NCBI GenBank assembly: GCA_016795485.1
Contig: JAEUHM010000021.1
Location: forward strand, 1 to 64,000
DNA: 64,000 nt
Reading direction: 5' to 3'
Source: Verrucomicrobiaceae bacterium
Lineage (GTDB): Bacteria > Verrucomicrobiota > Verrucomicrobiia > Verrucomicrobiales > Verrucomicrobiaceae
In this document: piece by piece, positions 1-64,000 of the stretch
Layout: the number at the start of each line of letters is the position of its first letter
Position numbering within the stretch: the stretch's first letter is position 1
The notes under the pieces: generated by a model
Told to the model about the DNA's origin: nothing
Database searches by the model: none
Seen by the model: only the letters and a program-made list of their open reading frames with translations
Translations under genes and position numbers: made by a program

Positions 1-641
1 AAGGGTGGCCCGTTGTCACTGCGGATGATCTTGGGCAGGCCATGCCGCTCAAAGAGCCTCTCAAAGCAGGCTCGCACACTGGCTGTGTCGCCTCTGTCCA
101 GATGCCTCAGCTCCAAAATATAGCGGCTGTGTGCGTCTCGCACCGTCAGTGGATTGCTGCGTCCGCTGCCCTCTCTCCACCAGCCTTTGAAGTCTACCGT
201 CCACAGGTCGTTGGGCGCGCTGACTTGCACATCGCTGGTGATCCGACCGCTCGGCGTGGCAGCACGCAGCTTGCGCCGCTTCTCCACCAAACCGCAGCGC
301 TCTAGCACTCGCTTGATGCTGCTTTCGCTCGGTGCCTTGCCCCAACTGCGTTCGTAGATGGCCTGCACCTTGCGCGCACCCCAGTGACGATGGCTTTGTT
401 TGATCCGCACCAGGCGGCAGACGACCTCCTCACTCAAGGCCTCTGGACTACTCCTGGGCCGACGACTCTTTTCCTTGAGGCCTTCCGGCCCCCCGGTTTC
501 AAACCGCGCTTTCCATTTGTAGCCGGTTTTCGTGCTGATGCCGTATTCACGGCACAGCTCGCTGAAGTTTGCACTGCTCTTCGCTCGAAAGGCGAACTGC
601 ATTTTCTGATTCATGATGGGTTCGGTCTGTTGCCACGCCAT
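1..641 (-). CDS. IS481-like transposase, C-terminal part off the left edge
   Basis: A minus-strand frame opens at an ATG at 639-641 and stays open to the window edge (213 codons visible). The N-terminal part (about residues 15-65) reads as a helix-turn-helix with LCREYGISTKTGYKWKARF, followed by a second HTH-like segment with HWGARKVQAIY. The integrase core begins with NDLWTVDFKGWW, where the first catalytic Asp sits, and reaches IRSDNGPPF, the second Asp; the final Glu lies outside the window. This layout is typical of IS481-family DDE transposases, which cut and join the ends of their element; an IS3 OrfB-like enzyme is the alternative. The element's other end is not visible, so whether it is intact is unknown. 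Confidence 0.85.
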   Translation of the reverse strand, partial: MAWQQTEPIMNQKMQFAFRAKSSANFSELCREYGISTKTGYKWKARFETGGPEGLKEKSRRPRSSPEALSEEVVCRLVRIKQSHRHWGARKVQAIYERSWGKAPSESSIKRVLERCGLVEKRRKLRAATPSGRITSDVQVSAPNDLWTVDFKGWWREGSGRSNPLTVRDAHSRYILELRHLDRGDTASVRACFERLFERHGLPKIIRSDNGPP

Positions 642-674
642 GCTTGTAGCCTACCTGCCCACAGGACAGTCCGT

Positions 675-717
675 TACCTATGTCCTGAACCAATTGTACT
701 ACCCATGTCTTGAACCT
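675..717. repeat. Short direct repeats at the presumed IS end
   Basis: Two 18-bp copies, TACCTATGTCCTGAACCA (675-692) and TACCCATGTCTTGAACCT (700-717), differ at three positions. They lie just upstream of the transposase start. Repeated subterminal motifs of this kind are commonly transposase binding sites, so this probably marks the left end of the insertion sequence on the gene's 5' side. The exact boundary cannot be set because the other terminus is outside the window. Confidence 0.5.
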
Positions 718-739
718 GGACCCAGAAATCCAAAATCAT

Positions 740-771
740 AAAATTCTACTGCCCCCATTCTACTGCCTAAA
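740..771. repeat. Left copy of the ATTCTACTGCC repeat
   Basis: This 32-bp stretch holds two direct copies of ATTCTACTGCC (743-753 and 757-767). It is identical over its whole length to 1638-1669. In both places the last ATTCTACTGCC ends exactly 15 nucleotides before an ATG (783 and 1681). The duplicated leader suggests that the gene between the copies was inserted by a mechanism that copied the target leader, or that the copies recombined. Confidence 0.8.
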
Positions 772-782
772 ATCACCTCATT

Positions 783-1601
783 ATGCCCATCCACCACGCA
801 ATTAGCCTGCCAGCCATCACGGATGCCGAGTTTGCCCGAATCGACAAAGCGGTGATGGACCATGCCTACGACATTCAAAACCGCATGGGCCGGCTTTTCG
901 ACGAGCGCATCTATGAAAACGAACTCGCTGACCGGCTGCGAGCGGATGGTTTTGAGGTTCACACGCAGGTTCCGGTTCATGCGGTTCATAGCAGCTTCGC
1001 CAAGACCTATTATCTCGACCTGATCGTGAACGGCATGGTTTATGAGCTGAAAGTCGTCGAAAGCCTGCATCACTCGCACAAGGCCCAGGCGCTGCACTAC
1101 GCCATGCTTCAAGGCGTTCGGCTGGTAAAGCTGCTCAATTTCGGCGCGGGCAGCATTCAGGGCGATCTTCTCAAAAACCAGCTCGATGAGCCTGACCGAC
1201 ATCATCCGGTGCTGCGGAACAGCGGTTGGAGGCCCGTGAGTTCGTCATGTGAGCGGCTCATCGATCATCTGCGAGCACTGCTCAACGACTGGGGCACCCA
1301 TCTCAGCGGCTCGCTTTACAATGAAGCCCTCATTCATCACTTCGGCGGCGAGTCACAATGCTTGAAGCGCGTCGATGTCTGTTCCGCCAGCTCCGTCCTT
1401 GGCTCTCATCTCGTCCAGATGCACGCACCCGATGCCGCATTTCATCTCACGACTCTCAGCGATGGCCAGACATCGTATCAACGTCAGCTCCAGCATGTGT
1501 TTGAACGCATCCCGCTTCAGGCCATGCAGTGGATCAATCTCAATCACGCCCGTGTCGAGATCACGACACTCAGCATACCAGAAAAGCAGGCAGTAGAATG
1601 A
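783..1601 (+). CDS. GxxExxY family protein, long form
   Basis: A 272-residue protein. The N-terminal half carries the family signature GRLFDERIYENEL (about residues 37-49), then YLDLIVNGMVYELKVVE (about 78-94) with the Asp and Glu-x-Lys arrangement of a PD-(D/E)xK nuclease-like fold, and KLLNFG near 121. Family members are usually about 130 residues. The second half (about 150-272) is an extension that I do not recognise. The stop codon lies inside the inverted repeat that follows, so the last codons (KQAVE) are repeat-encoded. The gene sits alone between repeat copies, beside an insertion sequence. Biological role of the family is not established; nuclease activity is only suggested by the fold. 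Confidence 0.75.
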   Translation: MPIHHAISLPAITDAEFARIDKAVMDHAYDIQNRMGRLFDERIYENELADRLRADGFEVHTQVPVHAVHSSFAKTYYLDLIVNGMVYELKVVESLHHSHKAQALHYAMLQGVRLVKLLNFGAGSIQGDLLKNQLDEPDRHHPVLRNSGWRPVSSSCERLIDHLRALLNDWGTHLSGSLYNEALIHHFGGESQCLKRVDVCSASSVLGSHLVQMHAPDAAFHLTTLSDGQTSYQRQLQHVFERIPLQAMQWINLNHARVEITTLSIPEKQAVE

Positions 1602-1665
1602 CGGCAGTAGAATTTCAGAAACAAAAACTCAGATCAGAAAATTCTACTGCCCCCATTCTACTGCC
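1589..1665. repeat. Imperfect inverted repeat bounding the GxxExxY gene
   Basis: Positions 1589-1615 and 1639-1665 are inverted copies of 27 bp matching at 25 positions, separated by 23 bp. Each arm holds two copies of ATTCTACTGCC in its own orientation. As RNA this would form a long stem. The right arm together with 1638-1669 is also a direct copy of 740-771. The stem overlaps the end of the upstream gene and lies 15 nt before the ATG of the downstream gene, so it could act as a terminator-like or translation-modulating structure. Confidence 0.8.
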
Positions 1666-1680
1666 TAAATCATCCCACTT

Positions 1681-2955
1681 ATGAATCGCCGACACTTCCT
1701 CAAAGCCGGAACCACCTTGAGTGGTGCCCTCGCACTGCCACATTCGCTTTTCGCGGAGTCGGAATCCAAACTGATCCGCGGCAAAGCAGAGCACGTCATC
1801 TCCATCTGGCTCGGCGGCGGCATGGGGCAGACGGATACCTTTGACCCCAAGCGCCTCGGCGACCCGAAGACGAACAAACCCGGCTCCTACTACCCATCCA
1901 TCGACACGGCGGTGCCTGGCGTGCGTGTTTGCGAGCATTTGTCCAAGCTGGCCCCGCTCATGGATCGCGTGACCGCGGTGCGCACCGTGAATCACGACGT
2001 GATCGACGAGCATGCCGCCGCCACCAACCGCATGCACACCGGGCGTGCCATCAGTGGCACGATCGGCTATCCTTCCATCGGCTCCATCATCGCCCACGAG
2101 CGCGGAGCGGCGGCGGAAGATGCTCCGCCGTATGTCCTGATCGGCTATCCGAATGTCACACGCGGCCCCGGATTCCTCGGTGCTAAGTCCAGCTACCTTT
2201 ACCTGACCGACACCGCTCGCGGACCCGCAGGACTTTCGCTGCCTCCGGGCATCACGATGAAGCGTCAGGCACGTCGTGAGCGCTATCTCACCGCTCTGCA
2301 AGCCAGTGCCGACCCGACCAGCGACCGGCAATTGCAAAGCTACGACGCCGCCATCGCGCAGAGTTTGAAACTCAGCGGACCTGCCTTCAATCGCGCCTTC
2401 CAGCTCGACTCCGAGCCAGCGGCCCTGCGCAATGAATACGGCGGCGAGTTCGGGCAGCGCTGCCTGCTCAGTCGCCGACTAGTCGAACGCGGCGTGCGCT
2501 TCATCGAGGTCTCGCACAATCTGAATTTCATCAACGGCGCCGGTTGGGATGCTCACAAGGAAGGCATCCTCCAGCAGCATGTGTTGATTCAGGAACTCGA
2601 CACAGCCATGGCCGCTCTGATCCGCGATTTAGAGGCCAAGAAGCTGCTCGATAACACGCTCATCATGGTCACCACCGAGTTTGGCAGGCCGCCGGAGTTC
2701 GACAGCGGCGGCGGACGCGGCCATCAGGGCAGCTCCTTCACCTGCGTGCTCGCCGGCGGAGGCCTGAAGCACCGCGGTGCCTGGGGCGAGACGGATGAAC
2801 TCTCAAAAAAGATCGTCTCCCATCCCGTCAGCGTGCCCGACTTCTTCGCCACCGTCTGCGCCGCCGTCGGTGTGGACTACCGCAAGAACCTCTACGACGG
2901 CGACCGCCCCGTGCCGATCACGGATCAAGGAAGCCCCATCGCGGCGCTCTTCTGA
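1681..2955 (+). CDS. DUF1501 family protein with Tat-type signal
   Basis: A 424-residue protein. It starts [20 protein letters not shown], a twin-arginine export signal followed by a hydrophobic stretch ending near the Ala of LFAES. The body has the family features [17 protein letters not shown] near residue 40, [18 protein letters not shown] near 100 and [18 protein letters not shown] near 330. DUF1501 proteins belong to the alkaline phosphatase/sulfatase-like superfamily, are exported folded, and in Planctomycetes and Verrucomicrobia usually neighbour a DUF1549/DUF1553 cytochrome gene. Here that partner is missing and the 5' neighbour is the repeat-bounded GxxExxY gene. The substrate is unknown. 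Confidence 0.9.
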
Positions 2956-3002
2956 AGCGAAAGCGCGGCGGGCGTAGTTGAAGGGATTCCGGCTTAAAAT
3001 AA

Positions 3003-3015
3003 GGCGGGACCCGCC
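3003..3015 (-). terminator. Likely terminator of the kelch/sialidase pair
   Basis: The sequence GGCGGGACCCGCC forms a compact GC-rich hairpin (5-bp stem, 3-nt loop). It lies 5 nt after the minus-strand stop at 3021 and is followed on that strand by TTATTTTAA. This is the layout of an intrinsic terminator for the minus-strand pair. The stem is short, so efficiency is uncertain. Confidence 0.5.
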
Positions 3016-3020
3016 GAATG

Positions 3021-4184
3021 TCACGGTGTGGCACGCGGCCTGATCTTGCCGATGAGGAAATGATTGAAGTGACTGCCACCGCCGCCTTCGCCACCAGCGA
3101 CGTAGATCGTGTCGCCGATGAGGCAGACGCCGGGATCATTGAAGAAGCCGCCGGGCTGCAGCGGGCTGGTGCAGCGCAGCCAGCGATCCTCCTGCGTGTC
3201 ATAGACGAAGGCCACGTCATTCCATCGCAATCCGGCACCGCCGACGGCGATGACATAGCGATCCTGAAACGCAACCGCCTCCCAGCCGGAGATGGGCATC
3301 GGAAAATCAGCGAGACGTTTCCATTCATCGGTGGTGGGATCGTAGCGCAAGCATTCGCCGAGGCGCTCGCGACCTTTGGGCGTCCAAGTCACCCCGCCGA
3401 GCATGTAAAACTGGTCCTTCACCACTGCTGAGGCACACCAGCCACGCGGCATGCCAGGAATGGCGCGACGTTGCCGCCAGCCTTCGCCGGGCCGACTGAG
3501 ATCGAGCACATCGACGACACCACGAATGGTCTTGGCGCTGTAGCCTTTCTCCGCGAGGTCATACTCGTTTCCACCCGCGACAATGAGATGATGTCCCGCC
3601 TTGTCGGTCGCCATGTGCGAGCGCGGCACGTTCAGCGGACTCACCGTCTCCCACTGGAGCGGTGATTTCGTCACATCCAGCCGAAACACCTCGGCGGCGG
3701 GTTTTCCCGGCTTGCCCTGCGTGAAACCGCCGAGCACATACACCGCGTCGTCGGTCGCGATGGCTCGCGTGTATTCGCGTCGCGCAGGAAGATCGGGCAA
3801 TTGCGTCCAGGTCTCCGTCGCCGGATCAAACACATGCGCCCAGCGAGACGTGCGATGCGCGACATCATCCGTGCCGTCACCCGCAGGAATGAATCCACCG
3901 GCGAGATAGATCTTCCCACGAACAACGACCATGCCCGCGCCGCTGATGCCGCCATGAGGTCCATCGGCGATGAACGGCAGTGCTTTCACCTTCCAGATGA
4001 TCTCACCAAACACCGGCAGCGCTTGCAAGGCCTCCGGCATCTCTCGTGACAGCACACGATCAATGCCCGAGACCTGCGCGGCTCGCTCTTTGGCCTTCAT
4101 GCGCTGGGCTGCAACATCAACGGACTGGCCCGAAGCGGTCAATGTGAGGGCGAAGAAGAGAAGGGGGTGAGTGCAGCGCGACAT
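3021..4184 (-). CDS. Secreted kelch-repeat protein, NanM-like
   Basis: A 387-residue protein from the ATG at 4184, one nucleotide after the stop of the upstream gene. A longer reading would need a TTG at 4199. The start gives a signal peptide, MSRCTHPLLFFALTLTASG. Kelch blades are visible as GKIYLAGGFIP, AVYVLGGFTQGK, HLIVAGGNEYD, FYMLGGVTW, YVIAVGGAG and TIYVAGGEGGGG with the conserved Gly-Gly pairs and Trp-containing strands, so it is a six-bladed beta-propeller. Kelch proteins next to sialidases often act as N-acetylneuraminate mutarotases (NanM). The tight coupling to the sialidase-like gene supports that reading but does not prove it. Confidence 0.75.
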   Translation of the reverse strand: MSRCTHPLLFFALTLTASGQSVDVAAQRMKAKERAAQVSGIDRVLSREMPEALQALPVFGEIIWKVKALPFIADGPHGGISGAGMVVVRGKIYLAGGFIPAGDGTDDVAHRTSRWAHVFDPATETWTQLPDLPARREYTRAIATDDAVYVLGGFTQGKPGKPAAEVFRLDVTKSPLQWETVSPLNVPRSHMATDKAGHHLIVAGGNEYDLAEKGYSAKTIRGVVDVLDLSRPGEGWRQRRAIPGMPRGWCASAVVKDQFYMLGGVTWTPKGRERLGECLRYDPTTDEWKRLADFPMPISGWEAVAFQDRYVIAVGGAGLRWNDVAFVYDTQEDRWLRCTSPLQPGGFFNDPGVCLIGDTIYVAGGEGGGGSHFNHFLIGKIRPRATP

Positions 4185-4185
4185 A

Positions 4186-5382
4186 TCAAAAAGCACCAAC
4201 GGGCTTTTCGGGCATTTTTACCGCATCGACATCACTGAGCTTCACTATGAGCAGTTCGACGGTTTGCTTGCCACCTGCAAAAGCGATGAACAAGCTGTCG
4301 CCGTGTTCGATGACATGCGGATAGTCGATGTGACGGCCGCCGACGAGGTAGAGCATTTGGGTGAAGACGAGGCCGTCCTCGCTGATCGAGAGGGTGAGCG
4401 GATCGCGCTTCTTCGGGTTGGGATTCGAAACGAGCACGTAGCGACCATCGCGAAGTCGCAGGCCGCTGATTTTTGAGGTGGCATCGGGGAAGTTGGTCTT
4501 CACGGGCGTGCTCCAGGTGCGGCCGTCGTCGGTGGAGAAAGCACGAAACAGGAAGCCGCTGCGGCGGTTGTCGCGGAAGACGGCGGCGAGGGTATTGTCG
4601 GGCAAAATCCACCAATCGGGCTCTTCGGCCTTCAATTCCGCGGCGCTGCCGAGCACGGGGTAGGATTGCCAGTCGCTGAGTGACTTCACACCACCGACGA
4701 GGAAGTGCACGCCGCTCGTTTTGTAGTCGTGCATGCGGCGTGACATCATCCAGTCGCCCGTGCGCAGTTTCATCGGCGGGAAGTTGTTGATGGTGTCGTC
4801 AAACACGATGCCCGCATCTTGCCATGAACCATCGTTTTGAAGGCGAAAGGCATGCAATTCGAGGCTGGGGCCGAAAAAGCCCGCCGCTTCATCGAGCGAG
4901 GCGAGTGCGAGCAATTCACCGTAGCGCTTCCAAAAGCCGCGTGAGATCCAGCGCATGCCTTTGTCCGTGCGGGTGCCGTAGTGTGGTGAATCGGGGCCAG
5001 AGTTCGGCGGAATGGGCGTCAGATACTGCGACGCGCTCCATTTGAGGCCATCAGCACTCGTGGCAAACTTCACCCGCTGGCCGACGCGATCCTCGATGCC
5101 CGGCCCATCGCTCCACATGGCCCAAAACTGGCCGTCGTGATGCACGAGGTAGTTGTGCTGGTTCACGCCGCCGCTCTTTTTGTCGAGCTTGGTCGGATCA
5201 CCACCTTTTGCACGCACATCGCTGATGATGACATGCTCGCTGCGCACTTTTGGCAAAGCGGCGAAGTCGAGTTGGAGAGGATTTTCGGGCAGCCAGGGCC
5301 CGGAGACCATTATTGGGGAAGAGTCAGTGGCGAAAGCGACTACACCAAAACACGCAGCGACACAGAGTGGCGATTTGAACAT
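4186..5382 (-). CDS. Sialidase-like BNR-repeat protein
   Basis: A 398-residue exported protein with signal peptide MFKSPLCVAACFGVVAFAT. It shows Asp-box (BNR) motifs: FSTDDGRTWSTP is canonical, while FATSADGLKWS and LSISEDGLVFTQ are degenerate. These mark the six-bladed sialidase/glycoside-hydrolase propeller fold. Members cleave terminal sialic acids or act on other glycans; the three catalytic arginines cannot be assigned by eye. It is the first gene of a two-gene unit with the kelch gene, one nucleotide apart. A general BNR-propeller glycosidase, not necessarily a true sialidase, is the alternative. Confidence 0.7.
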   Translation of the reverse strand: MFKSPLCVAACFGVVAFATDSSPIMVSGPWLPENPLQLDFAALPKVRSEHVIISDVRAKGGDPTKLDKKSGGVNQHNYLVHHDGQFWAMWSDGPGIEDRVGQRVKFATSADGLKWSASQYLTPIPPNSGPDSPHYGTRTDKGMRWISRGFWKRYGELLALASLDEAAGFFGPSLELHAFRLQNDGSWQDAGIVFDDTINNFPPMKLRTGDWMMSRRMHDYKTSGVHFLVGGVKSLSDWQSYPVLGSAAELKAEEPDWWILPDNTLAAVFRDNRRSGFLFRAFSTDDGRTWSTPVKTNFPDATSKISGLRLRDGRYVLVSNPNPKKRDPLTLSISEDGLVFTQMLYLVGGRHIDYPHVIEHGDSLFIAFAGGKQTVELLIVKLSDVDAVKMPEKPVGAF

Positions 5383-5416
5383 GCCATGTTAACGAGGTCA
5401 GTAGGAACAATCCATC

Positions 5417-7189
5417 TCAGCGCAAACTGGACTCAAGGAGCTTCAGTTCTTCTGGCAAAAGAAGGCCCCTTTTGTCACCTACCAAGCGTCCATTCTCGAA
5501 ACTACCGATTATGGTCTCGGCAAGTCGATACGCTTTGTCGGACTGGCCTGCATCTGCCAGATAACCTGCCAAAACAGCACGCATACCCGGAGCAAGAGCC
5601 TGAGGATCAGCGATCTCGGTAAGGTGATGCTTCCATTCATCGCTCTGACCAAAGCGCTTACTCGTCATAGCTTGCATTAACGGCAACGTGCGGCTCAATA
5701 ACTTCGACTCGGGTCGCTCGGCTTCCAAATCAGCCATGGCCATCTCCATCTCAACGCCACTGATGAGTCTTGTGTAGTTGAGTTCATCTACATAAGGCTG
5801 AAATCCCGGACGAGCCAAAATGAGTTCCTTTAATGTCTCAACGGTACCGAGCGCATCCCGATCTCGGCGAAACAGAGTGAGCAGACGCTCCAATAAAGGA
5901 ACGCGCTTCTCTGGCTGAGCCTTCAGGACCCGCCGATACGCTTCCTTGGCTACAGAAGTGAGGCCGAGCGATTCAGCCGTTTCTGCAGCACGAGTCAAAA
6001 GCATCACATCTTTTTGTCCCGCCGCCCCGATCGAATCACGCAAAAACTGAGCGGCGCGGTCTGACTGACTCGAATCGAGCCTGCCGTGACTTTGCCCCAA
6101 GACCAAGCTGCGAGTTGCTTCCGAGATTGGAAGTCGTTGGCGATTCATCAGATCAATCAAAGTCTTCCACTCGCCACCCGCTGACAGGGCATCAATGTAG
6201 ATTAACATAGATTTGCCATCCTTCATTACCTGGTCCAGCGGCATTAGTCGAAGGATGTCCTCATGATGGCCCACCGCGACCAGCCAACGAAAAAAAGCAG
6301 TGAGGTCATCTACCGAACGTCCCTTCTGACGCTTCAGTTCGGTTTCGACTAGGCGATCTGTGTCCAATGGGCGCAATTTGTGATGAGCCAGTAGCACGGA
6401 GTAAACATGTTCATCTTTTGCCTGTGGATGTGTAGAAGCAAGCTGGAGCAACTCAGGAACATCTCCAGCAGACAATGCACGACTGCTCGACAAGTAGCTG
6501 ATAGCCGCGAGCCCAGTCTTATCGTGTCGCTCAGCCAACGACCAAATCGTCTCAAGGGGAGGTGAACGCTGGGCCACCAAAAAGCTCTCGCTGTCTTGGA
6601 GTATGGCGAGTCGAAGTTGGCAATCGGGATTGTCAGGATCTGCCTGTAGGGCTTGCTTTAGCAGTTGTTTGGCAGACTCATTGTCACCCATAAAACTGGC
6701 GATGGCAGAGCGAGCCTCGAGAATGCGCCTTGTCTTGTGCAGTGGTTCCGGCAATGTAGCGATAGCCTTCTGCGCGCCAAGGAGGTCGCCCGCTTTTGCC
6801 AAGTACTCCGCCAAATTGATACGATCCTCATCCGTAGCTTGATCCTTGGCGACGATTCGCTTCACAAGGCTTGCTGCGGTTGTGTAGTCACCTGCGACTT
6901 CTCCAAGAAGGCGGGCTAGGGCACGTAGGACCGGAGAACTGTCGGGGAACTGCCGGAACACTTCGCCACCAAGGTTCATCGCTTTCTCGCGATCACCCTG
7001 ATCGATTTGCTCCACTAGCTTTTGGGCGGCTGATTCGGCGCGCCAATCGTTGAACGCATGATAAAGAGGACGGGCATTGAAACCGACTACCAGAGCCAAT
7101 GTAAAAAATACGAGAGCGTAAATGCTCCACTTTGGGAGGCTAACTTTTTCTTTTCTCGGTGCCGGATCTGGTGGGTCTGCGATTGTCAT
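5417..7189 (-). CDS. Membrane-anchored TPR-like protein
   Basis: A 590-residue protein. Residues 1-20 are charged and Pro-rich, followed by one membrane helix, IYALVFFTLALVVGF (about 23-40). The rest is all-helical, with degenerate tetratricopeptide-like repeats, for example AESAAQKLVEQIDQGDREKAMNLGGEVFRQFP and LEARSAIASFMGDNESAKQLLKQALQADPDNPDCQLRLA. TPR arrays are protein-protein scaffolds. The gene starts 4 nt after the stop of the double FGE-fold gene, so the two are almost certainly co-transcribed. Function is unknown; a scaffold for assembling or modifying exported proteins would fit the neighbour. Confidence 0.7.
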   Translation of the reverse strand: MTIADPPDPAPRKEKVSLPKWSIYALVFFTLALVVGFNARPLYHAFNDWRAESAAQKLVEQIDQGDREKAMNLGGEVFRQFPDSSPVLRALARLLGEVAGDYTTAASLVKRIVAKDQATDEDRINLAEYLAKAGDLLGAQKAIATLPEPLHKTRRILEARSAIASFMGDNESAKQLLKQALQADPDNPDCQLRLAILQDSESFLVAQRSPPLETIWSLAERHDKTGLAAISYLSSSRALSAGDVPELLQLASTHPQAKDEHVYSVLLAHHKLRPLDTDRLVETELKRQKGRSVDDLTAFFRWLVAVGHHEDILRLMPLDQVMKDGKSMLIYIDALSAGGEWKTLIDLMNRQRLPISEATRSLVLGQSHGRLDSSQSDRAAQFLRDSIGAAGQKDVMLLTRAAETAESLGLTSVAKEAYRRVLKAQPEKRVPLLERLLTLFRRDRDALGTVETLKELILARPGFQPYVDELNYTRLISGVEMEMAMADLEAERPESKLLSRTLPLMQAMTSKRFGQSDEWKHHLTEIADPQALAPGMRAVLAGYLADAGQSDKAYRLAETIIGSFENGRLVGDKRGLLLPEELKLLESSLR

Positions 7190-7193
7190 TCAA

Positions 7194-8843
7194 TTAAGAT
7201 CCGAGGTCCAAGACACACCGAAAACCTATATCAAATCGGCCAGTATCCTTTGGCCGATGAATACGGTAGGAAGTGAGCATACTGCGCTCATCTGAAGTGA
7301 GCCAGGAAGGCCCTCTGGCGACCGCCTCGCCTTCCGCCGAAGTCCATGAATCCTGGCACCATTCTGAAACATTGCCGCCCAGATCATAAAGAGCACCCGC
7401 ATCTGGAGTGAATGAACCTACCGGTGCGACATACGCAAAGCGATCCTGGTAGCCAGGCATCTTCGGATGATCCAAATTGGCGGAATGAGGCTCTGGGGGA
7501 TAGGTTTTGCCAATGTAATGACTGGTGTTGGCCAAGTGACGTTCGTCCGGGGTGCTGCCCTGCTCGGACGACAGCCCTGCCGCCTTGCTCCACTCCTCGT
7601 CGGTGGGTAATCGGTATCGTGCGGAAGCGGGGATAAGGTTTTTGGAGCGCTCGAACGTTGTTAGCCAATCACAGAATGCCACCGCTTCATTCCAGGTGAG
7701 ATTCACAGCAGCTTGGTTGGGATCCGTGCTAAATGTTGGCTGTTGGGATATCGACTTTTTGGCCGTATTCGCCCAAGCGGTCACTGATTTGATTGTGGTC
7801 TCGGTCTCGGCGATTAGGACAGGGGCACTCCCAACAGGAAACTTCATACCAAGGGAATTGGTGTATGGGCTACCGCTGACGAATGCTTTGGTGCTTGAGG
7901 TATCGATAGAGTTGGCCATGGCCCGTGCGGCAGAGCCCTCCTTCTCCATAGCCGCTAGCGCTGCGTCTGCGGCCTCACGGCGTTTGCGCTTGGCCTCTTC
8001 AATTTCTTTCTCTTTCTTTGCCGCTTCCGCGGCAGCAACACGCCTCAACTCCATTTGCCGTGCACGATCTTCCATCACGCACCGGAAACCGAAAGTTGGT
8101 GCTCTCAAGTCTGCAGGGACGGCGTAAATGTAGCCAGAAGTTAGGCACTCCTGTTTGAAATAGGCCCAGGAACCACCGCGGAGGCTGCCCTCATTCCCTG
8201 CACGCAACTCCCGTTCCTGGGTCCACTCCCAGACGTTGCCAGCGAGATCATAGATTCCCTCAGGCGTGGGCATGAACTTGCCAACGGGACTGGTGAACGG
8301 GAAGTCATCATTGAAGCCGGGAATATCACGGGCAGAAAAGTTTCCAGCACCTTGAGGGGGCGGCCAATCCGCACCCCATGGGAAGAGGTCTACTTCATCT
8401 GGGTTGGCATTCCCTAAAGCGTTAGGCTTGCGTGCAGAAAGTAATCCGGCTGCGGCGCTCCACTCTTGACGTGTCGGGATGCGATAAGTTTGATCCGATG
8501 TGAGTTTTCCTGCTTTTCGCTCTTCGGCGGTGAGCCAAGCACAATAGGAAAGCGCATCTGCGAGATTGACGTTCACCACCGGATGATCAGGTGCCTGCTC
8601 GAAATGCAACTTCTCGACCTCACGCTTGTATGACGCAGCTTTCTCAAATGCCTCGAAGTCGGAGACGCGCGTTTCGAAGCGAGCCATCAAAATGTCCGTG
8701 CCTGGGACGATAACAAACTCCATGCCCTGGCTGCTCGTGTGCATGGTATTGCCGGGATCTACAGTTGTCTGTGACCAGGCTTGCATACTGCAACTGAGAA
8801 CCGCCAGAGTCAGATGCAGGCAAGATGGATAAGGAAATTTCAT
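7194..8843 (-). CDS. Secreted protein with two FGE/SUMF1-like domains
   Basis: A 549-residue protein with signal peptide ending near QAWSQ. Two formylglycine-generating-enzyme-sulfatase (SUMF1) domains are visible. The first runs from MEFVIVPGTDILMARFETRVSDFEAF to TFGFRCVMEDRA (about residues 40-255), with AGNVWEWTQE and SLRGGSWAYF. The second runs from NSLGMKF to IGFRCVLDLGS (about 325-549), with GGNVSEWCQDSW. A charged, Lys/Glu/Ala-rich coiled-coil linker joins them. Neither domain shows the RYRCAAR-type cysteine environment of active formylglycine-generating enzymes, so it is probably a binding or structural FGE-fold protein, not a sulfatase activator. It is coupled to the TPR gene. Confidence 0.75.
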   Translation of the reverse strand: MKFPYPSCLHLTLAVLSCSMQAWSQTTVDPGNTMHTSSQGMEFVIVPGTDILMARFETRVSDFEAFEKAASYKREVEKLHFEQAPDHPVVNVNLADALSYCAWLTAEERKAGKLTSDQTYRIPTRQEWSAAAGLLSARKPNALGNANPDEVDLFPWGADWPPPQGAGNFSARDIPGFNDDFPFTSPVGKFMPTPEGIYDLAGNVWEWTQERELRAGNEGSLRGGSWAYFKQECLTSGYIYAVPADLRAPTFGFRCVMEDRARQMELRRVAAAEAAKKEKEIEEAKRKRREAADAALAAMEKEGSAARAMANSIDTSSTKAFVSGSPYTNSLGMKFPVGSAPVLIAETETTIKSVTAWANTAKKSISQQPTFSTDPNQAAVNLTWNEAVAFCDWLTTFERSKNLIPASARYRLPTDEEWSKAAGLSSEQGSTPDERHLANTSHYIGKTYPPEPHSANLDHPKMPGYQDRFAYVAPVGSFTPDAGALYDLGGNVSEWCQDSWTSAEGEAVARGPSWLTSDERSMLTSYRIHRPKDTGRFDIGFRCVLDLGS

Positions 8844-9020
8844 TCAGTAAATGAGCGCCGAGTGTCCCGTTTTCGCCCAGAAAAGTCAATCAAGAGCACT
8901 GCTTCCACAAAAACCGACGTTCCATGCCGCAAAACATCGCGTTTACCGAAGAACTAACACGAATCGGCGAGCCACATGGTACCAAAACAGGATGCCCGAG
9001 GAAAACAAAGTCGCCAACGT

Positions 9021-12000
9021 CTATGGTAGCGCCAATATTCTCGCCGTTCCGGAAAGAATGGGAGAGTTGCTAGAGGTCGTTGGAGGATTCAGCAAGGGAT
9101 TGGGCAACTCTGCGAGATTGAAGTGGCCAACCGCTTGGTTTAGCCCCGAGAGAATGACCCCGTAATACTTCACTGTGCGGTCCAAGTTGGTGGTCAGATT
9201 GGTTGAGGGATTGGGATCACGAAGGACGAGGGTTCCACTGAAGGTTCCATTAGCAGCATCAATGCTAATGGTGTTTCTCAGTGTGTTCGGAGCCGGAAAA
9301 CTGCCGACGTTTGCATTTGTCACGTTAAAGCCATCATCGATGAGGGCAAACTGAAGGCTGTCAGACACTTTGGCACCGGCCATATCCAACTTGGCGTTGG
9401 GCGTGCCACGAGACGGAATATTGATGATCGGCAAACCAACTGGTGCAACGTACTTACCTCCCGTCACAGTGAGGTCGTGTGAAGCAAAACCCGCCTTGTA
9501 TGACCTACTTGCGGCAGTGGCTCCTTTCATCCAGGAAAAAGTGCCAGTAGCTGCGTGAAACCCAGCGAGAGCAGAACTGCTGTGACCAAGACGAAGATTG
9601 CCCAAGAGACTACCTACATTGCCGTGAAGGAGGACGTGCATCGGCGCATCCACAAAGTCAGCACCCATTGTGCCCTGGGTTGGTGAAATGAAGGTGCTCA
9701 CCGTGTAAGAGGTGCCGTCTGCAACACGTCCGGCCATCGTGATTCCCCCCACGCTATCAACAACCGCACGCCCATAGCTGGTACCGCCAGGATGCGCTGT
9801 GATCGGTATCGGTGCCGCAGGAGAGAGCGCTGCAGTATAAACGTCTATCCAGGAGTTGGCTGGATTGGTGGCAGACCACACTCGCTTCCAGCCACTGAAT
9901 ACTTCTTCCTCAAGTTGTTGCGAACCAAACGCCACGGTGCCGGACAGCCGACCAGTCGCAGGATCGACTTTAATGACATAAGTGTCGCGAACTAGTCCCT
10001 GCTGGACAACGACTACCTGTTGATAAATCCCACCAGGCCCGGCTGCGATTTGCCCGGTCGAACGCACCGTCTTGGTCCCGATGAACAACGTGTAAGAAGT
10101 CGCTCCCTGCCCTGTGATAGACATCGTGACCCTTCCGCCAAGGTTTTTGTTCGTTGAGTGGCGAGCAATGGTGCCAGCATAGTGACCGAGCAGGTTCGTC
10201 AATGTAACGCTAGGGATAGCCGCAACATTGATCGTATATGTCTTGCTGAGATCCACTGGCGAACGTGGAGTCGTCCCAGCGGCGTTTGTGGCCACCACAT
10301 TGATCACGTAGGTGCCTGGAGTGGTAGGCTGACCTGCAATGATTCCAGTCAGTCGATTGACGGAGAGTCCTGGTGGAATGACTCCTGTGACCTTAAAGCT
10401 AGTGGCTGGATGATTGGTATCAAACCGAGTGAAGACTGGCTGGGATACGCTGAGGTTAGCCAAGAAGTTGAGTGGGTTCGTGACCACTGGAATACCAAGG
10501 ACCGTTGTGTTCCAACGCTGCGGGATCACTTGTTTGAGGCCAGGGTTGAGGATGACGTGATACTGACCACTCATCACTGCTTTGGCAGATTTGATGACCA
10601 ACGTCTTGGTTGAGGTGCCAGAGTAATCCGCCCCGTCAGAGAGGATGTTGTTGTTGAAGCGCCATTGATAAGTGACGCCAGGCCCAACTACTGGAGCTTC
10701 TAACTTAGCCGTCTTGCCCTCCACGAGAAGAGTGTCTGTGTCAGGCCTCTCATAGTACATCGCCACTGAGGTAGGAGCCGTGGTAGCGCTGCCAAATGCA
10801 TTACTCACGTTCAGCCGATAGACCCCGACATTTGCAGGCGTCATGGCTGGCAATCTCAACAACCGCTGATGACTTCCACCCACTGGGCTGCCATTCCGAG
10901 TCCAATTGAAGGTAATGGCTTGGGTGCCAAAAGGAATGCTTTCTAGTTCCAAGAAGTCTTCAAATCGAACTAGTGTCGATGGATCAGCGTTCAGCACGGC
11001 AAAGGCACCCTCACCGTCTGCTTCAGCTACAACCAGCGCACTGAGATTGATGGAAGTGCGTTCAAAGTCGGAGCCAAAGGTGTCCAAATTGATGCCCGCC
11101 TGCCAGAAACCTTCGGCGGATGGCTTGTAGGTGAGTGTGACCGTCACCGAGGCATTGGGCGGTAGTTCTTCGAGACCCTCGCCACCAGTGAGCACCTCAT
11201 CCTCAAATCCGATCACTTCGAGGCCAATCACGGTGAGGGTCTCCGTAGTCAGATTCTGGAAAGTGAAACTGCGCTTGTACGACTTCCCCGCGACAAGGTC
11301 GCCCACATCGATATCTGCACCGCCAAAAGCCGTGATCTCGGGACTGAAAACGGTCGGTCCATCATAAATCGCTAACCCGGAAGTGATATCGTAGATGCGA
11401 ACCTCACCAGTTTTGACGCCAGCATCGGTATCTACTCCTGGGCGACCCACAAACCAGCGATTGCCTCCGACAGCATTGGCATTGCTGGTGGCATTATTCT
11501 CGTTTACTCCAGCAGAGGGTTTGATCTCGAGCCATCGTCCACCACGACGATGAAACAGATAGCTTCGATGTTCGGCTGCGGGTCCGGCCGTGCTCAATAC
11601 GGAAGCCATGCTGCCAGCCATGCTAAGGGAAGCACCGAAGAATCGAGGTGAACCAGCAAAAGCTGGACTCTTCTCTTGAACAGGAGTCGGAAACACACCG
11701 TCAGCGACCCAAGAGGAAGTGCCCTTGGAGAATCCTATCACAGTGCCTTGTCCGCCGTGGTCCTTACCTGGACTGGACGCGATAATCACTCCGTCTGCCA
11801 TTGCTACAGCTGTGCCAAAACGATCAGCCTGGGCACCACGTGGATCCGTCAGACGTCCAGTTTGTGTCCATGCTGGCGTCACTTCCTCAGCTTGCCGGGA
11901 GAAGACGTAAACCGCACCTCTCAAGAAAACCCCTCCAACCTGTGCTCCCGGAGCACCAACCGCGATGGTATCCTTGTGGACAGCCACAGCAGAACCAAAC

Positions 12001-12692
12001 TTCATTCCGTTTTGAGGATCTGCTGGAACCAGCGTAAGCACGTGCTCCCAGTAGCCGCCTGCGTTGCTAAACACTCCAACGATGCCGCATTTTAGACCGT
12101 TCCGCGGATGAGCTCCATCGGGGCAACCGAGCACAAGGGTATCTTCGGTCATCGCCACGACAGTAATGCCGCCGATATCTCCGTCGGGCCAGTCGCGCGT
12201 GTCCAAAGGAGAGTCTGGAAGATGCGGAAAGAGAGTCTGATCATGGAACCAGCCAAAAAAACCACCAGAAAACAAATGCACCCCGACGGCAGCATTTGGC
12301 TTTTTGCGTTGGAGGACTGCAGCCAGTTCCCCCGCGATAGCGATGGATTCACCGAAGCCCTCGCTGTCTTCGCCCTCAACACCCAAGGACTCATGAAGCG
12401 CCCCCTCGACCGTCCAATCAAATGTGTTGTCAGCGTAAACGTAGACTTTTCCTTCAGTGCTTGGGGGATACGCCGTTGCGATAAAGCGATCACCGCTTGC
12501 AGCGATCCTTGATCCAAAAGCTGCATTGGGCTGTTGCAGAATCTCCCCAATGTTCTCCGGATCTTCAATCACACTGAGATCGACCGTGGTGTTGAACAAC
12601 ACGCTAGCATCTTGAGCGGTGGAAAATCCAGCAATGGAAATCACCGCACAAAGCACCAGAAGTATGCACTTTGGAAAAACAGGGGGCGTCAT
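9021..12692 (-). CDS. Large secreted FG-GAP/Ig protein with shared C-terminal domain
   Basis: A 1223-residue exported protein; signal peptide MTPPVFPKCILLVLCAVISI to about FSTAQ. Residues 30-430 form a beta-propeller of FG-GAP type (repeated GxxVAVGxPGxxxxxGxVYVFxR patterns, such as TIAVGAPGAQVGG and GAVYVFSR). Residues about 450-555 resemble a choice-of-anchor D module (DIDVGDLVAGKSYKRSFTFQN). Then come Ig-like strands (about 560-740) and a putative-Ig (He_PIG) module, GVIPPGLSVNRLTGIIAGQP. Residues 836-1223 are a domain also seen in the proteins at 14232-15428 and 60616-64000, with KAGF and GKYVAP motifs. Probably a cell-surface or matrix adhesin. No enzymatic domain is seen. Confidence 0.75.
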   Translation of the reverse strand: MTPPVFPKCILLVLCAVISIAGFSTAQDASVLFNTTVDLSVIEDPENIGEILQQPNAAFGSRIAASGDRFIATAYPPSTEGKVYVYADNTFDWTVEGALHESLGVEGEDSEGFGESIAIAGELAAVLQRKKPNAAVGVHLFSGGFFGWFHDQTLFPHLPDSPLDTRDWPDGDIGGITVVAMTEDTLVLGCPDGAHPRNGLKCGIVGVFSNAGGYWEHVLTLVPADPQNGMKFGSAVAVHKDTIAVGAPGAQVGGVFLRGAVYVFSRQAEEVTPAWTQTGRLTDPRGAQADRFGTAVAMADGVIIASSPGKDHGGQGTVIGFSKGTSSWVADGVFPTPVQEKSPAFAGSPRFFGASLSMAGSMASVLSTAGPAAEHRSYLFHRRGGRWLEIKPSAGVNENNATSNANAVGGNRWFVGRPGVDTDAGVKTGEVRIYDITSGLAIYDGPTVFSPEITAFGGADIDVGDLVAGKSYKRSFTFQNLTTETLTVIGLEVIGFEDEVLTGGEGLEELPPNASVTVTLTYKPSAEGFWQAGINLDTFGSDFERTSINLSALVVAEADGEGAFAVLNADPSTLVRFEDFLELESIPFGTQAITFNWTRNGSPVGGSHQRLLRLPAMTPANVGVYRLNVSNAFGSATTAPTSVAMYYERPDTDTLLVEGKTAKLEAPVVGPGVTYQWRFNNNILSDGADYSGTSTKTLVIKSAKAVMSGQYHVILNPGLKQVIPQRWNTTVLGIPVVTNPLNFLANLSVSQPVFTRFDTNHPATSFKVTGVIPPGLSVNRLTGIIAGQPTTPGTYVINVVATNAAGTTPRSPVDLSKTYTINVAAIPSVTLTNLLGHYAGTIARHSTNKNLGGRVTMSITGQGATSYTLFIGTKTVRSTGQIAAGPGGIYQQVVVVQQGLVRDTYVIKVDPATGRLSGTVAFGSQQLEEEVFSGWKRVWSATNPANSWIDVYTAALSPAAPIPITAHPGGTSYGRAVVDSVGGITMAGRVADGTSYTVSTFISPTQGTMGADFVDAPMHVLLHGNVGSLLGNLRLGHSSSALAGFHAATGTFSWMKGATAASRSYKAGFASHDLTVTGGKYVAPVGLPIINIPSRGTPNAKLDMAGAKVSDSLQFALIDDGFNVTNANVGSFPAPNTLRNTISIDAANGTFSGTLVLRDPNPSTNLTTNLDRTVKYYGVILSGLNQAVGHFNLAELPNPLLNPPTTSSNSPILSGTARILALP

Positions 12693-12794
12693 AAAATACT
12701 TAATATACCAGAATCAAATGCTCGCGTCACGTGTCTTGCAACACGATTGCGACATTTCAAGACGCCATTGGTTCATTTAGAACAATTTACCCAG

Positions 12795-14048
12795 CTAGTG
12801 AGACCCGGATTGGAGTGGGTTAGTGGCCAAGCGGACAAAATCCCTCGTGACAGCGCTCCAACCCGCTGGACGAACGATTTCCTTCTGAGCAGCCTCACGA
12901 AGTCGGCTCCGTAGCCCTGCGTCACCCATCAACTTCAAAACAGCTGCCCTCATTTCATCTGGAGTGTCAGCTAGGAGGAGATGAACCCCGTGCTGCACGG
13001 GCAGCCCCTCAGCACCAATGGTCGTCGAAACGATCGGAATACCGGCAGCCATCAGTTCCAAAATCTTCAATCGGGTGCCACCGCCTATTCTCAGAGGCAC
13101 GACAGCAATCTGTACGTCCTCAAGGTGGGGTCTGATGTCATCGACCGTGCCTGTGAAGCAAACTGACGGCGCTCCAGATGCCCGCTGAACCAACGACGGA
13201 GGAGGATTGCGCCCAATAACCCGCAAAGATGCCTCAGGGTGACCTGTGGAAATACTCGGCCATACTTCTTCCAGAAACCAGGCCATGCCATCTATATTAG
13301 GCATCCAGTCCATCGAGCCCAAGAAACAAACTTGCCCTGGCTGCTTTGGCTTTTCCCAAATACCCGCAAAGGCCGATTCAGAGACCCCTGTGGCGACATG
13401 CCCAACAATATTGTTCAATCCATATTCCCGGGCCGCCAGTTCTGAATCAGCGGCGGAGACAGTGATGACCCGGGCAAAATCTTTGCTCAACCGCCCTTCA
13501 AGCCGGTGCATCCGGCGATACTGACTGCTGAAATACATCTTTGCGAACCAGGACCGGGCGGTCTCCGCCGTTCTCTTCCAAATCAGAGCTTCGATGTTGT
13601 GCTGAAATAATATCGCCCGTTTCCTGACGGCTAGGGGTAGCGAAAGCGCCGGAGTTAGAAAATCGCAGATGATCAAATCAGGATCGTCCCGTCTACAGAT
13701 CTGCTCCACTCGATGACCAAGCGCAGTGCTGCGGTAAAGATCTAGCGAGAGCGGATTGGGACTGAAGAGATTCGCGATGGCGCGCCACATAAACGCCACA
13801 GACCGTCGGTGCGGCACTTCTAGTGGGATGAACTCTATCTTTGAGGCGTAGTCACAACGGTCTCCATTTTCTGGACTTCCGAGTGCCAAAAAGTGAACGT
13901 CGTGGTCCGCATGAAGTGCTTTGAGCATCTCATACGTGCGCAATCTTCCTCCAGTATTGGGTGGATACACTCCACCGGACTTAATCCACAACACCCGCAG
14001 TCGAGGCGAAGGCGAGTTGGGAGTTACGAGTGTAGAGGAATGCCCCAT
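12795..14048 (-). CDS. Glycosyltransferase family 4 protein
   Basis: A 417-residue GT-B glycosyltransferase. The N-terminal domain begins LRVLWIKSGGVYPPNTGGRL, the usual Gly-rich acceptor-side loop with RTYEMLKAL. The C-terminal nucleotide-sugar domain has VCFLGSMDWMPNIDG, LRVIGRNPPP and VPLRIGGGTRLKILELMAAG, the family-4 E-x7-E region. It resembles exopolysaccharide (PEP-CTERM/EpsH-type) sugar transferases that pass an activated sugar to a lipid-linked chain on the cytoplasmic side. No other polysaccharide gene is adjacent, so the product it builds cannot be named. Confidence 0.85.
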   Translation of the reverse strand: MGHSSTLVTPNSPSPRLRVLWIKSGGVYPPNTGGRLRTYEMLKALHADHDVHFLALGSPENGDRCDYASKIEFIPLEVPHRRSVAFMWRAIANLFSPNPLSLDLYRSTALGHRVEQICRRDDPDLIICDFLTPALSLPLAVRKRAILFQHNIEALIWKRTAETARSWFAKMYFSSQYRRMHRLEGRLSKDFARVITVSAADSELAAREYGLNNIVGHVATGVSESAFAGIWEKPKQPGQVCFLGSMDWMPNIDGMAWFLEEVWPSISTGHPEASLRVIGRNPPPSLVQRASGAPSVCFTGTVDDIRPHLEDVQIAVVPLRIGGGTRLKILELMAAGIPIVSTTIGAEGLPVQHGVHLLLADTPDEMRAAVLKLMGDAGLRSRLREAAQKEIVRPAGWSAVTRDFVRLATNPLQSGSH

Positions 14049-14154
14049 GATTTAGAATAATGCGTAATGATCAGATATTATCAGAAATGATAGAATGTCC
14101 ATCACCCATCCAGAACATTTTCATGGACTGATTCGCAAACACCGAGAAAGAGGC

Positions 14155-14183
14155 TTGTCATTTTTGCCATTTCATCGCAAAAT
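14155..14183 (+). promoter_or_regulatory. Candidate sigma-70-type promoter
   Basis: TTGTCA (14155-14160) and CAAAAT (14178-14183) are 17 bp apart, matching 5 of 6 and 4 of 6 consensus positions, in AT-rich DNA ahead of the secreted-protein gene at 14232. Assigned from consensus alone. Confidence 0.3.
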
Positions 14184-14231
14184 GAAAAAATATTGTCTTT
14201 TGACAGAGCCAATTTCACCAACGTCCAACCC

Positions 14232-15428
14232 ATGAAGTCACTGAAAACCATGAGAATAGTGCTCGCCACCATCATTGTCGGGATCGGCATCGCTACGAGT
14301 GCAAACGCCCAGTTTCCGACCACTGCGGGCAACGTTGGGAACTTCAGCGGTATCATTCAAGGAAGCACCGCTGGCACCGACACACAGCTAAACAGCGCCC
14401 ACGCGACCATCACCGTAACGACGGCGGGTGTTTTCTCGGGTAAGCTTAACAGGTCGGGCGTGGTCACTACCGTTGCCGGAACTTTCAACCCAACTACTGG
14501 TGTATTTAGTACCGCTGCTCCGGTGTCAGGCGCTGGCGAAGCATTCAACCTTACTTACTCTTCTGCCGGCACTCCTTCGATTACCGGGACAATCACTCGT
14601 TACAAGGCTGGAGCTCCTGTGGCTGTTCTCAATCTCTCAGCGATTCAAACTTACAGCAAAGTAGACCTGCCTCCCGTTGGGAAGACAGGCATCTACAATG
14701 TGGCCTTGACCGCTCCCGTAGCTCCACCCTCTCTAGCAGTTGGTGAATACCCCACAGGAAACTCAGTGGGCACGTTCACGGTGAAAGGAACCGATGGTAC
14801 GGCCAAAGCAGTCATTCGTTTGGCCGACGGCACCGTTGCGACATCCGCCACATGGCTGCGAAAAAACAGCACGGTTGGCATCTACGCTCCATTTGCTGCC
14901 CGTCTCGGAGCGCTCGTAGGCAATGCAACAGTCGACACAAGTGCGCTCAACACTGACGTCACTGGCACAGGCCTCCGTTGGTTCCGTGCTCCAAACAATT
15001 CCCACTACTACCAAGCAGGTTATGAAGAGGGTCTAACCGTTGATCTCACGGGGGCTTTCCAGTCCACTTCTACCCTCGGTTCTATGAACTTCACGGCAAA
15101 CTCCCCAAATGCCACTCTGACCGTGAGCAGTCCTCTTGTGGCGGGATCACCGGTGACCAAGAACATGGACGTGAACGGCTCGGGTGTCGGCTTGACCAAT
15201 CCTCTCACCAAAGATCCTAAGTTTACGATTCTTCCAACGACCTCCACCAAGTCCGGCCAAATCACCGGTCAATACACTGATTTGTCATCCGGTAAGCACA
15301 GCATATTCGGCATCGTCGTTGCCAAGGGTGGTGTAAGCAACGCTTACGGCTTCCTGCTTTCGCCGTTGCCCAAAAATGTCGATGGCACAGGCAAAGGCGG
15401 CTTGGTGCAGATCGTTGCGCTACCTTAA
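14232..15428 (+). CDS. Secreted protein made of the uncharacterised KAGF-type domain
   Basis: A 398-residue protein from the ATG at 14232, which gives a clean signal peptide (MKSLKTMRIVLATIIVGIGI to SANAQ). The mature protein is a Thr/Ser/Gly-rich beta-strand protein. It begins GNFSGIIQGSTAG and contains HYYQAGYEEGLTVDLTGAF and a C-terminal FGIVVAKGGVSNAYGFLLS...VQIVALP. The same pattern (GxFxGxI at the start, Y-K/Q-AG-F/Y then L-x-V-x-G, and YYGVIL or FNGVIV near the end) appears in the C-terminal parts of the proteins at 9021-12692 and 60616-64000. It is thus a stand-alone copy of a domain those proteins carry as a tail. Function is unknown. It ends just before a strong terminator. Confidence 0.7.
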   Translation: MKSLKTMRIVLATIIVGIGIATSANAQFPTTAGNVGNFSGIIQGSTAGTDTQLNSAHATITVTTAGVFSGKLNRSGVVTTVAGTFNPTTGVFSTAAPVSGAGEAFNLTYSSAGTPSITGTITRYKAGAPVAVLNLSAIQTYSKVDLPPVGKTGIYNVALTAPVAPPSLAVGEYPTGNSVGTFTVKGTDGTAKAVIRLADGTVATSATWLRKNSTVGIYAPFAARLGALVGNATVDTSALNTDVTGTGLRWFRAPNNSHYYQAGYEEGLTVDLTGAFQSTSTLGSMNFTANSPNATLTVSSPLVAGSPVTKNMDVNGSGVGLTNPLTKDPKFTILPTTSTKSGQITGQYTDLSSGKHSIFGIVVAKGGVSNAYGFLLSPLPKNVDGTGKGGLVQIVALP

Positions 15429-15452
15429 TCCTGGGACTTCCACTTTAATCCG

Positions 15453-15487
15453 AAGGCCGCAGTTGCTCAGTGCACTGCGGCCTTTTT
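15453..15487 (+). terminator. Intrinsic terminator after the secreted-protein gene
   Basis: AAGGCCGCAGT and ACTGCGGCCTT form a perfect 11-bp stem with a 10-nt loop, followed on the plus strand by TTTTT. It is a textbook rho-independent terminator 24 nt after the stop at 15428. It also lies in the gap to the convergent exonuclease gene but lacks a T-tract on the minus strand. Confidence 0.9.
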
Positions 15488-15513
15488 CTTGCCCATACTT
15501 TCAAATCACAGGG

Positions 15514-16272
15514 TCATGAAATGACACACTCCACTGGGCAGTGATCCGATCCATAGACATCCGACCGTATGGAGCAACTCTTGATCGCAGGCAACAACTG
15601 CTCGGAAGCAAGCCAGTAATCGAGACGCCATCCAATGTTTTTCTCCCGTGCGGACCCACCCGTCCGCATCGTCCACCATGTGTATCTACCCGGGCTCTGG
15701 TCAAATCGACGAAACACATCGACGATTCCTTCCTTCATGTAGTTGCCAAAACTTGCCCGCTCAGCATCGCTGAAGCCTGGGTTGTTGCGGTTCGACTTAG
15801 GGTTGGCCAAATCAATCTCTTCGTGAGCACAGTTGAGATCGCCACAGACCAATACAGGCTTCCGCTTCTCCAACTTTTTCAGATGCCTGAGAAAATCAGC
15901 ATCCCACCGAAGGCGATACCCCAGCCTGGCGAGTTCCGCCTGAGAGTTAGGCGTGTAAACATTGACGAGATGAAAGTCAGGGTACTCAGCGTGAATCACA
16001 CGTCCCTCGCTGTCATGTTCGGGTATCCCCAGCCCCAAATTGGAGGTGATTGGGGCGACCCGGCTCAAAAGGAGAGTCCCGGAGTATCCTTTTTTCTGAG
16101 CGCTATTCCAAATGGCATGATAGCCCTCCAGCCAACTCAAATCACATTGAACTTGTTCCGCTTTCACTTCTTGGAGGCAAATCACATCCGCATCTGTGCC
16201 AAGCAAGTACTCCCGAAGCCCCTTGTTCATCGCTGCCCGGATACCATTTACATTCCACGTGGAGAGTTTCAT
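15514..16272 (-). CDS. xth: Exodeoxyribonuclease III
   Basis: A 252-residue member of the exonuclease III/AP-endonuclease family. Motifs in order: MKLSTWNVNGIRAA (Asn of the metal site), DVICLQEVKAEQ (metal-binding Glu), VNVYTPNS, VLVCGDLNCAHEEIDL (catalytic Asp and Asn), RYTWWTM, and GSDHCPVECVIS (catalytic Asp-His). The enzyme cuts DNA at abasic sites and trims 3' ends in base-excision repair in the cytoplasm. Length matches the family (about 250-270). It runs divergently from rex. Confidence 0.93.
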   Translation of the reverse strand: MKLSTWNVNGIRAAMNKGLREYLLGTDADVICLQEVKAEQVQCDLSWLEGYHAIWNSAQKKGYSGTLLLSRVAPITSNLGLGIPEHDSEGRVIHAEYPDFHLVNVYTPNSQAELARLGYRLRWDADFLRHLKKLEKRKPVLVCGDLNCAHEEIDLANPKSNRNNPGFSDAERASFGNYMKEGIVDVFRRFDQSPGRYTWWTMRTGGSAREKNIGWRLDYWLASEQLLPAIKSCSIRSDVYGSDHCPVECVIS

Positions 16273-16351
16273 CGCGACTTATCATGGGCGGCGACCCTGA
16301 AGTGTCTACGCTACAGTTTCTTCATCGTCGCCTTGACGCAATCATGAAGCA

Positions 16352-16365
16352 TGTGAAATTTCACA
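16352..16365. promoter_or_regulatory. Perfect palindrome next to the rex start codon
   Basis: TGTGAAATTTCACA is a perfect 14-bp palindrome ending one base before the GTG start of rex at 16367. The half-site TGTGAA/TTCACA is that of known Rex operators, but those have four bases between half-sites and this has two. It may be an autoregulatory Rex site or a site for another dimeric regulator; bound protein would block initiation. Confidence 0.45.
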
Positions 16366-16366
16366 C

Positions 16367-16987
16367 GTGCATCGTGTTGATATCCCCCGCAAGTCGATCT
16401 ACCGCCTCAGCATCTACCAACGCTGCCTTCAGCGCCTCAAGGAAAATGACGTCGATACTGTGTCATCAGAGGCTCTGGCAAAAGCTGCTGGCGTGAAGAG
16501 TACGCAGTTGCGCAAGGACTTAGCTTACTTTGGCCAGTTTGGCACACGCGGTCTCGGCTACAACGTGGATGCCCTATCCCGCACGATTGGGGATGTCCTC
16601 GGGCAGAACAAACTTCAGCCCGTCATCCTTGTAGGAGTGGGTAATCTAGGCTCGGCTCTTCTGCGTTATGGTGGATTCCGCAAAGAAGGGTTCGAGATCG
16701 TCAGCGCTTTCGACGTGGACCCCTCCCGCGCCCGACTAGCAGGAGTCCAAGTGCCAGTGCGTGCCATTGGCGAAATGAGCCGATTCGTAAATGAAGCCGG
16801 TGTCAAGATGGCCATCGTTGCTGTGCCAGCTGCGGCAGCACAAACCGTAGCCAACCAACTTGTGGAAGCGGGCATCCAAGGTATCCTCAACTTCTCGCCA
16901 ATTGTGATCGAAGTGCCCGACAACGTCGTGGTTAACAGCGTAGACTTGGCAGTCGAGCTAGAAAACCTGAGCTACTTTATCCGGTAG
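16367..16987 (+). CDS. rex: Redox-sensing transcriptional repressor Rex
   Basis: A 206-residue protein. The N-terminal winged helix spans residues 5-75 (SIYRLSIYQRCLQRL, TVSSEALAKAAGVKSTQLRKDLAYFGQFGTRGLGYNV). A Rossmann domain with VILVGVGNLGSALL (about 86-99) binds NADH, and AFDVDPSR follows. The C-terminal helix LAVELENLSYFI is the domain-swapped dimer helix. Rex binds DNA when NAD+/NADH is high and releases when NADH builds up, controlling respiratory and fermentative genes. Length is typical (about 205-215). The start is GTG because no in-frame ATG precedes the conserved segment. A palindrome abuts it, suggesting autoregulation. Confidence 0.93.
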   Translation: MHRVDIPRKSIYRLSIYQRCLQRLKENDVDTVSSEALAKAAGVKSTQLRKDLAYFGQFGTRGLGYNVDALSRTIGDVLGQNKLQPVILVGVGNLGSALLRYGGFRKEGFEIVSAFDVDPSRARLAGVQVPVRAIGEMSRFVNEAGVKMAIVAVPAAAAQTVANQLVEAGIQGILNFSPIVIEVPDNVVVNSVDLAVELENLSYFIR

Positions 16988-17228
16988 TAGATCTGAGCAC
17001 ACCATCATTCGCCCTCTTCCAAGTTCAGCAACAATAATGCAACGCCCTGAAAAGGCACTGAACTACAACTAAGACGATCGTCACCGGACGTTCTGCGTCA
17101 CCAGTGGTTGTACTTCGGTTCACGGCAATGATTTGGAACGTGATCAGAGCCTCAATTGCCTTACTTTCCTTGGAGTTCTTAGGGTTCTAATCATTTCACC
17201 GGAACACGGAAACGTTTGGCGATCCATA
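16988..17228. other. Intergenic stretch without a recognised gene
   Basis: The gap between rex and the first secretion ATPase gene totals 318 bp. I see no open frame with a credible start, no tRNA-like cloverleaf and no strong hairpin. Its 3' end holds the candidate promoter at 17229-17258. Confidence 0.5.
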
Positions 17229-17258
17229 TTGACACTGAAAGGCCCGCTGCCATAGACT
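17229..17258 (+). promoter_or_regulatory. Candidate promoter of the secretion operon
   Basis: TTGACA (17229-17234, perfect -35) and TAGACT (17253-17258, 4 of 6 for -10) are 18 bp apart. The start codon of the first GspE-like gene follows 47 nt downstream. The downstream genes to 22747 run in the same direction with small gaps. Confidence 0.4.
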
Positions 17259-17305
17259 GAGAATAGTTTTTCCTCTCTCCGTCACCTTCCCGCGTCACAT
17301 TTTGC

Positions 17306-18967
17306 ATGTATTCCAACGAAGAATACCTTCTTCAGCTTCTGGAGGAAGCTGATCTCATTGATCAACGAAAAATCGCCACCGCCAAGGGCCAAAAAAAACC
17401 TGCAGAGTCCATTGTGGACGCACTCATCAAGACGGGTGCCGTGAGCGATGAGCAGGTAGCAAAGACCTTGGCGACAAACTATGGCGTCGAGTTCGTAGAC
17501 TTGCATGGCTACGTGCCAAGTCAGGACATGAAAAACGTCGTGCCTGAGGAAGTCGCCCGGCGTTACAAAGTGGCTCCTCTTGGCGTGGAGGCTGGTCGTC
17601 TGCAAGTTGCTGTTGGCGATCCTTCTGACCTCGAGACTCTGGATGCCCTGCCCCACGTTCTGACTCCGGATATAGATTTCTTTTGTTCTACGCCGAGCCT
17701 CATCCGCACCGTTTTGTCAGCTCTTTATGGTGGTGAAGCGGATCTCGCAGAAACGCTGATTCGCGGAAGCGGTACCGGGGGCGAAGGCGCTAATGACGCG
17801 CCTATCATCAAATTGGTGACCAACTGCCTGATCGAAGGATTTAAGTCACGAGCATCTGACATTCACATTGAGCCCATCGAGAAGGACATCCGCGTGCGCT
17901 ACCGTATCGACGGTGTTTTGCATGATGTAGAGCATCATCCAAAGAGACTGCTATCTGCGATTATTGGCCGGATCAAGATCATGACCGGCTCAATGCAACT
18001 AGATGAGAAGCGGGTGCCTCAAGATGGTCGTATTCAGATGACCTTCCAGGACAAAGAACTGGATTTGCGCGTCTCCATCATCCCGACCCAGCACGGCGAG
18101 AGTGTGGTCATGCGTATTCTTGACAAGAGCAGCCTGCGGCTTGGTTTGTCCGATCTAGGCTTCCTGACCGATGACCAGGAGATGTTCGAGAAAAAACTCA
18201 GCCTACCTGACGGGATCATCCTCGTCACCGGGCCCACGGGATCAGGTAAGACCACGACGCTTTACGCCTGTCTCAACTACATCAACAGGCCAGACCGGAA
18301 GATTATCACGGTCGAAGACCCTGTGGAATATGAACTGCCTGGCATTAACCAAGTGATGGTGAAAGAAGACGTGGGCATGACCTTTGCTGCGGCTCTCAAG
18401 GCCATGCTTCGTCAGGCACCCAACATCATCATGTTGGGAGAGATTCGTGACCAGGAAACCGCTGGCATTGCTATCCAAGCTGCACTGACGGGTCACCTTG
18501 TATTTTCCACGCTTCACACGAACGATGCTCCATCCGCCGTTGCGCGTCTCACGGACATCGGCATCAAACCCTTCCTGACTGCATCCGCGGTGCGTTGCAT
18601 CATGGCCCAGCGTCTTGTGAGAAAACTTTGCGGCGAGTGCAAATCTTCATCCACGCTGGATGAAAAGGAGATGCGCGCATTGAGGTTGGATGTGTCACAA
18701 GTCATGGAAGCTAACATCATGGGCCCAACAGGCTGCAATCGCTGCCGTCAGGCTGGGTTCCGTGGTCGTCTCGCCGTCATTGAGATCTTTAATTTTGACG
18801 ATGAGGTGCGTTCGATGGTCAACGAAGAGCTGACAACCCCGCAATTGCGAAAGCGCGCGAGGGAGCTGGGAATGCGCACACTTCGTGAAGACGGTATCCG
18901 CAAGGTCTTGGCTGGCCTCACAACGGCCGAGGAAGTCATCGAAGCCACCATGTCAGACGCAGACTAA
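17306..18967 (+). CDS. GspE/PilB-type secretion ATPase, copy 1
   Basis: A 553-residue AAA-like ATPase of the type II secretion/type IV pilus family. The N-terminal MshEN domain (about residues 1-150) includes SDEQVAKTLATNYGVEFVDL. Walker A, GPTGSGKTTT, is near 309-318; the Asp box RKIITVEDPVEYELPG, Walker B IIMLGEIRDQETA and His box GHLVFSTLHTNDAPSAV follow. A tetracysteine site is present as CGECKSS and GCNRCRQAGFRGR. The hexamer hydrolyses ATP at the inner membrane to drive pseudopilus or pilus extension. The next gene is a paralogue of the same length, then the platform protein and pseudopilin. Assignment between GspE and PilB is open. Confidence 0.9.
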   Translation: MYSNEEYLLQLLEEADLIDQRKIATAKGQKKPAESIVDALIKTGAVSDEQVAKTLATNYGVEFVDLHGYVPSQDMKNVVPEEVARRYKVAPLGVEAGRLQVAVGDPSDLETLDALPHVLTPDIDFFCSTPSLIRTVLSALYGGEADLAETLIRGSGTGGEGANDAPIIKLVTNCLIEGFKSRASDIHIEPIEKDIRVRYRIDGVLHDVEHHPKRLLSAIIGRIKIMTGSMQLDEKRVPQDGRIQMTFQDKELDLRVSIIPTQHGESVVMRILDKSSLRLGLSDLGFLTDDQEMFEKKLSLPDGIILVTGPTGSGKTTTLYACLNYINRPDRKIITVEDPVEYELPGINQVMVKEDVGMTFAAALKAMLRQAPNIIMLGEIRDQETAGIAIQAALTGHLVFSTLHTNDAPSAVARLTDIGIKPFLTASAVRCIMAQRLVRKLCGECKSSSTLDEKEMRALRLDVSQVMEANIMGPTGCNRCRQAGFRGRLAVIEIFNFDDEVRSMVNEELTTPQLRKRARELGMRTLREDGIRKVLAGLTTAEEVIEATMSDAD

Positions 18968-19033
18968 CACGACGAAACGCCCTACGGCATCCAGCCGGGT
19001 ATTTGACAAACTTTTCCCCAATCTTTTCGACGT

Positions 19034-20695
19034 ATGACAGCGCAAAATGTAGTGGACTTGCTGGTGGCTCGCGGAGTCATCAATGAAGGTCAGGCTTATG
19101 ACATCTCCAATGAAGCAGTTCACGGCGGCAAAGATGTCCTTGCCGTGCTTCTTGAGTTCGGAGTGTTCAGCAATGAAGATGAGTTCTGGGCCACAGTGGC
19201 CGAAGAAATCGGTGCTCAGCATTTCGACCTCACGGAGTTTGACCCGCCAAAAGAGCTCGTCGGCATCATGCCGTCCGCCATGGCTAGGCTGTATGGAGCA
19301 TTCCCCATTACGATGGACTCCACGAGCCTGCACGTGGCCTTTACCGATCCCCTCAATCCTCAACTTGCTGAGGATCTGCGCTTTGCGATTGGTAAAGACG
19401 TTGTTCCAGTCGTGGCCCGCCGCGATCAAGTTCAGGCGTTGATCGACAAACACTATGGCAGTGGGGCTACTAGTTTTGACGAGATATTTAAACAACTCGG
19501 GCTCTCTGCTGCAAAATCGAATGATGAACCAGATCCCAACTCCGCACCGATCGTCCGGTTTGTGGATCTCGTTTTGACTCAGGCCATCAAGGAAAAGGCC
19601 TCAGACATCCACTTTGAGCCCTTCGAGCATGAGTTCAAGATCCGCTACCGCGTGGACGGGGCGCTCTACGAAATGGCGCCGCCTCCGGCGCACCTCGCCA
19701 ACACGGTAATCTCTCGCGTTAAAGTGATGGCCAACCTTAACATCGCCGAGCGGCGCATTCCGCAGGATGGTCGTATCATGACCACCGTTGAAGGCAAGCC
19801 AGTGGACATGCGTGTTTCATCCCTTCCGACTCAACACGGCGAGAGCGTGGTGCTCCGGGTTTTGGATCGCTCTTCGATTCAGCTCACCATGACAGACTTG
19901 GGCATGTCGGACTACCTGTACAGCTATATTCAGGAGACGATCCACAAGCCCAATGGCATTTTCATCGTCACCGGTCCAACAGGCGCAGGCAAGACTACAA
20001 CGCTCTACGCGGCTCTGCGAGAGATCAACACCATCGACTCAAAACTGCTCACCGCCGAAGATCCAGTCGAATACGAACTCGATGGCATTATGCAAGTGCC
20101 AGTGAACGAAGCCGTGGGGTTGACCTTTGCTCGGGCGCTCCGTGCATTTCTTCGTCAAGACCCAGACCGGATCATGGTGGGAGAGCTTCGTGACCTAGAA
20201 ACGGCATCCATCGCCATCCAAGCGTCTCTGACAGGCCACTTGGTGCTGAGCACACTTCACACCAACGATGCTGCGGGTGCAGTAACTCGTCTGGTTGACC
20301 TTGGGGTCGAGCCATTCCTTATCTCGGCCACATTGGAAGGTGTTCTGGCTCAACGGCTGCTTCGGACTATTTGCAAAGAGTGCAAAGTTTCCTACAACCC
20401 AAGCCAATCCATTCTCAATCAGCTTGGACTCACCGCACATGATACCCAAGGGAAGCAGTTTTTCACAGGTGGCGGCTGCGGTCGCTGCGGGAACTCTGGT
20501 TACAAAGGGCGGAAAGGCTTGTTCGAGCTCATGGATATCACCGACCCCCTCCGGGACATGATTGTCAAACGCGCTCCAACTCTCACGCTGAAACAGAAAG
20601 CCATCGAGATGGGAATGGTCACCCTCCGCCAGGACGGCATCCGGAGCATTTTTGATGGAGTCACCACAATCGAAGAAGTTCTCAAATACACCTGA
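19034..20695 (+). CDS. GspE/PilB-type secretion ATPase, copy 2
   Basis: A 553-residue paralogue of the preceding gene, 66 bp downstream. It has the N-terminal MshEN region, Walker A GPTGAGKTTTLY (from about residue 314), SKLLTAEDPVEYELDG, Walker B IMVGELRDLETA, GHLVLSTLHTNDAAGAV, and the paired cysteines CKEC and CGRCGNSGYKGRKGLFELM. All ATPase motifs are intact. It lacks the short form of a PilT retraction ATPase, so it is a second assembly-type ATPase. Tandem ATPases may serve two machines (T2SS and pilus) or form a mixed motor. Confidence 0.9.
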   Translation: MTAQNVVDLLVARGVINEGQAYDISNEAVHGGKDVLAVLLEFGVFSNEDEFWATVAEEIGAQHFDLTEFDPPKELVGIMPSAMARLYGAFPITMDSTSLHVAFTDPLNPQLAEDLRFAIGKDVVPVVARRDQVQALIDKHYGSGATSFDEIFKQLGLSAAKSNDEPDPNSAPIVRFVDLVLTQAIKEKASDIHFEPFEHEFKIRYRVDGALYEMAPPPAHLANTVISRVKVMANLNIAERRIPQDGRIMTTVEGKPVDMRVSSLPTQHGESVVLRVLDRSSIQLTMTDLGMSDYLYSYIQETIHKPNGIFIVTGPTGAGKTTTLYAALREINTIDSKLLTAEDPVEYELDGIMQVPVNEAVGLTFARALRAFLRQDPDRIMVGELRDLETASIAIQASLTGHLVLSTLHTNDAAGAVTRLVDLGVEPFLISATLEGVLAQRLLRTICKECKVSYNPSQSILNQLGLTAHDTQGKQFFTGGGCGRCGNSGYKGRKGLFELMDITDPLRDMIVKRAPTLTLKQKAIEMGMVTLRQDGIRSIFDGVTTIEEVLKYT

Positions 20696-20778
20696 TGCTT
20701 TTTGCATCGACAATCTGCCCAGCCTCCAGCTAATCTCGATACACTCACTCCGAAACCGCCCCTCAAAGCCCATTCTCT

Positions 20779-22053
20779 ATGCCTAAGTTTCATTACCTTG
20801 CGCTCGACCAAAACGGTCAAGAAACCGCCGGGGACATTGATGCCAACTCCGAAACCGACGCCATCAACATCCTCCGTCAGCAGCAACTCTACCCAACCCA
20901 AGTCGTACAGGAAGGGCGCGGAGACGCGAGTGAGATTAAAAGCAAGGCGGCCAAAAGCGCTAAATCCAAAGGGGTTGCGGGCGGCAAGGCCACTGGAAGC
21001 TTAAAAGTAAAAGGCAAGACACTCATGGTGTTCACGCGGCAGCTTGCTACACTCATTGACTCGGGTCTTCCTCTGCTTCGAGGTCTCACTGTTCTAGGGC
21101 GGCAAGAACCGGTTCCCAACATGAAAAAGGCCATCAATACGCTGGCTGAGTCCGTCCAAACCGGCAGCACCTTCTCCGAAAGTCTTGGTGCCTTCCCTAA
21201 AATGTTCAACAAGCTCTACATCAACATGGTGAAGGCTGGAGAACTGGGCGGGGTGCTTGAAGTCGTCCTCAACCGTTTGGCAGAGTACCAGGAAAAGGCC
21301 CAAAAGCTCAAAAACAAGATCGTCGCTGCCATGGTTTACCCCATCATCGTGATGGTGATTGCCGTGGTGATCATGATCTTCCTCATGCTCGTCATCGTTC
21401 CAAAGTTTGAAAAAATCTTCGACGACATGATCCAAGGCGGACGTGCAGCCCTCCCAAAACTCACTCAGTATGTCATCGGCTTCAGCCGTGGCATTGGGGA
21501 GTATATTTGGTGGATTCTCATCGCCGCCGCGCTGTTTTTCATCGGCTGGCGAGTCTTCGCTGCCACTAAAGGTGGTCGCTTATTCATCGACAAAACCAAG
21601 CTTAAACTACCGCTTTTCGGAGATGTGCAGCGTAAGAGCGCCATCGCTCGCTTCTGCCGGACGCTTGGTACACTCGCCACCTCCGGTGTGCCCATTCTTC
21701 AGGCCCTCAACATTACTCGTGAGACTGCCGGCAATGTCATCGTCTCCAATGCTATCGACAAGGTGCATGATGCGGTGAAGGAAGGTGAGTCTATGGTCAC
21801 CCCACTGGAAGCCAGTGGCGTGTTTCCACCGATGGTAATCTCAATGGTCGATGTGGGTGAGGAAACCGGTCAATTGCCAGAAATGCTTCTGAAGATCGCC
21901 GATGTTTACGAAGACGAGGTGGATAACTCTGTGTCGGCACTCACTTCGTTGCTTGAGCCGCTAATGATCGTCATGCTTGCTCTCGTGGTAGGTGTGATCG
22001 TGATGGCGCTGTTCATGCCGCTAATCGAGGTGATCAACAAAGTCGGTCAGTAA
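20779..22053 (+). CDS. GspF/PilC-type inner-membrane platform protein
   Basis: A 424-residue protein with the duplicated cytoplasmic T2SSF domains and three membrane helices. The first domain holds FTRQLATLIDSGLPLLRGL, the second FCRTLGTLATSGVPILQAL, each followed by MVKAGELGG or MVDVGEETGQLPEML signatures. Helices lie near residues 190-215 (IIVMVIAVVIMIFLMLVIVP), 240-260 and 390-415 (MIVMLALVVGVIVMALFMPL). The protein couples the ATPase to pseudopilin polymerisation at the inner membrane. It follows the two ATPase genes and precedes a pseudopilin, an ordinary GspE-F-G order. Confidence 0.92.
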   Translation: MPKFHYLALDQNGQETAGDIDANSETDAINILRQQQLYPTQVVQEGRGDASEIKSKAAKSAKSKGVAGGKATGSLKVKGKTLMVFTRQLATLIDSGLPLLRGLTVLGRQEPVPNMKKAINTLAESVQTGSTFSESLGAFPKMFNKLYINMVKAGELGGVLEVVLNRLAEYQEKAQKLKNKIVAAMVYPIIVMVIAVVIMIFLMLVIVPKFEKIFDDMIQGGRAALPKLTQYVIGFSRGIGEYIWWILIAAALFFIGWRVFAATKGGRLFIDKTKLKLPLFGDVQRKSAIARFCRTLGTLATSGVPILQALNITRETAGNVIVSNAIDKVHDAVKEGESMVTPLEASGVFPPMVISMVDVGEETGQLPEMLLKIADVYEDEVDNSVSALTSLLEPLMIVMLALVVGVIVMALFMPLIEVINKVGQ

Positions 22054-22099
22054 ATCTGTTCTGCGCTCACTACCCAAAAACCTTCATCGTTGTCTCAAC

Positions 22100-22747
22100 A
22101 TGAGAACAAAACATAGTTACGCCCGCCGCTCACTCCGTGGATTCACACTCATGGAACTCATGGCCGTGATCGCCATCATGGTCACCCTCGCCGCATTGAC
22201 GATGGTGGGCTTTAAGAGTGCCCAGATTACTGCATCCAGGAACCGCACATCGGCTTTTCACAAGTCAATCAGCGTGGGATTGGAGCAGTATTTCCAAGAC
22301 GCTGGGGAGTACCCTACTCCAAGAGACCCGACCTCACAGACGAGCATACAGGGCAAGCGCTTCATCGTAGGCCCGGCCAAAATGTTGTATCAGGTGCTCA
22401 GTTCTGATGGAGACGATCAAATCGTTCTTGGTCAATCAAGGTTCGGTCCATCTGATGGACAGTGGAGCACGGAGGAATCAAAGTACATTCGGATGACTGA
22501 CATGCCGAAGGAAATGAAACTCCAGACCCAGGACGGCTTTTTCTTGGTAGATGGTTTCAACAAGCCTTTCCAATACATGAAGGGGCCCGATCGTCCTCGT
22601 CCTGGTCAACCTCCACCTACACCCAATACGATGAATACTACTTTCGACTTGTGGTCATATGCCGAGTCGGAAATCAACACCACGGAGACAAGTCTGGGTG
22701 CCAAACGCGACATCAAGATTTCTGGCAAGTGGATCAAGAACTGGTAA
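22100..22747 (+). CDS. GspG-like type II secretion pseudopilin
   Basis: A 215-residue prepilin. After a short basic leader (MRTKHSYARRSLRG) comes the cleavage/methylation site G^FTLMELMAVIAIMVTLAAL, with the conserved Glu at +5. The C-terminal part contains EQYFQDAGEYPTPRDP, the GspG-like region that follows the helix. It is longer than the usual 140 residues because of an inserted middle. It would be processed by a prepilin peptidase (not in the window) and assembled by the platform protein and ATPases upstream. Confidence 0.85.
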   Translation: MRTKHSYARRSLRGFTLMELMAVIAIMVTLAALTMVGFKSAQITASRNRTSAFHKSISVGLEQYFQDAGEYPTPRDPTSQTSIQGKRFIVGPAKMLYQVLSSDGDDQIVLGQSRFGPSDGQWSTEESKYIRMTDMPKEMKLQTQDGFFLVDGFNKPFQYMKGPDRPRPGQPPPTPNTMNTTFDLWSYAESEINTTETSLGAKRDIKISGKWIKNW

Positions 22748-22764
22748 CGCACCAGTCCAGCCGG

Positions 22765-23877
22765 GTGGCATGGCGATGGCTCCTTAATACAGGACTCAGG
22801 CTCGCATGTGCCATCCAGATCTGCGCATACGCAGGTATAGGTGATAACCCATCCATTGAGGTAGTTTACAACCTAACCCTCGCTCCGTCGGTTATCACTT
22901 CCGTTCCCGATGGATCATGGGTCGTGGGGCTTGATCAGGCGGAGAAGCCCCGCTTTCGTGCCGTGCGGGTGCGCAATGCCACAGAAGTCCTCCCGTTTCC
23001 TGATGAGGCGACTTCTCTGGCGGCAAAGGCCGCTCCTATCCTGATGGATGCTGTGGAGGCCCTCCAAACGGACGAGGACGGCATCATTTGGATCCTGGAC
23101 AACGGACGCCGTTCTGAGATGCCAGCAAAACTCATCGCTTGGGACGATGAAGAGGAAAAACTTCGCTCTCAGCATGTTTTGGTAGCCCCAGCTACCGTCC
23201 CAGGTTCTTTTTTGACCGATTTCGTCGTCGATCCCGACTCATCACTGGTGGTCATCTCAGACCCAGCGAATGGAGCCAACGCAGCTCTTGTGATCTTGGA
23301 CCGGGCAACGGGTGTCGGTCGGCGAATGTTGGAGGGGCACGTCACAGTCGTCCCTGACAAGTCACGTCCCCTCAAGTTACCGAAAGAGGTCACTCCACCG
23401 CGCAAGCTCGACGGCTCCAGTTCATGGCCCCATAGTGGAGTTCGCGCTCTTGCCCTCGATAGAAAGCGCGAATGGCTCTACTACGCGCCCGTTCAGTCAC
23501 ACGCGGTGTTTCGTCTGCCAATGAAACTGCTCAGGAAGCCAGACATCACTTCCCAAGCTCTGGCGGCGGCGATCGAAACCTACGCATCGAAGCCACCTTG
23601 CTCATCCATGGTGATCGATGAGAAGAACAACATTCATATCGGCGACATTGAGGGCCGTGCGGTCGGAGTGATTGAAGCTTCCAACCGCACCTACCGTGTC
23701 CTGGCCTCAGACGCTCGTCTACTCTGGCCGGACGGGCTTAGTTTTGGGCAGGACGGCAAGCTGTATTTCTTTTCCAGATTAGTCGCCGGCACTGGTTCGC
23801 CAAAACCAGGCCCAGATGCCATTCAACATAGCCTCTTCCGGACAAAACCCTTGGCCGAGGGTCGGCCCGGAGAATAG
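22765..23877 (+). CDS. Secreted Yellow/MRJP-like protein
   Basis: A 370-residue protein from a GTG at 22765, 17 nt after the pseudopilin stop. The start was chosen because it gives a signal peptide (AWRWLLNTGLRLACAIQIC) and avoids a long overlap. The beta-propeller body has SVPDGSWVVGLDQAEKPRF, DEDGIIWILDNGRR, FLTDFVVDPDSSLVVISDP, GVRALALDRKREWLYYAPV, CSSMVIDEKNNIHIGDIEG and WPDGLSFGQDGKLYFFS, the features of the Yellow/major royal jelly family, distantly related to SMP-30/gluconolactonases. Bacterial members are exported and lack a settled substrate. It probably shares the secretion-operon transcript, though it has no obvious part in secretion. Confidence 0.7.
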   Translation: MAWRWLLNTGLRLACAIQICAYAGIGDNPSIEVVYNLTLAPSVITSVPDGSWVVGLDQAEKPRFRAVRVRNATEVLPFPDEATSLAAKAAPILMDAVEALQTDEDGIIWILDNGRRSEMPAKLIAWDDEEEKLRSQHVLVAPATVPGSFLTDFVVDPDSSLVVISDPANGANAALVILDRATGVGRRMLEGHVTVVPDKSRPLKLPKEVTPPRKLDGSSSWPHSGVRALALDRKREWLYYAPVQSHAVFRLPMKLLRKPDITSQALAAAIETYASKPPCSSMVIDEKNNIHIGDIEGRAVGVIEASNRTYRVLASDARLLWPDGLSFGQDGKLYFFSRLVAGTGSPKPGPDAIQHSLFRTKPLAEGRPGE

Positions 23878-23921
23878 GGCATTGACCCTTCCTCAGCGAT
23901 CTCATGAATTGGCCGTTGAGT

Positions 23922-23949
23922 TTTCCACTATCGTGGTTAGGAGTCTAAT
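23922..23949 (+). promoter_or_regulatory. Candidate leuA promoter
   Basis: TTTCCA (23922-23927) and TCTAAT (23944-23949, 5 of 6 for -10) are 16 bp apart. Transcription would begin near 23956, only a few bases before the leader-peptide ATG at 23963, so the leader would be nearly leaderless. Confidence 0.35.
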
Positions 23950-23962
23950 TAGCGTTATTTTC

Positions 23963-24034
23963 ATGGGCATCCATTCGGCACAACTTAAGCTTCGACTCCG
24001 TCAGCACCTGCTGCTCGGGTTGGCCGCCCATTGA
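23963..24034 (+). CDS. leuL: Leucine-rich leader peptide upstream of leuA
   Basis: A 23-codon frame beginning MGIHSAQLKLRLRQ and ending HLLLGLAAH, with seven leucines including three consecutive codons (CTG CTG CTC). It lies 104 nt before leuA on the same strand. Short Leu-rich peptides before leucine biosynthesis genes are the classic sensors of ribosome-mediated attenuation. Between its stop and leuA there are small stems (CCGC/GCGG near 24047-24060 and AGGTC/GACCT at 24087-24105) that could be part of alternate folds, but no strong terminator with a T-run. The role is inferred from position and composition. Confidence 0.6.
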   Translation: MGIHSAQLKLRLRQHLLLGLAAH

Positions 24035-24138
24035 ACTTCACCTCACCGCCATTGTGCGGACGCTTCTAATCGCAAAATCTCGTTCCAGGTCCAAACTTTC
24101 GACCTCGGGCAACGTCTCCAAATCTTTTCAGTCACACC

Positions 24139-25797
24139 ATGTCCCCAAACAAATACCGTCCATTTCCCCCTATACCCATCCAGAACCGCCAGTGGCCTTC
24201 ACGCACGCTTTCGGCAGCCCCCATCTGGTGCAGTGTCGACCTCCGGGATGGAAATCAAGCTCTTGCAGTACCGATGAACGTCTCGCAAAAACTCGAGATG
24301 TTCGACTCACTCGTGAAGTGCGGATTTAAAGAGATTGAGGTGGGGTTTCCATCTGCATCGAACACTGAGTTTTCATTCAACCGAAGACTCATCGAGGACA
24401 ATCGCATCCCTGATGACGTTACAATCCAATGTTTGGTTCAAGCACGAGAACACCTTATTGAACGCACCGTGGAGTCGCTCATGGGTGCCAAAAGTGTCAT
24501 CATTCACATGTACAACTCCACATCGCCCGCCCAGCGGAAACATGTGTTCAACATGACGAAGGAGCAGATCATTGAAGTGGCTATTCAGGGAGCCAACTGG
24601 ATCAAAGAACGAATCCACCGGCTTGAGGATACAGGCACCAGAGTCATGCTACAATACTCTCCGGAGAGCTTCAGCGCTACAGAGGTAGAGTTCGCAAAAG
24701 AAGTCTCCGAGGCGGTCATGGATGTATGGCAGCCAACCGTTGAACGGAAGATGATCCTCAATCTGCCGGACACAGTCGAGGTGGCAGGACCCAATGTCTA
24801 CGCGGACCAGATTGAGTGGATTTGCAGCCACATTCGTAACCGCGAGGCACTGCTCATATCACTGCACACTCACAACGACCGTGGCACCGGCACGGCGGCC
24901 ACGGAACTTGGCTTGTTGGCGGGTGCTGATCGCGTGGAAGGCACACTCTTCGGTAATGGAGAACGCACAGGCAATCTCGATATCGTTCAAACGGCCATGA
25001 ATCTCTATATGCATGGGATTGATCCCAAGCTGAACTTCAGTGACATGAACGGCCTGATTGGTATGTATGAACGCTGCACTGGAATGACGGTGCCTCCGCG
25101 TCAGCCTTATGCTGGGGAGTTGGTTTTCACCGCTTTCAGTGGCAGCCATCAAGACGCCATTAAGAAAGGTCTCGCCAACTACGAGAAAACAGGGGGCTCA
25201 TGGGATGTCCCCTACCTGACGATCGACCCTCACGACATTGGTCGCAAATATCAGGAGGTCATCCGCGTGAACTCACAATCTGGAAAAGGTGGTGTGGCCT
25301 ACCTTCTTGAAAGCGAGTTCGGCATTGAAATGCCCAAAGACATGCAAAGAGAGTTTGGCCCTATCGCCAACGATCTTGTAGACGCCCTCGGACGTGAAGT
25401 GACCGCAGCAGAGCTCAAAGCGATGTTCTGGAAGGAATACATCGAGCGCACATCTCCATACAGCCTGCATCATTTTCATGCAGACGGCGTGGATGGGGTA
25501 TTCCGATGCCGCAGTAGCTTGGTCATCTCCGGCAAAGAAGTCGGAGTTGCTGGAGAGGGCAATGGTCCCATCGCTGCATTTGTTCAAGCACTCGTCCAAG
25601 ATGCAGGTGCACCGGCATTTGAAGTCAGCAGCTACCGCGAACAATCGCTGAGTTCTGGAACCGAGGCCAGCGCTCTCGCGTTTATTCAAATCAAGCTCGC
25701 CGATGGTCGGGTTTGCTGGGGCGCAGGCACAGACACCAACATCGAGCTTGCCTCCATCAAAGCGGTCGTCAGCGCAATCAACCGCGCAACGGCCTAA
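24139..25797 (+). CDS. leuA: 2-isopropylmalate synthase
   Basis: A 552-residue enzyme of the longer LeuA type. The N-terminal HMGL-like TIM barrel has CSVDLRDGNQAL (residues 32-43), KEIEVGFPSAS, MLQYSPESFSATE and SLHTHNDRGTG with metal-binding His243 and His245, then VEGTLFGNGERTGN. The C-terminal part (about 430-552) is the LeuA allosteric domain that binds leucine, with GNGPIAAFVQAL. It condenses acetyl-CoA with 2-oxoisovalerate, the first step of leucine synthesis in the cytoplasm. Regulation is probably double: feedback through the domain, and attenuation through the Leu-rich leader peptide 104 nt upstream. Confidence 0.95.
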   Translation: MSPNKYRPFPPIPIQNRQWPSRTLSAAPIWCSVDLRDGNQALAVPMNVSQKLEMFDSLVKCGFKEIEVGFPSASNTEFSFNRRLIEDNRIPDDVTIQCLVQAREHLIERTVESLMGAKSVIIHMYNSTSPAQRKHVFNMTKEQIIEVAIQGANWIKERIHRLEDTGTRVMLQYSPESFSATEVEFAKEVSEAVMDVWQPTVERKMILNLPDTVEVAGPNVYADQIEWICSHIRNREALLISLHTHNDRGTGTAATELGLLAGADRVEGTLFGNGERTGNLDIVQTAMNLYMHGIDPKLNFSDMNGLIGMYERCTGMTVPPRQPYAGELVFTAFSGSHQDAIKKGLANYEKTGGSWDVPYLTIDPHDIGRKYQEVIRVNSQSGKGGVAYLLESEFGIEMPKDMQREFGPIANDLVDALGREVTAAELKAMFWKEYIERTSPYSLHHFHADGVDGVFRCRSSLVISGKEVGVAGEGNGPIAAFVQALVQDAGAPAFEVSSYREQSLSSGTEASALAFIQIKLADGRVCWGAGTDTNIELASIKAVVSAINRATA

Positions 25798-25823
25798 GTC
25801 ACCAGTCCTTCAAAACCGCACCA

Positions 25824-26825
25824 TCATTGCTCGACAAGCTCGAACTGGTGGTGCGGCTTCTTGCCTTTGATTACGTCGTAAAGACGCCACTTGGCGAAAT
25901 CCGCCTGAAGGCTACTTGCTTTGCTCGAATCCACTTCTCCGGCATGTGCATGAAGCAAATAGCGCAGTCGCAGTGGGACTTCTGGCGCTATGCTAAATCC
26001 CTCAGCCAAGCAAAATGATGCTCCCATCCAGCCATCTGACCTAACATGCCAATACGAAGGGTATCTTGGATTATCTGGATGATCAAAAAAGGTGACTCCT
26101 TCTACGGCATCCTCTTTGATTGGGCCAGAATAGTCCATCCACTTCGCCTGCTTTCCAAAAATGTCCGGTTCACCAATCCTGCCCTCACTATCCGTCAACT
26201 TACCCCCACCGAACGCAGCCGAGATAGATTTTGCCACTCGGACAGCCAGCAACCCAAAGTTAGTTTTGCCAAGCTCCACTCTATCACCAACAGCCCGAAA
26301 CGTGCTTTGCAACTCAAGGGTCTGCTCACCAGCCGCCATGGGCCGAAATATTGCTATCAGTTGCTGCTCCATGAGCTCTTTGCCAGAAGCCGAATCATAC
26401 CATCCCAGTAGCACAGCCATGACCGCTTTATCTTGCCCATCTTCATAGCAGAGCCAGTCTTTTTGCTTGATTCGGCCAGCTCCGGAGTTGGCCCAAAAGC
26501 TGACTTTGTTAACGTCATGGTGCGCAAACCAAATCGACTGGTGGTGGTCGTGGTTGGGGGCTCCAGGATGTCCCATCCTTGTCAGCGAGATCTCGGATGG
26601 TCCGCAGAATGGATAGAAAAAGGGCCGAGGGTAATCGGACGGAAAATGCCACCGAGAAAACTCTCTTCCGCCGGCTTCAAAAACGGCCTGATGGTCTGCG
26701 AGAGGAGTAATGGTCGCTTTGGGCAATTTGTAAGGACGAATCTCGTCTGCTGAGCCCAGCAAAGGGAACAACAGCCCCATGCCCCCTACCCCGAATCTCC
26801 TGCGAGTCACCAATGATGTGTTCAT
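25824..26825 (-). CDS. DUF6807 (PmoA-like) protein with Tat-type signal
   Basis: A 333-residue protein from the ATG at 26825. This start gives MNTSLVTRRRFGVGGMGLLF, a twin-arginine signal. The body has SLTRMGHPGAPNHDHHQSIWFAHHDVN (clustered His residues), WLCYEDGQDKAV, LELQSTFRA, and HPDNPRYPSYWHVRSDGWMGASFCL. This matches the family annotated as methane oxygenase PmoA-like/DUF6807, common in Planctomycetes and Verrucomicrobia and unrelated to functional methane oxidation. It is probably a periplasmic beta-sandwich, perhaps sugar-related. It is convergent with leuA (26 bp apart) and divergent from the peptidase. Confidence 0.75.
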   Translation of the reverse strand: MNTSLVTRRRFGVGGMGLLFPLLGSADEIRPYKLPKATITPLADHQAVFEAGGREFSRWHFPSDYPRPFFYPFCGPSEISLTRMGHPGAPNHDHHQSIWFAHHDVNKVSFWANSGAGRIKQKDWLCYEDGQDKAVMAVLLGWYDSASGKELMEQQLIAIFRPMAAGEQTLELQSTFRAVGDRVELGKTNFGLLAVRVAKSISAAFGGGKLTDSEGRIGEPDIFGKQAKWMDYSGPIKEDAVEGVTFFDHPDNPRYPSYWHVRSDGWMGASFCLAEGFSIAPEVPLRLRYLLHAHAGEVDSSKASSLQADFAKWRLYDVIKGKKPHHQFELVEQ

Positions 26826-26958
26826 GTCCGAATATGCATACATACCGCAGCAACGGTCCCGCTCATGCAAGGCAAAACGTCACAAGTTTATGTCATTTTC
26901 GGTGGGCGGTCTTTGAGTTATGGCAAGAAGCCCCAGGGTATTTATCGTGGAATACTTT

Positions 26959-29151
26959 ATGTTCTTCAGATTCGCAGTTACTTGTCTCGTTTGCTCCGCT
27001 GCTAGCGCCGTGCCCGTTGACTTTGAAGCAGCAGTCACGTTGCCAGCGAGGACTGAAAACAAAGTCTTTCGCGACCGTGTTCATGCTAACTGGAGCGCAG
27101 ATGAAGAGACGCTCTGGTACCGTGTGCAGACAGCACCTGAAAAGTGGGAGTTCGTTCTGATCAACACTGCCACCGGCACGCGGAAAGAGGCATCCTCGCT
27201 GAAGGGACTCGGTCTACCGGAAAAAGAAGCCGAAAAGACTACGACACTGAAGATCGAGATGCGGCAAACAAAGAGGACTGGTGAGTCCTCGGCTCTCAAG
27301 TTCATCAATAAGCTTGATCAGGATGTGGATCTCTACTGGATCAACCAGCAAGGCGAGCGTCAGCATTATGGCGATGTCCACGCTGGCACAGAACGCGAGC
27401 AACACACGTTTGATGGTCATGTGTGGCTGATCACCAACCGCACCGGGGAGCATCTCGCAGTCGTGGAAGGTGGAGCCCAGGCCCAAACGTTCATCATCGA
27501 CGGCAAAGGCATCTTGAACGCTGAACAGAAAGCACCGACAAAGCCTAAGCACGGTTTCCGCTCACCGGATGGCTTGTGTGTGGTTTTTACCGAAGCGCAG
27601 AAGGTGGAGCGCAGAAAAGTGACCATCGTCGAGTCGACACCCGACGGCGTTGTTCAGCCCAAACTGAAGGTCATTGACTACATCAAACCAGGTGACCCGC
27701 TGCCAAAGCCACAATGGGTAATTGAGAAGGCCGACGGCACAAAGATTCGCGTGGCTCGCGACATCTATGATAATCCATTTACAGAAAACGGCGAACTGGA
27801 GGCCGTTTGGGCTCCCGACAGCAGTGAGTTTTACTTCAATTACAACCAGCGCGGACATCAACTCTTCCGCGTGGTGGCGGTGAATGCGATGACAGGCGCC
27901 GCTCGAGTCGTGGTAGAGGAAACATCGAATACATTTGTCGATTACACGAAAAAAACATGGCGACACTGGCTACACAGTACAGGTGAACTGATATGGATGA
28001 GTGAGCGCGATGGCTGGTGCCATCTCTACCTCTACGACGCAAAAACCGGCAGGCTGAAAAATAGGATCACTCAGGGTTCCTGGCCAATACGTGAAGTTTT
28101 GCACGTAGATATCGCAATGCGGGAGATCTGGTTCATTGCAAGCGGTTTGCGGGAAAAGGAGGATCCGTATCATCAACATCTTTGTCGCGTGAAAATGGAC
28201 GGTAGCGATTTCAAGCAACTTACCGAAGGCGATGGCAATCATCGCATCGAGTTCTCACCCAAAAGGGAATATTTTATAGACACTTGGTCGCGCGCAGACA
28301 TGCCTTCAGTCACTCAACTGCGCCACAGCAGAGATGGAAGCCTCGTTTGTGATCTGGAGCGGGCCGATGTCTCAGCGCTCCTGGCAACGGGTTGGAGATT
28401 ACCCGAGCGATTTGTTGCAAAGGGACGCGATGGCAAAACAGACATCTACGGTGTGATGATTAAGCCCTCGCACTTCGATCCAGCAAGGAAGTATCCCGTG
28501 GTAGAGAACATCTATGCTGGTCCGCACGCCGCCTTTGCGCCAAAGGAGTTTGATCGGCAGGCGCGTATGTATCAACTGGCCGAACTGGGTTTCATCATCG
28601 TTAAACTTGACGGCATGGGCACCAACTTTCGTGGCAAGGCCTTCCACGACGTATGCTGGAAGAATATCAAGGACGCTGGATTTCTTGATAGGAAGCGATG
28701 GATCACCGAGGCGGCCAAAACGCGACCTTGGATGGATTTGACCCGCGTTGGCATCTATGGAGGCAGTGCGGGTGGCCAGAACGCAATGCGGGCGCTCCTT
28801 GATCATCATGACTTCTACAAGGTCGCCGTAGCCGACTGCGGTTGTCATGACAATCGAATGGACAAAATCTGGTGGAACGAGCAGTGGATGGGTTGGCCAG
28901 TGGATGACTCGTATGTCAAAAGCAGTAACAAGGAGGACGCGCACAAACTCCAGGGTCATCTGTTGCTCATTGTGGGCGAACTCGACACGAATGTTGATCC
29001 CGCAAGCACGATGCAAGTAGTCGCCGCGTTACAAAAGGCCGGCAAGACGTTCGACTTTATGCCTATCGCCGGTGCCGGTCACGGAGCAGCGGAGACACCG
29101 TATGGCTCACGTTTACGTATGGAGTTCCTAGTGAGGCACCTGCGTCCGTAG
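26959..29151 (+). CDS. S9 family (DPP IV-like) serine peptidase
   Basis: A 730-residue exported peptidase from the ATG at 26959, which gives signal peptide MFFRFAVTCLVCSAASA; an ATG at 26920 is possible but hides it. The N-terminal DPP IV beta-propeller (about 60-480) includes VWAPDSSEFYFNYNQRG and HWLHSTGELIWMSERDGWCHLYLYD. The alpha/beta-hydrolase domain has YPVVENIYAGPHAAFAP, the nucleophile motif YGGSAGGQNAM (Ser603), ELDTNVDPAS (Asp) and GAGHGAAET (His). Members remove dipeptides from the N-terminus of peptides in the periplasm. The nucleophile elbow is GGSAGG where GWSYGG is usual. Confidence 0.88.
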   Translation: MFFRFAVTCLVCSAASAVPVDFEAAVTLPARTENKVFRDRVHANWSADEETLWYRVQTAPEKWEFVLINTATGTRKEASSLKGLGLPEKEAEKTTTLKIEMRQTKRTGESSALKFINKLDQDVDLYWINQQGERQHYGDVHAGTEREQHTFDGHVWLITNRTGEHLAVVEGGAQAQTFIIDGKGILNAEQKAPTKPKHGFRSPDGLCVVFTEAQKVERRKVTIVESTPDGVVQPKLKVIDYIKPGDPLPKPQWVIEKADGTKIRVARDIYDNPFTENGELEAVWAPDSSEFYFNYNQRGHQLFRVVAVNAMTGAARVVVEETSNTFVDYTKKTWRHWLHSTGELIWMSERDGWCHLYLYDAKTGRLKNRITQGSWPIREVLHVDIAMREIWFIASGLREKEDPYHQHLCRVKMDGSDFKQLTEGDGNHRIEFSPKREYFIDTWSRADMPSVTQLRHSRDGSLVCDLERADVSALLATGWRLPERFVAKGRDGKTDIYGVMIKPSHFDPARKYPVVENIYAGPHAAFAPKEFDRQARMYQLAELGFIIVKLDGMGTNFRGKAFHDVCWKNIKDAGFLDRKRWITEAAKTRPWMDLTRVGIYGGSAGGQNAMRALLDHHDFYKVAVADCGCHDNRMDKIWWNEQWMGWPVDDSYVKSSNKEDAHKLQGHLLLIVGELDTNVDPASTMQVVAALQKAGKTFDFMPIAGAGHGAAETPYGSRLRMEFLVRHLRP

Positions 29152-29165
29152 GGGATCAGCAATCA

Positions 29166-32100
29166 TCAATGATTAAACAAGAACGCTGGGGAGTTGATTA
29201 ACGCCCATGCCAGATCTTGCGCGGCAGTGAGCCGCTTGTTTGCCAATTGGGTCTTGCTGAGTTCAACATCACGCCGCAACTGAACCAACTTGGGATCGAT
29301 CTGTATTGGTCTCTCTGCCATCGCCACGGCTTGCTGCTTCTGAACCAATACAGGATCAACTGGCAGCGGCTTACTTGCTGAAGCAAGCACACGTTTTTGG
29401 TTATTCAGATCACGAAATTGTTCCAGGAATGCCTGTCTTAGTGTCTCTAGTTGAGCCTTGTCCCTCTTGCCTACAGGGGTCCGCAGTGCCGCTGCCACTC
29501 GGGTGCTAACACCAAAGCGATGTACAGGACTGGTCGTTATCCACAGTCGAAACTTCCCGATGTTGTATTTCCCGTTTTGGAACTGCTGAAGAAGATTGAA
29601 AGTCACGCTTGTCCCAGGCTCTGGCAGCGCCTCTTTGAGAGGAAAGATTGCTTGATGGCGATGACCCGTATCGGGTGAAACAGCCCAACCACGATCACGG
29701 TTTCCACCCTTAAGTGCTTCAGCAACTGCGAAACTGGTCTGCTCAAAGTCGGCAATTGGATTGATCAACTGCACACCAGCATCGCGCCGTCCTGGACGCT
29801 TCTTGCCCGGCTCGGTCGCTTGAACCTTGAACTCACTCAGCACAAAATTGCCATCAGGCGCAATGCCTGGACCATTATTTGGCAGTCGCTCGTCAGTAAG
29901 CATTTCGAGCTTAATTGCCGTAACCCCGCCAACCGGAAGTTTGGCCGTCACCGAATAGTTTCCAGGGGTGGCCCGACCATCTGTGTACGGCGTAGCAAAG
30001 ATGCTGCCGTCGACCAGTTTCTCCAGCTTCTCGACTCCGGTGTAGCGCCCAACGGTAACATCCAAAGGAATCCATTCTGTGCTCAAGTCGACACTGTCCT
30101 CCCAAGCTTTCTGGGCAGGCGCAGATGCAGTGATCACATTGGATACGGTCTCTTTCGCTTTTTTTATGGCGGCTTCACGCGCAGCAGTTGCCTTGGCTAC
30201 TGCAGGCGCTTGCTGCTTCATGTAATCCTCAAGCTCGGCCTTTCTGACGCTGATGGCGGTTAGGCGATCTGCCTCTTGTTTTGCAATCACCGGCTTTTGT
30301 TCAGCTTCTCGTGCTTGCCATTCAGCCATGAGCATCTTGTTCTCAGCATCCATGCCCGTCATCGACTGTATAGCGACATCGATCTCCTTTGGTGTAGCTG
30401 GGCGATTCAATATTCGGACAAAAATCTCATCAACGAGGTTCCGATCATCACCAATCTCGCTGGCTAGCTTTGCGATTGCATTTTTCTGATCGCTGATCGC
30501 ATCGCCTACAGTTGGGCCACTCATCAATGCCATGACTGGCCCGAGATTGACATCGTTGCTGCGCTCACACTCACAGACACTCTCGCGGGCTGGCCGTCCA
30601 AAGTTTCCGAGGAATCCGTCCGGGAGTTTGACTTGAGCGTCCGCAAGTTGAGAAGCACGGGTTCCAGCAGGCACACCTGGAATGCTAGGGATTGATCCCG
30701 TAACGGCGTGCACGGCATCATAGAGAGCCTCTGCGCTGAGACGGCGTGCTTTCGCATGACTATAGTTCACCTTATCATCTTCATTCCACTTGTTAGTCGT
30801 CAAGCCAAGTTGATACGTGCGGCTTTGAACGATAAGACGCATGAGGTGACGCACATTGAAGCCACCTTGGACGAACTCGTTCGTCAAGTATTGGAGAAGC
30901 TCGGGATTACTTGGCGGATTCCCAGCACGGATGTCGTCAAGGGGTTCGATGACGCCAGTGCCTGTCAAGTAGCCCCAGATGCGATTTGCGTAGCTCGAGG
31001 CAAAGTAATCATTGTCGCTACTGGTAAGCCAAGATGCGAACTTCTCGCGACGACTTGTGCTGGCTGAGCCTGCGATTCCATCATCATACGGAAACTTTGG
31101 AGGAGTAATGGCATTGGTACGGAGATGGACCAATTCCGTTTGTGCACTGTCGTCCACTATCTCATAGAGTGGTTTGGCTCCCTCCACGGCCGTTCCTCCT
31201 ATGGTCTGTCCGGCTGCCTTGGGGTCTGGCTTGAGATTGATATTGGAGAAGAAGGCGGCGGTTTGATAATACTGATCCTGCGTCCAACGCTCGAAAGGGT
31301 GGTCGTGACATTTGTTGCAGTTGAATCGCACTGCGAGCCACAAATGTGTACTGTTCTCCATCGTTTCCTCTGCATTGCGAAGAACCTTAAAGTAACTTGC
31401 CGCTGGGTTATCTTTGTTGCTGCCAGCTGCGGTCATGATCCGATAGGCAAACCGATCATAGGGCGTGTTGCTCGCAACCTGTTCTCGAATCCAGTTCCGT
31501 AGGGCGGTAGCACCTTCTCCACCCAAAAACTTGGAGTTTACTTGCAGCATATCAGCCCACTTGTTTGTCCAGTGGTCAATAAATGCGTCGTTGCCGATTA
31601 GTTTATCGATAAGCTCATTCCTCTTCACCCGAGTATCACGTGAGTCGGACAGGAAGGATCGAACCTCTTCGGGCTTTGGAGGCAGTCCGGTCAGGTCAAG
31701 ATGAACACGCCGAACAAAGTCTGCATCTGTGCACAGGTCACTAGGTGCGATCTTCATGCGCTTCCACTTGGCGGCAACGAAGTCGTCGATCCGGTTCCAC
31801 TTTTCTGGCTCTGTCCAAACAAAACCAGAGCGATCTCCCATGACTGTGATCGTCGTTGCTGCGTAAGCTCCTTCAAATCTAGCGAGGACAGGTGCTTCTC
31901 CGCGGCGGACTGTGGTGCAAAGACCTCTCTTGTCCGCTTCAACGACCTCCGTGTTGCCACTCTCGATGAAAGCCTCGTTCGTTACGTCCCTTGAGTAGCC
32001 GTCGGTATAGGTGGCAATGATTCGCATTTGTTGCCTAGCACCCACCCGCTCAATGACTGGGTTCTTCGGCATAACTTCGATCCGAGCGACACGAGACGTC

Positions 32101-34265
32101 TTGAAATCGACTTTGGCACCATTTCGGATCCAAGCTTTAATCGACTCGTAATACAACTCACCTGGGACGGTGAGTTGACCACCCTCATGCGGAACAGATC
32201 CGCTGGCCTTAAGCAGCATGAGTGAATGTTCTGGAGATGCAGAGTTTGCACGACGACTGCTCAACTCATCAGTCCAAGCAAGCACATCAAAAAGCGGATC
32301 ATACCCGCGCAGACTTAGTTTGAAGCCATTTTTCCCTTCCTTCGCACCATGGCACGTTCCCTGATTGCACCCAAGTTTTGACGTGATCGGCATGATATCG
32401 CGAACATAATCCGGCTTGAATGCCACATTCATGCCGGTCACTTCCACGGGCGCACTGACAGTCTTTCCATTGAATGAAATATGCAGGGTCGATTTGCCAT
32501 CTCTCTCTGGGCGGATGGTCCCACGTCTGTCAATCGTGGCGGCTTGACCCTCCATCTTAACAGTGGCGATGCGAGTTATGTCAGCGCTGCTTCCATCCAC
32601 CATCCGCGCGGTGACCAGTAATTGTGAATACTCGGTGGCTCGGGATATCTTGATCGTTTCCGGACTTACTTCGATTGTCTTCACGACAGCTCCCTTGTGG
32701 AGTTCTTCGATGAAGTCGTCCGTCTTTAACTGGGTGCGGACTGTGTCATCTGCTATCACGTCACTAGCAGCGATCGTTGCAGCTTTGGTAAGCGGCACAC
32801 AATCAAACTCCTTTGTGAGCTGGCCCGAAATCGCATCAAAGAGCCGCACTTTACCATCTGCACCACCAGCCACAACTTTGCTCCCGTCTGGGCTGAACTT
32901 AACTGAATAAATGCCGCTAGACACAGACATGGTAGAGACAAGTTTCACGTCTTTAGTCACCCAATCATCCAGTTCTTTACCTTTACCGTTGACCGTCTCA
33001 ACGATCTTTTTCACCTCGGGTGGCATCGTTGGGTCGTACTCAGCAGAATAGACATTAACCGCACCTGTGAACTCATAACTGGAACCTGCAGCTATCCGTT
33101 TGCCATCTGGAGAAAACGCCACTCCAAAAATGCGGCCCTTCATCCCCGGAAACTTGCGAATGAGGTTGGCATTATCACCAATGACCCGCTTGGTGGTTCT
33201 CTCCATCCGATAAATCTGCGGCACTCCATCTGTGCCACCGACAAGCACTTCGTTTCTCGTCGGGTGCTTAACCACCGCATGAACACCTCCCTTCAGCGCG
33301 CCAGGCGTGATTGAGGTTATGTTGTCCACAAATCTCTGTGTCGCTACTTCGGTCAACTTCACCGCCATATCTCTGCCGACACTGACCAAGTGCTTGCCCT
33401 CGTTCCCCCAAACCGTGTCCAGAACCCAGTCACTGTGTGATCCCATAAACAGGACCTGCTTGCCGCTAACTGCATCAAATGCACGAACTGTGTTGTCTGC
33501 ACATCCGACCGCTACGTTTTTGCCATCAGGGGACCAACTAGCACCATACAAAGTGTCGAAGGTGATCGGGATTGAGACTTCTAGCTTTCGCTTGGCGATG
33601 TCCCAAATCTGCAGTTCTCCCATTCTTGCAGGCGAACCTGCCGCGACAGCTAGACGTTTCCCGTCGGGCGAGAACACAACCTTGTTGACCCGCTCGGAGA
33701 GCCCAACAAGCCGAGCAGCAATCCCAGAACCATCGGACTTGTGCAGGATTACCTCATGATAACCTGACACTGCGATCAATGAGCCATCTGGTGAATAGTC
33801 TAAACTAACAATGGTCGGCAACGTCACATACGTAGGTGGGTGCTCCATGTCGAAGTGAGCTCTTGCAGAAACAGGAGTGTCGTCTTTGGCACCCTCCTTT
33901 ATCCATCTTGCCACCAGTCCGATCTGCGCCTGATCCAAGGGATCAGCCTTTTGCGGCATTTCTGCTTTTCCGTCGTGGGGCGTGATCAACGACAACAAGC
34001 TGGACTTGGCCGGATCTCCAGGAACGACAGCTACCCCTTCTTCACCACCCTTTAAGAGGGAAGCGAAGTCAGTCATAATGTAATCCCCTTTGGCTTTAGC
34101 CGGTTGGTGACAACCGTGGCATTGGCCTTGGAAAATCGGACGAATCTGCTTGTAGAAACTGACAGGCGCATTCGGATCCAACTTTTCCTCGCTTTTTGGC
34201 GGGGCTGAAAAGGAATATGTGGATACAAACGCGAGAAGGTAGAGAGCGTGGATACTCGATTTCAT
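29166..34265 (-). CDS. Giant cytochrome c/WD40/DUF1549/DUF1553 protein
   Basis: A 1699-residue exported protein. In order: signal peptide to about residue 20; a planctomycete-type cytochrome c domain with heme motif C49-H-G-C52-H53; WD40 propeller blades about 150-490 (FSPDGKRLAVAAG, WSPDGKNVAVGC, FSPDGSKVVAGGADG); a bacterial Ig-like (BIG2) module about 525-612; a second heme-like motif C633-NQGT-C638-H639; DUF1549 from about 840 (CTDADFVRRVHLDLTGLPP); DUF1553 about 1130-1370; then an Ala/Glu/Lys-rich coiled coil near 1400-1460 and a C-terminal part ending AWALINSPAFLFNH. Probably a periplasmic redox or substrate-binding protein. The DUF1501 partner usual for the family is absent here. Confidence 0.88.
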   Translation of the reverse strand: MKSSIHALYLLAFVSTYSFSAPPKSEEKLDPNAPVSFYKQIRPIFQGQCHGCHQPAKAKGDYIMTDFASLLKGGEEGVAVVPGDPAKSSLLSLITPHDGKAEMPQKADPLDQAQIGLVARWIKEGAKDDTPVSARAHFDMEHPPTYVTLPTIVSLDYSPDGSLIAVSGYHEVILHKSDGSGIAARLVGLSERVNKVVFSPDGKRLAVAAGSPARMGELQIWDIAKRKLEVSIPITFDTLYGASWSPDGKNVAVGCADNTVRAFDAVSGKQVLFMGSHSDWVLDTVWGNEGKHLVSVGRDMAVKLTEVATQRFVDNITSITPGALKGGVHAVVKHPTRNEVLVGGTDGVPQIYRMERTTKRVIGDNANLIRKFPGMKGRIFGVAFSPDGKRIAAGSSYEFTGAVNVYSAEYDPTMPPEVKKIVETVNGKGKELDDWVTKDVKLVSTMSVSSGIYSVKFSPDGSKVVAGGADGKVRLFDAISGQLTKEFDCVPLTKAATIAASDVIADDTVRTQLKTDDFIEELHKGAVVKTIEVSPETIKISRATEYSQLLVTARMVDGSSADITRIATVKMEGQAATIDRRGTIRPERDGKSTLHISFNGKTVSAPVEVTGMNVAFKPDYVRDIMPITSKLGCNQGTCHGAKEGKNGFKLSLRGYDPLFDVLAWTDELSSRRANSASPEHSLMLLKASGSVPHEGGQLTVPGELYYESIKAWIRNGAKVDFKTSRVARIEVMPKNPVIERVGARQQMRIIATYTDGYSRDVTNEAFIESGNTEVVEADKRGLCTTVRRGEAPVLARFEGAYAATTITVMGDRSGFVWTEPEKWNRIDDFVAAKWKRMKIAPSDLCTDADFVRRVHLDLTGLPPKPEEVRSFLSDSRDTRVKRNELIDKLIGNDAFIDHWTNKWADMLQVNSKFLGGEGATALRNWIREQVASNTPYDRFAYRIMTAAGSNKDNPAASYFKVLRNAEETMENSTHLWLAVRFNCNKCHDHPFERWTQDQYYQTAAFFSNINLKPDPKAAGQTIGGTAVEGAKPLYEIVDDSAQTELVHLRTNAITPPKFPYDDGIAGSASTSRREKFASWLTSSDNDYFASSYANRIWGYLTGTGVIEPLDDIRAGNPPSNPELLQYLTNEFVQGGFNVRHLMRLIVQSRTYQLGLTTNKWNEDDKVNYSHAKARRLSAEALYDAVHAVTGSIPSIPGVPAGTRASQLADAQVKLPDGFLGNFGRPARESVCECERSNDVNLGPVMALMSGPTVGDAISDQKNAIAKLASEIGDDRNLVDEIFVRILNRPATPKEIDVAIQSMTGMDAENKMLMAEWQAREAEQKPVIAKQEADRLTAISVRKAELEDYMKQQAPAVAKATAAREAAIKKAKETVSNVITASAPAQKAWEDSVDLSTEWIPLDVTVGRYTGVEKLEKLVDGSIFATPYTDGRATPGNYSVTAKLPVGGVTAIKLEMLTDERLPNNGPGIAPDGNFVLSEFKVQATEPGKKRPGRRDAGVQLINPIADFEQTSFAVAEALKGGNRDRGWAVSPDTGHRHQAIFPLKEALPEPGTSVTFNLLQQFQNGKYNIGKFRLWITTSPVHRFGVSTRVAAALRTPVGKRDKAQLETLRQAFLEQFRDLNNQKRVLASASKPLPVDPVLVQKQQAVAMAERPIQIDPKLVQLRRDVELSKTQLANKRLTAAQDLAWALINSPAFLFNH

Positions 34266-34441
34266 GGGCGAGAGCGGGGTTCTCCTGTGGGGCGTGATAT
34301 AACGTCCATAATCGAGCCAATCTTCCGCCAGACACAGGTTAGAACCGCGTTGGCAACGATGCTATAAGTTGAAAAGGCGCGGAATCAGCCAAAGAGTGCC
34401 CACCCACAGCCTGCCTTTACATATCCACCGCCCAACCACTC

Positions 34442-35047
34442 ATGCCTCAAAGCCTATTGCCCGAGTTCCAAGTCAGTCGATCCGATCGAGAGCAAATGCT
34501 TCAGCAACGTGGACTCGTCGTATGGCTGTTCGGCCTCTCAGGTGCAGGAAAGTCGACTCTGGCCAACGAACTAGGCCAAAGTTTGCATAAGGCCGGTAAG
34601 CTAACCCTCCATCTGGATGGCGATATCCTACGTGGTGGGCTCAACCAAGGCCTCGGTTTCACGAAAGAAGACCGATTGGAGAACATTCGTCGGGCAGCAG
34701 AAGTTGCTAAACTGAGTGTTCAGTCTGGCTGCGTGGTAATCTGTAGTTTCATTACCCCTCTGGAAGAAATGCGCGGACTCGTGAGGGAGATCATCCACAA
34801 AGACGACCTTCTTGAAGTGTACGTTCGATGTTCTTTCGCAACCTGTGCTAACAGGGACGTCAAGGGTCTCTACAAAGCAGCCGCAGCAAATCAGGTGGCA
34901 AACTTCACGGGTAAGGATTCTCTGTTTGAGGAACCAAAGATAGAACCAGGTTTGACCCTAAACACGGAAAAACTCACCGTGGCGGAGTGTACCCAACTAC
35001 TTGCTAGCGCAGTAAACGCCCGGGCAACGATCTTGCCAGGGCAATAA
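34442..35047 (+). CDS. cysC: Adenylylsulfate kinase
   Basis: A 201-residue APS kinase. The P-loop is GLSGAGKST (residues 31-39). LHLDGDILRGGLNQGLGFTKEDRLENIRR carries the APS-binding Asp and Arg, CSFITPLEEMR follows, and EVYVRCSFATCANRDVKGLYKAA is the lid region. It phosphorylates adenylylsulfate to PAPS for sulfate assimilation or sulfation. It stands alone, 8 bp from the convergent stop of the Verru_Chthon cassette, with no cysD/cysN neighbour. Length is the usual about 200. Confidence 0.93.
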   Translation: MPQSLLPEFQVSRSDREQMLQQRGLVVWLFGLSGAGKSTLANELGQSLHKAGKLTLHLDGDILRGGLNQGLGFTKEDRLENIRRAAEVAKLSVQSGCVVICSFITPLEEMRGLVREIIHKDDLLEVYVRCSFATCANRDVKGLYKAAAANQVANFTGKDSLFEEPKIEPGLTLNTEKLTVAECTQLLASAVNARATILPGQ

Positions 35048-35055
35048 AAATCCAT

Positions 35056-35700
35056 TCAAGGACGGTATGTCGTGGCCCGTCCAGTCATCCGATCAAACTG
35101 GATCGCAAAGAAGTTCCTGGGAAGCTCACCGGCACCGCCGATAGCATAGCGCTCCTCAACAAGTGTCACGTAACACTCCTGAGTGCCAAGTCTCAAATCG
35201 GTCGTCCCGTCTGGATAGATGCTAAATTTCTTATATTGTGCATTAGCTTTGGAAATACTGTTCTGCCGGTCTGGGAATAGCTGAGCCTGAGCGCCAGCAA
35301 GAAATGGCGAGAGAGTAGTATTGGCACCAAAAGCGATGCCCGATGGAAGGTAAAGCAAAGAGCCAATTTGTTGCGAGTACATTGCCGCCGCACCAGTTGA
35401 AACTTTAGCGCTGCGGTCTGTGTTAGCAAATAACCCAACCGCTGTATAGAGGACGTCCGTGCCAGGACGATCTGGATCGTCATAAGCAAAGAACCGGACT
35501 TCGACTTCTTGATTTGATGAAATCGCTTTCTGACGAGCATACGAAATAGTAGCAGCTACACTCTGGCCTGCAGTCGAAAGTCGACTCGAAGCTACAGCAC
35601 TGAATACCATTGGAGCCATTGCAGCGACGATCAACGCAATGATACTCACTACCACCAGCATCTCAATGAGAGTGAAGGCTGGCGCTTCGGCACGGCTCAT
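35056..35700 (-). CDS. Verru_Chthon cassette protein D
   Basis: A 214-residue prepilin-like protein from the ATG at 35700, chosen because it places a prepilin site at the N-terminus: MSRAEAPA^FTLIEMLVVVSIIALIVAAMAPMV. The mature part has ATISYARQKAISSNQEVEVRFFAYDD and ends MTGRATTYRP, the GspH-like pseudopilin arrangement. It is the last gene of the A-B-C-D cassette, 19 nt after the stop of C. The cassette is known only from Verrucomicrobia and relatives, and its function is undescribed; the pseudopilin sequences suggest an envelope-spanning assembly or secretion role. Confidence 0.88.
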   Translation of the reverse strand: MSRAEAPAFTLIEMLVVVSIIALIVAAMAPMVFSAVASSRLSTAGQSVAATISYARQKAISSNQEVEVRFFAYDDPDRPGTDVLYTAVGLFANTDRSAKVSTGAAAMYSQQIGSLLYLPSGIAFGANTTLSPFLAGAQAQLFPDRQNSISKANAQYKKFSIYPDGTTDLRLGTQECYVTLVEERYAIGGAGELPRNFFAIQFDRMTGRATTYRP

Positions 35701-35719
35701 CCGAATCACTGAGCGATCC

Positions 35720-36802
35720 TTAAATTTGATTGGCTGGAAGATACACATTTGAACTAAAAATCCTGAAGTTATATCGCTGCTGTAGCATGTAGGCGCGCAA
35801 GGTTTCGACATCCTCTTGAACAGACTGCGGGTTAGTGAAGGTCGCGCCTGAACGTCCCAAAATATCCGGAGGATTGGAACCACCACCAAGGGTCATTCGC
35901 ACGGCCGACTCTTCATCAACAGCGACCATTACTAACCGAGCCATCGCAGGCATTGAAGACGCAACTTGCCGACCATTCACAATGTTGTCCACAAACGTAC
36001 TAAACTTATAAAGTAAGAAAGGGTTTCTGGCCTGAGCCAAGGACTGCCGATCAGCTCCAACCGCTGCCTGACGAGGCGATACGGCAACGATCAAGGCCAC
36101 TATGTTGTCAGCAACAATTCGAAGGTGACCGTCACTCTCGGCTTGACCCCGCAGCACACTCGTCCAAGCCGGGCCGTTTGGGCTACCACTTGTATCGTAG
36201 ATGTCATTAAAGTCAGTTGGTGGACTGTATTCGACCAACCGATAACGATAACGAAGCGGCAGCCTGCTAACTAACCCACTGGGCAAATACCTGGAGTCAT
36301 CGCTGTATTGAACAAAATAGGCTCTCTTGCACAGTGCAAACTGAAGGGGGAGCCAGCTTGGGTCCTGCGCGGAAGCTGCACCAGCAGGCACCTGAAAAAT
36401 GACCGCACTGCCCGGCAACTCGGCAGCGCTGCCGCCAGTGACTATGACCCTTGCGCTATCGACCACCAGCCCGCCTTCAGCCTTTTTGACTATCCTCTGA
36501 GGCGGCGCGCCAATGTAAGCGCCATATCCTTCGTAGTCATAGTAACTCTTCATCGTGGCTTGGCGCATCTCCCGAGCCACAGTTTCAAATGCCACCCTCG
36601 CCTCCCTAAATTGGCTCAGTGTGGCAGTTGCAGTTTTCCATGTCCGCTGGGTCTGTCCAATTACCGAAGTAATTACCAAGAGTATCATGGACAAGATCAC
36701 CATTGAAACGAGAACTTCAACCAGTGAAAAACCAGCGTGCCTACTGCTAATGGAGGCCCTAGAACTTAGCAAAACCCTAACAACCGATAACTTGGATTTC
36801 AT
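35720..36802 (-). CDS. Verru_Chthon cassette protein C
   Basis: A 360-residue prepilin-like protein. A long basic leader precedes HAG^FSLVEVLVSMVILSMILLVIT (about residues 22-46). The body is of GspJ-like character (FREARVAFETVAREMRQATMKSYYDYEGYG, RLVEYSPPTDFND, RLVMVAVDEESAVRM) and ends in a Tyr/Asn-rich tail. Its ATG overlaps the stop of gene B by four bases (ATGA), showing translational coupling. Large GspJ-like minor pseudopilins sit at the pilus tip; that role here is inferred. Confidence 0.88.
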   Translation of the reverse strand: MKSKLSVVRVLLSSRASISSRHAGFSLVEVLVSMVILSMILLVITSVIGQTQRTWKTATATLSQFREARVAFETVAREMRQATMKSYYDYEGYGAYIGAPPQRIVKKAEGGLVVDSARVIVTGGSAAELPGSAVIFQVPAGAASAQDPSWLPLQFALCKRAYFVQYSDDSRYLPSGLVSRLPLRYRYRLVEYSPPTDFNDIYDTSGSPNGPAWTSVLRGQAESDGHLRIVADNIVALIVAVSPRQAAVGADRQSLAQARNPFLLYKFSTFVDNIVNGRQVASSMPAMARLVMVAVDEESAVRMTLGGGSNPPDILGRSGATFTNPQSVQEDVETLRAYMLQQRYNFRIFSSNVYLPANQI

Positions 36803-37326
36803 TGTTGGATAGAAGGCCCCAGAAACACCGGGGTAGTGTAATAAGCTGAAGGATCTGCGTCCTCGAAATTGAAATCAGGAAGTGGAGTATTCGCCACTTT
36901 CACGATGAATCTCAGAAGATATTCGTCGGGACCTCCCCCTGGCAATGTAGCTTTCCCTTGGCTGTCATTCGGCTTCTCTACTTCAGCGACATATGCGATC
37001 TGCCCCGAAGTCTGCCCTGGGAAAAGTAGCATGCCTTCGTCATCGAAAACTAGGCGCTGGAGTGCCGGCAAATCCTGAAGGTTCGTAAAGTTCAACTGCG
37101 AAAGCTCATTTGTGACCGACTCGATGATACGAGCGGTTGCTCCGGCATTGGCAGCTCTTCGAGAAACCTCCATCCCATGAGGCAACAATCCCAACAAGGC
37201 TGTAACTGCCAGCCCCATAATCCCAAGAGCCACGACTGACTCAATGAGTGAAAATCCATTTGCCCGTGGGCTCGAAAGCCGACGTTGGAGTCTCATCCGC
37301 TTCAATATGTTAGAAAGAAAAGTCAT
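36799..37326 (-). CDS. Verru_Chthon cassette protein B
   Basis: A 175-residue prepilin-like protein with leader MTFLSNILKRMRLQRRLSSP and cleavage site NG^FSLIESVVALGIMGLAVTALLGLLP. This is the GspI-like minor pseudopilin pattern. It lies 20 nt after gene A and overlaps gene C by four bases, so the cassette is a single transcription unit. A prepilin peptidase is needed and is not in the window. Confidence 0.87.
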   Translation of the reverse strand: MTFLSNILKRMRLQRRLSSPRANGFSLIESVVALGIMGLAVTALLGLLPHGMEVSRRAANAGATARIIESVTNELSQLNFTNLQDLPALQRLVFDDEGMLLFPGQTSGQIAYVAEVEKPNDSQGKATLPGGGPDEYLLRFIVKVANTPLPDFNFEDADPSAYYTTPVFLGPSIQQ

Positions 37327-37346
37327 GGATTGATGCCAATAGTCGA

Positions 37347-40300
37347 CTAAAACGCGAACTGCTTCATATCGATCACTCGATACCGATAAAAGTTCTCAAG
37401 GCTAAGTTCCGACAGGCCCCTCTTCGCATAATCTGGATACACGTCGTTCTTAAAATCCAGATAACGCTCGATCAGAGCAGAGCCTTGATACTCTGCAGTG
37501 ACCGTATCCTTAGTTGTGTCGAGTTCATTGGGAGGCAACGACTTAGCCTTCTTGATCGTCTGTGATTTGAAGTAGATTCTGAACACATTCGACTTAGTGG
37601 TAATTTTTTGATAAATGTTGGTATAAGGGCGCTCTTTGGCATTGTCACCAGTCAGTGAGTGCTTAAACCAAAAATCTCTCATCTTGTTGATCACTTGGCT
37701 ATACGTGTTGCCGTTCAAATCACGTTCCTTTTTCGGTAAATCGAATGAGTAATGGATACTGTCATCTGGAACGAGGTGCACTTCTGTGAACTCTGATGCA
37801 GTCCTAAACAATCCTACATGACTCATCTGACCGATCGCTGTCGTCGCTTTGAAGCGGTGATGCATGATTGACAGAGTGCGAGCCGCATTGATAGGCTGGT
37901 GAAACTGCACATCCGTTTCTTGCCAGAATCGCTCAGGGTACGTCTGTCCGCCAGTCTTCTCTCGCTTATAGAATAGCGTTAGATCAGGTCGACTAACATC
38001 ATGGGTTTCGACTCTCAATCTTTGTCCACCAGTTCGGGAGGCGAGAGTGCTGTTGATTGCGGTCACAAACTCCCCTTTTAGCACAGCATGTACTCCTGTT
38101 GAGCGTATGACATGACGGAAGGGCATGATCTGGAAATTGATGTTTATCTTGCCTTCAGTAGCACACCCGTAGCTGTATGGACGCGGGTCGACAAGCGGCA
38201 TCCAGAAGAGGTCCATGAACAAGTGATCAGCCGGCATACCAGGCTGACCACGACCGGTGTGGGGAATGCCAGTACGTTGACCTTCCTCCGTCTCGAGAAT
38301 AGGGGCAATGCTCGGACGGAACAACAATGTCCTCCAAGGCACTCCAGCAGAAGCCGCCTCGGTATCGGAAACAGGATTGCTGCCAAACACGCCAGTGGGG
38401 AGTGAACCCAGCATCCCTGGAGAAGGCATCAGGCGATTCGGTCCAAAGAAGTCACCAGCAAGAGGTGTTTGGATCCAAGACTGATAGAAGTATGCATTCC
38501 TCACACGCCTGATGTCCCCATCAACCCAGAATCCCATTACACTTAGATTTCCATCATCGGGCTTGTTGATGTAGGCACCATCCCTCATCACGCCTACTCC
38601 GTTGTCGAAGTCACCATATCTTGTGACCGCCTCCATGGTCTGCTTGCGCAGCGGGATATCTGGCACTTGGCTCTGGGGATACCACTTTTGTGGCACGAGT
38701 CTAAACCGTGGATTTGCCCAATTGGGGTCTGTTTTTCCTCCAAAGTCTACCCCTGGATGCGATGCGGAACTGAATCCAGTTAGGCTGTGTGCAAACAGCG
38801 CATTCTCCCTGTCAACCCAAACCGGATGCTTCATCCACATGCTCGCCGGGACATGCTTCATAGCAGCTACAATGCGGTAGTCACCATGCCGTGGGACGAT
38901 ACTTCTGATACTATCGGACCCCCACCACTGGTAGTTCCCGTTGTTTCCACCAAGAAAGCCGCCAGTTTTTGTGTCATGCTCTGCACTCGGATTATCGTGT
39001 TCGACAGACGCTCTTGTCCCACTAAATGCGTCTGCGGAAGAGAAACCATAGATATTGCCACCCGTGATGGTTCTTCCGGTTCGGTTAAGAGTCCGAGGCT
39101 CAGGCGACACAGCAGTGACAACAGGAACATTATTGGCACTTGTGAACACTGGGTTGGTTCTATTTCCCAAGAACGTTTGAATTGTCGTATGTGCCTGGCC
39201 AAGCAAACGACCATGAGTCCGGAGATCACTTTTGTCCTGATCAGTCGTAGGTTCAATGTTTCGCCAGAGAGTCTTCGGATCATCGACGCCATCGACATTG
39301 CCATTACCCCTGTACTGGTTCACCGCTCCGCCCCGATTGAAGCTCCACCACCGCACCGCTGGAACGGCTTGCTGCTCCCATCGATTTCCGCTTGCATCAA
39401 TATACTCAACCCACTCAGATGAGTGCACGACTAGACTTGGCATAGGCACCCGCCCGCCAGGAATTGCCAGGTCAAATGTTTGAACGGGGATGCTCCCCCT
39501 TTTATCGCGAACTCCCTGCCAATCATGGGAAGGATAAATAGCCACCTTGAGCGGGGTGGCCGTCTCAATTGTTTGCCCTCCGTTCTCGAACTCAATAAAC
39601 CCCTCTGTCCTCTTTACTGTGACAAAGTTGCTTACGAAGGGAAATCTACGCATCGCACCACTGATAGCCGACGATGCATCTGCGGTGAAACCTTGATCTG
39701 CAGGCATCTCACCGATGGCGCGGACACTCCGCCCATTCATAAGCGCCGTCGTCCCATACGCTCCGCCAATTGGATAGGTATCCGTACCCTCCCTCATGCC
39801 GCGGTAATCGCCACCAACATAGGCTTCATTTGATTGAAGAACAAGATCTTCAGTGGTTTCAAAAAGAGGCACCATCCTGCCCCCCGAGTCTCGGACTTTT
39901 AGATTGGACACAGATTCGCCGTCCATCACAATGGTCCAATCCGGCACATACTTCGTCCACCCGGCTGATGGAACGAATGTCTCAAACTGAATCGCAACCT
40001 GAATCCGTTTTTCATACTCTTGAAGAGGGGTGTCACGATCTAGCGTTACATTCCAGTTCCTCGCCCTCCATGCTGGATGGCGCATTGGATCGGTAGAACC
40101 GCCGGACCCAATTCGGGCGAAGTCGAGGCCCCAATTCTCCATCGTCACTCTGGTGGGAAAGGGTGGTATATTTGAGTACCAGCGCGGTTCTGGGATTCCT
40201 TCAACAGCCGCGATATCTGAGTCTGGTCGTCGGATATTTTGAACTTTGGGGTCTAGCATCATCGCCACCTTCCCACCACTGCGAATGTCACCAGAACTGC

Positions 40301-42530
40301 TCCTTGCTATGTAGCTATAGTCGCTTGTAAGCCCGTCAGCCGTGCAAATGAAGTGCAATGCAACCTCTGAGATGGTTGGAAATCGCCCAAACCCTTTGTA
40401 TGTGAATGTCTCGCCTGGAAATACCCAATCAATAGGAGTTACCTGTCCGTGGCCAGGATATGCGCCAGTAACCACCTCTTCCTGTGCAAACTCATCCCGT
40501 CTATTGGTTGGGATGTTGTAAACATCGCCCCCGCGTCGAATCACTCTAAAACGTGGCTCCGTGTAGGTCAAAAAGCGAGTCGAATCAGGGAGCTTGTTGT
40601 GAACAAGTACTGAATCCCTCTGGATATTGTAACCAGGCGGGTCAAACAAATCCAATCCAAAGTTTTCGATGGTTCTTTTGTAGAGTCTTGCGTCGAACAA
40701 GTTAGTGCACCTAATATAATCGAAAATCTGCACGATAATCTGCCGAGCGTCACTGCCCCCAAGAGGACCCACGGAATACTTTCCGGCAGTGGTGCCAAAC
40801 TTGCCTCCACTCCCACCCGCACCTGGCATTTGATGGTTGATGAGTTCGTCAAGATATCGCATCAGGTCGCGATTCCGCGCCGTTCCGGCCGTTGTACCAC
40901 CAAGGCCATCAGCGGTGCTACTGCGCGAATCAACTCGGCTGAACGCATAAAGATTCCCAACGTTGGAGGTGTTGTTTGTCGATGCTTCACCCAACGTAGC
41001 CGCCATTTGTATAGCTGTGTCATAACTTGTCCGGTAAAGCGGCCCCAATGAAGCATCAGGTAGGGGCCACATGGCTATTCTTGGGTATCCAAACATATTA
41101 GTCTCGGGCGCACGACTGTGAGCACTCAAGAAAAATCGATTTCTGTTGATTACTCCTGGATTAAGCAAGTTGTCGCCAGACGGTGATGACAGTTCACCAA
41201 GTCGACGCCTACCCTGGGAAAGTTTTTTCTCAAAAGCAAACTCATCCAGTGAAATGTTAAGCTTCTCTGACGTCATCTGCTGCCAAGTGCGATTATCAAT
41301 TACCGAACTTGTGGAAGAACTATAGGCATCTATGTCGAAAGAGCGTGATCCGTCCTGTGTCCCGCCAGGTCCCAACTTTGGAAGCATCTCGTAAAGGCGA
41401 TTTTTGTATGCTATCCCTTCGCTATCGTAGTTATTTCCTGTTGTACTGCCTTTGGGGAACGTGTCCCAAGCAAAGCTGGGAAGCAATACGGTTGAAAGCG
41501 CGACAGTAGCGGGATGTCCAGGGTAACGCTGATACTCGGCAACAACTGGCTGGTTATTCGCCCAGTCGTAATCTCGTTTGTGGTAGACTAGCGGCAACTC
41601 CCACAATGCCGGCTCGCCCGCAGTGTTGATGTTAATTTTCGTGCTCTCGTCATCAGTCCAAAAAGCGATCCGCCCGACGATTGGATTTTCTTGAGTTGGG
41701 GAAGGGCCACCACCACCGACCCAATTTGCGCTACCTCCCGGTGTCTGGGCCATCGTGCCAACCGTTCCATCCTGCAACACATACAGCCACCTGACCGGCA
41801 GAGGAACTCTCCAGTCATCAGTTCCCCCGCTAACATTCACTCCAGTGACATTTGTGTTGGAATCACTAGCGTAGTCCGGGGGCTCCGAAGAGATCGAAAA
41901 ACCTTCAACTCTTCTATCATCTGGTGCCTGACCTGGGCTTCCTTCGACCTCAGCATAGGACCGCGGATCCAATACTGGAAATATCACATTCGTTGACGGG
42001 GTTCCTCCCACGGAGCCAGACGAACCAGTTGTGCCATGCGTCACTTTAACGACTGGAGCGTTGAGGTCCGTCCATTCATCTGGCCGACGATCCCAATCGC
42101 TGTCCAACTGGTCACTCTTCGTAAACGCAGTCTCCCCTGCTGCTCCAGCTTGCCGAGTCACCATCTGAGACGACGAGTAAAGCTTGCGCCCCTCCAAAAA
42201 TCCACCGCCTGCAGAATAGGTGCGTACGGCCCCGGGCTGGCTTGCCCAAATCACTTTGGCACCACCACTGCGATTTCTCGTAGCTCCTCCGACCGCCACG
42301 CCCGTGGCAGCAGATTGAATCTGATTGATCACGATGTTGACAGCACTGTCCGCGAGATGCCGAGCAGCGTTTCCATCTGCGTAGAGCGTCGACGCTTTAT
42401 ACTCGGCCTCGCTGACCGTGAATAGCGCCATGACGAGAATCGTGGCGAGGGTGACGAGCGACAAAACTGACACGAGCGCCAATCCACGCCGGTCATTTTT
42501 TCTGAATAGTCCGATTATCTTCTCTTTCAT
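37347..42530 (-). CDS. Verru_Chthon cassette protein A, very large
   Basis: A 1727-residue protein and the first gene of the cassette. The basic N-terminus MKEKIIGLFRKNDRRG leads to one hydrophobic helix, LALVSVLSLVTLATILVMALF (about residues 17-37), then AEYKASTLYADGNAARHLADSAVNIVINQIQSA. That pattern resembles the N-terminus of large minor pilins such as PilX/GspK. The remaining 1600 residues are hydrophilic, Gly/Asn/Tyr/Trp-rich and beta-like, and I recognise no enzyme domain. Size suggests a surface-exposed tip or scaffold. Promoter candidates and a paired repeat precede it at 42567-42726. Confidence 0.87.
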   Translation of the reverse strand: MKEKIIGLFRKNDRRGLALVSVLSLVTLATILVMALFTVSEAEYKASTLYADGNAARHLADSAVNIVINQIQSAATGVAVGGATRNRSGGAKVIWASQPGAVRTYSAGGGFLEGRKLYSSSQMVTRQAGAAGETAFTKSDQLDSDWDRRPDEWTDLNAPVVKVTHGTTGSSGSVGGTPSTNVIFPVLDPRSYAEVEGSPGQAPDDRRVEGFSISSEPPDYASDSNTNVTGVNVSGGTDDWRVPLPVRWLYVLQDGTVGTMAQTPGGSANWVGGGGPSPTQENPIVGRIAFWTDDESTKININTAGEPALWELPLVYHKRDYDWANNQPVVAEYQRYPGHPATVALSTVLLPSFAWDTFPKGSTTGNNYDSEGIAYKNRLYEMLPKLGPGGTQDGSRSFDIDAYSSSTSSVIDNRTWQQMTSEKLNISLDEFAFEKKLSQGRRRLGELSSPSGDNLLNPGVINRNRFFLSAHSRAPETNMFGYPRIAMWPLPDASLGPLYRTSYDTAIQMAATLGEASTNNTSNVGNLYAFSRVDSRSSTADGLGGTTAGTARNRDLMRYLDELINHQMPGAGGSGGKFGTTAGKYSVGPLGGSDARQIIVQIFDYIRCTNLFDARLYKRTIENFGLDLFDPPGYNIQRDSVLVHNKLPDSTRFLTYTEPRFRVIRRGGDVYNIPTNRRDEFAQEEVVTGAYPGHGQVTPIDWVFPGETFTYKGFGRFPTISEVALHFICTADGLTSDYSYIARSSSGDIRSGGKVAMMLDPKVQNIRRPDSDIAAVEGIPEPRWYSNIPPFPTRVTMENWGLDFARIGSGGSTDPMRHPAWRARNWNVTLDRDTPLQEYEKRIQVAIQFETFVPSAGWTKYVPDWTIVMDGESVSNLKVRDSGGRMVPLFETTEDLVLQSNEAYVGGDYRGMREGTDTYPIGGAYGTTALMNGRSVRAIGEMPADQGFTADASSAISGAMRRFPFVSNFVTVKRTEGFIEFENGGQTIETATPLKVAIYPSHDWQGVRDKRGSIPVQTFDLAIPGGRVPMPSLVVHSSEWVEYIDASGNRWEQQAVPAVRWWSFNRGGAVNQYRGNGNVDGVDDPKTLWRNIEPTTDQDKSDLRTHGRLLGQAHTTIQTFLGNRTNPVFTSANNVPVVTAVSPEPRTLNRTGRTITGGNIYGFSSADAFSGTRASVEHDNPSAEHDTKTGGFLGGNNGNYQWWGSDSIRSIVPRHGDYRIVAAMKHVPASMWMKHPVWVDRENALFAHSLTGFSSASHPGVDFGGKTDPNWANPRFRLVPQKWYPQSQVPDIPLRKQTMEAVTRYGDFDNGVGVMRDGAYINKPDDGNLSVMGFWVDGDIRRVRNAYFYQSWIQTPLAGDFFGPNRLMPSPGMLGSLPTGVFGSNPVSDTEAASAGVPWRTLLFRPSIAPILETEEGQRTGIPHTGRGQPGMPADHLFMDLFWMPLVDPRPYSYGCATEGKININFQIMPFRHVIRSTGVHAVLKGEFVTAINSTLASRTGGQRLRVETHDVSRPDLTLFYKREKTGGQTYPERFWQETDVQFHQPINAARTLSIMHHRFKATTAIGQMSHVGLFRTASEFTEVHLVPDDSIHYSFDLPKKERDLNGNTYSQVINKMRDFWFKHSLTGDNAKERPYTNIYQKITTKSNVFRIYFKSQTIKKAKSLPPNELDTTKDTVTAEYQGSALIERYLDFKNDVYPDYAKRGLSELSLENFYRYRVIDMKQFAF

Positions 42531-42566
42531 GGCTGTTGGGCTGGGTTCGAAGGACTTTGCGATGCG

Positions 42567-42595
42567 ATTTCAACAAAATGAGAAAACTCTGTCAA
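42567..42595 (-). promoter_or_regulatory. Candidate promoter of the Verru_Chthon cassette
   Basis: On the minus strand TTGACA (42595-42590) and TGAAAT (42572-42567) are 17 bp apart, a perfect -35 and a 4-of-6 -10. The start codon of gene A is 37 nt further on. The -35 is the end of the upstream copy of the 18-bp direct repeat. Confidence 0.4.
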
Positions 42596-42721
42596 TGGAT
42601 TTACAATGCCATTACATGACCTTGACGAAAAAGAATACTCTTCCGAGAAAATTGACGGCCTTTTTTCATTTCTGGCTCGATTTGATCAAAAAGCCCGAAA
42701 AACGTCAATGAAAATACAATG
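42591..42721. repeat. Direct repeat pair upstream of the cassette
   Basis: GTCAATGGATTTACAATG (42591-42608) and GTCAATGAAAATACAATG (42704-42721) match at 15 of 18 positions, 113 bp apart. On the transcribed strand both read CATTGTA, four variable bases, CATTGAC, and both end in a TTGAC -35-like core. A palindrome AAATACAATGTATTT overlaps the distal copy (42712-42726). They look like two binding sites for one regulator, or two promoters. Confidence 0.45.
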
Positions 42722-42736
42722 TATTTACCATGTATT

Positions 42737-45496
42737 TCATTTGGCATTCAGTTCTCGGACTCTCATTTTCTGGAATGGCACTGATTTAGTGACCAGATGG
42801 ATGATATCCTGGAACCTTTCGCCAGATTTCTCAGCCTGGGCGACAATCTCCTGCACAAACGGCCGATCTGAGTATTCCAAGCCCCGCCCGAGCGCATAGG
42901 TCATGAGGTGCTCGACCAAACACCGCATGAAGTCCTGCTTAAGGTCGCCAGCGATGATTTTTTGAAGGTCCTCAATGTTGTTGAACTTCTGCCCCCTCAC
43001 CCACTGGCCGGTCGAGTCAATCGGATTGCCGCGTTCTTTGTCTCTCCACCGTCCGATAGCATCAAAGTTTTCAAGCGCGAACCCAACGGGGTCGAGGAGC
43101 GCATGACAACCAGCACAAGATGCGTCTGCGCGATGAGCCTCAAACTGTTGCCGAAGCGTCAGTTTGCTAGAACGCGCCTTCTCTTCATCAAGCGGTGGCA
43201 CGTCCCCTGGAGCCGGAGGTGGCGGAATGCCAACGATACTCTCCAGGACGAACTTGCCTCGGCGGACAATGTTGGTCCGTGTGGGGTTGGCTGTGAGCGT
43301 CAAAATGCTGCCATGGGTGAGGATTCCACGCCTTGGAGTGCCCACCAGAGACACTTTCTTGAAGTCACGGCCACTGAATCCACCAGCATTTTTCAGCCCG
43401 TAAAACTCCGCCAATTTCTTGTTAGCAAAAGTGTAATCTGCGGTGATGAACTCCATCACGCTGCGGTTCTCTTTGAGCAGGTGACTGAACAACATCTGGG
43501 TCTCCACTAGCATGGAGTATGCGAGGCCATTCTGGAACTCAGGGAAGAGCCTCTGACTGCGATAAACACCATCCAAATCACGCAACTGGAGCCACTGACC
43601 GGCAAAGTTCTCGGTCAGCGCCCGTGCACGGTAGTCGTCAATCATCCGCTTTACCTGCGTATCCAAGTTGGCCCGCAGTTGCCCCGCCTCAGCAAGTTTG
43701 AGCAGCGACTCGTCGGGTGGTCCTGACCACAAGAAGTAAGAAAGCCTGCTGGCCAATGTGACTTCATCGACTTCAGCTACCCCATTTTGTGGTGTGCCCT
43801 TTGGCATTGGAACGGGGTGGAATAAAAATGCAGGACTAGTCAGCAAGCCTTCAAGCGCTATCCCCAAGGTGCCCAAGGGTGTCTCGCCCAATTTCAGCGC
43901 CTGCTCTGCCAAGCCTCGCCACTGCTTCTGCTCTTCGGCAGTCAATGGCCTGCGAAAAAGCCGCTTGGCCATCTTCTCCACCATCTCTGACACGGAAATC
44001 GCGTCAATGATTTGGCCGGACGCGCCGGGGCCTTCGATCTGCAACTCGTGAACCCATAGATTCCGGTCCGCTTTAGCCGCAGCGTCATAATAGTCATTCA
44101 GAAACGCCACACGGAGATCATGCTTACCTTCAGGAACTTCCGACTCCCAGACGAACCACTCTGGTGCCTGATCCTTTGCCGTGACCTCACCAGCCTTCAG
44201 CACTTTATCACCAAGCCTCACTTCAAACTTCGCATTCTCTTTCCCTGCCTGTAGAGCCCCGGCCTTCAAACGGAAACGATATTTGCCTGCCTCAGAGAGC
44301 ACCAACGGGTGCCTGATCCAGCCTGAACTCGCCAATACCATCGCGCCAGTGTCACGAGCAGCGTCTCCTTCTCCTTGGTGGAAGTCTTCTCCAGACAGAT
44401 CCATGGCTGGAAGCTCAAATCGGACCCCGGGAGCAACCCATTCCAAAAAACGAGTCGTCCGTGGCCTCACAAGCCCCATAGGACCATTGATCTCCACTCC
44501 CCCGAGGGCGAGATTTCGATCCCTCTTTCCTTCGGGAGCGTTTTCATCGAAAAAGTCGTTCACAAACGCGATGGAAAGTTTTCTGGTGCCCTGGCCCAAC
44601 TTCACCTCCAAGGTCAACCTTTGCCACGATTTGGAACCCTCAGCCCACTCTTTGTCGATAGAAACTTCACCGACAGACTTTCCATCGATTTCGACCTGGG
44701 CTTTTGCTTTTTCAGGCCCTGCGGAACTCGCTGCAACCTTGAGTTCGATCTCGTAAAATCCATCCGCTGGTGCGTAGAAGCTCGTCTTCACTTTGTCTTC
44801 CGCGAAAAACCAAAGCGCCTCGTTGTCGTCCACAAGTTTCACATTTTTGCCGCCACGGTCAAAGCGCTCAGCACCTACATCCAGACTTAGCCGTTCAGGA
44901 CGATTCAGTTTCAGCACGTGATTGCGGATTCTGCCCGCTGCACGGAGATACTTTTCCATCAGCATAGGTGATAGCGACAAGACAGAGCCAATGTTGTCAA
45001 AGCCGTATCCTGAGTCGTCCTGTGGAAACTCATCCGCCGGCCGAAATCCGTCCGTGATGAAGAGTAACTCACGCACCGTATTGTCATACTCTCGCCGGTT
45101 AAGCCTCCTCAGAACACTGTGTCCAGGGTCAGGTTTGGCAGGATCGAAATAGAAGACATTCTCGTCGATCCACTTCACTGCTGCATCCCGCTCAGCTAGT
45201 GCGGGAACCTCCTCATCAAGAGGCGGCATCACATGAGTGACCAGCATTTGCCGCACATGATCCCAATGCTTCAAATCACCGATGAGTGACGGGTAATCCT
45301 TGTGCTCGTCCAGAGCAAACTTCCCCTTCCTGACACCATCGGAATGGCAGTCGTAGCAATAGCGCTCCAAGAAAGGGAGGACGTCCTTTCTGAAAACAGG
45401 CTCGCCTCTCTGCTCAGCCTTTAAGTAGAGGCCGGAACAGGAGGCGAGAAAAATGAAGAGTCGAAGTGGCAGGCGGGGGGCGCGCGTTTCAGTCAC
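42737..45496 (-). CDS. DUF1592 family cytochrome-type protein
   Basis: A 919-residue exported protein starting at GTG (45496), which gives signal peptide MTETRAPRLPLRLFIFLASC to KAEQ. A c-type heme motif C47-Y-D-C50-H51 opens the PSCyt1-like domain, then DUF1587 (SVLRRLNRREYDNTVRELL), a carbohydrate-binding-like stretch (DGFYEIELKVAAS, KHDLRVAFLNDYYDAAAKADRNLWVHELQIEGP), DUF1592 (RLSYFLWSGPPDESLLKLAEAG), DUF1588 with a second heme motif CAGCH, and DUF1585 (LVEHLMTYALGRGLEYSD) near the end. This order is standard for the family, which is usually paired with a DUF1552 or DUF1501 protein. No such partner is next to it. Confidence 0.9.
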   Translation of the reverse strand: MTETRAPRLPLRLFIFLASCSGLYLKAEQRGEPVFRKDVLPFLERYCYDCHSDGVRKGKFALDEHKDYPSLIGDLKHWDHVRQMLVTHVMPPLDEEVPALAERDAAVKWIDENVFYFDPAKPDPGHSVLRRLNRREYDNTVRELLFITDGFRPADEFPQDDSGYGFDNIGSVLSLSPMLMEKYLRAAGRIRNHVLKLNRPERLSLDVGAERFDRGGKNVKLVDDNEALWFFAEDKVKTSFYAPADGFYEIELKVAASSAGPEKAKAQVEIDGKSVGEVSIDKEWAEGSKSWQRLTLEVKLGQGTRKLSIAFVNDFFDENAPEGKRDRNLALGGVEINGPMGLVRPRTTRFLEWVAPGVRFELPAMDLSGEDFHQGEGDAARDTGAMVLASSGWIRHPLVLSEAGKYRFRLKAGALQAGKENAKFEVRLGDKVLKAGEVTAKDQAPEWFVWESEVPEGKHDLRVAFLNDYYDAAAKADRNLWVHELQIEGPGASGQIIDAISVSEMVEKMAKRLFRRPLTAEEQKQWRGLAEQALKLGETPLGTLGIALEGLLTSPAFLFHPVPMPKGTPQNGVAEVDEVTLASRLSYFLWSGPPDESLLKLAEAGQLRANLDTQVKRMIDDYRARALTENFAGQWLQLRDLDGVYRSQRLFPEFQNGLAYSMLVETQMLFSHLLKENRSVMEFITADYTFANKKLAEFYGLKNAGGFSGRDFKKVSLVGTPRRGILTHGSILTLTANPTRTNIVRRGKFVLESIVGIPPPPAPGDVPPLDEEKARSSKLTLRQQFEAHRADASCAGCHALLDPVGFALENFDAIGRWRDKERGNPIDSTGQWVRGQKFNNIEDLQKIIAGDLKQDFMRCLVEHLMTYALGRGLEYSDRPFVQEIVAQAEKSGERFQDIIHLVTKSVPFQKMRVRELNAK

Positions 45497-45556
45497 AAAA
45501 GAAGAAACGTGCCGGAAAGGCTATATTGCACCACAAAATCGCCTGTCAGACTCAGA

Positions 45557-45862
45557 TCAGCGATAGTATGGCTGACCGTAGTAAGGCTGGGGTGCTGGCC
45601 GATAGTATGGGTTGCCATAGTAGCCAGCGTTCCGCTTGTCTTTAGCATCGCCAATAGCAGCACCACCCAACGCACCTAGGCCAGCGCCGATGGCAGCGCC
45701 TTCCAGGCCGCGGCCACTTTGGTTGCCGATGATACCACCTACAGCAGCACCACCAAGACCGCCGAGCACGGCACCGGTTTGGGCATTAGGACCACCCGCG
45801 CAAGAAGCAAGCGAGCAAGCAATGAGAACTGAGGCAGCAATCTGAGAAAGTTTGTTTTTCAT
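45557..45862 (-). CDS. Glycine-zipper lipoprotein
   Basis: A 101-residue protein. The N-terminus MKNKLSQIAASVLIACSLASC is a lipoprotein signal with lipobox LASC (Cys21). Two hydrophobic glycine-zipper runs, GAVLGGLGGAAVGGIIGN and GAAIGAGLGALGGAAIG, follow, then a Tyr/Pro/Asn-rich tail with repeated PYYR and PYYGQ. Such proteins insert in or lie on the outer membrane. It is monocistronic, between the DUF1592 gene and glnS. Confidence 0.8.
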   Translation of the reverse strand: MKNKLSQIAASVLIACSLASCAGGPNAQTGAVLGGLGGAAVGGIIGNQSGRGLEGAAIGAGLGALGGAAIGDAKDKRNAGYYGNPYYRPAPQPYYGQPYYR

Positions 45863-45942
45863 AGGTTATCAGAAGATACGATTAAAATGACGTCAACCGT
45901 GACAATCTATTCAAGCCCGCAGAAAAAATCACGGATATTCTA

Positions 45943-47649
45943 TCACTTGGCCGCAACTTTTGCCCAAGAATCCTTCAAGGTCACAGTGCGGTTGAAGACC
46001 GGGCGACCTAGGACACTGTCCTTGGGGTCGACGTAAAAATAGCCCACGCGCTCAAACTGGTAGCGCGCTCCGGCTCCAGCTATAGCCAATGACGGCTCCA
46101 CTTTCGCGGCGACAATCTCCAACGATGCACTGTTGAGGAACTGAAGAAAATCTTCATCACCAGCATCAGGCGACTCCACGGTAAAAAGCCTATCATAGAG
46201 CCTCACTTCAGCATCCACCGCATGGCGAGCACTCACCCAGTGAATGATACCCTTCGGCTTGGGACGTCCCTCGGGTTTCTTGCCATGTCGCGTGCTCTCA
46301 TCATAGGTGCAAATCAGCTCCTTGATGCTGCCGTCAGCATTTTTCACCACTTCTTTGCAAATAATGCAGAACGCCATCTTCAGCCGGACTTCACGACCAG
46401 GAGCCAACCGATGGAACCCATCCACAGGCTCCTCCATGAAATCATCGGCATCGATGTAGATCTCATTGCACATCGGCACCATCCGCACACCCGCGTTTGG
46501 ATCCTCTGGATTGTTCGGAAACTCCAGTTCCTCCACACGATCAGCCCCATAGTTTTCAATCACCACCTTGATCGGCCGCAATACCGCAGACGCACGCAAC
46601 GCCCGCTTGTTCAAATCATCCCGGATGCAGTGCTCCAGCACCGCGTAATCCGTCACACCCTTGAACTTCGTCAGCCCGATCGTGGAGCAAAAATGCCGGA
46701 TCGACTCCGGCGTATAGCCTCTACGCCTAAAGCCACTGATTGTCGGCATTCTAGGGTCGTCCCAGCCATTCACGTGATTCTCTTTAACAAGACGCAGCAG
46801 CTTACGCTTACTCATCACCGTGTAGTTCAGGTTCAGCCTCGCGAACTCCCGCTGATACGGGCTTCCAGGCAGTCCATTCACATTCGCGATCAACCACTCG
46901 TAGAACGGCCGGTGATCTTCAAACTCCAGCGTGCACAAGGAATGCGTGATACTCTCCAGCGCATCGCTCAGCGGATGCGCATAATCATACATCGGGTAAA
47001 TACACCACGCATCACCCGTGCGGTGATGATGCGCACGCATGATCCGGTACATCGCAGGATCACGCATCGTGATGTTCGGGTGCGCCATGTCGATCTTGGC
47101 TCGCAAAATACGACTACCGTCCGCAAACTCCCCCGCCCGCATCTTGCGGAACAACTCAAGATTCTCCTCCACACTTCTATCCCGCCATGGGCTATTCTTA
47201 CCCGGCTCCGTAAGCGTACCGCGATACTCACGCACCTGATCTGGCGAGAGATCGCACACATACGCCAGCCCCTTCGTGATCAACTGCTCCGCGAACTCGT
47301 ACAATTTCTCAAAGTAGTCACTGGCATAGAAGAGATGCTGCCCCCAATCAAAACCCAGCCACTTCACATCCTCCATGATGCTCTCCACATACTCCGTGTC
47401 TTCTTTGATCGGATTCGTGTCATCGAAACGCAAATGACAGCGCGCCTTCGGAGCATTCTCCAGCGCTAGGCCAAAGTTCAGGCAAATCGACTTCGCATGA
47501 CCGATGTGAAGATACCCATTCGGCTCCGGCGGAAACCGCGTCACCACCCAGCCATCATTCCGCCCCTGCTGCAGATCCTCCGCGATCATGTCACGGATGA
47601 AGTCCGACTTGGCAGGGGAAGTAGCAGTAGCGTTGTCTGTCTGGCTCAT
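45943..47649 (-). CDS. glnS: Glutaminyl-tRNA synthetase
   Basis: A 568-residue class I synthetase from the ATG at 47649; a longer upstream extension has no family support. HIGH-type motif [15 protein letters not shown] is near residue 40, [14 protein letters not shown] near 75, and the KMSKS-like VMSKRKL in the second half of the catalytic domain. The C-terminal anticodon-binding beta-barrels carry [26 protein letters not shown] and [21 protein letters not shown]. It charges tRNA-Gln with glutamine, so this organism need not depend only on the transamidation route. Length is typical (about 550-570). Confidence 0.95.
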
Positions 47650-48223
47650 GGGCTGGCCACGATAGTGCCAAGACCAACGCCATGCGCAAGAGTACACCTC
47701 ACTCCGCTCTCTTCTTCGGTCGCCATCAACTCCAGCGGTTTGTACGGGCCTTACTGATCGGGAACGCGAGGAGGTACCGGCCAAACCGAGCGAACAAACC
47801 CTGCGAAAGCTGTTTCTGCGTCTGCTAGAGGCACCAGACACCGTCGGCTCGCAACCCTGGACCCTATTCGAACCCCACGGTTACCCCAGCGGTTGATAGC
47901 TCCGTTGCTTCACCTTCAGTCACTGTGACACGCATGTGGCCAAAAAGTCTCAACCCGCATCATTGCCGCACAGATTTTTTGCCAGCCCACTGCCCAAACT
48001 TCAATCCCATGGTGTACATTTGCTCGGGCTAACGTGCGACCACTTTGCACACTTCTTCGCCCTGCTAACTAGTTTATCTCTGATAACTTCTGGCGTTTGG
48101 TCTAACAGTAACCATTGCGGGCCATCCTTCGAGACCAGCGTAGGTCGGAAAATGATGCTGCAAACGATCAAACAAGGCTGCTCATGCACGTTCGCTGATG
48201 TCTGGGCCGTTCTTTGCGATGTC
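47650..48223. other. Long intergenic stretch with a possible gene remnant
   Basis: This 574-bp gap separates glnS from the divergent sialidase-like gene. A plus-strand frame ending at a TGA near 47897 reads [20 protein letters not shown] and continues through [17 protein letters not shown] to FEPHGYPSG, but it has no start codon because a TAG lies upstream. It may be the tail of a lost gene or chance. From 47900 to 48223 I see no gene, tRNA or strong terminator; the promoters of both flanking genes must lie here. Confidence 0.35.
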
Positions 48224-49444
48224 ATGAAACTGCCGCGCCTCATTCTTCTTACCACTTTGATTTCAAACCTCGCCTCTGCCGCCATCGAGGGCGAAACGGA
48301 GCACTTTTATTACCGCATGCCGTCTCCTGACGAGCCGTATGTGGACACGCAACGCGGCAGCCGCATGTTTGCCTTCCAAGGCACGAAGATCATGCTCTCC
48401 GAGGACTGCGGGAAGACGTGGCCGCATGTGGCGGAGTTTCCAGAGGCGCAGGACATCACCTTCAGCGTGCTGTTGAAAAACGGAAACGTGCTCTTCGCCA
48501 CGCGGGAACGGCTGTTCCTGAGCACGGACAAGCTCAAGACGCATCGCGAGATCATCGTGAAGCGCCCCGATGGCACCGACTACCGTCCGCACACGCCTGT
48601 CGATCCCAAAAATCCCGGTTGGTATTTCCACTCGCTCGATGGCGAGCACTGTTTCGAGGTCGGCGGGAAGGAAATGCTGGTGTGGGGGAACTACTGCAAC
48701 GTGCTCGGCGGCGCGGTGCCGGTGAATGTCTATTATTCCACCGACAACGGCGAGACGGTGAAGCTGGCTTACGCCTTCGGGCAAAATCCCAAGTTCCAGC
48801 AGAAGGGTGCGAGGCCGGAAGATCCGATGCTGGGTAATCCAGAAAACAAGCTCATCGCCCGTCATGTTCACAACGTGACCTACAACCCTCGCGAGAACGC
48901 GTTCTACGCCTGCACCGGCGACATCGACCGCACCCACGGCAAAGAATGCCACTGGATTCGCGGCACCTACGACGCGGCGGCGGACAGATGGGATTGGAAG
49001 CTCGTCATCAGCGTCGATTCAAACTCGCGCTTCAAGTGCGGCGGCATCAATTTCATCGACGGCAAATGCTACTGGATCGCCGATGCGAACGGCCCTGCGA
49101 TTGCCAATCGTCATGATCGCGGCATCTTCGTCTGCGATCCGAAGGACATCACCGACACCTCGAAGCACACGATGCTGTTCAATCCGATGTTCGAATCGGC
49201 CAACATGCTCGTGCAGGACGGCGTGTTCGTCGCCACGCACTGCGCTCCAGCTTCGACCTATGCCTGCGGCATCATCTGGTCTTCCGACATGGGCAAAACG
49301 TGGTCGCAATACGACCTGAAGGAGTTCGGCGCACGCAGCGGCTGCCGCATTAACTACAAGAACAGCGACGGCTGGTTCCGCATGGACCTGCGCAAAGGCT
49401 GGATCGAGCGCGCAGAGGTGATTTTTCTCAAGCCGAAGAGGTGA
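48224..49444 (+). CDS. Exported BNR-repeat (sialidase-like) protein
   Basis: A 406-residue protein from the ATG at 48224, chosen because it begins signal peptide MKLPRLILLTTLISNLASAA. BNR/Asp-box motifs are seen as LSEDCGKTWPHV and WSSDMGKTWSQY, with other blades in YYSTDNGETVKLAY and GDIDRTHGKECHWIRGTY. The fold is a sialidase-type beta-propeller acting in the periplasm or outside. The substrate cannot be set; sialic acid or another glycan is possible. Its stop (49444) abuts the stop of the convergent DUF1080 gene (49445) with no gap. Confidence 0.7.
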   Translation: MKLPRLILLTTLISNLASAAIEGETEHFYYRMPSPDEPYVDTQRGSRMFAFQGTKIMLSEDCGKTWPHVAEFPEAQDITFSVLLKNGNVLFATRERLFLSTDKLKTHREIIVKRPDGTDYRPHTPVDPKNPGWYFHSLDGEHCFEVGGKEMLVWGNYCNVLGGAVPVNVYYSTDNGETVKLAYAFGQNPKFQQKGARPEDPMLGNPENKLIARHVHNVTYNPRENAFYACTGDIDRTHGKECHWIRGTYDAAADRWDWKLVISVDSNSRFKCGGINFIDGKCYWIADANGPAIANRHDRGIFVCDPKDITDTSKHTMLFNPMFESANMLVQDGVFVATHCAPASTYACGIIWSSDMGKTWSQYDLKEFGARSGCRINYKNSDGWFRMDLRKGWIERAEVIFLKPKR

Positions 49445-50149
49445 CTACTTCAGAATCGGGGCCGTCTGCTCCGGTGTCACGCGGCCCGGTGGCAACTCCA
49501 TGAGCTTGATGTTGCGGAAGTGGATCTCACTGCCCTCAGATTCGAGGCAGAGGTAGCCTTTGCGCACGGTGGATTGGCTCACGCCGTTCACGAACTTGCC
49601 ATTGATGCTCAGCTTCACCACGCCATCTACCGCCACAACGTCGTAGGTATTCCATTCGCCCGCGCCTTTGCAGCGAAACTCAAAGGACATGCTGCGCTTA
49701 CCGCGCGGATTCTCCGGGATGATCTCCAGACCGTTTGCGCCGAAGAGCTCGCCGCTGACGTAGCCGGGATGATTCGGCTGGCCATCCTTCAGCGGATGCA
49801 GTGCAGGCCATTGCAGCTCCAGCATCTGCACTTCGAGGCCTTTTGGCAGTTCCTTGCCTGGCGCGGGCGTAGCATCGCTCCACAAAAACACGCCGCTGTT
49901 GCCACCGGGCTTCATGTGACGCCATTCGATGTGCAGGACGAAGTTTTCATACTGCTTCTCGCTCCGCATGACACCGATCGGCAGCCCGCTGCACACGAGC
50001 AGGCCGTCTTTGACACTCCAGGTGTCCTTTGAGGTGTTCACATCCACCCAGCCGCTGAGGTCCTTGCCATTAAAGAGTGGTTTGAACGCAGGCACATCTT
50101 CAGCGGGAGCGGCGGAGACAAAGAAAAGCAGAGCTAGCAGGTGTTTCAT
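49445..50149 (-). CDS. DUF1080 (3-keto-disaccharide hydrolase) family protein
   Basis: A 234-residue exported protein from the ATG at 50149 (signal peptide [18 protein letters not shown]). It is a concanavalin-like beta-sandwich with [82 protein letters not shown] and [12 protein letters not shown], all typical of the DUF1080 family, some members of which cleave 3-keto-glycosides. Found in large numbers in Planctomycetes and Verrucomicrobia. It begins 75 bp from the divergent sulfatase, so the two may share a regulated region. Confidence 0.88.
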
Positions 50150-50224
50150 CCTGAGCACCAACGGACATGCAGACCGGGTCTTGTCGGATAAGTCGCCTCG
50201 CATGTCTTCGTTTGCCCCAACGCC

Positions 50225-51637
50225 ATGATTCGTCTTTTTTGTCTCCTCCTGCTTGTTCACTCGTCCATAGCATGTGCGGCAGAACGCCCTAACATCGTCG
50301 TCATCCTGCTCGACAATGTCGGGCGTGAGTGGTTCGGCTGCTACGGCAGCGAGGAGAAATGCACTCCGAACATCGACAAACTGGCCGCGGGTGGCGTGCG
50401 CTTTGCGAACTGCTACACCACGACCGTTTGCGGCCCCAGCCGCGTGCAAATGCTCACGGGGCGTTATCCTTTCCGCACGGGCTGGTATCTGCATCACGAC
50501 GCGGCGCTCTACAGCGGCGGCGGGTTTGATCCACAGCGCGAGACGACGTATGCGCGTGTGTTGCGTGATGCTGGTTACGCGACCGGCATCGCGGGCAAGT
50601 GGCAGGTGAACAACCTTTACGACGAACCGGATGCGATCAACCGCCACGGCTTCGATGAGCAGCTCGTGTGGCCCGGCAGCATTGATCGCGACAAGGCGGA
50701 TGCCGCTTTCATGGCCGCGTTTCAAAAAGCCATCGCCAACAACGACGCGGAGTTCCTCACCGAGGCCACACGGAAGATCGAAAGCCGCTACTGGGATCCT
50801 GTTTTGCTGCGAAACGGCAGGCGCGAGATCGCGCAAGGCAAGTTTGGGCCGGATGTGTTTCTCGACTTCGCCTTCGACTTCTACCAGCGGCATTCCAGGC
50901 AGCCGTTTCTCTTCTACCACGCCATGGTGCTCACCCATGGTCAAAATGTGAAGCAGCAGGTCGTCACCACGCCGGACAATCGCGCCAAGCCGCCGAAGGA
51001 GGAACACGAGCTCTTCGCTGACATGCTGCGCTATGCCGACAAGCAGGTCGGCGCCATCATCGCGGAGTTGGAGCGGCTCGATTTGATGAAAAACACCGTC
51101 GTCATCCTCGCCTCCGACAACGGCACGGAGAAAACTCTGTCCGCCCGTGCCAATGGTCGTGTCGTGAACGGCGGCCTGTATCAAATCAATGAGGCTGGCG
51201 GCAACGTCCCACTCATCGTTTACAGCCCCGCGCTCGTGAAAGGCGGCCGCATCTCATCGCTCGCTGACTTCACCGACCTCTTCCCGACGATTTGCGACCT
51301 CGCCGGAGCCTCCGTGCCGTCTGCGCTGAAGATCGACGGCCAGTCCCTCGCCCCGTTTTTGGTCGGCAAGGCACCCGCGCCACGAAAATGGATCTTCAAC
51401 CACTACGCCGATGAACGCGTCGTGCGCGATGAACGCTTCAAACTCAAAAACGACGGCAGTCTCTTCGATCTCGACGCCGACCCCGCCGAGCAATCACCGC
51501 TTCCAAAAGAGGCATCACCCGAAGTGAGGGCCAAACTGCAAGCCGTGCTCGATTCCATGCCTGAATCGACTCCGCTGCCATTTCCGCATCGCAGCTTGTC
51601 GGCGTTCAAGAAGCGGGCTGAGGCCGCCAAGCAGTAA
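50225..51637 (+). CDS. Exported Cys-type sulfatase
   Basis: A 470-residue arylsulfatase-family protein, signal peptide [20 protein letters not shown]. The sulfatase signature C69-G-P-S-R73 VQMLTGR shows a Cys-type enzyme that needs formylglycine conversion. [20 protein letters not shown] is the conserved second motif, and ILASDNGTE carries the C-terminal metal ligands Asp-Asn. The N-terminal metal motif, usually DDxG, reads LLDNVG (D30, N31). It hydrolyses sulfate esters, probably on glycans. Its neighbours (DUF1080 protein and esterase) suggest a small polysaccharide-use cluster. Confidence 0.9.
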
Positions 51638-51639
51638 AA

Positions 51640-52485
51640 TCAGCGAACGAACTTCTGCGCACGTAGCCAGAACAGCAAATCCGCGAACCACGGATGCTCG
51701 GTGCCGATGAGGCCGGTGCCGTGATCGCCGTGTTGGTAGAGGTGGAGTTCGTGAGCGATGCTGTTCGCGTGTAAAGCGGCGGCGTAGAGCTGGGCGTGCT
51801 CCACGGGGACCATTTTGTCCTCCATCGTGTGCCAGAGAAAGACGGGCGGCAGGCCGGGCTTCACTTGCAGCTCGCTGGAGGTCTGGCGGAGGAGTTTTTC
51901 ATCCGGTGAATCGCCGATGAGCATCTTGCGTGAGGTCGCGTGTGGTTTCGTGATCATGCTGATGACCGGATAGCAGAGGATGGCGAGAGCGGGCCGCGGA
52001 CTCACGCTGTGCTCACGCCCGTCGATCATGCCATCCTCCGGCCGGTTGATGAGCGTGGAGGCAAGGTGTCCACCTGCGGAGAATCCCATCACGCCGATGC
52101 GTTTCGGGTCGATCTTCCACTTCTCGGCATTCCCGCGAATCTGAAACATCGCCTCCACTGCGTCCTGAAGCTGTGCGGGATAGCGATAGCCAGCACTGCC
52201 GAGCCGGTAACGCAGAACAAACACCGTCAAACCCTGCTCATTGAGCCAAAGTGCGAAGGGCTCAGCCTGCCCTTCATAGATGCCACTGTAGCTGCCGCCG
52301 GGGATGAGGAGCATCGCAGCGCCGCTCGACTTATGAGGCAAATATGGTGTGAGAGTCGGGATGTCCTTCGCTGACGTGCCGAGTGCTCCAGGCGCGCCAT
52401 CCGGCCAAAGCGTGATGGGATTTTCACCGGCAAGCGTGTATGAGAGGCAGCCTAGAAGTGTAAGCAGGTGGACAAGGCGGAGCAT
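51640..52485 (-). CDS. Exported alpha/beta hydrolase, esterase-like
   Basis: A 281-residue protein with signal peptide MLRLVHLLTLLGCLSYTLAG. It has IPGGSYSGIYEGQAEP (oxyanion-side GG motif), VFVLRYRLG, and nucleophile motif GVMGFSAGGH (Ser136). The catalytic His lies in YQHGDHGTGL and Asp in EDKMVPVEHAQLY. This matches BD-FAE/xylan acetyl-esterase-like hydrolases, which remove acetyl groups from polysaccharides. It is convergent with the sulfatase and separated by two bases. The substrate is not certain. Confidence 0.8.
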   Translation of the reverse strand: MLRLVHLLTLLGCLSYTLAGENPITLWPDGAPGALGTSAKDIPTLTPYLPHKSSGAAMLLIPGGSYSGIYEGQAEPFALWLNEQGLTVFVLRYRLGSAGYRYPAQLQDAVEAMFQIRGNAEKWKIDPKRIGVMGFSAGGHLASTLINRPEDGMIDGREHSVSPRPALAILCYPVISMITKPHATSRKMLIGDSPDEKLLRQTSSELQVKPGLPPVFLWHTMEDKMVPVEHAQLYAAALHANSIAHELHLYQHGDHGTGLIGTEHPWFADLLFWLRAQKFVR

Positions 52486-52521
52486 GGGCGCAATTTGCCA
52501 TATTCCGCACTAGAAACAGCA

Positions 52522-53016
52522 TCAAACCGTAGACGGCCGACTTCGCACCAGTGGTGAGCGCGGGACTTCTATGGAGTGGGGCTGACTTTGATCTCCCCGG
52601 TTTATTAGCTTGCTACGAGTGTGCTGTAGCCACTGACGGTGATTTTGAACACCTTGGCTTCTTGTTCCGCTTGCTTGGTAGGTGGTCCCGTAGGCGTGGT
52701 AAGGATGAATAGAAGGCTGTTGAAGCAGCCAAGGACGGCGCTCCAGGTGGCAGGTACGGCAGTCGGAGTGGCCTACACGGCGGTCGAAATGACAGGTATG
52801 GCGGTAAAAGTAGCCGGTACGGCGGTAAAAATGGCCGGTACGGAAGTTAAAGTCGCAGGTACGGCGATCAAAATGGGCGGTACGGCGGTCGGAGCGGCAG
52901 GTACGGCAGCCGTAACCGCCTTTTCGGGTGCCGTACCTGCCTCTGGGATCGCCGTACCTGCCATAGTCAGTGGATGAACCGGGTTTTGGGCTCCTCTCCA
53001 AGGAAACTTTCATCAT
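52522..53016 (-). CDS. Doubtful Cys/His/Arg-rich repeat protein
   Basis: A minus-strand frame of about 164 residues, mostly made by the 21-bp tandem repeat, giving a 7-residue period such as AHFDRRT, GHFYRRT, GYFYRHT, CHFDRRV. The start MMKVSLERSPKPGSS is plausible, and DYGRYGDPRGRYG precedes the repeats. The opposite strand is also open (Gly-Thr-Ala-Val-Lys repeats at 52639-52977). Since a 21-bp period keeps all frames open, the frame is weak evidence for a gene. No family is recognised. Confidence 0.25.
   Translation of the reverse strand: MMKVSLERSPKPGSSTDYGRYGDPRGRYGTRKGGYGCRTCRSDRRTAHFDRRTCDFNFRTGHFYRRTGYFYRHTCHFDRRVGHSDCRTCHLERRPWLLQQPSIHPYHAYGTTYQASGTRSQGVQNHRQWLQHTRSKLINRGDQSQPHSIEVPRSPLVRSRPSTV
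52753..52962. repeat. 21-bp tandem repeat (minisatellite)
   Basis: Eight recognisable units of 21 bp run from 52753 to 52920, most beginning GGTACGGCGGT, and two degenerate units follow to 52962 in which the GTACC core is inverted (GCCGTACCTGCC). Units differ from one another at scattered positions, so the array is old. The period is a multiple of three, leaving frames open on both strands. Confidence 0.85.
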
Positions 53017-53151
53017 CAAGTCAGACCTGCATCAGCGTGATGGCAGGGCACAAAAACGCGGCGGCAACCAACCGCAACACCTAAGCCCAAGTCAAACGGG
53101 TGATCCGCGACGAAGTATGCCGCCTGGCGGCCAGTTCCATGTCTCCAGGTC

Positions 53152-54771
53152 TCATTGAACCTCTGATCTGAGAGGAACAATGACTCGGGACGCTTGGGTG
53201 GCACTGTGCCAGATGGTATTGATGGCCTTAACGCCGGATTCTGGTGCTTCGGTGTGTTTGAGCGGGCCTCCGGTTTGTGGATTGGGTTCATACAGGGGCG
53301 CTCCGGTTGACGTGATTGTGACGCGGATGCGGTGGCCTTGATTGAAGATGATGCTGGTCCATCCGATGTTCCACTTGAGCAGGGCGGGCTCGCCTGGGGT
53401 GAGGAGGCGTGGCTTATCGAAACCCTCGCGATACCTTGCGCGAAGAGGGTAATCGATAAGCAACATGCTGCGGCCATCTGGGTAGACATCGCTCACACGG
53501 AGGATGATGTCGGTGTCCTTGGCGGATGAGGAGAGCCAGACCTCGGCTTTGACGAGTCCGGTCCACTCCACGGGTTTCTGTAGGATCTCGCTGGTCCATG
53601 TTCGGACCTCGGCTTGTTCTTCTAACTTGCGTGCATCTGCCGCACCGGGGAATCCGCGCCCTGGGATAGACATGGGACGCGCAGGATCTGAAACGTAGCT
53701 GGTGCTGCTAACGGTGGTGGGTTTTGTGGCTGCGAGTTGGGCATCTGGGTGGAGGTAGTAAGACATCTCTTCGGTCTTGGGAGGAAAGTCCTGGGCACTG
53801 CGCCACACATTGCCGGGTGCTCCGTCCTCACCGACTGCACCCATGACATAATAGCGCACGGGCGGCTCATCCATGACGCCTGTGGCCTCACCTTTGAGCC
53901 AATGACCGAACCACCGAGCCATGTGATCGAGCTCCGGCCAGATAGCGTTTTCGGGATAGGTCATCTCGGCGACTTTGTTGCCCTTGTTCAATCGACCATG
54001 AAGCCACGGACCAATGAGCAACTGCTGCGGGCTGCGGCTTTTCCTTCCCAGATAGCTCATGACACTACCCTGGCACATGAAGTCGTACCAACTGCCGATG
54101 GTGAAGCACGGGACGTTCATTTTGTCGAAGTGCAGGGAGCAATCTTCCTGCCGCCAGTAGTCATCGTAGTTGGGGTGTTGATCCCACTCGGCCAGCAATG
54201 CCTGATTGTCGGATGGGTTTCTGCAATTGTCTGCCAACGTCTTGAACCTCCCCGGTCGAGTAACGCCACCGATGCGGTAGCCTTCTTGGAAGAGACTCAA
54301 GCCGGTATCGACCATGTATTGAGCAACGAGATGGGGAGGTTGAGCGACAGCGAGGAAGTTCTGCACAAAGCCACCCTGCGAGCTGCCGAATGTGCCGACC
54401 TTACCAGTGCACCATGGCTGTGCGGCGAGCCACTCGCACACGTCGTAGCCGTCTTTCTTCTCTCCCCAGCCAAGAGCACGATAGCCAACATAGGTGCCCT
54501 CGCTTTTGTGTGTGCCACGGAAGTTCACCATGGCTACGGCGAATCCTCGTGCGGCAAGTTCAGATGCGTTCTTCCGAGTATTGGCACCACTGATGTCGGC
54601 ATAGCGCTGCTCAAACAAGGCTGGAAGCTTTTGGGGTCTCTTGGGACGAAACAACCATGCCGAGAGGTGGATTCCATCCCTCATGGGAATCATGACGTGC
54701 TCTTCCATCACTTCCGCACGCGCAAAGAGCAAGGGAAGCACTAGGGAGAAAAACAAAAGGGGGCGCAACAT
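53152..54771 (-). CDS. CocE/NonD family hydrolase
   Basis: A 539-residue exported protein from the ATG at 54771 (signal peptide MLRPLLFFSLVLPLLFARAE). The N-terminal X-Pro dipeptidyl-peptidase (S15) alpha/beta-hydrolase domain has MIPMRDGIHLSAWLFRP, MVNFRGTHKSEGTY and nucleophile motif TFGSSQGG (Ser131). The C-terminal beta jelly roll includes WTGLVKAEVWLSSSAKDTDIILRVSDV and GHRIRVTITSTGAPLYEPNP, as in cocaine esterase-like enzymes. Members hydrolyse esters, amides or X-Pro peptides; the substrate is not evident. It is divergent from the sialate O-acetylesterase (70 bp). Confidence 0.88.
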   Translation of the reverse strand: MLRPLLFFSLVLPLLFARAEVMEEHVMIPMRDGIHLSAWLFRPKRPQKLPALFEQRYADISGANTRKNASELAARGFAVAMVNFRGTHKSEGTYVGYRALGWGEKKDGYDVCEWLAAQPWCTGKVGTFGSSQGGFVQNFLAVAQPPHLVAQYMVDTGLSLFQEGYRIGGVTRPGRFKTLADNCRNPSDNQALLAEWDQHPNYDDYWRQEDCSLHFDKMNVPCFTIGSWYDFMCQGSVMSYLGRKSRSPQQLLIGPWLHGRLNKGNKVAEMTYPENAIWPELDHMARWFGHWLKGEATGVMDEPPVRYYVMGAVGEDGAPGNVWRSAQDFPPKTEEMSYYLHPDAQLAATKPTTVSSTSYVSDPARPMSIPGRGFPGAADARKLEEQAEVRTWTSEILQKPVEWTGLVKAEVWLSSSAKDTDIILRVSDVYPDGRSMLLIDYPLRARYREGFDKPRLLTPGEPALLKWNIGWTSIIFNQGHRIRVTITSTGAPLYEPNPQTGGPLKHTEAPESGVKAINTIWHSATQASRVIVPLRSEVQ

Positions 54772-54841
54772 GGCAGACCTACGCACCCGGCTTGTTTGTG
54801 CTTGCGAGTTTGGCTGAACTTGCTGCGTTAAGCGCCCTGAC

Positions 54842-56413
54842 ATGAAACCAATCTTCGCATTGCTTTGCCTCTCTTCTCTCGCCCAGGCTGAACTGCGCCT
54901 GCCAGCCATCATTGGCGACAATATGGTGCTCCAACAACAGCAGACCAATCCGCTGTGGGGCTGGGACAAGCCAGGAAGCACGGTAACGGTGAGCTTTGGC
55001 TCACAATCAAAGTCAGGCGTGTGTGATGAGAAAGGCCGCTGGAGCGTGAAGCTCGATCCTGTGGCCGCGAATGCGACTCCTGCAGCAATCTCGATCAAAG
55101 GAACGACGGAGCGCGTGCTACAGAACGTGCTGGTGGGTGAAGTTTGGCTCTGCTCTGGGCAGTCAAACATGGGGTTCACCGTTGGGCGCTGCTATGACGG
55201 TGATCTGGAGATCGCTGCGGCAAATCTTCCCATGATCCGGCTCATCTCGGTGCCTCAAGTCGGCACACAAGAGCTACAGGACGACTTCAAAGGACAATGG
55301 GAGCCCTGTTCTCCAGCGAACGTGGGTGAGTTCACCGCTGTGGGCTACTTCTTTGGCAAAGTGCTGCACAAGGCGCTCGGGGTGCCGGTGGGACTCATCG
55401 ACAACGCATGGGGTGGCTCTGCCTGTGAGGCGTGGGTTCACCGGCCCGTTCTGGAGAAAGATCCGCGGTTCAAGAGCATCATCGAGCAATGGAAGCAGAC
55501 TGAGGCAACCTTCACCGACGAGACGTTCGCCAAACAAAAGCAACAGCACGCAGACAAGCTCAAGGTGTGGGCCGAGAAGCGCCGCGAGGCGATCAAGGCC
55601 AAGCAACCATTCGACGCTCCAGCGCCACGTGCACCACAGAATCCGCTCACCGGACAGCATCGCCCAGGGAATCTGTTTGCAGGATGTCTGCACCCTCTCA
55701 TCGGCTACGGCATCAAAGGAGCCATCTGGTATCAAGGTGAGTCCAACTCTGCACGTGCAGCCGAGTATCGTGATCTGTTCCCGCTGATGATCAGCCACTG
55801 GCGTGAAGTGTGGAAGCAAGGTGACTTTCCATTCTACTGGGTGCAGCTAGCTGACTACAAAGCTGAGCTTCCTGAAGCAGGCGACAGTCAGTGGGCTGAA
55901 CTGCGTGAAGCGCAGACGTTGACGATGAAGGCCATCCCTAACGGAGGACAAGCGGTGATCACGGACCTGGGTGAAGGCAAAGACATCCATCCACGTAACA
56001 AGCAAGATGTGGCGGAAAGACTGGTGCGTTGGGCCCTGGCGCGCGACTACGGCAAGAAAATCCCCTACCGCAGCGCGGAGCTCAAAGGCGCAACGTTCAA
56101 CGGTGGCAAAGCCCAAGTGACGCTCGACACCTTTGGAGCGCCCCTCTTCACCTTTGACGTAGCGGATGTGAAAGGATTTGCCCTCTGTGGTGAAGACAAG
56201 GTCTGGCACTGGGCTGAAGGCAAGATCACTGGCCAGAACACACTGGAAGTGAGCTCCGCGAAAGTGAAGCAACCCACAGCCGTGCGCTATGCATGGGCCG
56301 ACAACCCGATCTGCAATCTCTACACCTTCAATGGCAACCTGCCGGTCACTCCGTTCCGCAGCGACAACTTCCCGCTGATCACCGCAACGCCCCCTGCTCC
56401 AGCCAAGCCGTGA
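54842..56413 (+). CDS. Sialate O-acetylesterase
   Basis: A 523-residue exported SGNH-type esterase, signal peptide MKPIFALLCLSSLAQAE. The beta-sandwich N-terminus (LRLPAIIGDNMVLQQQQTNPLWGW) leads to VWLCSGQSNMGF with catalytic Ser108. Other conserved motifs are GYFFGKVLHKALGVPVGLIDNAWGGSACEAW and GAIWYQGESNSARAAEYRDLFPLMI, then the His-containing GEGKDIHPRNKQDVAERL. It removes O-acetyl groups from sialic acids before sialidase action, or acts on acetylated plant glycans. Two sialidase-like genes and a kelch protein lie elsewhere in the window but not adjacent. Confidence 0.9.
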   Translation: MKPIFALLCLSSLAQAELRLPAIIGDNMVLQQQQTNPLWGWDKPGSTVTVSFGSQSKSGVCDEKGRWSVKLDPVAANATPAAISIKGTTERVLQNVLVGEVWLCSGQSNMGFTVGRCYDGDLEIAAANLPMIRLISVPQVGTQELQDDFKGQWEPCSPANVGEFTAVGYFFGKVLHKALGVPVGLIDNAWGGSACEAWVHRPVLEKDPRFKSIIEQWKQTEATFTDETFAKQKQQHADKLKVWAEKRREAIKAKQPFDAPAPRAPQNPLTGQHRPGNLFAGCLHPLIGYGIKGAIWYQGESNSARAAEYRDLFPLMISHWREVWKQGDFPFYWVQLADYKAELPEAGDSQWAELREAQTLTMKAIPNGGQAVITDLGEGKDIHPRNKQDVAERLVRWALARDYGKKIPYRSAELKGATFNGGKAQVTLDTFGAPLFTFDVADVKGFALCGEDKVWHWAEGKITGQNTLEVSSAKVKQPTAVRYAWADNPICNLYTFNGNLPVTPFRSDNFPLITATPPAPAKP

Positions 56414-56436
56414 TCGGCACGCTATTCACTGCTCGG

Positions 56437-59367
56437 CTACTCTTTGGTGATCGTTTCATCGAGATTGAGCAGCACCCGAGCCACTACTGCGGCGGGAGGT
56501 AACTCTCCGCCGCGAGCTTTCTCTCTAACGAGGAGCTGATTAAGCATCTCTAGCTCCTTGGCTGAAGGAGTGCGACCCGTGCAACGCGCAAAGGCCTCTG
56601 GAATACCTTTTTCATCGACCACCTTGCCCAATGCGAGAGCTGCTTCGATGCTCAATGTCTCATTGAGGGTCATGAGAGCCTGCATAGGTGTGTTCGAGCG
56701 AGCTCTGCGGACACAACTGGTTTCTCCATTGGGAACGTCAAACGTGCTAAGGAACGGATAAGGCGTGCTGCGGCGGCGGAATGTATAAACAGCTCGCCGA
56801 TACTTTTGAGCGTCCTCCTCTGACTTCCATGGGAAGGGCGCATAGCTAGCTGGCTTCTCGAAGAGATGCTGAGGAGCAGGCGGCATAACTGGACGCCCTC
56901 CGATCTCGCGATTGAGCAGACCGCTAACAGCCAGTTGAATGTCTCTCACCACCTCACCCTCAACCCTAAAGCGCGGCCCTCGAGCCAACAAGCGATTGAA
57001 AGGATCCTTTTCAAGCAACTGTGGCGACACCTTGCTGCTCTGGCGATACGTGGCTGAGGTAAGTATGAGCCGATGGAGGTGTTTGATGCTCCACGGCTGT
57101 GATTTCCCATCCGAGGGCTGCATGAACTCGGCTGCAAGCCAATCAAGAAGTTCGGGATGACTTGGCAACTCTCCCTGCGTGCCAAAGTCTTCTGGTGTGC
57201 CCGTGAGTCCATTGCCGAAGTAAGCCTGCCAAACGCGATTCACAAAAGCGCGGGCAACGGTGGGTGACCTCTTGTCGACCATCCAACGAGCGAACGCCAA
57301 TCGCGTGCCATCATTCTTGCCAGTGATCGGATGCAGAACCGCTGGGACGCCTGCAGTGACAGCATCAGCGGGCTTGAGGAAGTCTCCGCGCTTCAACACA
57401 CTGGTCATACGTGGTTGCTCTCGTGAATCGAGCACCAGCGTGGTAGCGCCTTCTGGATGTTGTTTCCAAAGAGCCTCAATCTCATCGTTCACAGGCTTCC
57501 ACTCGGCAACGGTGGTGCGAAAGGCAGAGAAAGTCTCAGGCAACGTCGCTTTGGCTACGGTCGCTGAGGTGGCGCTGATCTTGTAGCGCCCGAGGTTCAT
57601 TGTTTGTAGATCATCACTGTTCCATCCGCCGTGCTTCATGCTGAGGGTGACCTTCAGAGCAGACTCAGGCGTCACTTCGATGGCTTTCTCCAGTCTGAAA
57701 ACAGCATTGCGAGGCACATTGCGACGACCAGGGCCTGCATCGATACCCCAAGCAGTGGCGGGCTTGCCATCAATCGCATACGTTACGGGACCGGTTACTC
57801 GCTTATCCTTACTTGCATCTTGATCCTTAGCGAACGGCACCAAAGGCGTGTTCTCCGGCTCGCCAAAGTCTGCGGTAGCTTCTACAAACTTAAGTGGCCC
57901 CGCCTTCGTGCTGGTGCTGAACTCAGTGAGGGCCATGGTTCCTTTTTGAGACCGGCCAGGGCCATACGCAGGGAGATTGGGGTCGTTCATGAGGTCCAGA
58001 CGGAAGGCACCAATCGTCATGGGCTTGTCTACTTTCACAGTGAAAGTGACATCACTCTTCGTGGGTGCATAGCCTTGAGCGAGAATGCTCCCATCTGGTT
58101 GCCTCAATGCCTTCTCACCACCTGAAGGATCATCCTCGAACTTCAAAGTAGTCCATGCTGGCTGCTGTTTTCGTTGAGTCTCGATCCAAGTCTTCATCCG
58201 TTGCTCCCAATCAGGATGGCGGTGCTTCAGAGCATCTTCCTTTTCTTTGATCTGCTGCAGAAGGCTCGTGCGCATCATTTGCTGATCGGCGGTGTAGACC
58301 ACGCGCCATGGCTCGTTGTCATTGTTGAGGAAAGCAAACATGCGGTAGTAATCCGCTTGGGAAATGGGGTCGTATTTGTGGTCGTGGCATTGTACGCAGT
58401 TAATCGTCAGGCCAAGAATACTTTTCCCGATGGCGTCCATGCGATCAAACATGGCCTCCATGCGAAACTGCTCTGGATCAACGCCTCCCTCTTCATTCAC
58501 CATGGAGTTGCGCAAGAAGCCCGTGGCCACGATTTGATCCTGAGTGGCTCCAGGAAGCAAGTCCCCGGCTAGTTGCTCAATGATAAACTGATCATAGGGC
58601 AAGTCTCTGTTGAACGCAGAGATCACCCAATCCCGATAGAAGTAAATGTAGCGCATGGGGTCCTTCTCGTAGCCGTTAGAGTCGGCATACCGAGCGGCAT
58701 CGAGCCAATGACGGCCCCAACGCTCACCGTAATGCGGAGATGAGAGGAGTTGCTCCATGCGAGCCTCCAAGGAGACCTTCCCTGAAGTCACGACCTGCAC
58801 TTCTTCGGGTGATGGTGGCAAGCCAGTGATGTCTAGATGCAAACGACGAACGAGGGTGTGGAGTGGTGCTTGTGGCGCGGGGAACAGCCCTTCCTTTGCC
58901 AGACGCTGCCTAACAAATGCATCAATAGGATGGGCCGCACCGCTTGGCACTTGAGGACGAACGACCGACTTGAAGGCCCAGTGATCGGTCTTTTGCTCAA
59001 TTTTGGCCGAAGCAGAATCTGGCCACACGGCTCCTTCGTCAATCCATCGCTTGATGAGATCAATCTCGCTCGCTGATAGGGGATCGCCTTTGCGCGGCAT
59101 GCGCATCTTGGGGTTAGTGCCCAATACCGCATGGACCATGCGGCTCTCCGCTGCTTTGCCTGGGACGATAGCCACTCCAAAGTCACCACCCTTCAGCGCA
59201 CTCGGCTTGTGGTCGAGCCGAAAGGCCGCTTCCTGCTTCTTGGGGCCATGGCAAGCAACGCAGTGCTTTGCCAACACAGGCTGTACTTCTTTAACAAAAT
59301 CAACAGCCTCTACTTTGGCGGCCAAGGCGACCAAAGAGAGGCTGAAAAGGATGCGCTGGAGGACCAT
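56437..59367 (-). CDS. Cytochrome c/DUF1549/DUF1553 protein
   Basis: A 976-residue exported protein from the ATG at 59367 (a TTG six bases upstream is less likely). Signal peptide MVLQRILFSLSLVALAAKVEA, then PSCyt1 heme motif HCVACH near residues 36-40, with MPRKGDPLSASEIDLIKRWIDEGAVWP. DUF1549 (LVRRLHLDITGLPPSPEEV, then CVQCHDHKYDP) follows, an inserted beta-rich module near 400-600, and DUF1553 (FARWMVDKRSPTVARAFVNRVWQAYFG to SCVRRARSNTPMQALMTLNE). Standard order for the family. It is convergent with the sialate esterase gene and lacks an adjacent DUF1501 gene. Confidence 0.9.
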   Translation of the reverse strand: MVLQRILFSLSLVALAAKVEAVDFVKEVQPVLAKHCVACHGPKKQEAAFRLDHKPSALKGGDFGVAIVPGKAAESRMVHAVLGTNPKMRMPRKGDPLSASEIDLIKRWIDEGAVWPDSASAKIEQKTDHWAFKSVVRPQVPSGAAHPIDAFVRQRLAKEGLFPAPQAPLHTLVRRLHLDITGLPPSPEEVQVVTSGKVSLEARMEQLLSSPHYGERWGRHWLDAARYADSNGYEKDPMRYIYFYRDWVISAFNRDLPYDQFIIEQLAGDLLPGATQDQIVATGFLRNSMVNEEGGVDPEQFRMEAMFDRMDAIGKSILGLTINCVQCHDHKYDPISQADYYRMFAFLNNDNEPWRVVYTADQQMMRTSLLQQIKEKEDALKHRHPDWEQRMKTWIETQRKQQPAWTTLKFEDDPSGGEKALRQPDGSILAQGYAPTKSDVTFTVKVDKPMTIGAFRLDLMNDPNLPAYGPGRSQKGTMALTEFSTSTKAGPLKFVEATADFGEPENTPLVPFAKDQDASKDKRVTGPVTYAIDGKPATAWGIDAGPGRRNVPRNAVFRLEKAIEVTPESALKVTLSMKHGGWNSDDLQTMNLGRYKISATSATVAKATLPETFSAFRTTVAEWKPVNDEIEALWKQHPEGATTLVLDSREQPRMTSVLKRGDFLKPADAVTAGVPAVLHPITGKNDGTRLAFARWMVDKRSPTVARAFVNRVWQAYFGNGLTGTPEDFGTQGELPSHPELLDWLAAEFMQPSDGKSQPWSIKHLHRLILTSATYRQSSKVSPQLLEKDPFNRLLARGPRFRVEGEVVRDIQLAVSGLLNREIGGRPVMPPAPQHLFEKPASYAPFPWKSEEDAQKYRRAVYTFRRRSTPYPFLSTFDVPNGETSCVRRARSNTPMQALMTLNETLSIEAALALGKVVDEKGIPEAFARCTGRTPSAKELEMLNQLLVREKARGGELPPAAVVARVLLNLDETITKE

Positions 59368-59439
59368 AACCAAACCAACGCAGGAAGACGGCCATTCTGA
59401 CCATCTGACAGCATGGAGAATGCTGCCGCGTGACCCAAA

Positions 59440-60531
59440 CTAGAAGCGGAGAACGAGACCGGTCTGCAAGGTGAAGTCTGGAGACGCTTCCGTGAGGCCC
59501 ACTGCTGCTCCAACTCGAACAGTGGCCCAATGAGCGGGGGAAAAATGTCCGGCAAGTAGCACTTGATGCTGCATCTCGACATCAAAGTCACCGATAGCCT
59601 CCAAGCTCATCGCGACATCGTGGTTGAATGCATGTCGGAACCCGATGGCGTATCCCCAGGCAGCTTTACCGTCATCTGGAGTCACGTTAATCAAGTTGGC
59701 GACGATTTTGTTACTCTCTGAAATGTTGGCTTCAATGATCAGCCGAGCCCTAAGTCCACTCACTCCATGGCTATGAATCCCCGAAGCGTGATCATGAGCG
59801 GTGTGCTCATGTTCTTCTTCTGCGGGCTTAGACTCGGTGTGCTCGCGGTCATCGTGGTCATCCTTCGTGTGCTTGCTCGATTTGGGGACAGGTGATGATG
59901 TTGCGGGTGCGCTGCTCGTTGGATGATCATGCCCACCAGTCGTGGGCGCATCTGGGCCACTACCCGTGCCGCCACCGCCTGTGTGACGACTTCTTCCTGC
60001 AACAGAAGCGGGCTTCTTGTTGGCGGACTTGTGAGAGTGCGAACTGGAAGCTGGTTTTGACTTGTTGGGACTGGAATGGCGATGCTCTTCGGCGTGGTCT
60101 GTCGAGTTACGGCGTGACATCGACCCGAGCGACTGGCCGCTGCTGTCGTAGGCCATGGATTGAAGGCTCTCAGCCGAACCATCATCTGCAAACTGATAAC
60201 CAGCCCATAGTGCCACTTTGAAGACCTTGCTATCGGCAGGAAGCAAATTGACGAGAGCGTAAGGCGTGACGGAGCTGTACTCCCATCCAGCGCCTTCATC
60301 TTCGAATGCGGTAATCAATCCAAATCCAATGCCTTCAGTCAGACCAAAATAGAGAGCTGGCTCCGTCTCAAAGGTATCGGACGAAGACTCGCGATCCCAA
60401 CTAAAGTTGCCATAGAGAACGCCGTGACCAGGCTTGGGAACGCTGGTGTCCTGGAGACGCATGAAATCGAGTCCGTGGTCGGCTCGTGCAAGGGAAGCGA
60501 TGGCGAAGAGAGAGAGAAGTAGCCGTTTCAT
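59440..60531 (-). CDS. Outer-membrane barrel-like protein with His-rich insert
   Basis: A 363-residue protein, signal peptide MKRLLLSLFAIASLARADHG. Flanking parts are beta-barrel-like with alternating residues (VLYGNFSWDRESSSDTFETEPALYFGLTEGIGFGLITAF; VRVGAAVGLTEASPDFTLQTGLVLRF ending in Phe, the outer-membrane sorting residue). Between residues about 117 and 256 is a hydrophilic insert, Ser/Lys/Asp/Glu-rich, with 17 histidines, including HEHTAHDH and HDHP. It could bind zinc, nickel or copper. The barrel is probably a transport or sensing protein for metals, but no family is recognised. Confidence 0.65.
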   Translation of the reverse strand: MKRLLLSLFAIASLARADHGLDFMRLQDTSVPKPGHGVLYGNFSWDRESSSDTFETEPALYFGLTEGIGFGLITAFEDEGAGWEYSSVTPYALVNLLPADSKVFKVALWAGYQFADDGSAESLQSMAYDSSGQSLGSMSRRNSTDHAEEHRHSSPNKSKPASSSHSHKSANKKPASVAGRSRHTGGGGTGSGPDAPTTGGHDHPTSSAPATSSPVPKSSKHTKDDHDDREHTESKPAEEEHEHTAHDHASGIHSHGVSGLRARLIIEANISESNKIVANLINVTPDDGKAAWGYAIGFRHAFNHDVAMSLEAIGDFDVEMQHQVLLAGHFSPAHWATVRVGAAVGLTEASPDFTLQTGLVLRF

Positions 60532-60579
60532 TGGGATAAGAGTGGTTGGATAAAGTGAAGAGTGAGTGGGTTAAAGAAG

Positions 60580-60606
60580 GGAGCACGGCGGACCTCGCCG
60601 TGCTCC
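60580..60606 (-). terminator. Strong intrinsic terminator
   Basis: GGAGCACGGCG and CGCCGTGCTCC form a perfect 11-bp stem with a 5-nt loop. It lies 9 nt after the minus-strand stop of the large secreted protein (60616) and is followed on that strand by a T-rich run (CTTCTTT). It separates that gene from the His-rich barrel gene. Confidence 0.85.
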
Positions 60607-60615
60607 GGTTTGTGT

Positions 60616-63600
60616 TTATTTCTTCGCGGCCTTGAGGTCGTAGGAGGCTATCACTCCTGCTTTTTTGGCGAGGAAGAACCCGTAGCCCACTTGGGCTGAG
60701 CCTTCATCGACGATAACGCCGTTGAACTTGGCGGGGCTTCCGTTCAGCGTGAGGGAGCCTGAGAACATGCCTGTGGCGGCACTTGCCTTCATTGCCAGGG
60801 CGCTGGTGTTGGGTGCGGCAAAGGTCACTGTGGTTTTCGTCACGGTGCAGTCCGTGCTCACGGGTGCTGCATCGGTGCCGTGGGTGACGGTGGCGTTGTT
60901 GTTGCCGGCGGTGGCATCCAGGGGAATACCACTGGTGGGGGCGACGTATTTGCGGCCAATCACGTTCAGGCTAAGCGGACCGAAGCCTGCTTTGTAGACT
61001 AGGCTCTTGGAGGTGGTGGGCTCGGGCTTTTTGAGCCAGTCCACCACGGAGGCAGCGAGGTTGTTTTCGTCGCCAGCGTCCATGTAGAGTTGGGTCAGAG
61101 CAGAGCCGCCGTTTTTGTAGAGCAGGCTGAAGAGGCTGACGGAGCCATTAGTCTCCACTGGGGCGGAGAAGGTGATTTTGGTCGCATCTGCCAGCATGAG
61201 GAAGCCGGAGGCGATGCCCTTGGGTGAGACCGTGAAGCTGCCGTAGCCGTGGCCTTTGGGATTGGCTGGGTTAGCAGCGTCAAGCTCAGTCAAGAGGATG
61301 GCCAGGGTGTGGAGTCCGGCAAAGCTGGCAGCATCGGCAGCGATGTTGCGGGCAGTGAACGGGAGGATGCCTGAGGCGGTCGTCACGGTGCCTTGAGCGA
61401 TCCGGTTCGTGGGCGGGATGCTGAAGGCGACGGTGATGGGTGTCATGCCGGGACGTGTGATGGTTTGGGAACCGGTGAGCGTGGTGAATGTGGTATTGAG
61501 CGCGCCACTCAGAGGATAGCTCTTCGTTCCGAGTTTCAGCGTGCCAGTGAAGCCGCCCACGACAGTCGTCGTAATCTTGATGCAACCGCCGAGGTTCTCA
61601 TTGGCAAACGGAGAGCGTCCGATGAGGCCGTTGAAGGTGCCGACGGAGTTGGCGTCCAGAGCGACCACTTGGAAGGTGGCGGAGACTGGAGCGCTCTTGC
61701 CTGCTTCGTTGCTGGCAGTGGCGGTGACCGTGACCGTGCCTGGAGTGGTCGGAATAGCAAACCACTCGCCCGTGGCAGGACGGAAGATGGCATTCCTGAA
61801 GCTGGCACCCGTAGCCTTCAGGGTGAAGGCCTTCGGGTTGTTCGTAGCGCTGAGGGTCAGGGCGACTGGCTGGCCAACGTTGACTGCAGGCAGGCTGAAG
61901 TTGTTGACCACAGGGGGCTCAATGACGGTAACGACTGCCGGCAGGCTCATGACCCAACCGGCGGCGTTGCGGACTTCCACGGTGTATTCTCCGCTGGCAG
62001 CAGTGGTGGGGTTGGTGAGAGTCAGGCGGTTGGTCGTAGCTCCATCAATGGGTGCGCCATTGAGGAACCAGCGGTAAACCAAATCTGGACCGACAGCGGT
62101 GACGCTGATGTCTTGCACAGAGACCTTGCCGACGGCACGCTTCACAACGGCACCTTTGGGCTGCTTGGTGATCAACGGTGCGGTGAAGACCGGGGCGCTG
62201 GTGGTGTAGGTGAAGCTGTAGCCTTGGCGAGGTGGATTGGTCGCGGATGGGGAGTTGCTGCCCAGAGCCAGGGTGTAGTTACCTGCTGGAAGCGTCCAGG
62301 AGCGGGTGATGCTCAGCGCTGTGGTATTGGCGAAGTGATCCATGTAGCTGATGTCTTCTGCCCAGGGCACATTGGCGCGGTTCGGGTAGGTATGGTGGTC
62401 GCCACCATCGTTATCCCAACCACGATAGAGCGTGAACGACGGGAACATGTGATCGACAGCGGCAAAACCGCCGACATTGCCCGTACCCGCAAAGGGAACG
62501 GTGGCATCACGGGCCATGGTCACGGAGATGGTAGTGGGTTCAGTGAGCTGAAGGGCTACCCAGTTGGAGGTGTGGGTCCAGCCCTCGCTGCCATCAGCAG
62601 GGAAGCCAGGGTTGGTGTCTGACCAGCTCCAGGCACCAACGTGGCTCTTGAAGGTGCCGGTATCGTTGGCATCTGCCACAACGGAGAAGGCATACCCGAT
62701 GCCGCCAGTGCCAGGATCACCAGTATTGACGCCTGGGGTAGCGGTCTTGGCCGACCAGGTGAAACTGTAGCCTTGGTTGGGGGGATTGGTGGTGGATGGG
62801 GCATTGCTGCCCATCGCCATGGTGTATTTGCCAGCAGGCAGGAACCAAGTGCGGCTTACGCTGCTCTGAGAGGAGTTGTCCAAGTGGTCCATGTAGCTGA
62901 GATCTTCTGCCCAACGGACGCGACCTCGGTTGTTGTAGGTGTGGTCATCGCTGCCGTCGTTGTCCCAGCCACGATAAAGTGTGAAGGAAGGACGCATGTG
63001 ATCGGTGGCGGCGAATCCGCCCACGTTACCGTTGCCAGAGAAAGGCACGGCAGCGTCTGCGGCCATTACGACGGTGACGAAGCTGTCCACGGGCACTTCG
63101 ATGGCGGCCCAATTGGAGGTGTGGGTCCAGCCTTGGGAGCCATCGGGATTGAAGCCAGGGTTTGTGTCTGACCAGCTCCAGGCGCCGACTATGGACTTGA
63201 AGGTTCCGGTTTGCCCGGCCTGAGCGACGACCGTGCATTGGTAGCCCACGCCTCCAGTGGAGGGCTGAGGGAACGGATAGGTGTTAGGCACGAGGTCGAG
63301 TGCTGCGGTCTGGGAAGTGGAGAACGTGGCGCTGAAGCCCTGGTCTTCGGGATCGTTAGCGGAAGGCGCATTGCTGCCGAGGACGATGGTGTATTGACCA
63401 GCAGGCAGAACCCAGGACTTGGTCTGGGCCGTGTTGGAGGTGTTCTCCAAGTGGTCAAGGTAGACGATGTCTTCCGCCCAAGGCACATTGCCGCGGTTAG
63501 GGTAAGTGTGGTCGTCACCGTCGTCATTATCCCAGTTTTTCCAGACCGTGAACGATGGGGCCATTTTATCACTGTCGACAAAACCGCCCGTTCCATTGGG

Positions 63601-64000
63601 GACCGTAGCGTCTGGTGCGAGCGTGAGCGTCAGCACAGTGGGCTGCGTGAGGGAGAGTGCGACCCAGCGTGAGGTGTGGGTCCAGCCTTCACCACCCGCA
63701 GGAGCGATGCCTTCATCTTCCCAGCTCCATCCGCCAGTAGAACCCTGGAAGGATGCGCTGTCGTTACCATCCATCTCGACATACCATTGGTAGCCGATGC
63801 CATCAGGATTGGTATCACCCACGATGACTTGTGCATTGACATTCGGATCGGGATTGATCGTCACGGTCAAAGAAGAAGGGCTGCCGACGGTGGCGTTCCC
63901 CGTGGTGGCACCGAGGCCAACGGTGAAGCTGCGTGTTGGTTGCACACCGAGGCGAGGAATGAGCGTGAGGGAGACGGTCTTGCTGGTTTCATTGGCAGCA
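60616..64000 (-). CDS. Large secreted repeat protein, 5' end off the right edge
   Basis: The minus-strand frame is open to the window edge: 1127 residues are visible, and the true start lies beyond 64000. In order: a Calx-beta-like end (SKTVSLTLIPRLGVQPTRSFTV); three copies of a roughly 165-residue domain (63316-63801, 62752-63252, 62203-62703); Ig-like modules (ITKQPKGAVVKRAVGKVSV; VVNNFSLPAVNVGQPVAL); and a C-terminal domain that begins GTFNGLIGRSPF and has VYKAGFGPLSLNVIGRKYVAP and FNGVIVDE near the end. That tail is shared with the proteins at 9021 and 14232. Probably a cell-surface or matrix protein. A terminator follows. Confidence 0.75.
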   Translation of the reverse strand, partial: AANETSKTVSLTLIPRLGVQPTRSFTVGLGATTGNATVGSPSSLTVTINPDPNVNAQVIVGDTNPDGIGYQWYVEMDGNDSASFQGSTGGWSWEDEGIAPAGGEGWTHTSRWVALSLTQPTVLTLTLAPDATVPNGTGGFVDSDKMAPSFTVWKNWDNDDGDDHTYPNRGNVPWAEDIVYLDHLENTSNTAQTKSWVLPAGQYTIVLGSNAPSANDPEDQGFSATFSTSQTAALDLVPNTYPFPQPSTGGVGYQCTVVAQAGQTGTFKSIVGAWSWSDTNPGFNPDGSQGWTHTSNWAAIEVPVDSFVTVVMAADAAVPFSGNGNVGGFAATDHMRPSFTLYRGWDNDGSDDHTYNNRGRVRWAEDLSYMDHLDNSSQSSVSRTWFLPAGKYTMAMGSNAPSTTNPPNQGYSFTWSAKTATPGVNTGDPGTGGIGYAFSVVADANDTGTFKSHVGAWSWSDTNPGFPADGSEGWTHTSNWVALQLTEPTTISVTMARDATVPFAGTGNVGGFAAVDHMFPSFTLYRGWDNDGGDHHTYPNRANVPWAEDISYMDHFANTTALSITRSWTLPAGNYTLALGSNSPSATNPPRQGYSFTYTTSAPVFTAPLITKQPKGAVVKRAVGKVSVQDISVTAVGPDLVYRWFLNGAPIDGATTNRLTLTNPTTAASGEYTVEVRNAAGWVMSLPAVVTVIEPPVVNNFSLPAVNVGQPVALTLSATNNPKAFTLKATGASFRNAIFRPATGEWFAIPTTPGTVTVTATASNEAGKSAPVSATFQVVALDANSVGTFNGLIGRSPFANENLGGCIKITTTVVGGFTGTLKLGTKSYPLSGALNTTFTTLTGSQTITRPGMTPITVAFSIPPTNRIAQGTVTTASGILPFTARNIAADAASFAGLHTLAILLTELDAANPANPKGHGYGSFTVSPKGIASGFLMLADATKITFSAPVETNGSVSLFSLLYKNGGSALTQLYMDAGDENNLAASVVDWLKKPEPTTSKSLVYKAGFGPLSLNVIGRKYVAPTSGIPLDATAGNNNATVTHGTDAAPVSTDCTVTKTTVTFAAPNTSALAMKASAATGMFSGSLTLNGSPAKFNGVIVDEGSAQVGYGFFLAKKAGVIASYDLKAAKK
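62203..63801 (-). repeat. Three copies of a protein domain inside the edge gene
   Basis: The three copies start GIGYQWYV, GVGYQCTV and GIGYAFSV. Each then has GAWSWSD-like, GWTHTS-x-W, an Ala-rich DATVPF strand, SFTLYRGWDNDGG-like, DHTYPNR, WAED and LPAG-x-Y-T motifs, ending NPP-x-QGYSF-like. Conservation is high at protein level and the DNA has diverged, so duplication is not recent. Asp/Asn-rich loops suggest calcium binding. Confidence 0.8.

Follow-up and report, generated by a model that had tools for sequence, protein, structure and literature searches.

The enterobacterial leu attenuator (leuL; Rfam Leu_leader) is a Leu-rich leader with rare Leu codons positioned before leuA, with mutually exclusive hairpins. 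In actinobacteria, Streptomyces LeuL1 (MRFGLLLLSCRGEGL) is a Leu-run leader before leuA that is transcribed without a 5' UTR and has no typical terminator (PMC8079986), and the actinobacterial LEU element (Seliverstov et al., 2005, PMC1262725) combines a pseudoknot with a base stem that lies between the Leu-codon run and the Shine-Dalgarno (SD) site of leuA. The locus analyzed here lies in the window, i.e., the whole 64,000-nt stretch of DNA under analysis, from a Verrucomicrobiaceae genome of 6.5 Mb. Like the enterobacterial leuL, it has a Leu-rich leader with rare Leu codons before leuA and predicted exclusive hairpins, whereas it differs in having no relevant match to the Rfam covariance models (Leu_leader and all others), in its leuA type and RNA sequence, and in belonging to a family that mostly has no U-tract terminator. 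With the actinobacterial leuA leaders it shares a Leu-run leader and the lack of a typical terminator (PMC1262725, PMC8079986), and we regard these as its closest known counterparts; it differs from the LEU element in that the window does not form the characteristic base stem and its leuA has no SD-like site (PMC1262725). Leu leaders at similar spacing before the same leuA type also occur in Limisphaerales (L122, L123, L129) and in two further Verrucomicrobiota lineages (L095, L105, L107), where, unlike in the window, they end in a canonical U-tract terminator. Amino-acid attenuation is not described for Verrucomicrobiota in the literature searched, which includes few subscription papers, and an earlier report is possible. 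Most likely, the element belongs to a familiar class of switch and has an unusual ending, in bacteria for which we found no earlier report of it.

The window carries a short ORF rich in codons for the end product directly 5' of a gene of the pathway, a feature of ribosome-mediated attenuators (Table 1). The earlier note had described a 23-codon ORF with seven Leu codons, three of them consecutive, 104 nt upstream of leuA, and each of these elements is confirmed in the sequence: the Leu codons are CTT CTT CTC CTG CTG CTC TTG, and 104 nt separate the leader stop from the leuA ATG. When the 261-nt intergenic region was dinucleotide-shuffled, a comparable ATG-initiated ORF (10-40 codons, at least seven Leu codons and LLL) arose in 6 of 3000 shuffles, and in 34 of 3000 with any start codon allowed. 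The product of leuA is a type II isopropylmalate synthase of 552 aa. In two other genomes (L041 in G009 and L042 in G016), the reading frame of leuA is extended between KKG and WDVPYL by about 90-110 aa; these inserts appear unrelated to one another and have no intein-like junction residues, and inserts at this site in G313 and G289 are known from the search alone. The window genome also encodes a second isopropylmalate/citramalate synthase homologue (L051, G000:C7), and a short ORF, VIGFLLILLC, which lies 60 nt 5' of its likely start, may be an Ile/Leu leader peptide.

Table 1. Features of the leuA leader locus, in window coordinates
Feature	Position	Strand	Remarks
Candidate promoter, TTGAGT-N16-TAGGAG	23916..23943	+	Weak; position comparable to the strong sigma70-like sites of relatives
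Leucine leader peptide ORF	23963..24034	+	MGIHSAQLKLRLRQHLLLGLAAH, then stop; ATG start, kept in relatives
Leu-Arg-Leu with CGA-CUY pair (CTT CGA CTC)	23990..23998	+	Conserved among leaders
Three-Leu run, CTG CTG CTC (LLL)	24008..24016	+	Candidate control codons; sister-genus run comparable
Hairpin B / strand 2, GGGU-UGGCC-GCCC	24017..24029	+	Covers leader 3' end; equivalent strand invariant in sister genus
Hairpin C (3:4), CCGC-CAUUGU-GCGG	24046..24059	+	-5.6 kcal/mol (predicted); comparable sister-genus hairpin strongly covarying
leuA, 2-isopropylmalate synthase, TIGR00970 / PRK03739 type	24139..25797	+	TIGR00970 706 bits, NF002991 798.5 bits

A lack of conservation of the Leu codons or of the frame in relatives had been named beforehand as a finding that would refute the proposal, and the outcome was in its favour: matched Leu-rich leaders were found before leuA throughout the family, with other forms across the phylum. 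We located leuA in 64 of 68 family genomes and read its upstream region in about 35 genomes first and in 26 more later; nearly all of these regions contain a Leu-rich leader ending about 100-150 nt 5' of leuA, and the leaders share a single peptide pattern, with peptides such as MTTPAKALLLLSLRLTLG, MISAFNALLGLSLLLLGVATR, MSLTVHSLNLLPGLLRLGLATH and MQGIRTELLLRLRLGLAAR, each complete to the stop codon. The leader is absent in a few family members, namely L015, L021 and L028, which belong to one genus, and L025; in the first three, leuA comes after the end of another gene, apparently that of ribosomal protein S9, and after the canonical terminator of that gene. Scans of leader peptides with Pfam and NCBIfam gave no match (of six Pfam queries, one had been extended with Gly to the minimum length). 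A run of four Leu codons in the sister genus (g9) and the genus next to it stays Leu through exchanges between CTT and CTC. Of the 174 Leu codons at the four run positions, 167 are CTT or CTC, compared with 32% of Leu codons in leuA itself at these loci, and CUU alone accounts for 57% of the run codons versus 4% of leuA Leu codons. The retention of Leu through these exchanges, together with the bias to rare codons, argues for selection on a translated run of rare Leu codons, and it seems that the ribosome senses mainly the Leu-tRNA isoacceptor that reads CUU/CUC.

Beyond the family, the leaders of Opitutaceae are short (MRNNAQALRLT, MRHIAQALRLT), a long stem, GACGCACGAUC..GAUCGUGCGUC, comes directly after them, and many of them contain just two to three Leu codons. 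In several other families, the leader ends in ..LLP with its stop codon inside the loop of CUCCCC-UGA-GGGGAG. Leu leaders also precede type I leuA, which belongs to a different gene lineage, in other families: ..AGLLLLVLGLAAH (L050), MNTLFLQGRLLLLLGR (L230) and MRQQGHIPAQLLNLLLLELGLDA (L231), all read to the stop; one type I leader ends LLLLVLGLAAH, much like that of the window. Spirochaetes, Chlorobiaceae and some Proteobacteria likewise have Leu-rich ORFs 5' of their type II leuA. Since leaders stand before different leuA types and in different lineages, their association is with leucine synthesis and not with one inherited gene neighbourhood.

Upstream of the leader in the window, TTGAGT (23916-23921) and TAGGAG (23938-23943) form a promoter-like pair 19 nt 5' of the leader ATG, with a rival -10 sequence, TCTAAT, at 23944-23949; a stricter promoter scan of the window locus did not match the candidate pair. 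Comparison with relatives revealed sigma70-like sites (for example, TGGACA-N16-TAGCAT) at 17 of 59 leaders relative to 1.0 expected from shuffles, mostly 8-14 nt 5' of the leader start. Because most of these sites lie so close to the leader, its translation would begin almost at the very 5' end of the transcript. Promoter sites upstream of the leader are clear in relatives, and the site in the window itself is weak.

The RNA that follows the leader was analyzed in the sister genus, where a 78-nt element occurs once per genome, before leuA. In an alignment of 42 sequences from this genus and its neighbour (A3), about 27 nt 3' of the leader stop are almost invariant, and after this stretch comes a hairpin C with the consensus UGCCGU-CACGUC-ACGGCA. 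Five of its seven pairs are changed on both sides, and none of 500 shuffles reached its covariation score. Variation in the 5' strand of hairpin C (strand 3) affects four columns and is nearly always a C/U exchange; in 99.6% of cells, strand 3 can still pair with strand 2, the nearly invariant GGCGGC by the leader stop. This pattern is as expected if strand 3 must keep two alternative partners, strand 2 and strand 4, which is the 2:3 versus 3:4 logic of an attenuator. The 2:3 helix showed no two-sided changes and did not exceed its shuffle control, and with so little variation in strand 2, this test taken by itself gives no independent proof. Hairpin A (CCCUGCG..CGCNAGGG) and the AGGGUAGGCG helix were set aside as candidates, as both are nearly always pairable yet almost invariant in the sister genus and so give no covariation evidence. 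In the genomes of the sister genera, a covariance model found a single strong copy each, just 5' of leuA, with all remaining matches far weaker; only one genome, which is fragmented, had two strong copies, and these are on separate contigs. The model (R1) did not recognize the diverged element of the window.

In the window, the corresponding parts are short; hairpin C has only 4 bp and no U-tract, and an alternative 2:3 pairing of UGGC in strand 2 with GCCA of strand 3 can be read from the sequence. The hairpin B pattern has its sole exact match in the window genome at the leuA leader locus. Folding of the region was no better than that of shuffles (z = -0.22), so that the stem sequences reported after the leader are weak in this single sequence and draw what support they have from comparison. 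In other family members, which differ in sequence, hairpins can be drawn over the end of the leader and further downstream, together with a possible 2:3 pairing, as in L030 and L031, where GGGU(U)GGCGG is pairable with CCGCCACCC.

The family-wide leaders, the conservation of their codons, the pairing logic of the sister genus and the terminator-ended leaders elsewhere in the phylum lead us to read the element as a leucine-sensing, ribosome-mediated attenuator of leuA, with a probability, judged from sequence comparison, of about 0.82. The layout proposed in the earlier note is thereby supported, by conserved Leu-rich leaders before leuA and by promoters upstream of them in relatives. Points that speak against this reading are the unremarkable fold and 4-bp hairpin C of the window, the scarcity of U-tracts in the family, the 2:3 helix that stays within its shuffle control, the family members that have no leader and the low Leu content of many Opitutaceae leaders. 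We infer that the leader is translated and the ribosome stalls on it, as follows. The switch would work in the manner of classical amino-acid attenuators, with transcription starting a few bases 5' of the leader ORF. Under a shortage of leucyl-tRNA (mainly of the CUU/CUC isoacceptor, it seems), the ribosome would stall at the Leu codons and leave strand 2 near the leader stop free for 2:3 pairing with the 5' side of the hairpin; this would block the 3:4 hairpin, and leuA would be expressed. With leucine plentiful, the ribosome would reach the stop codon and cover strand 2, the 3:4 hairpin would form and expression would fall, in a last step that is most likely transcription termination helped by means other than a strong U-tract, i.e., a weak intrinsic site or Rho.

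A second conserved feature may refine this switch. Leaders of several families spell Leu-Arg-Leu as CTN CGA CTY: among 99 such motifs, which are not independent events because the sequences are related, CGA is used in 90, compared with 6-12% of Arg codons, and CTT or CTC comes next in 95. The CGA-CUY pair is also present in Opitutaceae leaders with few other Leu codons, and in view of this persistence it may be the actual stall or pacing site. Frameshifting (+1) at CUU-A was considered and dropped, since the window and several relatives have CUC. In the alphaproteobacterium Pelagibius (L186, a MAG), a candidate leader upstream of type II leuA, ..EALCLRLTGGRCA to its stop, contains CTGCGACTTACC, which resembles the verrucomicrobial CGA-CUU. 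In its fullest form, the proposal would be a Leu attenuator that has no intrinsic terminator and senses the CUU/CUC isoacceptor, and in which CGA-CUY, conserved from Verrucomicrobiaceae to Opitutaceae, would set the switch as a dedicated site of stalling or pacing; the switch would then act through Rho or another non-U-tract route. We consider this version rather doubtful.

The ending of the switch bears on whether leuA is controlled at transcription. Scanning of the window locus gave no terminator-like site, and the locus does not have the GC-rich hairpin plus U-tract of the intrinsic-terminator subtype of attenuator; the lack of a classic terminator was thus correctly seen for this lineage, since such sites are rare family-wide. 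They follow 10 of 46 leaders in the sister genus and its neighbour (3.6 expected) and 2 of 13 in the rest of the family. Canonical terminators do occur in these genomes, as after the gene next to leuA in L015, L021 and L028. By comparison, all six Limisphaerales leaders score with a terminator-like site, five of them as a clear hairpin with U-tract, and the scanned region holds such a site in four of six leaders from two other Verrucomicrobiota lineages. The rarity of these sites beside a kept leader and hairpin suggests that the family retains leader and switch hairpin and mostly not the U-tract. This scarcity would fit a mode, raised as an alternative in the earlier note, in which translation of leuA is controlled; the position of the leader ribosome would act by start accessibility or re-initiation and with no premature termination. 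So would the actinobacterial LEU element before leuA, which also has no canonical terminator and for which involvement of the SD has been proposed (PMC1262725). We consider translational control unlikely. Hairpin C lies about 75-90 nt 5' of leuA and excludes the start codon; it coincides with all ten terminator-like matches of the sister genera, a few of which have real U-tracts, and terminators are in use in other lineages. No SD-like site was present at the leuA start when one was looked for, so there is none to mask; SD masking is unlikely and was rejected. Few SD-like sites precede the long ORFs of the window (1-64000), where a C- and pyrimidine-rich sequence stands before many start sites. 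A Rho site was also sought by C-over-G skew: within the window, the 80 nt 5' of leuA rank at the 97th percentile, yet several other gene upstream regions are equally skewed, which makes the skew unspecific, and this candidate was dropped.

That the conserved RNA block is instead a riboswitch or a protein-binding element, with the Leu-rich ORF as a by-product, could be argued from the near-invariance of the 27 nt past the leader stop in the sister genus, from the conservation of CGA-CUY at the nucleotide level and from the preference of Seliverstov et al. for a protein at the LEU element (PMC1262725). We regard it as very improbable, since Leu codons exchange synonymously with Leu kept and the Leu-rich leader persists in lineages with very different RNA sequence; a T-box or riboswitch was rejected for want of an Rfam match. 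A chance ORF in an intergenic region, to which the unremarkable single-sequence fold might point, has a negligible probability, being refuted by the rarity of such ORFs in shuffles and by family-wide conservation.

Taken as leucine-sensing attenuation, the comparison predicts regulation of leuA across a large and little-studied phylum. It places Leu leaders before two different leuA types, and presents one lineage that retains the leader and mostly not the U-tract terminator. The strict use of CUU/CUC, together with CGA-CUY, provides directly testable claims on the tRNA and the codon that the switch would read.
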